DNA from: Sipunculus nudus
Lineage: Eukaryota; Annelida; Sipuncula; Golfingiida; Sipunculidae
Direction: 5' to 3'
Length of the DNA: 64,000 nucleotides
Assembly: GCA_026874595.1 (NCBI GenBank)
Contig: CM049314.1
Coordinates: 2,007,318 to 2,071,317, forward strand
The notes under the pieces are model-generated. The model searched no databases and was not told where the DNA came from. It saw only the letters and a program-made list of their open reading frames with translations. Positions 1 through 64,000 of the stretch are shown here, one piece after another (the stretch's first letter is position 1; every line of letters starts with the position of its first letter). The position numbers were made by a program, and so were the translations under genes.

Positions 1-255
1 GACACATATATGTCAATATTATCATCCCTCTGTTATTTAGAGAAATATATTGATACATATTGATATATTGTAAATGAAATGAAATATATTAATAACCAGA
101 ATTATAAACTTTGGTTCTATTTCTAAATTATTACATATCTTAAACTGGTTTAGAATTTACCTATACTGAAAACAATATACCTTGTAATTAAAACCTAACT
201 TTATACTTCATTGTTATATATTTGGATGGTGTCACACAAACAATAAAAGGTAGGT

Positions 256-257
<2 letters not shown>

Positions 258-297
<40 letters not shown>
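258..297. repeat. (TA)n microsatellite
   Basis: A near-perfect TA dinucleotide run; a second short TA run lies at about 375-395. The short reading frame over it (poly-IY) is an artefact of the repeat. Confidence 0.95.
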
Positions 298-301
<4 letters not shown>

Positions 302-966
302 GCAAATAGAGGAATCAAATTTTTTCCGACATTTTTACTTCTATGTAGTTACGTGCAACGAGTTGCACTCATATATTCATATATATATATATATTATAAA
401 GTTTTCACAAATTTGATTACCCTCCCACACCCATCCATGAAGATATATTGACGCCACCGGGCTTACCGGAGTAGATGTTGATTTTGGCGCTGGCTGTGTA
501 GATGCTGATACTGTAGCATCGCTCTGTTTTAAAATAAAACATGCTACTTGCTATTAAAAATAGAAAAGAGAATCTCCCAGCTTAAGGAATTTAAAATCAT
601 CATTACTCTTATAAATTTTATTCAGCGTATATCTTTTAAGATCGATTTGATTTGAGGTCTATGCGATCCTTATCATGATAAATTCCTTTAAATTAATTCA
701 TTTTTAAGATGTAACACAAACAAGCAATATCCTTTGATGACAGCAGAAGGCATAGAGAAAACTTTGTATTTGTCCTCTACAGTGAACTTCTAAATTTTTA
801 AAACATAAACTTAAATTTTGCTCGTCTCAACGTTAACCTTTTACTATAACCCTACCTTTTTCTTAATTTTAAAATTATGAACATCAAGTCGTCCCCTTGA
901 AATATTGCTTTTGTTTTCTTAAGACAGTCATACAGACAAACTAATATAAAAAATTACAACAATTAC

Positions 967-1299
967 TCAGAATTGTTTACTGACCACTGCGAAGTAAGTA
1001 CATTTCCCAGCACTGTTTCCTATCACGCTCAGGTCTTCGACAGTCTCAGTCAGCAGCTGACAGGTGTAGGTGGAGCCCGGGGCCAGTCCTGCGGCCGAGT
1101 AGCCGACCGTCCGACAGCCAGTCTCAGCAGCGCATTCGATTCCACATTGAATCAGGCTTTCCGCTTTAACTCTCTTTGCGCTGTTATTTAAACCACAGTC
1201 GCGGTTCTCATACACCTTCTTATAAACCTGAACAAAGGTTGTGCCAAACGCGCACATAGGAAGGAATGATACAATGCCAATTATGTTTACCAGACCCAT
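967..1299 (-). CDS. small secreted PAN/apple-like cysteine-rich protein
   Basis: A complete 110-residue reading frame with ATG in good context (A at -3, G at +4) and a stop at the low end. The first 20-25 residues are hydrophobic and look like a signal peptide (MGLVNIIGIVSFLPMC...). The mature part has six cysteines at 35, 52, 56, 62, 80 and 100. The CxxxC-x5-C cluster followed by 'YTCQLL' matches the usual cysteine layout of PAN/apple domains, which bind proteins or carbohydrates outside the cell. One domain fills the whole mature protein, and no splice sites are needed. Expected role: a secreted binding protein, perhaps mucus or immune related (inference). It has no functional link to neighbouring features. 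It could instead be the last exon of a longer gene, but the signal peptide argues against that. Confidence 0.6.
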   Translation of the reverse strand: MGLVNIIGIVSFLPMCAFGTTFVQVYKKVYENRDCGLNNSAKRVKAESLIQCGIECAAETGCRTVGYSAAGLAPGSTYTCQLLTETVEDLSVIGNSAGKCTYFAVVSKQF

Positions 1300-1884
1300 T
1301 TTCCTTTTCCTACGTTTTAATTGTGCTAAGCATGCGAAAAGCTCACAGATATTTCGTATCTTATTGTGGCTGGCGGCAGATGATGTCTGTGGGAACGAAC
1401 CCTGGAGCGGCTAAGGAACTTTAATGCAAGCAAAAGTCTTTCTGCTTCGAGGGTCTGTTGTAAGAGCCCGGAAGTCTTCGTTATTAGCGCTAATGCACAG
1501 TACATTGTGTTTTTATGTATGAAAATGCCGAAAAAAACATATCCCTTTAGCGAAAGTCACGAAAAAATTGAGTGATTTCCTGTTTAACTTGTCCCGTGGT
1601 TTTATAGGGGTCTCGAAGACGTGGAGAGCCAGTGAAACTGTGAAAGTATCCCCTTAACTGTATAGTTTATAGTCAATCTTTCAATGGGGGTCAATGGGAT
1701 GGTCTATTTTTGCTTTATGGTATTCTCTCATACTATACCCATCTACATCAAGAAACAAGTGGTTGATGTCTGGGCTTTGTCAGCATGTCTTAGAGTGGTG
1801 TGTTTGCAGTCTTCTTGTCGTCTCTCATTTCATATGCATATGGAAAATTACAGAGGTTCTTGGATACTTGTAAAGTAAAGTTCA

Positions 1885-1886
<2 letters not shown>

Positions 1887-1916
<30 letters not shown>
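1887..1916. repeat. (TC)n microsatellite
   Basis: Perfect TC dinucleotide run of about 30 bases. Confidence 0.95.
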
Positions 1917-1920
<4 letters not shown>

Positions 1921-2738
1921 TCAGTAAAAAATACTTGGTAATCCCCAAAAATGGCTACGCAAAGACACGTCCATTGCACATGCGCAATCATGGTTGATGT
2001 TAGAGTGCGTAGCGAGTGCATAAAATCCACAAACCAGGGGGCTCATGAAAGAACACCGACTATATCTGTGGTTGAGAGACTGTTGTGACAAGTCAAATAA
2101 AATTGCGTGACTTATCTAGGGTTACCAAGGTTACTTTAATTTAATTATAATGGTAAAAGTAAAATTTAGATTTATGGGATGGTATTCATGCATGCTATAA
2201 ATAAACGTAAACTCCTGGAGGGGCCGTTTATTTGACTGGGTATAGAACAAATGTTTGCCAGTGGGCCTTAGAAACATCGAGACTACCTGATGCAGTGACG
2301 TTTTCTGTACAGAGTCCGTGCCGCCACTCAGTATTTTGATTGAGAATGTCTCGAGAAGACGTTGACAGCGGAACACAAAATTGTGTATTAGAACACTCTA
2401 CAGACAAGTAAGGGTCATTACGCTCAGCCGACTTTCATGTTGACAATATGTCCTTGCACAGGCAACTAATCAAGATAATGTAAGTGGCATCATTGGTCAA
2501 GCATATTAGCTAAAGTTCATCAAGACCCATAAGCAAACCAAATATGATGACAATCAATCCAGCATTTCCTGAGGAATCTGGCAATTTGTGTGTATTTTGC
2601 ATTATTTCTGGGGTGTTAAAACATGCCCCGAAACTGTGAGAATATAGATCACAGTTAGAATGTCAAGTTAGAAGATTCTTGGTCCAATGGTAATGATTTG
2701 TGCCCTGCTTTATTATCAAATTTTCATTATTCTTGTAA

Positions 2739-2753
2739 GGGGGGGGGGGGGGG
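2739..2753. repeat. poly-G run
   Basis: Fifteen consecutive G on the plus strand; similar homopolymers occur as C runs at 26853-26874 and 27200-27213. Confidence 0.9.
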
Positions 2754-3117
2754 CTTATAAGCCTTTTAGCTCCAAGAATATTGGTAACAGAGACCTAATT
2801 ACTGGTTTCTAAGGATATTTTTCATGAGCTACCTGGATGTCAAGTGAGAAGATTCTAGGTCCAACGGTTATGATCTGTGCCCTAATAACGAACGCCGCAT
2901 CTTTAAAGGTCTTAGAAATAGAGAAAAAAATGTGATAAAATTCGAAAAAAATCTAGGTTGCGCCACCAGTCCGCAGGGACTGATGTCAGCTGAGCTCACA
3001 AACTGTCAACACAATTTGTGCTCCAGATTCAACGAGTGTAATATATCACGAATCCAAGTCACTTGTATTATGAAACGAAAACGTCAGGATAAGGAGACGT
3101 GTGTCTTGCTGATTCTA

Positions 3118-3290
3118 CCAAAGGCAGGACAGTCGAGGGGTAAAACGCTAGGCTCTCTCCGCTGCCGACCAGGGTTCGACTCCCGGCGGGGTTAGGAGAG
3201 AGGGTTATGGTTGCCCGTCACTGGCCGGGGGTTTCATCCACCTCTACAGACTACCGAGCGCCACCATCTGAGCCATGGAGAGTGCCGCCA
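3118..3290 (+). mobile_element. tRNA-derived SINE remnant
   Basis: The head resembles a tRNA gene: an A-box-like stretch 'AGTCGAGGGGTAAAACGCT' near 3130 and a B box 'GGTTCGACTCC' at about 3173-3183, spaced as in a tRNA. The acceptor stem does not close properly, and non-tRNA sequence follows (GGCCGGGGGTTTCATCC... at 3221 onward). That is the expected layout of a tRNA-derived SINE transcribed by RNA polymerase III. The 3' boundary is approximate. Confidence 0.5.
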
Positions 3291-3424
3291 TTAGTTGTAA
3301 TAACTATTTGCACAATTAATGTAAAATTTAGAAAAGTTTATATTAAGGTTCAGTGAATTCCCCAGACTGGCGTGTTGTAGAAACAAGTCGCAATTACTGG
3401 TGTTCCAATTAATGCTCATTCGCT

Positions 3425-4404
3425 GTTACAGCGCAGATTGTACATAAGATCTACAATATTATAATTATTTACTGGTTCAGCGCAGATTGTACAAATGATC
3501 TTTAATATAACAATTATTAACTGGTACAGTGCAGATTGTACATAAGATCTTCAATATTACGATTATTTACTGGTTCAGCGCAGATTGTACATAAGGTCTT
3601 CAATATTACGATTATTTACTGGTACAGCGCAGATTGTACATAAGATCTTCAATATAAAAATTATTTACTGGTACAGCGCAGATTGTACATAAGATCTTCA
3701 ATATTACGGTTATTTACTGGTACAGCGCAGATTGTACATAAGATCTTCAATATTACGATTATTTACTGGTACAGCGCAGATTGTACATAAGATCTTCAAT
3801 ATTACGATTATTTACTGGTACAGCGCAGATTGTACATAAGATCTTCAATACTAGATTATTTACTGGTACAGCGCAGATTGTACATAAGATCTTCAATATT
3901 ATAATTATTTACTGGTACAGCGCAGATTGTACATAAGATCTTCAATATTATAATTATTTACTGGTACAGCGCAGATTGTACATAAGATCTTCAATATTAT
4001 AATTATTTACTGGTACAGCGCAGATTGTACATAAGATCTTCAATATTACGATTATTTACTGGTACAGCGCAGATTGTACATAAGATCTTCAATATTACGA
4101 TTATTTACTGGTACAGCGCAGATTGTACATAAGATCTTCAATACTAGATTATTTACTGGTACAGCGCAGATTGTACATAAGATCTTCAATATTACGATTA
4201 TTTACTGGTACAGCGCAGAATGTACATAAAATCTTCAATATTACGATTATTTACTGGTTCAGCGCAGATTGTACATAAGATCTTCAATATTACGATTATT
4301 TACTGGTACAGCGCAGATTGTACATAAGATCTTCAATATAAGAATTATTTACTGGTACAGTGCAGATTGTACATAAGATCTTCAATATAAGAATTATTTA
4401 CTGG
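3425..4404. repeat. 49-bp minisatellite, about 20 copies
   Basis: Tandem unit of about 49 bp with the core 'CAGCGCAGATTGTACATAAG' followed by 'ATCTTCAATATTACGATTAT'. Copies are highly similar, with small substitutions and 1-3 base indels. The array continues as diverged copies after an inserted element (see 4634-4806). No protein is encoded. Confidence 0.95.
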
Positions 4405-4619
4405 ATAATCGGATAGGTCCCACAAACTGACATACACCTGTCTGGGTCCGCCTCTCTCTCGGCTCTAAAACACAGCCCCCTATTTTACACTTTACACCTC
4501 CAGCCGAGAACCTTCCATTGTTCGAACATTCCAAAGAATCCAACACAGTACACACGTTCGAAGATCATACCAGGACAACGAATGCCGTGTCTCAACATAT
4601 TAGGGTTCACACGTGAGCT
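4398..4619. mobile_element. dispersed element inside minisatellite (copy 1)
   Basis: About 220 bp starting 'TTACTGGATAATCGGA' and ending 'CACACGTGAGCT'. It is shared, with many substitutions and indels, with 12405-12645, including the internal phrases 'CTCTCTCGGCTC' and 'AACACAGCCCCCTATTT'. It sits between two blocks of the 49-bp array. It carries no coding potential and its class is unknown. Confidence 0.6.
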
Positions 4620-4633
4620 ATATATAATTATAT

Positions 4634-4806
4634 ACTGGTAAGATCTTCAATATTGTAGTTATACACTGGTACAACGCAGATTGTACCTAAGGGCTTAAAT
4701 AGAATGATTATTAACTGGTACAGCGCAGATTGTAAATAAGATCTTCAATATTATAATTATTTACCGGGACAGCGCAGATTGTACATAAGATCTTCAATAT
4801 TATAAT
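4634..4806. repeat. diverged continuation of 49-bp minisatellite
   Basis: Three to four diverged units ('CTGGTACAACGCAGATTGTACC', 'CTGGTACAGCGCAGATTGTAAA') resume after the inserted element, so this is the far flank of the same array. Confidence 0.85.
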
Positions 4807-4920
4807 TGTTTTCCGCCAGTCGACAGGGAGTTGACTCGTATATATAATATGAACCGAGAGACATGTTTATATATTTAAAGCGGTCTCACTGGATAATTGC
4901 ATGCAAAGTAAAATTGGAAT

Positions 4921-4981
4921 GGTCAGAGGCCACGCTCGCATCAGAAGTTTTCGGCGAGCGTGATATCTTAGTTACGTGCAA
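4921..4981 (+). repeat. split direct repeat A1
   Basis: A 61-bp stretch matching A2 (9208-9268) at 53 of 61 positions by eye. It contains an inverted pair CACGCTCGC...GCGAGCGTG, a plausible recombinase core. It lies upstream of the first gag-like ATG (5021). Confidence 0.75.
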
Positions 4982-5020
4982 TTAACGGGCGAGATCGCTG
5001 CTTATAGCAGGAAAGATTTT

Positions 5021-5885
5021 ATGGAAGATATTGAAGGTAAACTTGACTTTCTGATTCATAAACTTGATAATTTGGACGCTAAAGTGATAACGATTGAACA
5101 GAGAAACAATTCAGAGCATGCTCTCGTCACAGAAAACCTTAAAGATTGGATTTAAAAGTAAAAGTGAGAAACTGGAGTCAGTTGAAAGTGCCGCTGCGTC
5201 ACGTGTACAGATCACGGGTGGCTCAGACGCCTGTGTGGAGCCAGACAGAAATGTATCTAATTCAGGCTTTGCCACACCAGGCCTAGAGGCGGACGGGGGT
5301 CCTGGAGGTGAAAACTCTCATTCCACAACCGCCTGGGAATCCTTGCAGGAAGAATATAATGCTATTTAAGACCCGTTATAAGGTGTAAAACTCCCATCTG
5401 ATCACAAGTTGCACGATTCTTGCATCAGTATACGAAGAAACGACCAACAAGTTTTTAATACGCTCAGTAGATCTGGAAGATATATTGAGACTGCACTGAA
5501 GTGAGTAGCGGTACATGCTACCAGTAGTTCGCTTTGCCAGGAATCCCTGATTCAACTGCATACAATTTTGCTTGCCCATCTAAGATATATTCAAGCGGAA
5601 TCAGCAGCCCTGCAAGTTCAAAGTACTTTTGATGAAACTGTCGCAAAATTTTTCAGGAGCCTGCAATATAACACATATGCGCTGAATAGTCAACATTTGG
5701 AACATTTAAAAACTGCCGTCGAGTTTTGTAGTTTGCGCGGACAAATACAGCGGGGACGAATCAGAGGTCAAACAGGACGAAGAGGACAGTCACGTGGAAG
5801 GGGCTACATTCCAGATAGATTTCATCAACTTACTAATCGGCATATCCCTAATACGCACCCAGCTCCCTCCCCTGAGGAGTCTTAA
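5021..5885 (+). pseudogene. gag-like region of the retrotransposon, frameshifted
   Basis: An ATG at 5021 opens a short acidic, heptad-like segment (MEDIEGKLDFLIHKL...) that stops near 5150. Reading continues in other frames at 5094-5369 and 5568-5885. The last part ends in a Gly/Arg-rich stretch (GQIQRGRIRGQTGRRGQSRG), a usual nucleic-acid-binding end of gag proteins without zinc knuckles. I recognise it from position and composition, not from a domain match. At least two frame changes make it a pseudogene. Confidence 0.55.
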
Positions 5886-6088
5886 ATGTGTATACTAGTG
5901 ACTCATGAATTGGAGCATTTTTCATTCTGTGTGCATTTTATGACTTGATGTTGTTTACGGTATTAGGCCTACGCATAAAATGAAAGATATTATATGTCAA
6001 TACTTTGAATGTTTATCGAAATTTTTACCATTAGTAGGTATATTGTTCCTTCTTTAACAGTGTTTTCACCAGTGCGGACAAGTTCGTC

Positions 6089-7650
6089 ATGATAATTAGT
6101 ACTGTTGGCCTACTTGGTATGGGTTTATCAGAACGGTTAGTTAACCACATTGCAGAATGGGAAAGAATAGCTTCTCCAACGGTTGTTAATTGGATAAGAG
6201 AGGGTTTGCCCCTGTGTTTTGATAACTCGATTCCTCAGTCTAAAATATTAAGTAATAAAAAGTTTAATCTTGCGGAAGTAAATTCGTGGACAGTGAGGTA
6301 CAAGATCTCGTTAAGGAAGGTGATATACGAAAGGTCGGGGCTATTCCACATAATGTGTCGCCTATAGGCATTGTTCCAAAGAAACGAGGTAAATAAAGGC
6401 TTATAACTGATCTCAGATTTCTTAATGCCTACAGCGTACCACCGACATTCTGCAATGAGGATATCAGAGAGGTTATTAACCAGATACGTCCAAATGACTT
6501 GCTGTTAACTTTAGACATTAAATCAGGTTTTCAACATGTACCGGTTGCCAAGGAATCCCACAACTGTTTAGGTTTTAAGTGGCGTGGAAAGTATTATCAG
6601 TGGAGATGTCTTCCTTTTGGCTATAATGGAAGCCCATATTATTTTCATAAGAAATCCGTTGTGTTGTAAAGACACTTCGGGAGAAAGTCTCCGAGTTGTA
6701 GCATTTGTTGATAATTTTCTGTTAATGTGTGATCCATCACGTGCAGTCCGACACTGAGTGTATTTTTTTATGTCATTTCTTCACTTTGATTTCGTGTCAA
6801 TTGGGCTAAGTCATCGTTGGACCCGAGTACTTTAAAAGTTTATTGGTTTTGTGATTGACAGGGTGATGGTCATGTGTGGATATATGTCCCAAAACGAAGG
6901 ATACATATTTTGAAAAAGTCGTATCTTGCGCCCAGGAACAGCTACTGCGCGGGCGCTAGCCCGTGTCGCAGGCCAGTGTATCTCCATGTGTCGTTTTGTT
7001 CCTCAAGGAAAGTTGCTATTTAGGAACTTGTATCGATTAGTCAAGTCGCGTTCAACATGGCAGGACAAACTGGTGATAGACACAGGGACTATGAAAGATT
7101 TAAAATGGTGGTTCAACGTAATGTCATCCTGGAACGGAAGGGCACAAACAGATCCAGGGTCAGTTAGTTACCGACGCTTCCAGCTCTGGATAGAGCGCTC
7201 ATTTTCAAGACAGCCAAGCAGCAGGCTATTGGAATCACCGAATGTCTCGGGAACATTCAAACTATCGCGAGTTAATGGCAGTAATGATGGCCATGCATTC
7301 TGTCATTATCCAAAGAACTAGCCAACAAACATATTCAACTGCACTCGGACAACATCAATATCGTGGCATGTATGAACAATCTGGGTGGTCCGCAACACAA
7401 GCTTACCCAACTAGCCAAAGCCATATGGACCGAGTGTGCAGACAGGAATATAACAGTAGAGACCAAATATATAGCGTCAAGGAGCAATTCAGTAGCCGAT
7501 GGTCTGTCCCGCTTGTCGAACAAACACGAATTGAACCTTCATCCGCAGATATTTGTTGTGATCGACAAAATGTTCGACCCTCATCATGTAGACAGGTTTG
7601 CTTCTTTTGCTACAGCACTGCTGCCAAACTACAACAGCCTTTAAAAAGAC
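6089..7650 (+). pseudogene. reverse transcriptase/RNase H remnant of the retrotransposon
   Basis: The part before the RT (6089-6367) reads '...FNLAEVNSW' and then shifts frame. The RT core follows: 'RLITDLRFLNAY' after an in-frame TAA near 6390, motif A 'LLTLDIKSGFQHV', motif B 'RCLPFGYNGSPYYF', and motif C 'VAFVDNFLLMCD' near 6698-6733. The second catalytic aspartate of the usual VDD is an asparagine (6713-6715). RNase H pieces include 'TDASSSG' near 7170, 'RELMAVMMAMHS' (7242 frame), and 'SDNINIVACMNN' to 'SRSNSVADGLSRL' (to about 7520), then 'DRFAS', which ends RNase H in this order of elements. Several frame changes and stops make it non-functional. Confidence 0.8.
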
Positions 7651-7939
7651 CCACAGACTATGGCTGTAGATGCGCTGGCGCAAAACGATTGGCAACGATA
7701 AAGCAATTTTGTCAACGCTCCGTTCAGTCTTTTGTCCAGGGTTGTAACAGGCCGATGCTACAGTGATTGCACCTTGTTGGCGAGCTCAAAGTTGGTGCAG
7801 AGAACTGATGGACATGTGCATCGCGCCGCCTCTCCGAATCCCAAAAATCGCTTTGCCATCAGGGCCCCAAGCTCCAACGCAGAACCACTAAGAAACCGGA
7901 AATGGCAACTGTTTTCCTGGCCAGTCTCTGGGAAGCCAA

Positions 7940-8941
7940 GGCGTTAAAGTTTGGACTATCAGACAGAGCAGCAAAACAGCTGCCATAAGCATGGGCTACC
8001 TCTACACTGTCTACATATAATCGGTTTGTTAGCAGGCTAAGTCTGTATTGTCGAGGCGGTGATCCGAGTTTGGTCACACCAGGTAATGTGGTCGATCTAC
8101 TTTGTGATATTACAGATGGGTCTGCGCGCCCTGAATCTCGACTAAAATTGGCAATGGCCTCCATCAAATGTTACTTTGATGCTAGGGGTATGTCCTCGCC
8201 GACCGATAATCCGATTGTTAAAAAAAATGTATTCTGCCTTGGTCAAATCAGTTACACTTGCACCGGCAGCGCGTACTAAAGTGATGCCATTCGAGCGGTT
8301 CTCAAGACTGTTTAAAGCATGGCCGGATAGCAAAGACCTAAGTACGGACAGATTACGCCTGAAAGCCGTTACTCTGTTGGCGATAGTGTTCATGGCCAGA
8401 CCCTCTTATCTGGCCCCGAGGAATCAGAGGTTTGATCCATCTACAATGACTTGCAGCGCTCATGTGCTTTCAACTAACAACATGGTTTTTGAAGATGACG
8501 GTTGTCTTGTGGTTCGTTTTTTTCGGTATAAAGAATGACACTTTGCGGTCTGGTTTTGAGTTGGTGATTCCTCCAAAAAATGACCCTCGGACAGACCCGG
8601 TACAATGCGTGTGGGAATATATCAATCGTATAGCCTCCATAAGAGGGGCTATTTCGGACAGTCCACTATTTCTCACGCTTAGGCAGCCTTATGAGGCGGT
8701 GTCAAGTTGTATCATAAGTAAAACTTTAGGGCAAGCCATAGCGCTGGCCGGTTTAGACACAAAGGTGTTTAATGCCAAAAACTTCAGACCCTCCGCCGCT
8801 ACGGCGGCTGTAGCCCAGAATGTTTCACAGGAGGCTGCCATGCAAATTGGTCGCTGGAAAACTCGAGCAGTTTTCCAGGCAGATTATGTTTATCCTCGTG
8901 CACCAGCGTCATACATGGATGGACTCCTGGGTGGAGTCTAA
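7940..8941 (+). pseudogene. tyrosine recombinase of the retrotransposon, frameshifted
   Basis: The N-terminal core-binding part reads 'STYNRFVSRLSLYCRGGD' (near 8010-8065). The catalytic part includes 'AIVFMARPSYLAPR' (box I arginine, near 8380-8420), 'FRPSAATAAVAQ' (box II arginine) and 'IGRWKTRAVFQADYVYP' (W and the nucleophile tyrosine). A frame change near 8515-8535, at a run of T, separates the two halves, and another occurs near 8220 at a run of A. The enzyme would insert the circular DNA intermediate. The last 160 codons are intact, so the element is not very old. Confidence 0.8.
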
Positions 8942-9125
8942 CTTTTATTACCGCTTTATGTAGCATATTTATGGACTTGTTTCCTACTGGTCATTTAATA
9001 TGTTTCTGTTTGCTTATAGTTGCTACTGTGGTAATCCAGTGTGCATTATATTTATCCTAATGTACTACCACATTGTATGTGAACGTTCGTTATTTCACAT
9101 ATGCAGGTGTTCTTCATTCTCCTCT

Positions 9126-9183
9126 TAAGGCTTGACAATAAATATTTCAAAAGCCAATGTGACGTAAGTCTGTTAATACTGTA
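9126..9183 (+). repeat. split direct repeat B1
   Basis: A 58-bp stretch matching B2 (9368-9424), with the shared core 'CAATGTGACGTAAGT'. It lies directly after the recombinase frame, as in the B1-A2-B2 end of Ngaro/PAT elements. Confidence 0.75.
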
Positions 9184-9207
9184 GTCATGTTAATGGAAAT
9201 TTTTAGA

Positions 9208-9268
9208 GGTCAGAGTCCACGCCCGCACCGGATGTTTTATGCGAGCGTGATAGCTTAGTTACGTGCAA
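9208..9268 (+). repeat. split direct repeat A2
   Basis: Partner of A1 at 4921-4981, including the common end 'CTTAGTTACGTGCAA'. It lies between B1 and B2. Confidence 0.75.
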
Positions 9269-9367
9269 GGTTTTTATTTGTAATTGTAATTAGTAATTTC
9301 ATAAGTATATATGTTGGTTTAGACTGGGTAAATGATAAGCTTTGTGGATTGGGTGTATCTAAGATGC

Positions 9368-9424
9368 TAAGGTTTGACAATTGAACTTCAAAAGACAATG
9401 TGACGTAAGTTTGTTAAAAATGTA
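9368..9424 (+). repeat. split direct repeat B2
   Basis: Partner of B1, with the shared start 'TAAGG.TTGACAA' and core 'CAATGTGACGTAAGT'. It marks the 3' end of the element. Confidence 0.75.
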
Positions 9425-9449
9425 TATTATAATCCTATTGCATGCAAAA

Positions 9450-10202
9450 CCCTATCGCTGTCAGTGAACATTCCCCTGCGAGTTTCTACTGAACACACGT
9501 GCTTCTTCATGTAATATTCTTTATGTTATGCCTGTGTTAATTTAATACTTATAAAAGGAATTCAGTTCACGTCTGTTCGCAATGTTCTCTAAAACCGCGT
9601 TGTGTACAGATCTGTGACATACATCATTTTAAAGGTTATTATCCCCGCAGTGACAAAGGCAATATGAGAATAACTAATTTTTAATGTACATAAAATTTTG
9701 AGTGATTTTTCCGTTTTTACTGACTTGCACAGAGGTTAAACCGAGCACAGTTGAACTGCCTTCGGCAATGACCGGAATGCTTGCATTGTGGTCACTCAAC
9801 CTCAAACACTACTATTGTTCATATGAATAACGCTTGCTTTCAATGAGGGATTTGACCCTGTCTGGCGCTGGCCTCACATTTGAACGAGGCTCTCAATCAC
9901 GTGCGTGGTCAGTAAAAGGGAAAAACATGTTTCTCGCTTTATGAAATGGAGATTTCAACCCAGGAGGATTAATGACAAAACCTAATTCAAGGTCCCAATT
10001 TCAGTAACAGGGGTGGGGTTGGGTGGGGTGGAGTGGTGTCGGGGGTCTCGGGCCTCAAAATTTGTATGATACGATGAAAAAAAAAGTTGCGGTGGCTGAA
10101 AATGGGATAGGGACCCTTAGAATGGAGTCCCAGGAGCGAGAACAGAATCCGGTCTACGTCGACGAGGTTATGGCCGGGTGTATACGGACGGACGTTATGA
10201 TG
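9450..10202. other. intergenic, no gene seen
   Basis: No reading frame with recognisable content. A G-rich stretch (GGGGTGGGGTTGGGTGGGG, about 10010-10040) could form a quadruplex on the plus strand; nothing else stands out. Confidence 0.4.
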
Positions 10203-10725
10203 TTTAGGATTGGTACTGGGTAAAAGCCGGGATTCCCGGCCGGGAGCCGGGAGTACCCGGGTCCCGGAAAAAGCCGGGACTAAGGATTCAAGCGGAGAGT
10301 ATCACACATGCTCAATTTGTTATACAATAATCAAAGCACGTATACCCATGTATTAGTCCTAAACATATTTCGCTAATTCGATCTTTAAACACAGAGTTAT
10401 TTTTAAATGATGTTTGCAAAATGGGTAAAAACCGGGAGTAATCTTCCGGCCAGGGTAGCTGGTGTCACGTATATATATGTTCTCCCGAGCTTATGAGACC
10501 CCTCAAGACTGGTATTTTTTAAAAGGGCCCCATGCATACTGACCTGTGTAATTTTTAAAGTATCTCTAGCCAAATACATGGGTATACGTGCTTTGATTTT
10601 TGTATAACAAATTGAGCATGTGTGATACGCTCCGCTTGTTAATCCTTAGTCCCAGCTTTTTCCGGGACCCGGGTACTCCCGGCTCCCGGCCGGGAGTCCC
10701 GGCTTTTACCCAGTACCTTTAGGAT
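10203..10725. mobile_element. foldback/hAT-like non-autonomous transposon with 8-bp target duplication
   Basis: About 507 bp (10211-10717) whose two ends are long imperfect inverted repeats of about 150 bp: 'GGTACTGGGTAAAAGCCGGG' at the left, its complement at the right. TTTAGGAT flanks it directly on both sides (10203-10210 and 10718-10725), an 8-bp target duplication as made by hAT transposases. The arms hold nested GC-rich palindromes of CCGGGA/TCCCGG. No transposase is encoded, so movement would need an enzyme supplied elsewhere. Superfamily assignment rests mainly on duplication length. Confidence 0.75.
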
Positions 10726-10729
10726 ACAT

Positions 10730-12400
10730 CTAATGGAGAAGTAGGACGCATGTCGATGTCATATCATCAGGCATGTCATGACTTATGTTGATTACTACTA
10801 ATATGAGACGGTCCAGTCAGTTTAGAACAATCATATGAGATCAAGACACGATTCTATACTTGGGCCGAGTCGCGTTGGGTCCGCTTCTGCTACGAGGTAT
10901 GGATATTTCTGTTTCTTTCTTCAGGAACAGTTTCCTTGCAACGCACATTTAATAAATTTTTCATGTGTTCCTCACATCAACTTATCTTTAAACGTCCAAT
11001 GATAGAATCCAGTCAGATATCATCGAAAACCAAAATTCCGGTTCGCAATGTAAACATCGTCACTGACCAGGTCTTCAAGGTAAACATACCGGGGTATTCT
11101 TGCCACGAGGACAGCCCCGCAAAATAAATGTAAAAAATATTTATACATATCTTATTGAGACAGTTTATCACTTAAAAAAACTATTTTCTCTTATCTTTTA
11201 GAACAAAAAAAATGAGCAAACATTCCAAATCTCAGTTAATATATCTCGCCAACCCCGGTAATAAGCCCGGTATACCGGGTTTATCAGCTAGTGGAGGAAT
11301 AAACCAGTAAGTTGAGACGTCTCTAGGTTAACAGCCACTCAACTGTTACCTTGTGACTTTCATAAAAGATCAGGCAATTCTTGATCATGACCTAGTTTCA
11401 AATGTACCAAAGTTTCCAAGAATTAAATTCTGCAAACAAATTAAAAATCTAGAATCTTTTGCATGTTGTCCCTAGGATTCAATAAAACGATATTTCTCGA
11501 TTTCTATCTGCACTTTGTTATCCTTATTTGCACACACAGGGTCACGTATAGCACAAAGCTTCCTGAAGTCGGTGGGATTTCACGAATATTTATCAGCAAG
11601 TATATCTATTATTGAGCCATTATATCAACTTCCAATTACAACTTTCACTTTCAAACAATATGACGTCAGTTCATTCTCTCAAGTATTTGGAGGCATTTAT
11701 GGTGACCAGTCTTGAGCTAGCACGAATATTTGTATTTGAGGCGAACTAGCACGAATATTTGTATTTGAGGCTTGTTTATACTGACTATACTAAGCGGGGT
11801 TTGCTGCAAAATGTGCAAGGTATGCATCAACAAATTTCTACGGTGGCTGATTTAGGACACAGAAAAAAAAATATTTATCTCCTACGTACGACATACTATC
11901 TCCTACGTATGACATATTATCTCATACGTACGACTTAACAAATCTTGCGGATCTGATTCACAGACTAGAAAACATGCCAACAGATATATGTATACGCAAC
12001 ATATAAACAGATCACGTATGCGTGATGAACACAAATTTTGTAATGGAGATTAAAAAAAATAAGATTCTGTACCACTAGGCAGCGTGAAATGCCTAGGGGA
12101 ATGAATAAAGAAGTCGGTGTTTTTTTTGTTAACAAATAACTATAATTTGTTCTTAAATCAACCCTACCATTTAAGTACACTAAATCAATTACACAGTAAA
12201 ATAACAGTATAACATCAAATCAATTTAATCACACAGCCTAATAAACAAAGGGCACAATACCTGGATACCATCACCGCCACAGCGACAAGTTCTTTAAATG
12301 TATACTCCTGGAGTCCAATGTAAAGCTATTTTAACAATCCAGAAAGTAAACTTGAGGCAGGCAACATTAAATTGTATAGAGTTAGTAAAAGTAGAATCCC
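10730..12400. other. intergenic with short tandem duplications
   Basis: No gene recognised. A 29-bp phrase with the core 'CTAGCACGAATATTTGTATT' is present twice in tandem at about 11715-11770. 'CTCCTACGTACGACATACTAT' occurs as three diverged tandem units at 11879-11936. The small reading frames lack domains, and composition is AT-rich. Confidence 0.4.
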
Positions 12401-12404
12401 TGAA

Positions 12405-12645
12405 TTACTGGATAATCGGACAGGTCCCACAAACAGACATAAACACGTCTGTGTCCGCTGGAATCTTCTCTCCTCTCTCTCGGCTCAAAACACAGCCCCC
12501 TATTTATAACTTCTTGCCCCAAGCCGAGAATTTTCCACTTCTCGACCAGCCCAAAGGATCCAACACAAAACACAGCCAACGCGCTACAGGAACCATCTAG
12601 AAAAACATCACTGTGTCTCTACATAATAGGGTCCACACGTGAACT
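12405..12645. mobile_element. dispersed element (copy 2)
   Basis: Shares its start 'TTACTGGATAATCGGACAGG', its middle and its end 'CACACGTGAACT' with 4398-4619. It is not flanked by the 49-bp minisatellite here, which shows the element moves independently of that array. Confidence 0.6.
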
Positions 12646-12795
12646 CGCCCCGCCTCTGCCAGACGAGAAAGCCCCAAGCTAGCATGACAACGCGAGTTCA
12701 ACCAGCACGGATTAAACTGAGAATGAAATACGCGGCCAGACACGGGCGCTACAACACGAGTTACGCCCGTGCCACACTATACAAAGGGCACCTGT

Positions 12796-12799
<4 letters not shown>

Positions 12800-12845
<46 letters not shown>
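12800..12845. repeat. (TA)n microsatellite
   Basis: About 46 bases of TA dinucleotides. Confidence 0.95.
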
Positions 12846-12848
<3 letters not shown>

Positions 12849-12849
12849 A

Positions 12850-14590
12850 ATTAATGTGTGTTCTCCCATTAACAATATATACAGCATCTCCACCTTGCAA
12901 ACCGCTGAACCAACACGAACACGCACACTCACATATATTTATTTATTTATAGTATTTATCATATTTAAATGCCATTCGATTCATAATTTTTTTTTGTGTG
13001 TGTCCAGGTTTCTGAAATATTTCAAGGAAGCGAAATATATTAAATCGTTGTCTGACAGTCATATACAGAACTCCCATTTTATGAGATGATTAAATTTTGT
13101 TAGCAGTGTATGATGTTATAATAGTGAGCCTGTCTTTTGGTAATATGAAACAAATATTGCTTTTGCCAAACTTAAACTACGTTTTGGAGAAAGAAGGGTT
13201 CAGGCAAGAGGTACAGCTACCAAATAGCTTGGTTTTAAAGTGTTTGAGAATGGGGCAGATTTCTAATATTCTAAATTGATCTGTCTTAAATAGATTTATG
13301 ACATAACGCACCGGGTAGTTGATCTTTTAAACTATTTAATGCATATACAGCCATTGATATGATTGGTGGGTAGCTGAAAAGTCAACAAACCCATTTTATG
13401 GGGTACGTATAATTTTATTTTGAACTAAATTATAAAAAAAAATAAAAAACAAGGGACCTATGGGTCACGGCGCTCAGCTGTTATATATGATAAAAAAATA
13501 TGATTTAGAAATGAGGCACATGCTGGTTTTATGTGGTAATAAAAATAAGCTGTATTTTGAGTTGTTGTTGTTTAGCTTATGTATGATTTTGATAGTACCT
13601 TTGGAGACAGGAAAGAAGATTAATATCATTTATTTTATAAACAAATGGAGTGCGATTGTCACAAAGATTTTGACTTGGCCATATAACTTACAAGCAGAAC
13701 ATATAATATAAGAGTTTAACTATTTATTAAAAAAATTACAAATATTGTCCCAAATATAATTTTTATTAAAAATAATAAGAGAATAGTATGATTTTTTCAA
13801 ATAAAATATAACTGAAATGATTATTAAAATAATTTTTAAGAATATATTCATGAATGCATTCATTAATACATTTTGAAAGTATTTGCACTGGTATTCATAT
13901 ACTTTCATTTTTACCTGAATTTCCATTCTTATGAAAGAAATTTTATAATGGAGTACATATTCATATTCGTGTTTAAATACAATTGCAAAGTATTCGCACC
14001 ATGTCTGGTATTTATTCAGTTTTCACCAAACAATGACGTTGAGAATCCAGAATATACAAAATTTACACATTTAAATAATGATCATAAGTACCTGGTTTTA
14101 TGGCTTTTATTTATATTAAAAAAATGTAATATATTCATTTTGGACTAATTTCACATCAATGTACTAACTATAGACACAGTAGGAATCTAGATAATAATAT
14201 TATCAACTGCATCTTTGTCTATCATTAATTTCCTTCATATGATCCCTAATGATTAGTAATGAATAATATGATTTACTTTTTTATCATTAAAATTGAACTG
14301 AAAAATACCATAGGTGACTGCATGGTGTTATTTGGAATACGTGACATTCTATCAATCGATACAAGATTCTTATATCATCGGTAACTGCAAGTTAATTTCC
14401 TGTTATTATCAACTAACAAATTCCTTTTCTATTTTTCTTAAATTTGTTATTAAAAACCAATAAAATTTTATTAATTTATTGTTTATTGTTATGTTGTTGG
14501 TTAAAACTACTAGATGAGTTGGGTTGGACACCTGGATCAACTGTGGCTGGCCATTATATAATAAGCTGCCTGGAGCCCCAGTTTATGCCT
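12850..14590. other. AT-rich intergenic DNA, no gene seen
   Basis: Very AT-rich; the small frames are low-complexity (F, Y, I, N rich) and unconvincing. A 40-base fragment at about 13447-13485 ('ACAAGGGACCTATGGGTCAC...') matches the left end of the 2.9-kb repeats at 46211 and 49112, so it is a truncated copy of that family. Confidence 0.45.
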
Positions 14591-14599
14591 CGCCTCAAG

Positions 14600-16087
14600 C
14601 ATGCATAATTTGCTGAAAGTTCAACAAGGTCAACATACAGGTGACTCAAGAGGTGCTACAGAGAGCCAAGGTTTGACATGGTCTCATAAAAACATTAATA
14701 AAAGCTACAATTTTTGGCCAATTTCTTTCAGCTTTTTAAACTAAAAAGCTGAAATCTTTATGTGTGCATGATATGAAAATTATTTCAACAGTGCTCACAG
14801 GAAACAAACATGCCATGGTCAAAGTTGGGCAAAATTTAAGGTACTAATTTTATATTTATACTAATAACTTATAAAATTTGAAAAATTCAGAACTAATTTT
14901 GGGTATTCAATTGAATCTTGATTAAATAATGTTACATCCCTGACAAAAAATCTCTAGCTTCAGCAATCCTCTTGTTAAGGGAGTAAACATATTTCTTGAT
15001 TTTTTACAAAGTGCATTATGTTTGGGCCCATAACTTTTACGCAATACTGACATCATTTCTGGCATGTGCATAGAGAATGTATAGAAAAATATGTATATTA
15101 TATATGATTAAAGTCAGATCAGTAGTTTTGATATTTGGCAGTCTTGAAGTGTAACAATGGGTTTTTAATGGAAAAATGAAGTTTTTCATTAATATCTCGA
15201 AGGTATAAAGTCCTAGTGACCAAATTCTTGGCATGGTAGGGGATTTTTGAGACATCTAATTGCATGCCAAATTTTAGGAACTGAGAGCTGAAGCTGGGGA
15301 GCTGAGCACTTGCAAACTGCATGACACTAGCTTGATGTAAACAATATGTTACATGGTGCTTGAAAACTTGAATAAAATCTACAGTTTTTGATCAACTGGT
15401 TTCAAATTTTTGGTGTTTACAGACAAAATGCTAAAAAAAAAACATGCTGTGAAAATTAAATCCACAGTACTTACAGGAAAAAGACGTGCCATGGTCAAAG
15501 TTAGGCAAAATTTAAGGTACCATTTTTTTTATTTTTGATAATATTTTTAAAAATTTAAAAGATTTTGATCTAATTTTGGGTTTACAATTTAATTTTGATT
15601 AATTAAAGTTATATTACTGGAAAAAAAGTTTATAGCTTTAACATATTTTGTGTTAAGTGATCAAATATATTTCCTGATTTTTTACACAATGCATTATGTT
15701 TGGGCCCATAACTTTTTAAATTTACATAATACAGACATAATTTCTGGCATGTACATAGGAACTATATAGAGGAATAATTATGGTAAATATGAGAAAAAAC
15801 AGGTGAGTGGTTTTGATATTAGGCAGTCCTGAAGTGTAAAAATAGGTTTTTAATAAAAAATTAAAGTTTTTCCTTAATTTCTAAAAGGAACGAAGTCGCA
15901 AAGACCCAGTTTTCGGCTTGGTAGGAGATCTTGGGGGCATCTAACATTATGCCGAATTTTGGATTCCTAGGTCTTACGGTTTCAAAACGTGCCACATCTA
16001 CGGACGGACGGACGGACGGACAGACGGACGGACGACGGACAATGGACCACGACTATAGCTCAGATGATTTATAGTCAGCTGAGCTAA
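14600..16087 (+). mobile_element. dispersed repeat of unknown class with GGAC-rich, hairpin 3' end
   Basis: Two diverged internal blocks (about 14640-15260 and 15350-16000) share phrases such as 'GCAAAATTTAAGGTAC', 'GGGCCCATAACTTTT', 'TTTCTGGCATGTACATAGG' and 'AGGCAGTCCTGAAGTGTAA'. The 3' end is a GGAC-rich run (15998-16034), then 'GACAATGGACCACGACTATAGC' and an imperfect palindrome AGCTCAGATGATTTATAGTCAGCTGAGCT. The same 3' end recurs near 52375 and 52634. No coding capacity is seen; probably non-autonomous. Confidence 0.6.
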
Positions 16088-16546
16088 AAACTATTCATTA
16101 TGGACCTGCGATTAATCTGTGGACAGAAGAATACGAAATTTTAATACAAGTCTTTTCCTCATATGTCCTGCTGAAGTGGTGGTAAAATCTACACCTCAGA
16201 TTTGTCTCATTTGCGGATAAGTATAACGTCTTACATGTGGTACATGTATGTATAACTCGCCCTCCAGTAAACGGCATGAAGTTCAACTTATGGGATCAAG
16301 CACTTCGTAATTTATTTCATTTCAAAAGCATTTCATAATATATGAATCATGAACCTCTCCTCATGGGCACCTCCGTATTACAGAACCTCTCTAAGTGTCT
16401 GTTAAGTGTTTGCATATGAAGGCCGGGTGACCAGTGGGAAGATCTTGGTCGCGCGCATGCGATAATTATAAAAAAAAAAGAAACATGAAAGAAGAAACAC
16501 CAAAATAAGCTTGAAAACCCTTGATTTATGAAGTTTTGCTGAAACA

Positions 16547-16560
16547 CCACCAGGTGGCGT
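16547..16560 (+). promoter_or_regulatory. CTCF-like motif, forward
   Basis: CCACCAGGTGGCGT fits the vertebrate/insect CTCF core consensus (CCASYAGRKGGCRS) at all but the last base. CTCF is conserved in bilaterians. Whether the protein binds here is unknown; the motif is part of a repeat arm. Confidence 0.3.
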
Positions 16561-16815
16561 GAGCGCTGTGTTTGTCTCGTTTTTAAACGATATGTCTCGT
16601 TTCTAAATGTTATTTCCATTTTAAACTTGCCATATAAGCATAGGAATCCCCCGCACGTAACAGTAACTGTGTCCTTTGCACATGTCGGGATATTTTATCT
16701 GTTCAAACAAGAACCTTGTTATACATTACATGTATTAATAATAACATTAATATTATCCACCGACTGAGCCATTCTAAAATAGCGCTGGTAATAAAGCCCA
16801 AGGCTTTCGGTCTGT

Positions 16816-16816
<1 letters not shown>

Positions 16817-16848
<32 letters not shown>

Positions 16849-16880
16849 GAGCGAGAGAGAGAGCGAGAGAGCGCGCGAGA
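16817..16880. repeat. (CA)n followed by (GA)n microsatellite
   Basis: CA dinucleotides to about 16848, then GAGA/GCGA-rich DNA. It lies in the spacer of the inverted repeat. Confidence 0.9.
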
Positions 16881-17080
16881 GCCGATTGTATAGCAGAGAG
16901 TTTAAATGAAAAACATTTCACATACCAGGTATATTGAGTATACATGAAATTCAGTGTGGTCTCCTTAAACTATTACGGTATCTTTCAATATTCCGTCCTA
17001 AAACCGTTTGATTACTCCTGTATACAAGTGGAAAAAAACTTGCTCCGGGCGCGATCAATGCCGAAAAACAAACAGCGCTC

Positions 17081-17094
17081 GCGCCACCTGGTAG
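17081..17094 (-). promoter_or_regulatory. CTCF-like motif, reverse
   Basis: On the minus strand it reads CTACCAGGTGGCGC, one change from the consensus. It faces the forward motif at 16547-16560, so the pair is convergent, the arrangement used at loop anchors, though only about 530 bp apart. Confidence 0.3.
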
Positions 17095-17299
17095 CCGTAA
17101 AAAAAACTTTACAAATCAAGGTTTTTATAGCTTTTCTGGGTGTTTCTTCTTATTTTTAACAAAAGAACTTTATTCAGAAAAAAAATGCCAATTACATTTC
17201 AACGTTGATCCCGGCGGGTAAGATCCATGCCACAATATATGACTGCATCAAAGCATACACTGAGCCAATTTGTCTATCTGCATTGCAATTCCAGTATTT

Positions 17300-18440
17300 T
17301 TGTTTCTCATAAAGACAATAGTATTTCATATAATATTTTACATGAGCTTTTAAACCTGTTACACAAGGTTCTTCGTTTTTTTATTTTACACTTCATTTTG
17401 TAATTATAAATTGATAAAGTTGTTACTGATATTGCTTCTTCTACATAATTTAAATATTCACCTTCCTGTTCAAAGCCCAAAACAATAGTTCTCCAATTTA
17501 ATTTACAGTGAAAACATTTAATAAAATATTGCCATATGGGTCTTACCATACGACATGAGTAAATCATATGTCCTATATTTTCCAACGTTGCACATTTATA
17601 ACAATTTCAGAAACAGCATTTTTCCATTTATATAAATCTAAACCAGGAACTACAATGTTATGTAACATTTTATAGTTGAAATCTGCTACTTTAGCAATTA
17701 ATTCCCTTTTTACCTTTCCTAAATTAATGATCTTGAAAATATGACTATTATTTTCTAAATTAAACCTCGCTATCCATATTTTTTCGGATAATGGCTTAAC
17801 AAATTTCTATTTAACAAAACAATCATAAAATATCTTTGTTGTTAATAGTTTATTTTGTAACAATCTACCATTCATCTAAAACAATTCAGATAACCTTGGA
17901 TTGCTGTATTTTGCCTCATCACTATAAAATACATTTTCTATTTGTTTGAAAACACTTTTCATTATTTCATTTTCACATAGCTATTACTTCCTCAAGTGTG
18001 ATGAACTTACTATATTCATCATATAAATCTTTGACAAAGACAAAACCTGCCTCAATCCAATTCCTGAAAGCAATTAAAAGCACTGCCCTTTGTACATAAA
18101 TAACCTATTACACCATATCTGTTGACCTAAAAAGTTGGAGGATGTGATATTCATGATATTCTTTTTGTCTTTACATTCATGAAAACAACATAAAATATTT
18201 TGATAAAAAACAGGTATGTTTTCAATATTTTAAAAATTATTTTCTATAAATTACCGTAAAGTAATAATAAGTCATTATCACACAGTCTTCTAAAATAAAA
18301 GATTCCAAAGACATTTATACATTTGCCATTACTAAAAAAATCTCGGTATCTATCTGGCTTTTAATGCCTTTATATATTTTAACATCTATCATTTTTAAAC
18401 CACCATCTTCATAATTACCAATCAAACTTTCATAAATGAT
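17300..18440 (-). pseudogene. L1-like non-LTR retrotransposon ORF2, C-terminal remnant
   Basis: On the minus strand the frame at 17307-17585 reads 'LENIGHMIYSCRMVRPIWQY' and continues '...NWRTIVLGFEQ...LNYVEEA', the usual Cys-rich end of L1-type ORF2 proteins ('EEETIEHLFFDC...W'). Just upstream, in another frame, 'ADFNYKMLHNIVVPGLDLYK' precedes it as expected, and near 18400 'NYEDGGLKMIDV' matches the end of the reverse transcriptase part. Stops and frame changes break it up, and endonuclease and RT catalytic motifs were not found. Probably a 5'-truncated, old insertion. Confidence 0.65.
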
Positions 18441-18779
18441 GGTTATATTTTTTAAAGAAATCTTTGACCCAATCCTTTGCAAGAATACATTTATACACGT
18501 CCCACTGAATTAACTTTAACGTTTTTTGAGATTATATGTTCAAAAGGAATTTAAAGATGGCTACCTAAAAGGGGCCAAACATTAAACAAGGCCTACAGGC
18601 CTAATGCGAATCTGTACAAGGGATATACACCAGGTATAATGATTCAACGCTAGACCATTACTTTTCATGTACAAGTGTAACCTGTATATGATCAATGCAG
18701 GTACTAAACATTTTGAACAAGAAACAATTACACAAACATCACTGCTGAAATTCTGGCATGGGTTCACACAACACACAAA

Positions 18780-19760
18780 TGATTGTAGCTGACACCACCA
18801 GTCTTGTATACAACGAAGCTATCAGAGATCTATTGTTACGGTGTGACATAAAAGCGGACCGAACTGTCTCACTAGTGAAGCTTGCTTTGCTAGCGAAGCG
18901 GTTGGTACGCCGGACTTGTGCGCCACCGACCTGGGTTCGACTCCTGGAGCGGCCCAGGATTTTTCCTCAAAAAATTGTCTTCGTAACAATATACATATGC
19001 CCAATATCAGACTTATAGGTCAAACCCATCCTGCGAAATAAGCAAACACTGTGCAAAAATTATTGTAGGTGACGCCACCTGTCTTGTACACGATAAAGTT
19101 GTCCGATATGTATAAAGATATCAAATTCGGGCTGATGTATCAAATTCCTCCGTAGAAATAAGCAGGCGTGTACACTTTGCAAAAGTCACTCCAGGTGGCG
19201 ACACCTGTCTTTTGAACGAGAAAGCCATCATAGACGCATAGACAGGTCAACATATCAGGCCGATACATCAAACTTCCCTTGAGTTTGATGCACTGGGCTG
19301 ACCAGGCTTAGGTGAGAAAAACAGTGTGCCCTGAGTGAACTGTGACAGATTGCTGGCTCAAATACTACTGCACTGAGTGAACTCTTGACCTGCACCTGGC
19401 TAGACTGAGTGAACGTTTGTCCTGTACCTTGCTGTACAGAGTGAACTCTTGACCTATTGCATAATCTGACAGAGTTGGCAGTCTGTCAAAGCTATAAATG
19501 GACCCAGGCTGATTTTTGGTTCCAAATCTGATGCAGTGGGCAGTCTGTCAAAGCTATAAATAGAATGCAGCTAATGCACTAAGTGAATTCTTGACATATA
19601 CCTGGCTGCACTGAGTGAACACTTGACCTGTTGCCTAATCTGATACAGTTGGCAGTCTGCCAAAGCTATAGATCCAGGTTGACCTTTGGCTTGTTGCAAA
19701 TCTGAAATAGTTGGCAGTCTGCCAAGCTTTTTATAGATACAGACACAATCTTGGCCTGTT
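18780..19760. repeat. diverged tandem/direct repeats
   Basis: Three blocks begin with variants of 'ATTGTAGGTGACGCCACCTGTCTTG' type sequence (18780, 19058, 19186). From 19300 to 19760 short phrases recur: 'CTGAGTGAACTCTTGACCTG' and 'GGCAGTCTGTCAAAGCTATA'. No gene is seen. Confidence 0.55.
18831..18991 (+). mobile_element. tRNA-derived SINE or MITE with tRNA-like core
   Basis: The tRNA-like core has an A-box-like 'TAGCGAAGCGGTTGGTA' near 18891 and a B box 'GGTTCGACTCC' at about 18935-18945. The unit is bracketed by a 10-base inverted repeat TATTGTTACG (18831-18840) and CGTAACAATA (18982-18991). It sits in the first of three related blocks (18780, 19058, 19186). tRNA folding is incomplete, so it is not called as a tRNA gene. 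Confidence 0.5.
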
Positions 19761-20077
19761 GGTAAATATGTTTACACACAGTGAAACACTTTGGCTAAAA
19801 TGCTTTTTTTAAAGCTGATGCATTCATAAGATTTTTATTTTATAAAAATGTTTAGAATAATAAAAGATGCAGTCCTTTCATTTTTAAAAGTCTAATTATT
19901 GTGCCAAAAATCATTTAAGTAAGATTGAACGAAGGCCACCGAAGAATCATAATTGTGCAATGTTACATAAATTGAAACAATAGACTGCAGAAGGAGACTA
20001 TTGCAGCCCTCAATTCGAAATAGGCTTGCTAATGGCCTCTACCAAAAATCAATGAACCAAACCTATTCATATACACT

Positions 20078-21682
20078 CAGGGTTCAGACACTTATCATGA
20101 GAAAAATTTCAAGCACTTTTCAAGCACTTTTCAAGGACCTGAAAAGTATTTTCAAGGACATCAAAATTTATGGACGGTCAGTGCACCTTAACCCATGAAT
20201 GTTGCCGACATCGAAAGGCTTGTAACACAAAATGCAAAATAATATTAATAATGAGATGGACAATATAGTGTGATAAAAAGTCTAGGAAATGTAAAATATG
20301 TAATAGATATAAGGAAATGACTCAGAAAAGTAACAAATTTAACCGAAATCTACACCAACAGCAATTAAAGCGCTTGTGATTTACCCATCGGTATAGCCAG
20401 TCACGGTTTAAAACACAACGGCCCATTTTTTAACTTTACATTCAAAATGCTCACTCATCTTAAGCATGACCTTGACAGATTTAACTAATCTGATAACGAG
20501 GGTCTAAAACCTATAATATCTTGAATAGGGATCTCTGATTTGCCTACTAGCTCAAACTTTAGCAAATTATATGCTCCGGCAGAAGGGGTGCCGAAAAACT
20601 CGGTCAGTTCGGCGATCGTGGGGGATATTCATTCAAGTTTCCAACGGCCAAAAAAAAAATCAATAAAAGCCTGTAATATGTTATCCTTATACGATATTTG
20701 GGTATAGTATTATCAAATTATTCAAAACAATACTAGTCAAACTTCGTATTAGCACGTTTAATATGACGACATTGTCGTGCACGAGGTTTCTGCCGTTTAC
20801 CGCCAAGTCACAGGCCGCACGTGTCAACAAATTGCCGGGCAACACCTGTGAAGGCTGTTATCTAACGATCGCAGACGCAGCCAGATTTCTATTCAAACCT
20901 GTCAAATATTTGATTAAAACTAACAATGTGAAATCTTATTTAAAAAAAAACTTTTATTGGCGAGCATTATGCAATCATTATGCAGGGCAAGGAGGGGGTC
21001 GATGCTGGAAGTTGTATATGTCGCTGATCACTCTTTATAAACTGCCAGCGTACTACGCTAACAAACGGCTATCACATCGCAACAAAAAATGTGATTTCCC
21101 CCATGGATCCCAGCCTTTTACAAACTGACGCCAAAGTATGTGAATATACGTCAGTCCTGCCAAATACAACCTATTTCGGACAAACAGTATTTATCCTTAA
21201 TTGGATTGACCCCGCGTGTGAACTGTATTTCGCTGATCAGTGGTCTTAGGGAGCTAACAAATGACAATCACAGCGTGTACACGTGAAATGCGCATGTACC
21301 AAGATAAAAAAAAAAAAAAAAAAAACGCAACCCGTGGGTTTTAAAGAGCTTTTATACGTACCTCGGGGGAAATCTACACGATCTTTCCAGTAAAGCAGCT
21401 CACTTACTATTTGCTACTATTTACACTTTCACTGCCCAGTCTCATTCATCCATGATTGGGTTAATTATATTTCATACATTTGATTGACGTAGAGATGCCC
21501 GAAAGTCGAAATTAAAATACCAGGTATGCATACACACAACATACACCAAACTCTTTCACAAAATTTTATTTTTCAAGCACTTTTCCAACCCACTCTCTCT
21601 TTTTAAGCACTTTTCAAGCCCTTAAAATTGAAATGACTAAATTCAAGCACTTTTCAAGGTTTCAAGGTGCTTACCAACCCTG
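20078..21682. mobile_element. hAT-like non-autonomous element
   Basis: The left end is CAGGGTTCAGACACTTATC and the right end GGTGCTTACCAACCCTG, inverted with a few differences. Both are followed inward by repeated 'TTCAAGCACTTTTCAAG', a subterminal pattern common in hAT elements. ACACT is flush on both sides (20073-20077, 21683-21687), a 5-bp rather than 8-bp duplication. A 121-codon frame at 20763-21128 has no recognisable transposase motif. Runs of A (21307-21324) are internal. Confidence 0.5.
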
Positions 21683-21779
21683 ACACTGAAAAAAAAACCT
21701 ATCCAAGAATATTCTTCTAAAAAATTAAACCATTCAGCTTGACAGTTTGATCATAAAACATTTTAAAGCTGAAAGTGGC

Positions 21780-22660
21780 TAAAATTACAAGGTTTCTGAC
21801 CGTAAAAACAGGTCAATGTAGTTGGCACCAAAACAACTGCAATTTCAAATATGAGTCACGTGACCAACATTTGCACAAAATTTAGTGATCCTAGTTCCTA
21901 TTGTTTCTGAGATTGTTATGTTTGTATGCTTACTTGCCAAATGACTTATTTCAAATTCCTGTAACTCGGTGAAAATTCATCAAACCAAAAGCATTTGAAC
22001 AAACTTGAGAGAGCTGGTCATTTCTATGAAATATTTAACCATTTGGCTGAATGATTTTTGAGAAGATTTTCAAATTTTTGTTTAGCTTTTCGCCCCATAA
22101 AATGTAGGTTTATGCAGGTGACAGGTGGCTAGTTCCTGCTATTCCTGAGAAATTATAGATAAATGAACTGATGACTGATGACCCTTGTACAGAAAAGGTT
22201 GATGCAGGTGGCACCACCAATACCTCAATTTCAAATATGACTCATTTGACCAACATTAGCATAAAATTTGGTGATGATAGCTCCAGCCATTTCTGAGACT
22301 GTAACTTTAGTATGCTCTTTTTGACAGATGACTAAGTTCAACTTTCTGTAACTCGGCCAAAAATCACCAAACTTGAACCATTTGAATAAACTTGAGAGAA
22401 AATGTTCAAGGAATCATTTCTGTAAAATATTGGACAATTTCAGAGAAGAAGATTTTTAAAGGCTTTTAAGCTTTTCCCCTATACAATCTAAGAAAATGCA
22501 TTTAGCCAAAAAATAAGCAAAATCCGATAGTGTTTTTTAGATGTATAATTTTTTGCATAAAATTTGGTGCTGCTACTCCTGCCGTTTTTAGATAGTATGG
22601 GTAAACGTACAGACGACGACGACGGACGTCGCCACACCGTCGCATAGGCTCACAGGTTCG
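21780..22660. repeat. dispersed repeat with internal about 370-bp duplication
   Basis: Two diverged copies (about 21780-22140 and 22180-22500) share 'CTGTAACTCGG', 'CATTTGAA.AAACTTGAGAGA' and 'TTTTAGCTTTTC.CC' type phrases. The block ends near 22660 with GACGACGACGGACG...GGTTCGCTAAAAA, a GGAC-rich end like that of other repeats in this window. Confidence 0.6.
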
Positions 22661-23359
22661 CTAAAAATCAAAACTGCACTGACAAAAGGATTTCTAATGT
22701 GGCTACCTGCCAGACAATGAATTTCTAACAAGTCTGACATTTGATATCGCACATCCTCCAATATGAGACCAAACTTGTGGTAATTGCTCTAAGGAATGTT
22801 ACAGTAATGAATGTCCAGAACAATTCAAAAGGCATGATCAAGTTGGAGGGCTCTCATATCAGATTTATGGACATGCAAATGTAAAAAGTGAAAGTCCAAT
22901 ATTTTTTAATTATCACCTTGCGTTTTAGTGGGGTAAGCAGGGTAGGTAAACTGCAAAATCTGAAAGAAAAGAAATGCAGGAAACATCACTTAACAGTTTT
23001 GTAAAACAAATAAAGCAATCCTCAATCCAGGAACAGACCTATAAAATTATCAGAACAAACACTTCCTGGTATATCTGATGAATTGTATAAAATATTTAGA
23101 TATCTAGGAAACCAGGTTTATTGCTATGATTCCATAAAATAAACAGCAAATGTTCCATTATCTTATACATCAGTAGCTAAACCTTAATTCAATACTCTTA
23201 TAGTCTTCATGCCTGGCCGAAGCATTATTTTTTAAGTAATTTCTCGGGAAACAGTGTTTGGTTATGCACTAATGATGTTCTTATCATTCAGTGGGTTGAT
23301 ACAAAGGAGTCATATATCACAAGTGTCGCTCACAATTACGGCCACGGTTTGAATCAAAG

Positions 23360-24206
23360 TGCGTGATGTATAGATGGGGCATATGTGAAAGACTGAAGGT
23401 ATGGGATGAACAGTTTAGCTTGAAATATGTTCACAAGCATTTGGAACAATTTAGTACTGTGACCTTGACCTCTGACCTTTTTACCCAACATCAATGGGGT
23501 TTTCGCCCTAATGGTAGGTCAGCCATATATGACAGATTAAGGTATAGGTTGAAAGGTTTGCCTTAAAATGACTCAACGCAAGGAGTGGTTGCTGTGAACT
23601 TAACTTTTGACCTCAAAATCAACAGGTCTTTTCCACTATTGGCAGAGAAGCGATGTGTCAATGGTGGAAAGTTTGGAGTGAAAAGTCTAACCTGAAATGT
23701 GTCCACAACCTTTTAAAGAAGTGAATCCTGTGACCTTGACCTTTGACCTCAAAATCTATAGGATTCTTCTCTCATATGTGAAAGATTAAAGGTTTTGGAT
23801 GAAAGGTTTGGCTTAAAATGCATCCACAAACTTTTCAAAGAAGTGGGTCCTGTAACCTTTACCTTTGACCTTGTGACCTAAAAATAATTATGGTTCTTCC
23901 TCTTTTGGTAGGTGAGCCATATTATGTAAAAGATGGTTGGAGTTGGATAAAAATTTAATATAGAAGGATTTATTCTCGAGAAACACATTCAAACACATCC
24001 CGTAACTCAGAGAATATAGGTCGCAATGACCTCATTTCAGGTTTGCAAGATCTTTAGATCCTCTAAGACTGCATTGGGTTCATGATCCTAGCCCTTACGG
24101 TTACGATTTGTGCCCTGCTAACAGACGGCCGGACGGAAAGACGGCAGGACAACGGACAAAGACCCATCTCTATGGCTCAGCATGACAAAGTCAGCTGAGG
24201 TAAAAA
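23360..24206. repeat. diverged repeat block with TGACCT half-sites
   Basis: Units of 150-190 bp recur three times (about 23360-23560, 23640-23790, 23790-23940), each with variants of 'TGACCTTGACCTTTGACCTC'. The block ends at 24120-24206 with GACGGCCGGACGG... and 'GGCTCAGCATGACAAAGTCAGCTGAGG', a relative of the hairpin end at 16055-16087. No coding sequence is seen. Confidence 0.55.
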
Positions 24207-25596
24207 CAGACCAGGAAACGCCGGTCCCATCACACCTAAGCTGTTTGTTTTGTTCATGTTCATATATAATGTGGGGTCCGTCACACTAATCCATACACAT
24301 TCTACAAGGTCATCTCAAGGTAAACCAAATGAACCCGAGGTCTGCAAGGGGCGTTTTGCAACTTTTAACTTCTACACATAATGCAACAAACCATCCATAG
24401 GTTACACGGGTTTCCCGTATGTCAACGTTGGTGCTTTTACTGTGTTTACTAACAGCGCAGGGTAAACGAGCTCATACATACGTCACAGAAGCGTTATTGA
24501 AGCGTTTTCCTCAACAGAAATTGCATACGGTTCATGAATGTGTAAGCCAGAAAACAAATTGTACAGAGAAGGTTGGTTAATAGGTGGACTTATAATTGAG
24601 CCTACATTATTGTCTCCTTATAATGCAATTGAATGGTACACGGGTGTTGTGAAAATTGATCCATGCTGTGCCAGTAAAACTCAAAACATATCTATTAAAA
24701 CATCATTTATTCAGTTAACATATGAACTTCGTACAACGTCATAAACAACACAACAGGCTAAATAATTAGAAACATCAGCTGTATCAACATATATGACTCA
24801 TTTGAAATCACCGACTATATTTTCAACTGTTTAAATAATCACAAAAATAAATAAGTCTATGGTCTGTAATCATGATGACATCTCTGCCTGAAAGACAGCC
24901 CTTGTAACAAGAACTCCCGTGTTATATACAAACAAGTCTGTTTTAATTTTTACTGGAATAATTTGTCACGTTCACGACATCACACACAGCTCTGACAAAA
25001 AGCCAAATGGCCTTTTTAAAATGTACATAAGGTCTGAAACTGGCAAGAAATGGAGTATACGTTCCAGGAAAATGAGAATATTTTGGCAAATAGTTCCTAA
25101 ACTATCCGAATAATATGGGAATTAATAAGGAATAAACAAAATGCACGTCAAAAAAAATCTCAGTTGGTGATCAATTATTCTTGTAGCTGATGATATTTCA
25201 AGAGCAAGTAAACTATTTAGTAAGAGACTGGTTCACCCAAATATTTATAAATGACCACTAGTAGTGACAATGTATAGCAGACCATAATCCTCATTCCATA
25301 TCATTAATCTGAAGATGATAACAAAGTACGCTCTGTTCACCAAAAGGTCGGCTGTATTATAATATTTGATTAAGTATATAAAATGTATATAGCGGGCTAT
25401 TTCTAGAAAAGTAACACCATAAGTGGTATCAAAATTAGCCTTGCTAGTCCCTTTTGTAAACACACACACAAACACACACACGTGGAACTGAAATACATGG
25501 ACAAGAAAGGTCACCTTAACAAAATCTCAGGAGACTGAGTTCTGCTTCTCCTCTGCCGTCGGAGCGACCTGACTTTATCGAGCATAACCGTCCCAT

Positions 25597-25684
25597 CCTT
25601 GTATATACGTATGAACACACCCTTGTATATACGTATGAACACACCCTTGTATATACGTATGAACACACCCTTGTATATACGTAT
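25597..25684. repeat. 24-bp minisatellite, about 3.7 copies
   Basis: Unit CCTTGTATATACGTATGAAC plus ACAC, nearly perfect. The unit length is a multiple of three, so the reading frame across it is a repeat artefact. Confidence 0.95.
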
Positions 25685-26852
25685 CATTCTCACGGTTAAA
25701 AATATTTACCAACCATGATAACAACATTGCGATGCATAATTACATAGAAACCATATATCACGTGTATTAATCAAGTTTAATCACAGGTAGGTTTATCTGC
25801 ATATGAAAGCGCTGCCGTGTGTCAGTTAATGCTTAGCAAGACACGATGGTAAAGGTATGGATGGAATCAACGCAATCAACAGTGAGGTCTAAAGATGGAT
25901 AAAAAACAATCACTTTCAAACGCGATCTAAATAGACATATCAAGAATGAAGCGAATTTACTGAATATAAAACTGATACGATCAGCTATTAATGATGCATG
26001 TTCATACCTTACACTGGAGAAAAATTATCTTAAAACATTGAAGTGTTAAAATGAATGAATACTTATTAAATAGAAACCTACTGAGGTTAACGGCATTTTC
26101 CAAAGTAATTTGAAATAGACCTGTTCTTATAAACCACTTTTACTTTAAAAAATAATGTTTTACTTATAACGAATGAATTATTTCGGAATGATGGGTACAT
26201 CACTGTATACTGTTCACAGAACATAAATTTGCAACGTATGATTCAAGTATATTTACTAAATAAAGAGCTCCTCTGATAAAGAATGCGTTAGTTCAACTAA
26301 GGAGTTTGATATTAACTTTCTCAAACAGGATACAATTGCACTCTACCATATGGTATCCTTATAAAATGGAACACAGTGAACGTGTTCTTATATAAAGACC
26401 AGACATTGCATGCTAAGAAGTTGAACAAAGTACTGTTCATATTTTTGCACACAATCCGACGTCCAGCTATAAGCTTTCGTTGCAGGTAAATTTACCAACA
26501 ACGAGGGCGCACAGTTATATCAAAATATGTCAAAGGTATACACAAAAAATTATCAACATTATTATGTATTGCTCACACATGTATAAATTAGCCACTCGTG
26601 TCCATGCATTCGGTATTCTACAAATACACTGCATCCTTACTCCTGATTAAAATAGTATATTACAAGTAACAAGACAATCACAACTGTAACAGATGATATT
26701 TCTCAATTACATGCTCATTTCAGACGTATGCGTATAGAGCTGTCGCCAGTTGCTCAATACAAATACATAATTTTATCACCGTTGGCTTAAGGACAAGAAA
26801 CGCAAAACCTGAAGTTAACGAATTCTCAATTTATGACAGATACAACACTCTA

Positions 26853-26874
26853 CCCCCCCCCCCCCCCCCCCCCC
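26853..26874. repeat. poly-C run
   Basis: About 22 consecutive C; a second run of 14 C is at 27200-27213. Confidence 0.95.
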
Positions 26875-28853
26875 GGAAAAAAGACTGGTCATGTGATTGT
26901 GTTTAAATTTGTGAAGCTTCAGCAGAGCGTAATAACTCCTTGAGAAGAATATTTCTGTTCCCTTGGCGAGTTATATCTGTATACTCACTACGCGGAACAC
27001 TGGTCGGACGCGGATATCGTGACAAATCTAAGTAGACAATATTGGATCTCTAGAAATTCTTGTTGTCTTTGATTCCTGCTGCGGTGGGCATTTTATTGAA
27101 GTTCCCATCACAGGACGTATTTTGGCTACACTTATAACTTATTATAACATTTTACAAAAAAGGTTGGTTTCTCAGGCACCGCGCGTCAATTCGACACCTC
27201 CCCCCCCCCCCCCGCATTTAAAATGTATATTCTGATTTTGAGTAGAAAATTGTCCATTTTTAAGGTCCAGCCCCTCGGACTTTTCTTTCAAGAAAATAAA
27301 AGAAAATGATAAATTTCGTTTTGTTATGGTATGCGTTTACATTTTTTAACGAAATAATTGTGTTGTTTTGGTTCCCTGATCACGATTTTTGTTTCGAAAT
27401 ATATAATAACGAAGTAATAAAATTCGCCTTCCTGTACTAATGCATGAAAAAAAATGCCTGGGAACCCAAACTTCTTAACGCTTATTAACTATGGTCAACG
27501 GAAAAGGTGTACAGCTTTAGACAGTTTCAGAAACATAAATGAAGTGATCACACAAATAATTTACTGCCCTCTGACCCGCATACATTATACTCTGAGATCT
27601 AGGAATCTAAGTACAAAGGACACAATTGACAAATAAGTCAACAACAGTTAAGTTAAACATAAATTACACGTGGATAAATTACTCCCGGACTGCACGTTAA
27701 CAGTAAACAGTGGTCTGGCCAACTTATTTGGGCTTTGCCAAGCTTGATCATATTTCAAATTTTCAAGCTCGATCAAAATTTAACAAAGGGATAACATATA
27801 TTGTGTAAATAACGAAAATATGTAGTTACGACATCTCTATCCACGGGAGAAGATCATTACACTATCAGAATGAGAAAAGTACATCCTCTAAGTTACCACT
27901 GTAAAATAATGGATACATGCAACCCACCAGAAGCCTCTTTACTACTCGTACATAACACATTGTCACGGTCTACTAGGTATACATGAATATTAATATTTAA
28001 CTTAAGATGAATATAAAAAAATAGTGCATTAATAATAATGGTCTATTTTGCATGAACAACAAGGTATTTCCTGAAAAAAAAGTTAAACTTTTCAATGAAA
28101 ATTGTCAATTTTTCAAAATATATATATAAACTATCTTGATTTAACATCTACATATATCACAGATAATGCATCATTTTAATGAAAAAAATGGAAAGTTTTC
28201 TTGTTTCTCGAGTACACAATTTCTACAAACTATGAACCATGGCAACACAGAATACAAATTCTCCTGAGTGTGGACCACGGACCACAGATGCCAAGAACGA
28301 TGATATATTATCTGAATAACCACAGTCTTGATGTCCTGGATAAATAAAATCACTTACATCTTGGAATATCACACAGTGTTTGGTGGACGTTTAATTTGCA
28401 TCAGTTATAGGGGCACTGGTACCAGCCCGTCAGCAGTGGTTTTATGTCCTCTTGTACAGGTAAAAGATATGTTACAATTATGGCACAATACCATTCATTA
28501 AAAGACACTATAAAAGATGCACTTGCAAGTATAAGGCTAAAATAAGAAATGCCACTCGCACACATGCATTGGTCAAGTATGCAGCTGACCAACGTCATGG
28601 CTAGGAATGCTCTAATATTGCAAAACTGCATCCAGTTCTACAGTTTTCACTGGAATATATACAAGGTAAACCTCATAATATTTTTGCATATACAGAAAGT
28701 TTTCCTCGCAAAACATGCAAATAAAATATTGCAACATTCCCCTTGGAATTATGGACATGAATAATAATGCACTCGAGTTGATATGTAATATGTTACTCCA
28801 GTAACCCTACACCCCATTAAGCTAAAGGCCAAAGGAAGATAGATCAATCATCA

Positions 28854-29492
28854 TTATAAGGGTGTAATCTCAGAGTGTTCTGCAATGACGTCACTGTTTG
28901 ACGTACTTACGGTATTTCTTGACATAATGGATGCTGATCCAGATGGAGTTAAGCGGGGTGCCTCACTTACTAAAACTATCCCGGAGTTTGTAGCACCATT
29001 TGGCGCAGTAAACCTTTGTGAATTTCTAGACTCGTGACTCTTGAGATGTGATAATGAGTAACCACTTAGTTTATCAGCCTCATCAAAACTCCCATGGAAA
29101 GCCGAATTGGACACTCCTGTACTGACAATAGTTTCATATAAAGGTGTATCTGTACTGATGTAGGCCACATTTCCCTGTGATGAAGGCAAAGCTAAAACAT
29201 TCATTGCTGAATTGGAGTAAAAATGATTGGCAGACCGGTGGCTATTTGCGTTTTGATCCTTATAATGGTTGGCTTTATGTGATTCTTCATTCAAATTCGG
29301 ACCCTCTGGCAGATGGACTCTTGGGCCTTCATCATTCATATCAGGTATATAGGCTGGATTAACATATGCCCCAGACTCATTTCTCTCATTTTCAAAGCTT
29401 CTTGGCACTCCTCCATTTTGGTCTTCATGTTTGTGCACACGTCTTGACACAGAATCAACTCTATTCTTGTAAGTGCCAGAAGTTTCAGAGAT
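28854..29492 (-). CDS. ATP11: ATP11-like last exon (cytoplasmic tail)
   Basis: Acceptor TTCTTTTCTACACAG/ATCTCTG, phase 0, 212 codons and a stop. It fits the phase-0 donor of exon n but is 11.7 kb away, and it has no conserved domain, so the join rests on phase, orientation and an acceptor-to-stop open frame. The tail is hydrophilic and Ser/Asn-rich, with an NPAY (29349-29360) of the NPxY endocytic type and the end EITPL, which fits a class I PDZ ligand (S/T-x-hydrophobic). An alternative last exon elsewhere in the intron cannot be excluded. Confidence 0.6.
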   Translation of the reverse strand: MSETSGTYKNRVDSVSRRVHKHEDQNGGVPRSFENERNESGAYVNPAYIPDMNDEGPRVHLPEGPNLNEESHKANHYKDQNANSHRSANHFYSNSAMNVLALPSSQGNVAYISTDTPLYETIVSTGVSNSAFHGSFDEADKLSGYSLSHLKSHESRNSQRFTAPNGATNSGIVLVSEAPRLTPSGSASIMSRNTVSTSNSDVIAEHSEITPL

Positions 29493-32400
29493 CTGTGTAG
29501 AAAAGAAAACAGTTTCAATAAGCTTACAGTAATACCTGAAAATTTAAAAAAAATACTGTTAAAGGAGAATGAAATTATAATATTAAGTCTGAGAAACTTA
29601 GTCCTTTAACAAGATAGTGCTGTGAAAGTTCTTGATGGTATGAAACTATTTAATAGAGGAGTGTGAAATTAATTAATAAGAAAATAGTTTATCTATAAAA
29701 TGAATTTAATTATTAAAAAGTCTAAAAGCAGAAGTTAGTATCAAATGGTTTAAAGAAAAGATAGTAAATTTTTTTATTGCAAAAAGTACAGTTACGAATA
29801 AAAGGCAAATTAAGAAATTATTCATTACATGAGAAACATTTGCAACAATATTCACTATGACAAGTGTTTCAGAGTTAAACACGCACCGAGTATTTTAGCA
29901 TATACAAGTTATTTATACAAGTAATGTATACAAGTAATGCAAAGCACTGAAGCCCTTTTGGTAATGAATGGCTTAAAAAACTTTAAATAAGGCTTACAGT
30001 TTGGTGTGACAATATACACATAGTACCATTTTGTACATTATATTGCTGTAAACTTTCAAAATGAAATTTTTACAATTGTCGTTTCCATAATAAGTCGGAA
30101 AACAACAATTTTCTTGTTCCCATTAGGTCATATTAAGTATAATGTAAAGCCCTATGAATATATATGAAACCGACATCTGATTATAATCAAACTATTTTAA
30201 TCTTCATATTTTTTAAAATGTATTTCAACCACTGTCCATATTTAGTACTTCTGCCCTGGACTCTATAAAGAATTAAATTAGGTTTCTCTTTATGTTCATG
30301 AATGTAGTATTTTAAACATGACACAAGAACAAGTAAAGTTATGATGTAAAAAGTGATGTACAAATCACACTGACTTTTCTGTGGCAATGAATTTTCTAAC
30401 CAAACTGTTAACCTTGTAATAACAATTAAAAGCAAAATTAGTATTTTCGCGTGTTGGCTTCCAACCTGGTAGAGAGGCTGGCCTTCTCCCGCGGGTTAAT
30501 AAGTTCTTCTAATAAACTGATTGGCATAATTGAAACCTTGGAATTAAGATTCTTACATATAAATATAGGTGCTGTTACCTATACCTGGAATATATTTCAA
30601 TTGTATTCGTTTCCATCACAATATAATAATCATCCATAAAGTGGAAATAATCTGCGATAAACCCTAAATCAACTGGGCTTTAGTAAAAGCTTTCACTCAT
30701 TTCTGCATTAACAGACCCTTGCACGAATGGGCAGTTTTCTGGTTTGGGGAATACCAACTTCAATTAACACCAACCCTAGCTCCCATGATAAGGTAAACAA
30801 TTAAATGTTGAACCCTTAGAAGTGAATTGTTCACAGAGTGAACAAACCAAATTTAGTAGTCAAGGATGAAGAACATATGATGGAGACAGGGGTTACCCAA
30901 GGATCTAACAACTTTTTATTTAAATTTTGATGCGTTTATCCAGATATTTTCTATCAGAATAGTACTCATCAGGGTTCAGTTGAGCAAATTTCGCTTTTTT
31001 TATTAGTCTTTGAAAGACTAGAATTTTTTCCCACCATGTCGCAAAACATTGGGGGGGGGGGATGTGTTAAAAACTTTGGGTAAAAACAGTTAATGTCGAC
31101 ATGGTATGTTAGGTGCAAGAAATCACAAGGGAAGTTAGGTTTAAAAAAATTTGTTATAAAATGCAGATTTTATTTTTAATCAAAAACCTAGTTCCACAAG
31201 GCTTTAATGCCATATGCATATTCACAAGCTTAGTTTGTGTCTCTTTGCAAATCAGTGCAGGAAATTTGAAAATTAACTTGTTGGCATGTGTATATGATTA
31301 AGGTGATAAAATAAATACTGAAATTGTGTCACCCCTAGAGAGAAGAATATGAGTATAATAATGCATTTGGACTTTCAACGTTGACCCTTTTTGATCTCAA
31401 CTTGACCTTCACGTCAAAGCATCCCTAAAATGCAGATAAATACTCTCAGCTGTTGTAGTAAACCTGATTCCTGGTGTCATACAAAATTCTTTTTCCTAAC
31501 TCAGTTTATTTAACAAGACTGAGTACACGCATTAATGTTAATGTTTCTCAGCACAAAGAGCCAGGTCTTATTATTATAAGATAAAATACCCTGCAAAAAA
31601 GTTAATATGTTAGCATCAAACTTGTTAGAGCACTCTTACAGGGAGAATGTCAACGCTTCATTATTGTACAGTGAGGAGTTAAACATCTACTCTAGTGTTA
31701 AGTCAAACAGGAACCCAGACTGTTTCAGTCTGCATGAGTGAACAACATGCCACTAACACTTGTTAAGTATGAACTATTCAGTCTGTCCTGCATGAACTGT
31801 GCTTACAAATGTCTCACGTCAAGATGAAACAAATGATAAAGTCCATGTCTAATGCCTAATATGATCATGATGAAATAAAAGTGCAATGACAGCTGCTTGA
31901 CACATGATAAAGGTTTGAGAACTTGCCACATTTAATGGAAAAATTAGCATTGTACATATCTTCAGTGTTGTACTACCTTTCATATTTTAGAATCTTCATA
32001 CAGCCACATTCATTTGTCTATGTTTTACTTGTTTTCAAGCCAAATTTATCAGGAAGTACAAATATTTCTGATAATTTACTTTTTTTAAATTTTTAATTAG
32101 GAAACAAACATCTGTTTAATGTTTCATATCATGGACTGAAAACACTTTCAAACTTGGCTGCTGTATTTTAACGATGACCACCAGTAATTACTGCCCAATT
32201 ATCACTTTAAAATTCCTTCCTATTTTTTAACATGTTTGATGACTGGGGACTGCATACATTTCCACGTTAAATGCATTAAAAATATCCTGACATAGTTCTC
32301 ATAGCCCATTCACCATGTGCTTCAGCCAGTATATTATTTTGAGGTGTGTATAACTCTCTGATCAAACTGGCTAACCTAATACCACATAAGGTCCACCGAG

Positions 32401-35400
32401 TATAACGATCTTGAGTCTTTGTGTGTCTCAAGAGCTGCAACCAAGTTCTGGAAAGAGAGGGGGAGTATTCACAGTTATTCAGACAAGCAAGGTGTTTTTG
32501 ATGTGTCCACTAAGGGTAACATGCCGGAGATGTCCTCTGACATAGTTACAAGGGATGTCGGCATCATGATGGAAATGAAAGCACCTGTCATGTGAAAAAG
32601 GTAAGATATATTGTCATCTCCCACATAAATCATAAAAGGTTAAGAGATAAACTTTAATGTTTAAGACAGTGGCATTGGAGGGAAACTTCAACTTAAATGT
32701 TACCACCACCAAACAACGAATGGCACTATTTACCAAAATTGGATAATTCCAATAGGAATTGGATATTTTCAGTCTCCATATTTTCAAGAGGGCTCTTTGC
32801 TTCCCATCAATTATACAACTGCATAAATAATGGAGCAAAGTTTCAAAGAACACAAGCAGAAACTACATATTCAGAGAAGAAATGGGAGGGGGAAAAGAGG
32901 TACTTTATACAGAGTTAGATACTTTTTCCCTAGGATGGTAACAGTATTACCTAAATGAAATGAAATTTTCACTGGAAAAAAATTGGGTCTAAAATGGGGT
33001 ATGGTGAAAGTCACGGTTACAATTTCTCCAGGTCAAGCAAAAGTCATGCCGTCTCCAAAATGACCACATACCAGGGACAAAGCACTGTAGTCATGTTCCC
33101 AGTACTGACAGGGTTCAGGTTAACAATAAACCTGCCATAGCTATTTGTTTACAAGCATCAGCTTAACAATAAGCAAAAATTGTAAAACCTAAACTGTGCA
33201 ACCTAAACTGTACAACAAAGTACTCCTACAAATGTGCACTGAGAAGATGTTTGAGTTTATCACTGGACTGAACATGAGGAATATAAAACTACAGCAGCAG
33301 GTTCATACCAAAGACGGCTGGCTAATACAATTTCCACCAAAATATGCCTCATATGGAAGAAAAGCCACCACCATAATAAACAAGATTAACCAATATCTCA
33401 AGCTTGGTAAAAAAGGCACACTTCAGTGTCATCTAGAATGCAGTTGTTTTTTCAATGCCAAAAAAAGATATATGTATCCCCTCCCTATAGGCCTCCCATC
33501 CCAAAATTTGAGGGGGAAAATACAGACTTCTCCAAAAGTCGCAGCATTCACAAATAATTTCTATTCCTGCTGATTTGACCTTAAAGATGAAGTTCAAGGT
33601 CACATATTTTTTAACACTTTCAAGATTTTGGTAGAAACATTTCACAAGTTAAATTTCATGAAAATATACAGAGTGGTTCAAACATTATAGCTTTCACAAA
33701 TAATTTCTATTCTGGCTAACTGGACATGAAGATATAGGTCAAGGTCACCAGTTTTTGATCTTGTCAAAGAACTTGGTATAAACAAATGGTGTTTTTTAAT
33801 TTGATGAAAAAATATGCGATACTTTAAGAGTTATGGAGTTCACAAAAAAAAAAAAATTATTTCTGCCTATCTGACCTTGGTGATGGTCAAGGTCACCAGT
33901 TCTCCAACTCGTCTGAGATATTGGTAGAAAAAACTAAATTTGTTCAGAAAACTACTTGCATTAACAATACATAAAGTTATCTTATTTCAAGTTAGACAAC
34001 TGTGTATCTAATTGCTATGCATATCATCCAACCTTTCAACTTTGTTCAGTACCAAGTTTCGGCACACAAGAGGTAAACATGAAAGGTGACCACGCCCAAT
34101 ATTGCTTGGGATGAAATGTCCAAAAGATCTGGCTTTAACCTTGCTCTAATATTAAAATACACAGGTACGAATCAAAGAGAGAATTGCCAAGCAAATTTAG
34201 CAAACAATTCTTAAACTTAAGACTCCAAAGGTCTGTTTAATATTTAGAAAGTATGTTTTGTTGGATCAGCGGGGAAAAGAACTATCTTACAAAGATATTG
34301 TCCAGGATCACGCTCAAAAGGGACAATATGTGTATATGTAATATGTTTAGAAAGCCTGCTCATCTGGCTCAGAACACTACAGTACAAAGCATTATGGCAC
34401 AATGGTCCATTTCATATTTGGGTATCAATCTGAGGTGAACAAAATGCAAATGATATATACTGGATCTCCACCTTTACATTTTTAATCACTAGTTTATTAA
34501 TTATAATCTGAAATCACAAGTAAGTCATGGAAAAGTCCAATGTCAGCACAAGAACTTTGTCATGGTTAAACTGTACTATAAAGCATCTGCATTGTTTAGC
34601 TTTGAAAGAGACATATTTGAACAAACAGCAGAACAGCATGGTTTAAAGGCAAAAAGAGTCTGACAGAATGCAAGGCATTGTCTAAGCACTATCACTGACA
34701 TACCATTTCTATCAATGCTGAATTAAAACTATTGGGTATAATGTTTAAATGTCTTTACACACTGTTATCAAATGACTCCAAATTATAAAACTAAACTTCC
34801 CTTGTAATTGCTATACTTCTTAACTGCTAAATTGTCTCCTTGAAGATGGATGTTATCAAGGCCAAATGCTGAGTCTTGGCCTATCTGTATCAGGTTTATG
34901 ACCTAATGGCAAGGAACATCCACCCACTGATACTCAAGTTAATCAATACTGAAGTCTTTGTTTTCCCTGATTTCATGTATGAACTATAATTTCAAACTAT
35001 CATATTAAAGTTGGAGTAATTTCCAAAGTGAGTGCAGTTTAGTATAAGATTTTTTGCTTTCTTTAGCAACAATTTTGCAAAATGTACCATTTTTAACTTG
35101 ACTTTCCACTTAATCAAAATTTTGTCCAAAGCATTCTGCAATTTTTATCTGCAAAAATAATCCCATTTTCTTATTTCTTAAGCAAAATTAAATTTCAATG
35201 AACTAGTTATTAAGTCATTTATCAGTTGTTCTATTATTTCATTACCAATGATACTTTTTCATGCATTTTATTAATCAGACAGCCATGTAGTAATGATATA
35301 AATTCTTCTTTTGCTTGACCTGAATAAGTACCATCTGTTAATAAGACTACTCTGGCTGAGGCATCAGCATTAAAAAAAAGAAAAAGAAGAAAAACTGCGG

Positions 35401-38400
35401 GAGAACTCTGCACAGAACAGGTAACACACAAAACCTGAAATGGTATGATACATGATCATTCTGCCCAAAAAATGTATATACATGATCAATTTGTGACAAT
35501 TTTTCTCTGACAGAAGCACCCAAAGGACCTTGAGAATTAAGCTGACAAAAATATTTAAATCTTAATATTCTTGCTTTTATTCTTAAGGAAAAATATCCTT
35601 TGGATAAAAAAATCATTACTGCCATTGTTTTTGTCACTGGTTAGAAATATTTAAGTATAATTAAGCAAAGGAAATGAGAATAAAAGACACAGCCCCCTGA
35701 GCCCAGTATTAGTGTTTTCATTATATTCTGCCTGCTTGGTTGCGGTCCTTCTGGAGAAAGAGAGACAGGAAATTGTTGTGGGAATGAGATATATTCTAAA
35801 ACATAAATGTTCATCCTGCTTTTGAATAAACAATCAGTTATATTTTTATAACTAACAGTAATGCAAGCTTTTTTTTCACTTCAGTTTTATTAATATATTG
35901 ATTGACATGTCATTAAATGGAATATAATGAATTTGCTCATACATGCAAGGAAAATGCAAACTCTTGTCCAGAAACTTCTTGATAAGAATGTCCATGTGAT
36001 AGGCCAACGCTTCAGACTTTGCAAAATTCATATGCATAAAGTGGTAATTATTCACCAGCAAAAAAATCCTTGCAAAATTTCCTGCTTTGCAGTACTCCTT
36101 TGGGTGCTTCAAGAAAGAAAAAGAAAGGGAGAAAAATGAGATTTCGCAAAAATGGCGATATCTAGAGAACCAGCACCGAGACGGCTACGGGAGAAAGTAC
36201 GTACTCGTAAACCTAATAGACGGGGTTGGCCAGAGCAGATTCACCAAGAATGCAAACTTGTGACGCATGTAGGTCTCCAGACCTCTTTGAAAATGATATA
36301 GGGAGGATATTTGTGTTGTAGTCTTTTTTCTGCAAGGAACAGGAAAGTAGAATATATGTATGAAAGTTTGATAAAGGAGGAAGACAACACAGATGATGAA
36401 AATTAATCAATTCACACATTGAATTTAAACAAAGTTAAATGTGATGTTGTTTGAACATAATTAATAGTGGATCAAAACCATGAGTGTACATGTTATGAGT
36501 ATGAATATTGGAGATATACATACTCATAACTTGTATGTTGAAGATGTTCTCCTATGTCCTTTTATATAAATATATATAAAACACCCAAAATAATAAATGA
36601 CCCTGTAAAATAAGGTGGAGTAGATAAAAAGTATGCAAGAAGTCTTACAGTGGGGGAACATACCAAAAATGCCAATCAGACCACTGACATGCATGCATGT
36701 ACATCTGTACTAGTGTGGCCAATCCTCTGTATCATTTGAACTACCTTGTATGCTGCTTATCAAAAGCGTGTGGTTTATTCCCTATAGAATTCTGACATTA
36801 TGAAGCAATATTCATGAAATTCCCCAGATTCTTTGGCAAAATAAATTTATTTTTTTTTTGCTTACTGGAGGCTTAACACTGTAAATGTAAATCTTTACTA
36901 TATAACCTATTTCTGCATACACACAATGCCTTAAAGATAAACTAAAATCTTTTTTTTTTAGCTCTAGGATATGATTTCTTTTATTACATCAGAAATCTTC
37001 TAACTAGTAATTACTAGAACTGATAACGAAATAATAATAATAACTGATCCCTACACTATCAATAATGCATGGCTCCATAAATGGGACAAGGAATTATAAA
37101 AAATATTCACTTTAGTATTCATACAAAAATATGACCCCATGATCTTTTTTTCAGATTTTTGCCTATAATAGTAAATTATTTCATAATACCACAAGTTGTG
37201 TAGCTTTCAGCTAGGACAATACAACAGACCTTGCACATTGTGAGTAATTTGACATTTGTGGTAAAACACAAAGAAACAGCAGCTGCCAAAGTACCTTGAT
37301 CACCACAAACATTATAGTTCCCCAGATGAGCTAACAGTGAAACACAGAGCAATGAGAATCCTGTACAGAGTCCTGATCCACACCGGCTTACCCTCCAACT
37401 GCTGACATAAATAGCATTTATCACTTATATAGCGGGAGGCTTAACCATATTACCCATATTTATGAAGGCACATGCCATGCAGACATTGTTATCCTAAGCA
37501 AATTCAACAAATGTTATGAACCCCGAGGTATCACCACTTTAACCTTTTTGGCTATATATGTTACTGTATTGCTTCTATTACTTCATCCCATTTAATAGTT
37601 CAAACTACTTTATTTTATCAAAACAAATGAAATTTTAGGTATTTATTAATTAATGCTGTAATATACAAAGTAGCTTTATATGAATAAAATTTGATTCAAC
37701 ATGCACTTTTTCCAATTTTGAAACTTCAAAACTTGAAGGTAAATCAAACAAACAAAAACATAGGTTTATAAAATGAAAATATGCATTGCAATTACAATAA
37801 GAACATTTTTCTTATTAAAAATGACCCAGCTTCATCGAAATTTTATTTTACTCTTTGTGGAAACTGCCTTGAATTTTGCAACTATCTAAAACTAAGCTTG
37901 CTGGTGTCTCAGCAAATGACAAAGTATTAAAGTGGTGATCTAAATCTTAACATGGCTCGAGCTAAATAACAAGAATAGGCCATGCTTAGCAACAGACCTG
38001 CTTCTTTAAATGTACAAATTAAAACCTATATAGGTTGTGTCCTTGAGGCTAAAAAATATTTCTACAAAAAAAAAGAAACACACTTATGCAACCAATGAAT
38101 GTATGTTAATGACAAAAGATGAAACCATGGAACGATAATCAAACCATCAAGGACACCAATAAATAGTGAAACAACCACTCATAAAGACCAAAAATATCTT
38201 GGTATGTTCCAGGGTTTAAAACAGGAATATGTTCTACTGAAAAGTGGGATCCAGATAATACAAGACCAGACATACAAAAGAAACAGAACAGGACTCGACA
38301 CAAATAGAAGTAAACTGCTACTTTTGAACCCTCTCTGACATGGATATTTTTATCACTTTTGGACACTGGGCCCTCTCTGATATGGGCGTTTTTATCACTT

Positions 38401-41400
38401 TTGGACACTGGACCCTCTCTGATATGGGCGTTTTTATCATTTTTGGATACTTGGCCCTCAGTAACATGGGTGTTTTTATCACTTTTGAACACTGGGCCCT
38501 CTCTGATATGGGTTTTTTTATCACTTTTGGACACTGGGCCCTCTCTGATAGGGGCGTTTTTATCACATTTGGACACTGGGCCCTCCTTGATATTGGCATT
38601 TTTATCACTTTTGGACACTGGGCCCTCTCTGATATGGGTGTTTTTATCACTTTTGGACACTGGACCCTCTCTGAAATGGGTGTTTTTATCACTTTTGGAC
38701 ACTGGACCCTCTCTGATATGGGTGTTTTTATCACTTTTGAACACTGGACCCTCTCTGATATTGGTGTTTTTATCACTTTTGGACACTGGGCCCTCTCTGA
38801 TATTGGCGTTTTTATCACTTTTGGACACTGGACCCTCTCTGATATGGGCGTTTTTATCATTTTTGGATACTTGGCCCTCAGTAACATGGGTGTTTTTATC
38901 ACTTTTGAACACTGGGCCCTCTCTGATATGGGTTTTTTTATCACTTTTGGACACTGGGCCCTCTCTGATAGGGGCGTTTTTATCACATTTGGACACTGGG
39001 CCCTCCTTGATATTGGCATTTTTATCACTTTTGGACACTGGGCCCTCTCTGATATGGGTGTTTTTATCACTTTTGGACACTGGACCCTCTCTGATATGGG
39101 TGTTTTTATCACTTTTGGACACTGGACCCTCTCTGATATGGGTGTTTTTATCACTTTTGAACACTGGACCCTCTCTGATATTGGTGTTTTTATCACTTTT
39201 GGACACTGGACCCTCTCTGATATGGGTGTTTTTATCACTTTAAGACACTATGCCCTCTCTGATATGGGTTTTTTGTCTGAGGGAAAGACCAGTGTCCTCA
39301 TTTGGCAGAATTCTCTGTTATACATCAAATATTTCTTGAATTTCAGTTACATGAAAACCTGGATTTGAGTAGACTTACACTAAGACAGTTATGTAATAAG
39401 ACAAAATGGACTTGACAATGTTTTAATTTTTTAACTTTCTTTTGAAGAAAGTCAATACTTCAAGACTGATCCAGATTTCTGAGAACATATAGGTCTATAT
39501 CAGATTTGACTAAAAATAATACTGATACACTGGTCTACATGATCAATTTTAATTATATATGTTTTGAAATAGCTGCTTCTTCAATCTAAGGGGTGAACTT
39601 GGACTATTATATTTCTGTTCATAAAATTTATTTTAAGATATCAGCTGTGTCAAATATTTCCTTGCGTGAAGTAAAATTTTTGATGAAACTACTAAATACT
39701 TGTTCATAAAAAATTATTGTCCAACTAGACATCTTTTTTTTATGTAATCCTTGGGTCTGCTTCAGATTGCTATAAGCCTAGGCTATACACAACCATGGTT
39801 GTAACATGATGTTAATTTGCCTGCATTCTTTTTCACTCATTCTTTCAATTTTTGTTAAAATGTTACTGATTGGCCAGCATAATTTCCAGATTAGTGTCCA
39901 GTACCCCAACAGAAAATTTCTAAATTTAGCCACCCTAAATTTGAATCAATTGTTTCTTGTCAAAAGGCTAATCCATACAACAAATACAGAACTTTGGCAC
40001 ATTACACGAACGACAAACAGAAAACGGATAAAAAGAGTGAAGCTAGCTGCACCTGTGTCCAGATTCTCTCCTTAAACATAACTGACTAGCAAAAACTTTA
40101 CAATTTTTCCATGGGTCACCCTTCCACAACATTGCGCTGGAACTCATTAAGAACTTCTGGAGATATTGTGTGGACAAACAGACAAACAGGGGTGAACAAC
40201 CGCAGTTATCTCTTTGGAAGAGATGTAGAAGTAAAAGATCAGGACAAACAACATGTATCACTTCAGAGTTTATATCTCTTGTCATGAAAGGATTCTGTAT
40301 GAACTGCAAGTTTAGGAGTCTCTAAACTCCTACAGAAACTCACACAGAAAGGCTAAATTAGCATGAAAGGAAAAAAAGGATAATTACAAACAGTCTGAAA
40401 CACATCTCCAGATGTCTTGAAATACTGTTTAAAACTTTACAGTGGAAAGTTTCTTAATGTCTCCATTTTACCATAAAGATAATCATTTAAACAGTAAGAA
40501 AGTTTGGCCACATTGTCTCGCTGAGAAAACAACTACATGAATTTGCAAGACAGAAGGGAACAAGTGACACACTTTTTATATTTCCACACACAAATGAATC
40601 ATTTGTCATTCATTGACAATTCTAATAAGACCTTTAAGGTTATATATTTATCAACTGAAAATCAATGGATCATGTTTATTACTCAAAATCAAATTTTCAT
40701 ATTAGCTTTGCATGAGTAAGAAGATATGTCAAAAGTTTCCACCATGTTGTATCTATTATCTGAAATGCTTACAGAAAAGTGATGAGATCATTTTTACTAA
40801 AGTGGCAAGATTTCAAAATTTTATTACAGAAATTAATGAAGATTTCAATGCAACTATAGCAAAATATTTATAAATAACACAGAACTTGAGATCATTCTCA
40901 TTAAAACCTATAAATAAATTCAAGGATGCATATTTAGAATAAAGTTAAATATTAAATTCCAAAATGAAAATCATGACAATGTCTAATCTATTTCATCTCT
41001 AAATGATTTTGATTTTTGTTATGTGATAGAAGACTAATTCTAGGTGCTAATGTCCAAGTCTCTAAACATTTATAAAGATATCACACATACAAATAATAAC
41101 TATAACATGACTGCACTATTCTATTTCAACATATACTTCAAGCTACCACAGTACAACTTTTTTTACATGGAGGATAAGTGATTTATGATGAGGTGCTATG
41201 GAGCGTACCTTTTTCCTTCTTGGAGAGTGAATCTTGCTTGTGGTATCCCTGACAGCCCTCAGTACCACATCAGGTAACAACGCCAACACGATACACATCA
41301 TCAAAATAAAATAAGTAATGGGTTGTCCCATAACCTCAATGAAACTCATGTAGAATGAATGCTCATCAGTGAATAATGTCCTACAAATAATAAAAAAAAA

Positions 41401-44400
41401 ACCACTTAAATAGAGTTATATCTTATTTTCATTTTAATCATTATTTTACATTTTATCAAGGATTTTAATGAGTTTTTATTTGAGGCACAATTTTTTCAGG
41501 TCATCCAATTATTCATTTGAAATAATTCAAACTTTAATAAATAAGGGTAACAAGTGTTTTTTTTTCCTAATGTTCCCTTTTAAGGGTCTAATGTCACTGA
41601 AGCCCAGCCATTAATAGACATATAATTTCTTATTTTCAAAATTATCCGCTTTTTTTAACTTTTACATATACCAAATGGCTTTGAGTATATATCATGCAGA
41701 GGAAAGGTTTGAAATACCTTCCTGTCTAGTACTGACACAACTGTGAATACAAATAAATGAAAAAATTAAGAACTGTTGAAAAATTTAAATAAACTTACCA
41801 TATAATGGCAGTGTAAAAGAAAACAGATCCAAAGAAGATGGCGAAGGTGAACGCAAATGCGAAGAATGCTGCCCCCGACCAGTAGTACCAATCCAGCATC
41901 AGCTAAAAACAGAACAAACTTAAGATGTTAAAATCCCAAAAGGTCATGAATATAAGCAATGTCCAAACACCCTACATTTTCTGTTAGTGTTTCAGGGCAT
42001 GTCCTGCAGGAGGCATTGCTTACTGTTATTGGATGAAGATAATATAATTAAGTAACATAAAGACTTACAGTGCCACTTATACAAAATTTAAGTGTTTGTT
42101 TGATGTTTAGGATGTCAGTCTAATTTTTTTATGCATAACACAAATATCTTGTGAAAGTTTATTTCAATTAATAAAATTCTAATGTAAAAAAAACATGGAG
42201 GTAATCAAAGTTTTTACCTTAACATTTGCAATAATGACTATAGCAGTGTAGATAAGGCAACCGTGTTCATAAAGGCCCCACATCTGAAACAAAGGATGAC
42301 ATTCTTTTATTGTAGAATGAAAGATCTGTACAGATGAATCCCAAAACAGGTTCATATATAAGAAGAATACATAATAAATGTAAGTTTACAATAACTGTTA
42401 GTGATATAATAAAAAAAATACTTATTTCTGATATAATATGAAAATTGAACATAGAGTTCACAGCAGCATTCTTGCTATAGTTGCAATGGTCATTGATCAG
42501 AATATATCTTGATCAGAATTAGTGTTTTTAGCACTTTTGAACATGGCCTAAATCACTAGTATTGAAGGGAGAATGCTTAATATTTAGGTGAGGACTCTCT
42601 AATAATTCTCATTAGAACAGGTTTGGAAATAAAAGAGAAAATTACAATTACATGGAACTTTTCAAAAGTATTTCCTATGTCTGTGCAAAACTGAAATTTT
42701 TAATAATTTTTCTCCTGTGCTGAGCATTTTTCTAATATTTAGCAAAGTTCCTCAAATGTTTGAATTTACTTTGTGTTTTACTCACCTTGCCGTGGGTGGT
42801 CATGGGATCCCCATAATGGAATGTCAAGTATGGAACAAAGAATACAACCAAGGAATGCCAAAGACCTAAATAAACAGAAGAGTTTAAAATAATGTATAAC
42901 AAATACATAGCATAATATCCTGCAACTTATAAAGACCACACCTACTGGGAACTGCATATTTTTTTTTATTTGAGATAGCATACCTGGACCCCCCCCCCCC
43001 TTATCTAAAGTCAGTCTAAAAGTTGTTTAAAATTCACATTAGACCACATAAAGGTTACATCATTTTAAACCTGGTACAGTGTTCTTTTTGATGGTATACT
43101 TTTAACTGAAATGGACATGTTATTGTAACTTTTTTGAAAATGTTTAAGTGGACTAATATTGACAATATATTAATATAGCAGTTTTATATATACATTTTAC
43201 ATATGAGTTTTATCTCATATATAAACTTTTATTTTATATCTAAATTTAATTTTATATATTCAAATTGGTGCTTATAAGCAGATCTGGTAGACTTCCATTG
43301 ATCTTTAATGAGCTCTTTCTGGACATTGTTTGTCAGGTGTTCTGTTCAAGAATATGCCAAACGGCCATAATGTGTCATTGACAGTTTTAAATATTTGCAT
43401 GTGTACATATGAAAGACCAACTTACCTAACATATTGTTCTTCATAAACTGACCCCATGACAAGACACTATTTCTGGCAATTCGTCTAACAGTCAGAATAA
43501 AACATGCAATATATTAGTAGTGTTTGGTCATGCACTGCAGTGATCACTGGATACAATTTCAACATTAAAGAGTCCTTTCATAATATAAGATATTAATCAA
43601 ATATTTCCTCTATACTGCTTACGCAGTGGTAACATTTGCTTTTTTTTTCTAATCCTTTCTCTTATATCAACTGCTTGCAAAGTTGGCCTTAAATATAGAT
43701 CTGTCAGGGTGCCGGCAGGGGACAAACAATGACAGCTTGGTATCATGGTTTTGCCGAGATTTTTTTGTATTCAAAGCTGAATCCTGCTCTTATTTGCTGG
43801 CAGACTCTTGGCCCTGTGCCAGCACCCTTTGCAGCTAAAAACTGCAAAGGTGGTCAATGCAAGCAGCTGGTGAGTGGACAATTTTAACGTGACCATTGCA
43901 TGAGGAATGTAATCTTGTCTCAGCTTATTTTGATAATTAAGAGTTGATTATTTTTAATAACACCAAAAATAAAGTGTTGCCAGGATTAACCAGGGAGTTA
44001 TTATTTTTTCCACAGTGTGGTATTTTGTGAATATCATTTTAAAGGATGTACAATTCTTCATAAAAAAAGTTTTTTTTTCTGTCTAAAACACTGTAGGTAC
44101 CAAAATAAAGGTACAATATCTGCAAATGGATTTTTATTTCATCACACCTACCTGTATAACTCTGGCTTTTTCATAAGAGTCATCCGTGGAATGTGCTGCT
44201 CAAACAAGCCATACAGTAGGATCGGCAGCGCTGTGAACGCCGTGTTGAAGAACGTCAGGAAAAATGTGTCATATATGGACTGAAAATAAAGTACAATTCA
44301 AATTTGTGTTTTATAAACATGACATAATATTCATGTGAATTAATCTAAATAAGTTTTATTTAAATAATTTTAAATACTTTCATAATTGAAATTCATATTT

Positions 44401-47400
44401 GGAAACCTGGCATAGTGACAGCAGGGCATATGCTAATAATCCTTTACATTTATTCAGTTTGCCACGAGCTAAAAGCCCAGGTGGTGCTGCCACCTACAGT
44501 TTCTCAAAAGCACTACTCAAGGCAAAATTTGATTAATAAAATAATGCATATACTGCCATCTGTCATCCTGGTTGTGTACTAAATGCATTCTGATGGAAAA
44601 TCAGGGGAGTTCTGAATATTGGTAACAGTAAGATTTGACACATTCACAAGATAAATTTAATATTCCTTTTTCTATAACATCAGGAAATATCTATTTCTTG
44701 ATCTATTTTATTAATATTACACCATCTTCATCAGATGAGTGTTACATGAAACATAAAAATGTATTTAAAGTCAGCAAAGGTTCATTCAGTAATTCCCTGT
44801 CCCACTGGATTAGATATTTTCGGACAAGTAGCTCAGGAAAGGTATGGAATATCACACAAAGCTCATGGCGTCACGCGAATGTGCAAGTGGCAATGGTGAC
44901 CCACTTTCCCCGCAGTGAATTGGACAATAAAATCAATTTACAATACCCCTCTAGGTGTCAATGGCCCAGAACCTACGTGATTTTAATCTTCCTCCAAATT
45001 AATGTTCCGCGAATATTGCGAGGGAACATATAAAACAACCCAACCCTTTAATTCTGATGCCTGTGTACTATTACTTTTTGGAACAGCCTATCTTTGAACA
45101 CAGCCTATCTTTGAACACAGCCTATTCAAGTTTTTTAACGATTGTCTACAACATCTTTATGGTAAAGGATCACATGCTTTAGGGGAATTCCCTCATTAAT
45201 ATTTATTGAATAGATTACCCATTGTATTTCTAATACAGCAGCAATGTTTACAAGAGTGGTCACTGACCGGAGTTCATTACGAATCTTAGTGATGTGAAAA
45301 TAACATTTGTGCGGATTATAAATAGCAGCATGCAGTAGTGAGTCACAAAAATAAGTTTGTTCGATTATGTAAGCAATGGACTGTGATCCCTTCATACTTG
45401 TTTTGAAGTAATTTGAGATTTTAACAGGTTCGCTTCTAATTACAGTGAGGAGAAGCGAGTGATACACAAAGTGACTCCGTGTGTACTCATGGTACATGGT
45501 TAATTAGCGGTTTGTGTTTGCAATATGACAAACAGGCTCCTCAAAGGCTTGTATAATAAAGTAAAAAGGACCAGCTTTCTTTGATAATAATAAACAAGAT
45601 TCCCTTCGTTATTTGTTCAGCAGAGCAAGATTAATTCCTTCTTTTTAAAGTAAATATTGTTGTTAACTTGTAAATATTGTTGTGAATATGATTTATACTG
45701 ATGTATATATCCCCCATCTATTTGTATAATAAATAAATGAATGTTTATGTAGACATGTATGCATTGGTTTTCTTTGTTCGCTTCATGCTGAGGGCTGAGA
45801 CTTAAGACCACCTGAGACTATGGACCACCTGTGACATCACTTTTAGTGTTGCACATCAGGTGGTCTCAACTCTCAGGTTTTACTGTATATCATTAAATAC
45901 ACTTACCTGTGCTGAGAATGCTGCGACGAACTGGAAGTACAGTTGTGCTGTGATAAAAGCTACATTCTGAAAAAGAAATGAAATACATGTAATAATGATG
46001 TGCTATAAAGACCAAAAAAAAAAATTCTAACATAAATATATGCTTATATGGGTTGACATGTTCCCACTCCGATATAACAATCAGGCAGTTGCTGGAGCCT
46101 ACATACATTTATAATGTATACATTTCACAATCTGATAATTTGGAACCACTTTGGGTCATCCCCCAAGTTTCAAGATCCATGAAATAATAAAAAAATTCTA
46201 GCAGAATGTGTAACAAGGGACCCATGGGTCACGGCGCTCAGCTGATCGTGATTGGACTATAAATGTTTCTCCACTATATCGAGTCGATAAAGCTTATGAA
46301 TATCATGTACATGTTAGGCTATTATAAAGGAATTTTATGTAATATGTGAGTAAATGATAAATGAAATTACCTGACTGATGGATTAATAGAGTCAAATAAA
46401 GTGGTTTATTTTTTATTTATTTAGGAGGGGTTGAAAATTGTGATATATTTGAGCAAATATGAATGCAATGACAGCAGTAATAAGCAGTAGTAGAATGATG
46501 ATAAGGCTATTTGTTGAAGGATCTAAAGTGTATGGTAGTCTGCAAGCGTTCAATTTGACAGATATGATGTTATGATTAACTATGCTGATGAAGTGATTTA
46601 TGAATATGTGACTGTATGACACAATATCTCTTTAGTCTTGACAAGGTACATTATTGTGATGCCCACTATGTCTACATATTACACAATATTGACATAATTT
46701 CTGGCATGTACATAGGTACCTATGGACGAATAGTTATACAAAATATTAAAGTATGAATATATCTGATTCATCTTGTTCTTGCTTACTGAGGCTGACTTTG
46801 GGATGGGGTTCGGAGAAGGGAAAAGTGAGACCAGCACAAAGGTGGATGTAGAAATATTCTATTGTAATGTTTTTCATTTATATAAGAATATGAAAAGCTA
46901 AGAGGAAAGGGGCCCTCCTACTTGGTTATAGTAAAGTTCTAAATATATGATTGCAAACTAATACTCTGACAAGACTGTCATGAAGAAAAACAGTAAAAGT
47001 TTTGAGATACTGTGTTGCATATGAAAATTTATAGTTGGACAGGCAAGTGGACAGAATGGACTAATACCTTTATTTCACTTTCAAGAGAATAATGCATTTA
47101 AATTTAAATATAATCCTATTATTTTAAGCAGATCCACTTTTTCCATTAAGAAGTTTTTATCTGAATCATTTTTTTTATTTACAGGTTTATAAATTTTTAA
47201 TTAAAAAACCTGAAAATAAAAGTTAAAATATTAGAATTGTTGCAAAAGTTGCAATCATTATATATACATAGTAAAAAACATTGGGTCATATTATGCATAC
47301 ACATATATTTTATTATTTTTAAATCATAAATGTTTAAACTGAATTTAAAAGAAAATAATGCCACAACATGGCATCTACAAGAATATTCCTTGAATCACTA

Positions 47401-50400
47401 TTAAATAGTTTTGCACATTGGAGTTTTCAGGACATGCTTAATTTTATTCACCAAAATAAAATAAAAGTAAATTTGATAAAATAAAACATCTTTTCAAATA
47501 AAGTATACACACTGTTGGTTGAATGAGGGACAAACAATATCATTGTGCTAATTGCTATCCCAGTTTTAATTAATTACTGGAATTAATAGTCAATTTCACA
47601 CCTGGTGAAGTTTTTACTCTTCTGAAGTAAGGAATTACTTATCTCATGAACATCCACACTTTCACAGCAATACACCACTTTGTGGACACAATTAAATGTA
47701 CACTTTAATCATTGTAACCCTCGTGGTACAATACAAAATCTAAAATGTAGCATGTCCAAGAATAAAATTAAAATACAGAAAAATTATAACATTCATCTAG
47801 TTTATGCACCAGCTGGGGGGGGGGATAAGTGCAGGCAAAGGGGAAGCCTGCTAGTAGTGGCCAAGCTGGGCCAAGGTAAGCTGCCTGGGGTGGGTTACAT
47901 AATGCAAGTGAAGGCTGTACTACCAGGTGGGCTAGATGTAAACAACACTTGACATGGTGTATGAAAACATGAATAAAAGCTATTCATTCCAATCAATTTC
48001 TTTTGAATGTTCAGATTTTAAAAGATTAAATCCTTGTGCATATATGCTGGGAAAATTAAATCAACAGTGCCAAAGTTGGACAAAATTTAAGGTATTGATT
48101 TTTTATTTATGCTAATAACTTGAAAAATTTGCAAAATTCAGATCTAATTTTGGGTAAACAATTGAATCTTGATTAAATAAAGTTATATTCCTGAAAAAAA
48201 GTCTCTAGGTTCAGCAATTCTCATGTTAGGTGAGTAAATATATTTCCTGATTTTTTAAAAAATTGCATTATGTTTTGGCCCATATCTTCAAAATAATACC
48301 CAATACTGACCTAATTTTTGGTATGTTCATAGAAAATGTATAAAAAAATGTGATTACTAAATACGATCAAAAACAGATCAGTGGTTTTGATATAAAGCAG
48401 CCTTGAAGTGTAACAATGGTTTTTTTTATGGAAAACAGAGTTTTTTTTCCTTAATATCTCGAAGGAACAAAGTCCTAATGACCCAATTTTCGGTATGGTA
48501 GGAGATTTTGGGGACATCTAAAATTATGTCAACAGCCTGGGGAGCATAGAGATGTGGACTGAATGACCTACAGTCATCAAAGTGGACTGCCTGACAATGT
48601 AAGGGAATACAACAAGAGCCTCAAAAAAAATTCAATAACTAGCCTAAATTTGCAGCTTTTATTTTCAAATTTCAGATTTTTACAGATTAAATCCTTATGT
48701 ATACATGGTGTGAAAATTAAACCCACAGTACTTACAGGAAAAAAACGTGCCATGGCCAAAGTTGGGCAAAATTTAAGGTACCAATTTTATATTTTTGCCA
48801 ATATTTAAAAAAAATTTAACAAATTTTGATCTAATTTTTGGTATACAATTAAATTTTTATTAATTAAAGTTGTATTACTGAAAAAAAAGTCCCTACCTTT
48901 AACACTTTTGGTCTTAAGTGACCAAATATCTTCTTGATTTTTTTACAAAGTCCATTATGTTTGGGCCAATAACTGTTTTAAATTATATAATACTGACTTA
49001 ATATCTGGCATGTACATAGGAACTATATAGAGGAATATTTATGGTAAATATGAAGAAAACCAGATGAGTGGTTTTGATATTAGGCAGTCCTGAAGTGTGA
49101 AAATAGATTTCTAACAAGGGACCCATGGGTCACGGCACTCAGCTGATCGTGATTGGACCATAAATGTTTCTCCACTGTGATACTATATCGAGTCGATAAA
49201 GCTTATGAATATCATGGACATGTTGGGCTATTATAAAGGAATGTAATGTAATATGTGAGTAAATGATAAATGAAATAACCTGACTGATGGATTAATAGAG
49301 TCATATATAGTGGTTTATTTTTTATTTATTAAAGAGGTGTAGAAAATTGTGATATATTTGAGCAAATATGAATGCAATGACAGCAGTAATAAGCAGTAGT
49401 AGAATGATGATAAGGCTATTTGTTGAAGGATCTAAAGTGTATGGTAGTCTGCAAGCGTTCAATTTGACAGATATGATGTTATGATTAACTATGCTGATGA
49501 AGTGATTTATGAATTTGTGACTGTATGACACAATATCTCTTTAGTCTTGACAAGGTACATTATTGTGATGCCCACTATGTCTACATATTACACAATATTG
49601 ACATAATTTCTGGCATGTACATAGGTACCTATGGATGAGTAGTTATACAAAATATTAAAGTATGAATATATCTGATTCATCTTGTTCTTGCTTACTGAGG
49701 CTGACTTTGGGATGGGGTTCGGGGAAGGGCAAAGTGAGGGCAGCACGAAGGTGGATGTAGAAATATTCTATTTTAATGTTTTTCATTTATATAAGAATAT
49801 GAAAAGCTAAGAGGAAAGGGGCCCTCCTACTTGGATATAGTAAAGTTCTAAATATATGATTGCAAACTAATACTCTGACATGACTGTCATGAAGAAAAAC
49901 AGTTAAAGTTTTGAGATACTGCAATGTATGAAAATTTACAGATGGAAAATTTACAGATGGACAGGCAAGTGGACAGAATGGACTAATACCTTTATTTCAC
50001 TTTCAAGGGAATAATGCATTTAAGTTTATATATAAGCCTATTTTTTTTTAAGCATATCCACTTTTTCCATTAAGAAGTTTTTATCTGAATCATTTTTTTT
50101 ATTTACAGGTTTTATAAATTTTAAATGAAAAAACCTGAAAATATAAGTTAAAATATTAGAATTGTTGCAAAAGTTGCAATCATTATATATACAGAGTAAA
50201 AAACTGAAACTATAAGTTAAAATATTAGAATTGTTGCAAAAGTTGCAATCATCATATATCCAGAGTGTAGCTCATATTGGGTCATATTATGCATACAGAT
50301 ATATTTTATTATTTTTAAATCATAAATGTTTAAACTGAATTTAAAAGAAAATAATGCCACAACATGGCATCTACAAGAATATTCCTTGAATCACTATTAA

Positions 50401-53400
50401 AAAGTTTTGCACATTGGAGTTTTCAGGACATGCTTAATTTTATTCACCAAAATTAAATAAAAGATTCAGTAAATTTGATAAAATAAAACATCTTTTCAAA
50501 TAAAGTATACACACTGTTGGTTGAATGAGAAACAAAAAATATCATTGTGCTAATTACTATCCAAGTTTTAATTAATTACTGAAATTAATAGTCAATTTCA
50601 CACCTGGTGAAGTTTTTACTCCTCTGAAGTAAGGAATTACTTATCTCATGAACATCCACACTTTCATAGCAATACACCACTTTGTGGACACAATTAAATG
50701 TACACTTTAATCATTGTAACCCTGGTGGTACAATACAAAATCTAAAATGTAGCATAGCCTAGAATAAGAATGAATCACATACAGAAAATAATAACATTCA
50801 TCTAGTTTATGCACCATCTGGGGGGGGGGGGGAGGGAGTGCAGAGCAGAGGGGAAGCCTGCTGGTTGTGGCCAAGCTGACCCAAGGCGAGCTGCCTGGGG
50901 TGGGTTACATAATGCAAGTGAAGGCTGTACTACTAGGTGGGCTAGATGTAAACAACACTTGACATGGTGTATGAAAACATGAATAAAAGCTATTCTTTCC
51001 AATCAATTTCTTTGAAATTTCAGATTTTAAAAGATTAAATCCTTATGTATATATGCTGTGAAAATTAAATCAACAGTGCCAAAGTTGGACAAAATTTAAG
51101 GTATTGATTTTTTATTTATGCTAATAACTTGAAAAATTTGCAAAATTCAGATCTAATTTTGGGTAAACAATTGAATCTTGATTAAATTAAGTTATATTCC
51201 TGAAAAAAAGTCTCTAGGTTCAGCAATTCTCATGTGAGTAAATATATTTCCTGATTTTTTAACAAATTGCATTATGTTTTGGCCCAAAACTTCAAAATAA
51301 TACCCAATACTAACCTAATTTTTGGTATGTTCATAGAAAATGTATAAAAGAATGTGAATCCTAAATACGATCAAAAACAGATCAGTGGTTTTGATATTAG
51401 GCAGCCCTGAAGTGTAACAATGGCTTTTTTTTATGGAAAACGGAGTTTTTTTTCCTTAATATCTCGAAGGAACAAAGTCCTAATGACCCAATTTTCGGTA
51501 TGGTAGGAGATTTTGGGGACATCTAAAATTATGTCAACAGCCTGGGGAGCATAGAGATGTGCACTGAATGACCTACAGTCATCAAAGTGGACTGCTTGAC
51601 AATGTAAGGGAATACAACAAGAGCCTCCAAAAAAATTCAATAACTAGCCTAATTTTGCAGCTTTTATTTTCAAATTTCAGATTTTAACAGATTAAATCCT
51701 TATGTATACATGGTGTGAAAATTAAATCCACAGTACTTACAGGAAAAAAACGTGCCATGGCCAAAGTTGGGCAAAATTTAAGGTACCAATTTTATATTTT
51801 TGCCAATATCTAAAAAAATTTAACAAATTTTGATCTAATTTTTGGTATACAATTAAATTTTGATTAATATAAGTTGTATTACTGGAAAAAAGTCCCTACC
51901 TTTAACATTTTTGGTCTTAAGTGACCAAATATCTTCCTGATTTTTTTACAAAGTCCATTATGTTTGGGCCCATAACTTTTTTAAATTATATAATACTGAC
52001 TTAATATCTGGCATGTACATAGGAACTATATAGAGGAATATTTATGGTAAATATGAAGAAAACCAGATGAGTGGTTTTGATTTTAGGCAGTCCTGAAGTG
52101 TGAAAATAGATTTTTAATAAAAAATTGAGGTTTTTCCTTAATATCTCAGGGGAACGAAGTCCTATTGACCCAATTTTTGGCATGGTAGGAGATTATGGGG
52201 ACATCTAACTGTATGCCGAAATTCAGATTCGTAGGTCCAACGGTGTCGAAACGTGCCAGTCTTACGGACGGACATCCAGACGGACAGACGGACGGACGGA
52301 CGGACAGACAGACGGACGGACGACGGACAATGGACCATGACTATAGCTCAGATGACTTATAGTCAGCTGAGCTAATAAAAAATTGAGGTTTTTCCTTAAT
52401 ATCTCAAAGGAACGAAGTCCTATTGACCCAATTTTTGGCATGGTAGGAGATTATGGGGACATTAACTGTATGCTGAAATTCAGATTCGTAGGTCCAACGG
52501 TGTCGAAACATGCCAGTCTTACGGACGGACATCCAGACGGACAGACGGACGGACGGACAGACGGACAGACAGACGGACGGACGACGGACAATGGACCATG
52601 ACTATAGCTCAGATGACTTATAGTCAGCTGAGCTAAAAATGAAATTTAGTGGAACTAAGACATAATGTATCCTCCATAACCCTAAAGTGAGAATCATGTC
52701 TTGTGTAGAAGTTTTTCTTGTGATACTTACTTTGTAAAAGAAATATGTAACCAGGTTGGCTATCCTGACATAGAAGTAATGCCCGTGCAGCAGCAAAGCT
52801 CTCTTCAAGAAACAGAAGCGACCAAACGCGTAGTCACTGGACCGTGTGGCTTGCCTGCCCTCTTTACCCATAATGCCTGCAAGGTGATAATAAGGCATAA
52901 ATATACATGGAATTCAAATCCCAGTTATTGGACTATGAGGCTTACAAACCAATGATATCAGCCATCTGTGCGACTAAAACTCCCAAACTCAATATATTAT
53001 TGATGTTGCTGGTTAATTAAAAATACAACAACTACTAACAATAATACCTATTCATTAACATCACCCAAAATATATAGATGATTTCTAAGAGATTTCATAA
53101 GATTCAAAAAGACATAAAACATAACATATGTTAACTATTAAAATATGTTTAAAAGCTGTTACAGCTTTTTAAGGTTATTGGGAAGTCCTGTGATAATTCA
53201 GGTGCAATAAAGTCAGCTGCCCTCCATCAAGCGAACTTGGAACAGTAAGGGGTACACAATCCTAAAATGTCAAGTAGGGTTCAATAGGCCATTATAGGCT
53301 GTGTCTATTGTTACTCTCATTATATTATAAACAGGCGCTGATGTGAGTATTAACATTTATAGATTAATATTACCTATGCCGACGTGAGCCTCCTGGATCA

Positions 53401-56400
53401 TACTGACATCATTATACTATATGCAGTCACTGTATTTAATAAGCATTAACATTTATTGTTTAATCTTACCGATGCCGATGTGAGCCTCCTGGATCATACT
53501 GACATCATTATACTATATGCAGTCACTGTATTTAATAAGCATTAACATTTATTGTTTAATCTTACCGATGCCGACGTGAGCCTCCTGGATCATACTGACA
53601 TCATTATACTATATGCAGTCACTGTATTTAATAAGCATTAACATTTATTGTTTAATCTTACCGATGCCGACGTGAGCCTCCTGGATCATACTGACATCAT
53701 TATACTATATGCAGTCACTGTATTTAATAAGCATTAACATTTATTGTTTAATCTTACCGATGCCGACGTGAGCCTCCTGGATCATACTGACATCATTATA
53801 CTATATGCAGTCACTGTATTTAATAAGCATTAACATGTATTGTTTAATCTTACTGATGCCGACGTGAGCCTCCTGGATCATACTGACATCATTATACTAT
53901 ATGCAGTCACTGTATTTAATAAGCATTAACATTTATTGATTAATCTTACCGATGCCGATGTGAGCCTCCTGGATCATACTGACATCATAATACTATATGC
54001 AGTCACTGTATTTAATAAGCATTAACATTTATTGTTTAATCTTACCGATGCCGATGTGAGCCTCCTGGATCATACTGACATCATTATACTATATGCAGTC
54101 ACTGTATTTAATAAGCATTAACATTTATTGTTTAATCTTACCGATGCCGACGTGAGCCTCCTGGATCATACTGACATCATTATACTATATGCAGTCACTG
54201 TATTTAATAAGCATTAACATTTATTGTTTAATCTTACCGATGCCGACGTGAGCCTCCTGGATCATACTGACATCATTATACTATATGCAGTCACTGTATT
54301 TAATAAGCATTAACATTTATTGTTTAATCTCACCGATGCCGACGTGAGCCTCCTGGATCATACTGACATCATTGGCACCATCCCCGATGGCTGCAGTTGT
54401 AGGTTTGTCAGCGTGCTCCTTAACCAGCTTGACAATCTAAAAATAATAAACATGAGCACTGCCAATTGTAAGTCTTGTGACCTTTGACCTAATTAGGTGC
54501 AAATTTTTCTGAGAATTAAATTCACGTGAAAAACTCTACTGGGTAATATTAATAGTGAGTTTCATGAAAATCTATCATATTTTGGGAATGTCACCATGGA
54601 GCCACCAAAGTCTGATGACCTATGACCTATTACCTTCATTCATAAAGAAGCCTGGTGACCTAATTATATATGCATGAATTTTGCTGAGAATCAAACTCAT
54701 GAAAGCTATTCTGTTGGTAAATATATTATGAGATCTCTGAAAATCCTTCAAATCCATTTTAAGCTATATAGTGGCAACACTAAAAATTAACACATGCTTC
54801 CCATAACCAATTACCATGATATGACCAGTACTCTTTAATGGAAGTATAAAAAGGATAATGAAAATATTACAGAGATCCATGGATATGACATATGGAAAAT
54901 AGATGCTATGAACCGAATGAAGATTAACCTAGAAATTACAAATGGAAGAGGGTACAGGCCCATTTCAGATGGTAGATAAAAATATATCATTTTGGTAAGA
55001 GCATAGATACATTGTTTATCCACTTATGAGAGAACAGATATCAGGAGAAATCAGTACTTACCTGTGCTTTCTGTATTGGAGAGTGCAGGAGAGGAAATCA
55101 GCAACTTACCTGAGCTTTCTGTATTGGTGAGAGCCGACAGCATAACACCGTGACACACTGCGTGCACACCTGTAGGAAGTCTTTTCTCAGATCTTTGGTG
55201 ACCAGCGCCAGACTCTGTCCATCTACGATTAGTGCATGTCTGTCTTGAGCCTCCCGCCTTGCATCATGGAGTCTAAAAATGTGCATTAACAAAAACTCAA
55301 ATACAAACTACTTTTTCTTATTTGAGTATATCAGTGGTATATACTGACAGATGAAAGACCTCAGATATACCTACAATATCACTCAAACCAGAATGTTTCC
55401 ATTATTATTTTTGTCCTATTATGTGGTATAATATTTTAAGATATAAAACATGATATAAAAAAAATAAAAATAAAAATATCTAAATGCGTCTTTCAGTGAT
55501 TTTCTAGGTATGGGCCAGTGTAAGATATGGACCTATTTTATCAGGACTGTATCTTATTTTACCCCTATTTTTCAAAATTCAATTACCACAGCAAAAAAAG
55601 TATGAACCTAAACTTATGATACACAATCCATTTAGACTAGCACATAATTCATCTAGTAACTCTGAGATAATACAGAATTAATCTATTATCACACTTTTAA
55701 AACCTGAAAGATGAGTTTGAAAATCATACACTGGTTACATCAGGCAAATACTGCAAGACTTACACCCTCTGAAGGTGTGACAGTTTTTCCCTGGCCTCAT
55801 CAGCAGTTCTACACCGTGTGAGTCTGACCTCAACCATCAACTGGTTAAAATGACCGGCGGAGTAGCTGATGTTGACTGCAGTCTCCTCTTTATCTCCTGT
55901 CAGAACCCATATCTGGAAAAAAACAAGGTACGGATCTACATCTCCTCTTTATCTCCTGCCAGAACCCATATCTGAAACAACAAGGTATGGATCTACATCT
56001 CCTCTTTATCTCCTGTCAGAACCCATATCTCAAACAACAAGGTATGGATCTACATCTCCTCTTTATCTCCTGCCAGAACCCATATCTGAAACAACAAGGT
56101 ATGGATCTACATCTCCTCTTTATCTCCTGCCAGAACCCATATCTGAAACAACAAGGTATGGATCTACATCTCCTCTTTATCTCCTGCCAGAACCCATATC
56201 TGAAACAACAAGGTATGGATCTACATCTCCTCTTTATCTCCTGTCAGAACCCATATCTGAAACAACAAGGTATGGATCTACATCTCCTCTTTATCTCCTG
56301 TCAGAACCCATATCTGAAACAACAAGGTATGGATCTACATCTCCTCTTTATCTCCTGCCAGAACCCATATCTGAAACAACAAGGTATGGATCCACATCTC

Positions 56401-59400
56401 CTCTTTATCTCCTGCCAGAACCCATATCTGAAACAACAAGGTATGGATCTACATCTCCTCTTTATCTCCTGTCAGAACCCATATCTCAAACAACAAGGTA
56501 TGGATCTACATCTCCTCTGTATCTCCTGTCAGAACCCATATCTGAAACAACAAGGTATGGATCTACATCTCCTCTTTATCTCCTGTCAGAACCCATATCT
56601 GAAACAACAAGGTACGGATCTACATCTCCTCTTTATCACCTGTCAGAACCCATATCTGAAACAACAAGGTACGGATCTACATCTCCTCTTTATCTCCTGT
56701 CAGAACCCATATCTGAAACAACAAGGTATGGATCTACATCTCCTCTTTATCTCCTGTCAGACCCCATATCTGAAACAACATGGTATGGATCTACATCATT
56801 TGCCATTTAAGGCAGATATGTTGCAGTATGTGCGAAGAAACATCCACAATGAACTTATATTTATTAATTTTTATAAAAATGATAAAACCACAATGTAAAA
56901 GGCAAAATGACAAAAGTAATATGACATGTACACACAGTATACCTTTCTGCAAAAGACTGAAACAATTTAAAAATAAATACATCAAGAAATAACAATGCTA
57001 TATTGCACAAAAAACTAAACAGCATGAAAGTGGTGGTTTACGAAGAATTCTTTCCAGACCCTAACTGGCTACCATGTTTTACTTTGAAAATAATCTTTCT
57101 ATTTATGAATCTAAATTTCCCTGAAAACACAATGAATACAGGATATTTTGCATCAATATCTCATAAATCTATTACAGATTATATAATTAAATTTAAAAAA
57201 GATAACTGATAACTGATGTCCTATATGTTTTTCATCTCTGTATTTGACCTGTCTTATAGCAATGAATTATTCTTACACATGATCCACAGTCTAAATGCAA
57301 ATTTCTCAAATTGTGCTCTGCAATGGTTCTATCATTACTCAGTGGTATTATTACATTTTTCAAAGTTTTTTTTTCAGAGAGACCCAGTTACCTTTATTCC
57401 TGCCTCTCTGAGGGCCTCTAATGTTTCTGGAACGCCATCCTGTAATCTGTCCTCTACAGCTGTTGCTCCTAGTAACGTCAGCTGGTCTTCAATCTGACTG
57501 TAAAGTTGCTGCAGCTAAAATGAAAATAATACACAGATTTAGAATAAAGGAATAATCAAACATATAATAGTTCATTGTAAATCAGTCGCTTTAAAAAGTA
57601 ACAGTAAGGGCACTTTGAAATTAATAGTAAGTTTTGTAAAGTTAGCTGCAAATTTTTACATGTCCCTATGAACTATTAAATGTATTAATTAATCTGATGT
57701 TATTTCAGATAACCACAACACAGTCTGGCAAATAATGTTATTGGTCGTTTGCCTTGTTAAAGAAAACATCTTAACCATACTTGATAACCAAGTAGAAAAT
57801 GACTGAATGTATATCTAAGTTTTCTGGGCTTTGTTTCTTACTGAGAGAGCTGCAAATGTATAGCAGGTCATAGAGGTAAAACAAATATTACTTTTACTAC
57901 AAATTAAAACCAATTTCCTTGACAGTGAGGTGCCGAACAAATTTCTCTTTTAAATTCATCCACCAGTGGGGAGCATCCTTAGGTTACTGGGTCTGCGGAA
58001 TTCATCAAGCAACTGGTTGTGGGGAAACAGGGTTATGTTCACAGCTCAGATGACTTAGTAAGCTGTCCAATGTGTTTTTCAATTAATGTATTCATTCTCA
58101 AAATATTTTTTTTAAACCATGGGACCTTGATATGTTGTTAACTATCTAATCAAAGATGATTGAATCAAGCAATGATAACATTAAGTCATTATTGAACTTC
58201 CAGAATTAGAGGCTTTATATGCACTATAGTCTTACCATCATGTCATTAGTGTCTGAGAGGTCTAACAAGATTTATAATATAATCATTATCTTATTGAGGA
58301 TTGGGGGACTGAGAGGGTGGGGGATGGGGGGGGGGGGTTCAACTGAATATCTATAAATAGGTCATGCTGGGTCTCTGGAAGCCAGGGGGGATGGGAGACT
58401 GTCCCTGCTGTAAGTTGTTCTTCAAAGAACTGACATACATAATGGGGTCTGAATTATAATGACAATTAAGGAAGATTCTCTGTAAGTCATGTTTCAAGTA
58501 GGAGCACTATCTGATGTAGGACTAATTTCTTAGTCTGATGAATATGCATTTGCATATTAAATAGTATAACAAACACAATAACTCAAACAGTTTATCATTC
58601 AATGGAACACAACATTAAAAAGCCATAATTTATTTTAATTAATATCTGAGTAGGTGAGAGCACCACACTGGAGGACAACACAATTTTAACTTCAAGTAAC
58701 AAGGGGCATTCAAAACATGATCTAAAGTCGAAGGGCATGTCCTGACATAATGTCAAAGGTCAACCTGACCTTAAGTCACAGGGAATGACCTGACCTATGG
58801 TTAAAAGCACTGTCAGCACAATCAAGATCACATCTGGGATATGTTATACCTAACTGGTAATCTGTCATGTTTCCAAAGTATGAACCTGTGATACAAGTAG
58901 GGTGATATATTCATTAGTCATTTATATATAAACAATATTGTATAAATACAGCCACATTAGAAATGACATAGCTGAACCCTAGTACCAAATTATTATGTTA
59001 TCAAGTTTCGATTAATGAATATGAGCTATAAAAAAGTTACTTTTACTCAGATGTATGGTCTAGGAAGAATTTTATAGAATCATATACCCATATCTTGCAA
59101 AAATGTTATCTTCCCCCAAAGATAGAATTTTTTTTTCTGTCCGTAGGAAAGGCCTGTATAAAGCAGTTTATTGAATCATACCCTATTGCACTAAGAATAC
59201 AAAATATTTCTATTTTCTTTGTAAACCAACAAAAACCACCCCTTATCTGCTGTAAGTGAAAGCAGAAACTCAAATATTATTTCTATATAATGAAATTGAT
59301 AAAACAACATTTCTTACCTTCTCTTCTCTATTCTCCAGGGCTTTCTTGGCTTCCTTGAGATTGTTGTCAATTCTGTGGAATTCTTCTGGTTCAAGCTTTC

Positions 59401-59440
59401 GTTCAGCTATCACCAGTGTCCTCAAACCCAACTACAGGAA

Positions 59441-59481
<41 letters not shown>

Positions 59482-62400
59482 AATACTGAGATGTTTAGCA
59501 TTTGTATATTAAGTTTGTAATATCTTGTTAGTTTCTGGTACATTATGGGGTACATGTCTTTTGCCAGCTTGTACTTTACATCACTTAAAAGTAGAAAGAT
59601 GAAAAACCATGATTTACTATTTTTCTATGTTCTCTGCATATTAAATAAATCAATGAAAAATAATCAAAAATATTTTCCATATCATACTAACCACTGTTAA
59701 CAAAAAAATAACTGGTTGTCATATTTACATCTGCAGTTTGAATGACCTATTTAAAAATTCAAATATTGATTTTTTTAAATTAAAATCCTTTACACATCTC
59801 ATCCAGAAAAAGTGATTTTCTTTAAGGAGCCCTTCTGATATATTTGTTGTTCTGTACATCACAGTGTAGTGTTTAGGAATAATGTGGATATCATGTACTA
59901 ACCAATGCATAATTTTTAGGAATAATATGGATGATGTACTAACCAATGTGTAATGTTTAGGAATAATGTGGATGATGTACTATCCAACGTGTAGTGTTTA
60001 GGAATAATGTGGATGATGTACTAACCAACACGTAATGTTTAGGAATAATGTGGATGATGTACTAACCAATGCGTAATTTTAGGAATAATGTGGATGATGT
60101 ACTAACCAATGCGTAATGTTTAGGAATAATGTGGATGATGTACTTACCAATGCGTAATGTTTAGGAATAATGTGGATGATGTACTAACCAATGCGTAATG
60201 TTTAGGAATAATGTGGATGTACTTACCAACGCGTAAAGTTTAGGAATAATGTGGATGATGTACTTACCAACGCGTAATGTTTAGGAATAATGTGGATGAT
60301 GTACTAACCAATGCGTAATGTTTAGGAATAATGTGGATGATGTACTAACCAATGCGTAATGTTTAGGAATAATGTGGATGTACTTACCAACGCGTAATGT
60401 TTAGGAATAATGTGGATGATGTACTTACCTACGCGTAATGTTTAGGAATAATGTGGATGATGTACTAACCAATGTGTAATGTTAAGGAATAATGTTGATG
60501 ATGTACTTACCAACGCGTAATGTTTAGGAATAATGTGGATGATGTACTAACCAATGCGTAATGTTTAGGAATAATGTTGATGATGTACTTACCAACGCGT
60601 AATGTTTAGGAATAATGTGGATGATGTACTTACCAAAGCGTAATGTTTAGGAATAATGTGGATGATGTACTAACCAACGCGTAATGTTTAGGAATAATGT
60701 GGATGATGTACTAACCAACGCGTAATGTTTAGGAATAATGTGGATGATGTACTAACCAATGCGTAATGTTTAGGAATAATGTGGATGATGTACTAACCAA
60801 TGCGTAATGTTTAGGAATAATGTGGATGTACTTACCAACGCGTAATGTTTAGGAATAATGTGGATGATGTACTTACCAACGCGTAATGTTTAGGAATAAT
60901 GTGGATGATGTACTAACCAATGCGTAATGTTTAGGAATAATGTGGATGTACTTACCAACGCGTAATGTTTAGGAATAATGTGGATGATGTACTAACCAAT
61001 GCGTAATGTTTAGGAATAATGTGGATGATGTACTAACCAATGCGTAATGTTTAGGAATAATGTGGATGATGTACTAACCAACACGTAATGTTTAGGAATA
61101 ATGTGGATGATGTACTAACCAATGTGTAATGTTTAGGAATAATGTGGATGATGTACTAACCAACGCGTAATGTTTAGGAATAATGTGGATGATGTACTTA
61201 CCAACGCGTAATGTTTAGGAATAATGTGGATGATGTACTAACCAATGCGTAATGTTTAGGAATAATGTGGATGATGTACTAACCAACGCATAATGTTTAG
61301 GAATAATGTGGATGATGTACTAACCAACACGTAATGTTTAGGAATAATGTGGATGATGTACTAACCAATGCGTAATGTTTAGGAATAATGTGGATGATGT
61401 ACTAACCAATGCGTAATGTTTAGGAATAATGTGGATGATGTACTAACCAACACGTAATGTTTAGGAATAATGTGGATGATGTACTAACCAATGCGTAATG
61501 TTTAGGAATAATGTGGATGATGTACTAACCAACGCGTAATGTTTAGGAATAATGTGGATGATGTACTAACCAACACGTAATGTTTAGGAATAATGTTGAT
61601 GATGTACTTACCAACGCGTAATGTTTAGGAATAATGTGGATGATGTACTAACCAATGCGTAATGTTTAGGAATAATGTGGATGATGTACTAACCAATGCG
61701 TAATGTTTAGGAATAATGTGGATGATGTACTTACCAACGCGTAATGTTTAGGAATAATGTGGATGATGTACTAACCAACGCGTAATGTTTAGGAATAATG
61801 TGGATGATGTACTAACCAATGCGTAATGTTTAGGAATAATGTGGATGATGTACTAACCAATGCGTAATGTTTAGGAATAATGTGGATGATGTACTAACCA
61901 ATGCGTAATGTTTAGGAATAATGTTGATGATATACTTACCAACGCGTAATGTTTAGGAATAATGTGGATGATGTACTTACCAAAGCGTAATGTTTAGGAA
62001 TAATGTGGATGATGTACTAACCAACGCGTAATGTTTAGGAATAATGTGGATGATGTACTAACCAATGCGTAATGTTTAGGAATAATGTGGATGATGTACT
62101 AACCAATGCGTAATGTTTAGGAATAATGTGGATGATGTACTAACCAATGCGTAATGTTTAGGAATAATGTGGATGTACTTACCAACGTGTAATGTTTAGG
62201 AATAATGTGGATGATGTACTTACCAACGCGTAATGTTTAGGAATAATGTGGATGATGTACTAAGCAATGCGTAATGTTTAGGAATAATGTGGATGATGTA
62301 CTAACCAATGCGTAATGTTTAGGAATAATGTGGATGATGTACTTACCAATGCGTAATGTTTAGGAATAATGTGGATGATGTACTAACCAATGCGTAATGT

Positions 62401-63835
62401 TTAGGAATAATGTGGATGATGTACTTACCTACGCGTAATGTTTAGGAATAATGTGGATGATGTACTAACCAATGCGTAATGTTTAGGAATAATGTGGATG
62501 TACTTACCAACGCGTAATGTTTAGGAATAATGTGGATGATGTACTAAGCAATGTGTAGTGTTTAGGAATAATGTGGATGATGTACTAACCAATGCGTAAT
62601 GTTTAGGAATAATGTGGATGATGTACTAACCAATGCGTAATGTTTAGGAATAATGTTGATGATGTATTTACCAACGCGTAATGTTTAGGAATAATGTGGA
62701 TGATGTACTTACCAAAGCGTAATGTTTAGGAATAATGTGGATGATGTACTAACCAATGCGTAATGTTTAGGAATAATGTGGATGATGTACTAACCAATGC
62801 GTAATGTTTAGGAATAATGTGGATGTACTTACCAACGCGTAATGTTTAGGAATAATGTGGATGATGTACTTACCAACGCGTAATGTTTAGGAATAATGTG
62901 GATGATGTACTAACCAATGCGTAATGTTTAGGAATAATGTGGATGATGTACTTACCAACGCGTAATGTTTAGGAATAATGTGGATGATGTACTAAGCAAT
63001 GCGTAATGTTTAGGAATAATGTGGATGATGTACTAACCAATGCGTAATGTTTAGGAATAATGTGGATGATGTACTAACCAATGCGTAATGTTTAGGAATA
63101 ATGTGGATGATGTACTAACCAATGCGTAATGTTTAGGAATAATGTGGATGATGTACTTACCAATGCGTAATGTTTAGGAATAATGTGGATGATGTACTTA
63201 CCAACGCGTAATGTTTAGGAATAATGTGGATGATGTACTTACCAACGCGTAATGTTTAGGAATAATGTGGATGATGTACTAACCAACGCGTAATGTTTAG
63301 GAATAATGTGGATGATGTACTAACCAATGCGTAATGTTTAGGAATAATGTGGATGATGTACTAACCAATGCGTAATGTTTAGGAATAATGTGGATGATGT
63401 ACTAACCAATGCGTAATGTTTAGGAATAATGTGGATGTACTTACCAATGCGTAATGTTTAGGAATAATGTGGATGATGTACTTACCAACGCGTAATGTTT
63501 AGGAATAATGTGGATGATGTACTAACCAACGCGTAATGTTTAGGAATAATGTGGATGATGTACTAACCAATGCGTAATGTTTAGGAATAATGTGGATGAT
63601 GTACTAACCAATGCGTAATGTTTAGGAATAATGTGGATGATGTACTAACCAATGCGTAATGTTTAGGAATAATGTGGATGATGTACTAACCAACGCGTAA
63701 TGTTTAGGAATAATGTGGATGATGTACTAACCAACGCGTAACTGTTAACATGTTGTTCTGCAGCTTCCTTATCTCCATCTATGACACGATTAAATATTGC
63801 TGACTCAGCGCCTTTTACCAGAATGTACCCAGTAC
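28854..63835 (-). CDS. ATP11: P4-ATPase phospholipid flippase, class VI (ATP11-like), 3' fifteen exons
   Basis: Fifteen exons on the minus strand join in phase through GT-AG introns into 735 codons and a stop. The product is the C-terminal two thirds or less of a P4-ATPase, which moves aminophospholipids from the outer to the inner membrane leaflet using ATP, usually with a CDC50 partner. Visible parts: KGAES of the nucleotide-binding domain, LTGDK and GDGANDVSM of the phosphorylation domain, '[10 protein letters not shown]', 'YFFYKN' in M5, '[16 protein letters not shown]' in M6, then M7-M10. The M5-M6 wording fits ATP11A/B/C better than ATP8, ATP9 or ATP10. N-terminal exons, including DKTGT, lie past base 64000. 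The tail (about 220 residues) is longer than I expect for vertebrate ATP11. Exact ATP11 paralogue is not resolvable. Confidence 0.85.
33540..33930. repeat. diverged tandem repeat, three units of about 150-170 bp
   Basis: Each unit carries variants of 'TTCACAAATAATTTCTATTC', then 'TTCAAGGTCAC', then 'TTGGTAGAAAC'. The copies are old and decayed. Confidence 0.6.
38318..39280. repeat. 42-bp minisatellite with 420-bp higher-order repeat
   Basis: About 22 units of the type TTTTTATCACTTTTGGACAC + TGGGCCCTCTCTGATATGGG + CG. Distinct unit variants recur in the same order 420 bp apart (the 'TTTTTGGATACTTGGCCCTC' unit near 38433 and 38853), so ten-unit blocks were copied. Unit length is a multiple of three and the unit lacks stops in several frames; this alone explains the long frames of 294-355 codons on both strands. 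Confidence 0.95.
41209..41380 (-). CDS. ATP11: ATP11-like exon n (M10)
   Basis: Acceptor TTATTTGTAG/GACATT, donor GAAAAAG/GTACGC; one base plus 57 codons. Encodes '[20 protein letters not shown]', then M10 '[19 protein letters not shown]' and a basic end 'SPRRKK'. 'ALLPDV' matches the end of M10 in ATP11 proteins. Confidence 0.88.
41799..41902 (-). CDS. ATP11: ATP11-like exon m (M9)
   Basis: Acceptor CTGTTTTTAG/CTGATG, donor TTATATG/GTAAGTTT. Encodes '[20 protein letters not shown]...', M9; the split Trp codon (TG|G) continues into exon n. Confidence 0.88.
42218..42283 (-). CDS. ATP11: ATP11-like exon l (M8)
   Basis: A 22-codon exon, phase 0, acceptor TTGTTTCAG/ATGTGG, donor GTTAAG/GTAAAAA. 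Encodes '[20 protein letters not shown]', hydrophobic M8. Confidence 0.85.
42786..42865 (-). CDS. ATP11: ATP11-like exon k (M7)
   Basis: Acceptor GTTTATTTAG/GTCTTTGG, donor GGCAAG/GTGAGTAAA. Encodes '[20 protein letters not shown]...', a hydrophobic M7 segment in the usual place. Confidence 0.88.
43426..43484 (-). CDS. ATP11: ATP11-like exon j
   Basis: Acceptor CTGACTGTTAG/ACGAATT, donor ATGTTAG/GTAAGTTGG. Encodes '[19 protein letters not shown]', the loop between M6 and M7. Both bordering codons (R and G) are split and rejoin correctly. Confidence 0.85.
44152..44279 (-). CDS. ATP11: ATP11-like exon i (M6)
   Basis: Acceptor TATTTTCAG/TCCATA, donor TATACAG/GTAGGTG. Encodes '[20 protein letters not shown]' and '[20 protein letters not shown]', the M6 segment. 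The common YN.xFTSLP phrase is FNTAFTALP here. Confidence 0.92.
45795..45876. repeat. short inverted repeat in intron
   Basis: CTGAGACTTAAGACCACCTG (45795-45814) and its diverged complement near 45856-45876, separated by about 40 bases. This possible hairpin or MITE end begins about 30 bases downstream of the exon h donor on the gene strand. Confidence 0.5.
45907..45966 (-). CDS. ATP11: ATP11-like exon h (M5)
   Basis: A 20-codon exon, phase 0, acceptor CTTTTTCAG/AATGTA, donor AGCACAG/GTAAGTG. Encodes '[20 protein letters not shown]', completing M5 ('YFFYK|N'). Confidence 0.9.
46211..49111. repeat. tandemly duplicated 2.9-kb block, copy 1
   Basis: Begins 'TAACAAGGGACCCATGGGTC' and ends just before the same phrase at 49112. 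It matches copy 2 over its whole length with few substitutions and small indels. It contains two diverged internal blocks of the dispersed family seen at 14600-16087. It lies in the intron between exons g and h. Confidence 0.85.
49112..52113. repeat. tandemly duplicated 2.9-3.0-kb block, copy 2
   Basis: Near-identical to 46211-49111, with a 60-70-bp extra tandem piece near 50200-50260 ('GTTGCAAAAGTTGCAATCAT' twice). It continues at its right end into the complete GGAC-rich, hairpin-ended 3' part of the family. Confidence 0.85.
52114..52636 (+). repeat. two tandem copies of the dispersed-repeat 3' end
   Basis: About 258-bp units (52118-52375 and 52376-52636) each run from 'AAAAAATTGAGGTTTTTCC' through 'GGACGGACATCCAGACGGAC' to the palindrome AGCTCAGATGACTTATAGTC followed by AGCTGAGCTAA. 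The same end closes the element at 16087. Confidence 0.85.
52731..52876 (-). CDS. ATP11: ATP11-like exon g (GKEGRQA, start of M5)
   Basis: Acceptor CACCTTGCAG/GCATTATG, donor TACAAA/GTAAGTATC. Encodes '[20 protein letters not shown]...' and '...[10 protein letters not shown]'. It links the phosphorylation domain to membrane segment M5. Confidence 0.92.
53350..54333 (-). repeat. 96-bp array copying the GDGAND-exon 5' splice site, 10 copies
   Basis: Each 96-bp unit contains, on the gene strand, the last 40 bases of exon f (54334-54373, encoding [13 protein letters not shown]) followed by a donor, usually GTAAGATT, and about 56 bases of intron. Unit spacing is exact: 'GCCTCCTGG' recurs at 53388, 53484, 53580 and so on to 54348 in the true exon. 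The true exon has GTGAGATT. Reading past the true donor hits TAA within five codons. Confidence 0.95.
54334..54436 (-). CDS. ATP11: ATP11-like exon f (GDGAND motif)
   Basis: Acceptor TTTTTAG/ATTGTC, donor GGCATCG/GTGAGATT; 34 codons plus one base. Encodes '[12 protein letters not shown]...[20 protein letters not shown]'. GDGAND (54368-54385) binds the catalytic magnesium in the phosphorylation domain. The last 40 bases and the donor are repeated ten times downstream. Confidence 0.92.
55051..55109 (-). repeat. 48-bp duplication of the exon e 5' splice site
   Basis: On the gene strand, 'CCAATACAGAAAGCTCAG/GTAAG' at the end of exon e is followed 48 bp downstream by 'CCAATACAGAAAGCACAG/GTAAG' (exon-like end at 55062). 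Using the second donor would include V-S-C-stop, so the first is the real one. Confidence 0.85.
55110..55272 (-). CDS. ATP11: ATP11-like exon e
   Basis: Acceptor ATTTTTAG/ACTCC, donor AGCTCAG/GTAAGTTG; one base plus 54 codons. Encodes '[13 protein letters not shown]...' and '[13 protein letters not shown]', the conserved P4-ATPase stretch before GDGAND. The donor end is duplicated 48 bp downstream. Confidence 0.9.
55764..55912 (-). CDS. ATP11: ATP11-like exon d (TGD motif)
   Basis: Acceptor TTTTTTCCAG/ATATGG, donor CAGAGGGT/GTAAGT, 49 codons plus two bases. Starts '[20 protein letters not shown]' and continues '...LSHLQR'; TGD is at 55892-55900. The acceptor has the best pyrimidine tract of 16 tandem copies; the other 15 lie upstream in the intron (55921-56800). 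Confidence 0.9.
55921..56800 (-). repeat. 57-bp array copying the TGD-exon 3' splice site, 15 copies
   Basis: Each unit carries, on the gene strand, an acceptor (mostly TTGTTTCAG) and 31 bases equal to the start of exon d ('[10 protein letters not shown]' or '[10 protein letters not shown]'), then GATGTAGATCC. Two units have GAG instead of CAG at the acceptor. Entry at any decoy reads to ATG TAG within 12 codons. Unit length is a multiple of three, which makes the plus strand open for over 300 codons; that frame is an artefact. Confidence 0.95.
57392..57514 (-). CDS. ATP11: ATP11-like exon c
   Basis: Acceptor CATTTTAG/CTGCAG, donor ATAAAG/GTAACTG, phase 0, 41 codons. Contains '[20 protein letters not shown]' and 'LREAGIK', the highly conserved P4-ATPase segment (GATAxEDKLQ) at the nucleotide- and phosphorylation-domain border. 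Confidence 0.9.
57515..59317. other. intron b-c, no further features
   Basis: AT-rich intron of 1.8 kb; a G-rich stretch at about 58300-58336 (GGGTGGGGGATGGGGGGGGG) is the only notable feature. No array of duplicated splice sites here. Confidence 0.6.
59318..59431 (-). CDS. ATP11: ATP11-like exon b
   Basis: Acceptor TTCCTGTAG/TTGGG, donor GAGAAG/GTAAGAA, phase 0 at both ends, 38 codons. Encodes '[18 protein letters not shown]...' then a helical charged stretch '[13 protein letters not shown]'. 'GLRTL' is the usual P4-ATPase phrase in this position. Confidence 0.85.
59449..59477. repeat. (TA)n microsatellite
   Basis: About 29 bases of TA, directly upstream of the exon b acceptor on the gene strand. 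Confidence 0.95.
59863..63731 (-). repeat. 41-bp array copying the exon a 5' splice site, about 94 copies
   Basis: On the gene strand the unit is TTACGCGTTG followed by GTTAGTACATC or GTAAGTACATC and then ATCCACATTATTCCTAAACA. The first ten bases equal the end of exon a (63732-63741) and the next bases its donor. Copies differ mainly at C/T in ACGCGTTG and at GTTAGT versus GTAAGT; some units lack one ATC triplet. The array fills nearly the whole intron a-b (3.9 of 4.3 kb). Confidence 0.95.
63732..63835 (-). CDS. ATP11: ATP11-like exon a (KGAES, nucleotide-binding domain)
   Basis: Acceptor TTTTACAG/GTACTGG, donor GCGTTG/GTTAGTAC. Encodes '[17 protein letters not shown]...HVNSYAL' after two bases completing a codon from the upstream exon, which is outside the window. 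KGAES (63801-63815) is the conserved nucleotide-binding lysine motif of P-type ATPases. The donor GTTAGT is weak and is the first unit of a 94-copy array of near-identical donors. Confidence 0.85.
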
Positions 63836-64000
63836 CTGTAAAACAGATATCCATAACATCAGCAAAAACAAATTACATAACAAGTGAAATAAAGACATTT
63901 AAAGTGATTAATCATATCAACTGCTTCAGTGCAAAATTCAAATTTACAAAACATAATTTCAGTGAAAAGGAATTCCTGATAAGAATATAACTACTTCACA

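Follow-up and report, generated by a model that had tools for sequence, protein, structure and literature searches.

Minisatellites that straddle the border between an exon and an intron are known from amphioxus, where the so-called mirage minisatellites span exon-intron borders in Adh3, the globin genes BflGb6 and BflGb9, troponin C and PGBD5; the accessible portions of these reports describe splicing as normal (PMC3087553, PMC3902484), and in one of them mirages are put forward as raw material for intron gain (PMC3087553). For human IFI6 (6-16), the available text describes a minisatellite that supplies several splice donors and whose downstream units are used as donors (PMC4526556). Human genes lying in segmental duplications carry internal tandem repeats, variable and placed at exon-intron borders, from which new introns may arise (PMC2812944); according to the accessible part of that article, half of these repeats sit in the coding sequence of young paralogues, unlike the long intronic decoy arrays considered here. 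For molluscs, no border-repeat case emerges by title or abstract among the matches listed, an outcome short of proving that none exists; a paper on abalone and one on earthworm, as far as their available passages go, deal with intronic minisatellites and not with border repeats.

The locus described here extends this little-studied amphioxus oddity to another animal, at far larger scale. It is a minus-strand gene encoding an ATP11-like P4-ATPase (when joined, exons a-g hit ATP11C in the PDB at an E value of 1.1e-81), part of which lies in the window, that is, the whole 64,000-nucleotide stretch of DNA that was analysed, and part in a 42-kb extension upstream in the gene, for which the contig was read past the window to C9:2113317. 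Thirteen exons were found by translation (a-k, m and n; there is no l), the donor end of exon d being placed by hand with the help of the reading frame into exon e. The initial annotation had reported nine distal exons free of arrays; their freedom from arrays stands, TRF finding none, while their number comes down to the seven identified (g-k, m and n). Exons and junction arrays are collected in Table 1, together with the arrays of a sample of exons from other loci.

Table 1. Exons of the ATP11-like gene, its nine junction arrays, and arrays of the exon sample. Positions given without a locus are those of the window; a slash within a motif marks the splice junction.
Feature	Position	Strand	Details
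Exon a	63732..63835	(-)	authentic donor GCGTTG/GTTAGT at 63732/63731; translation and ATP11C match
Exon b	59318..59431	(-)	without array; TRF and translation
Exon c	57392..57514	(-)	without array; TRF and translation
Exon d	55764..55912	(-)	authentic acceptor TTTTTTTCCAG/ATATGG (TTTCCAG/ATATGG); translation
Exon e	55110..55272	(-)	authentic donor CTCAG/GTAAGT; translation
Exon f	54334..54436	(-)	authentic donor ATCG/GTGAGA; translation
Exon g	52731..52876	(-)	without array; TRF and translation
Further distal exons, translated cores	44151-44279, 43424-43480, 42786-42863, 42218-42283, 41798-41902, 41206-41379		without arrays; TRF and translation
41-bp array at exon a donor	59866..63746	(-)	TRF 41 bp x 95.2
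57-bp array at exon d acceptor	55882..56797	(-)	TRF 57 bp x 16.0
48-bp two-copy duplication at exon e donor	55045..55131	(-)	donors end at 55110 and 55062; outer limits approximate
96-bp array at exon f donor	53349..54373	(-)	TRF 96 bp x 10.7
76-bp array	L001:229 to L002:2696		donor of ..VIVRDEEG; 12,468 bases, about 160 copies
54-bp array x 24	L002:5133-6426		donor of ..SLYVTV
About 35/70-bp array	L003:226-569		donor of ..PPEKELS
63-bp array	L003:4838 to L004:455		donor of ..LDGETNLK
38-bp array x 25	L004:1288-2255		acceptor of GYEDWLRHK..
Sample junction arrays	L005, L032, L037, L045, L052, L058, L060, L100, L103		L100 and L103 are near-identical loci
Sample non-junction arrays	L055, L056 (twice), L057, L078, L079, L117, L125

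The 41-, 96- and 57-bp arrays and the 48-bp duplication all straddle splice junctions, as had been proposed, TRF coordinates and exon translations being in agreement (the 48-bp duplication is missing from the TRF list and was taken directly from the sequence); with the junctions placed by translation, three of them copy 5' splice sites (exons a, e and f) and one a 3' splice site (exon d). The companion claim that the arrays begin at the exon-intron border does not survive: the border lies inside each unit, whose exonic part measures 10 bases for exon a, 30-31 for exon d, 22 for exon e and 40 for exon f. The 41-bp unit joins these last bases of exon a (about 10 nt) to the donor and 31 nt of intron, and GT is kept in 89 of its 95 decoys (58 GTTAGT and 30 GTAAGT). 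The 57-bp unit is composed of 27 nt of intron end with its AG and 30 nt of exon d start, and the 96-bp unit of 40 nt of exon f end, the donor and intron, with GTAAGA in nine of ten decoys. About 31 nt of the 96-bp unit are missing after the last copy of the array; a 28-base piece of this filler has genome matches only in its own array (at up to 3 mismatches), and the filler is therefore without a detected templated source. Followed copy by copy, the 96- and 57-bp arrays have the authentic junction in their outermost copy, and the exon end with its splice site is repeated into the intron.

The 42-kb extension adds five junction arrays and brings their number in the gene to nine. Their units show no similarity to one another at an E value of 0.01, which bears out the initial view that they are unrelated in sequence. 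In 16 of 17 arrays of the gene and the exon sample, the exonic part amounts to 3-50 nt as determined by a script, of which the exonic lengths were used and the mean exon share left out, as it mis-set L058 (about 6 nt by eye) and chose a decoy some units off in at least two arrays (the 38-bp array and L060). The ends of the duplications fall on either side of the junction rather than on it. Two peculiarities of individual arrays can be added: in the 76-bp array, certain units extend to 92 bp and hold a doubled 16-bp piece, resulting in two donors 16 bases apart (22 such pieces), and the 63-bp array is open over about 1669 codons of the minus strand in L003 (21-codon units), with a stop in the exon-adjacent copy.

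In common with the amphioxus mirages, as far as the accessible text on these goes, the present arrays have a border-spanning unit, occur at 5' and 3' borders, comprise many GT- or AG-carrying units and are found in several unrelated genes. The unit spans the border in nine arrays of the gene and nine of the sample, both donors and acceptors are hit and AG or GT is kept; the units are homogenised (full-length copies diverge by 0.8-4.5% on average) and edge copies deviate in some arrays, such as those of exon f (GTGAGA versus GTAAGA) and exon d (TTTTTCCAG versus TTGTTTCAG). Unstable length among haplotypes or cells is a further trait of the amphioxus class, and the arrays described here come from a single assembly. 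By comparison with amphioxus, nine arrays are gathered here in one gene, with up to about 160 copies over 12.5 kb, in a host that is not an amphioxus. IFI6, in the available account, likewise has a donor-carrying minisatellite; here, in contrast, use of most decoys would run into a stop codon or put the reading frame out of register. Junction arrays of this kind could feed intron gain and would mislead gene prediction.

We consider it probable that these arrays are minisatellites of the mirage type, in which a border segment has been duplicated, amplified and homogenised, the outermost site still works, and the excess at junctions stems from a higher duplication rate there. A segment of about 30-96 bp straddling the exon-intron border would be tandemly duplicated, and unequal exchange or slippage would then multiply the copies and keep them alike. 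The outermost copy, joined to the unique exon, would remain the working splice site, so that the other copies would be removed as intron and be nearly neutral, in keeping with the normal splicing reported for the amphioxus precedents. Judged from the sequence, a duplication hotspot at splice junctions is the leading reading, and the process proposed to start at such junctions may exist. As donor arrays exceed acceptor arrays by 13 to 4 among 17 (nine from the gene and eight independent ones from the sample; p about 0.05), breakage linked to transcription and splicing is a plausible cause of the higher rate, though less likely than not; the donor bias and duplication ends that flank the junction would fit DNA that is locally opened or broken at transcribed donors. 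It is conceivable, though we would not lean on it, that junctions, donors above all, are genome-wide hotspots of tandem duplication through a DNA event coupled to transcription or splicing (such as pausing or R-loop formation at U1-binding sites), combined with a spliceosome that reliably picks the outermost among up to 160 about equally strong decoys. The gene offers a natural test of why exon-intron borders undergo tandem duplication and of how the spliceosome finds the authentic site beside dozens of equally strong copies.

The excess at junctions could also come about if arrays originated at equal rates everywhere and purifying selection on the exon copy allowed junction arrays to outlast purely intronic ones. 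What the outermost copy takes from the exon is indeed coding, and exons a-g, when read through, form an intact ATP11-like protein, as judged by their translation and the match to ATP11C. However, selection on one copy should not alone make many-copy arrays commoner, and the arrays look young or freshly homogenised given the low divergence of their copies; better survival is thus an unlikely source of the excess. Within one genome, a higher origination rate and better survival cannot be told apart.

Chance combined with choice, that is, a minisatellite-rich genome and a gene picked because several of its arrays happened to touch junctions, is quite unlikely. Tandem repeats are certainly common (60 kb of random genome sequence holds 13 merged arrays with a period of at least 25, including 4 with 25-100-bp units), and the gene also has arrays elsewhere: in the extension, five arrays with a period of at least 25 touch no identifiable junction (for example L003:3097-4865 and L004:4516-L109:962), and an 81-bp array at L109:4490-7430, past the last identified exon, was excluded from the counts. 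Yet, with estimated junction counts (28 and 26) and the 257-bp x 2 row at 52115-52636 excluded, four of the gene's five arrays inside the window straddle a junction (0.47 expected, p about 3e-4) and five of ten do so in the extension, which had not been seen when the initial annotation was made (1.1 expected, p about 0.002). The first of the non-junction arrays just named, with a 68-bp unit and 26 copies, takes over directly at the end of the 63-bp junction array, and one intron thus contains two different arrays side by side.

An independent sample of 161 exon matches was taken with about 420 bases on either side of each: 75 myosin matches (all those listed), 49 of 52 eukaryotic chaperonin matches, 16 of 18 P4-ATPase matches and the first 21 of 126 kinesin matches. 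Two chaperonin matches longer than 600 bases and one intronless HSP60 piece were left out of the 52, as were the two P4-ATPase matches within the window and, among all 63 chaperonin matches, 11 judged to be bacterial. A bacterial GroEL has nine full-length matches of equal score on C61, C62, C66, C72, C73, C75, C89 (two) and C99 (locus L150), the two on C89 being 2.04 Mb apart, a pattern suggestive of repeated assembly of a bacterial genome about 2 Mb in size; the best of 80 listed relatives, from an Omnitrophota genome, is 69% identical, and the source may perhaps be an undescribed symbiont or a contaminant. At L015-L017 (C2:44848139-44854618), several matches to one myosin stretch lie about 1 kb apart and could perhaps represent mutually exclusive exons of a muscle myosin gene.

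Arrays in the sample were called by TRF with a period of at least 25, tandem rows with shorter periods being dropped and L057:767-963 being treated as probably the same array as L056:2-405. Classed by eye from the sequence, nine of the 17 arrays straddle a junction, for 1.6 expected under random placement of the founding unit in the sequence around exons (p about 5e-6). Without the duplicate locus L103, the count is 8 of 16 (p about 3e-5). L005, with merely 3 exonic bases, was classed as a junction array, and L117 (starting about 7 bases into the intron) and L056:2-405 (ending about 13 bases before the acceptor) as misses; under a stricter count made before the kinesin matches, with L005 as a miss, L103 dropped and at least 6 bases demanded on each side, 7 of 14 arrays straddle a junction (p about 5e-5). 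Array density is about 0.5 per kb in an assumed 50-base junction zone versus 0.06 per kb in the flanks, a rate about 8 times higher (2.7-26) that provides a first rough figure for junction enrichment in this large invertebrate genome; the flank rate agrees with that of random genome sequence (the 4 short-unit arrays in 60 kb). The earlier verdict that chance placement is hard to accept is therefore upheld, both by further sequence from this gene and by exons of other genes. Across the genome, a triple-donor pattern, with AGGTAAGT occurring three times at intervals of 30-60, yields 1074 matches versus 757 for the reversed control, compared with 45,930 versus 67,858 for the single AGGTAAGT motif, or about a two-fold excess per motif; the excess is suggestive only, since long arrays dominate the matches and the listing covers the first 100 of them.

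Some observations weigh against the mirage-type explanation with its duplication hotspot and on the side of chance. The junction arrays are unevenly spread, with 6 per 150 junctions in myosin (six of the nine sample cases), 1 per 98 in chaperonins, 2 per 32 in P4-ATPases and 0 per 42 in kinesin. Moreover, the profile of duplicated 24-mers is flat, with 7 of 321 at junctions versus 6-13 of about 320 at each intron offset, some junction positions being an automatic guess that is wrong for some exons; this may reflect expanded arrays filling more of the intron and remains a caution, and the enrichment therefore depends on counting arrays by origin, each array being classed by eye.

Selection for fields of decoy sites, whether these serve to control how the flippase transcript is spliced or, in the case of donors, to attract U1 snRNP and shield long introns from premature polyadenylation, is very unlikely. 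It could account for the surplus of donor over acceptor arrays, and the decoys are well preserved: across the seven donor arrays, GT is intact in 370 of the 386 decoys counted, a lower bound since 22 units of the 76-bp array hold a second donor 16 bases on, and 338 of the 386 score at least as high as the authentic site on a simple weight matrix; in the acceptor arrays AG is found in 16 of 16 and 21 of 22 sites, the authentic one included. GT or AG columns are invariant in four of seven arrays, but there 76-94% of all columns are invariant too, so the splice dinucleotides do not stand out among the columns, in a test that is weak because most columns never vary. Low divergence with unremarkable splice dinucleotides is what is expected of neutral homogenised repeats. 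While the 54-bp array can be read past its donor for 416 codons without a stop, a stop follows the authentic donor after 2-22 codons in the six other donor arrays, and in two of these six (the 41-bp and about 35-bp arrays) the first decoy precedes the stop and would shift the frame instead. Most decoys would thus lead to a stop or a shifted frame, requirements of the flippase explain neither the acceptor arrays nor the arrays in unrelated genes, and the earlier suggestion of selected decoy fields finds no support in the DNA.

An assembly error is hardly credible, for although the copy numbers of long arrays are uncertain in any assembly, substitutions and indels distinguish the copies, no two arrays share a related unit, each array continues into a unique exon and a count of L001 and L002 finds no N.

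Two further arrays of the window, at 3423-4404 and 38329-39274, have no identified exon tied to them; the latter has a 42-bp unit in 22.5 copies and reads open in several frames of either strand.
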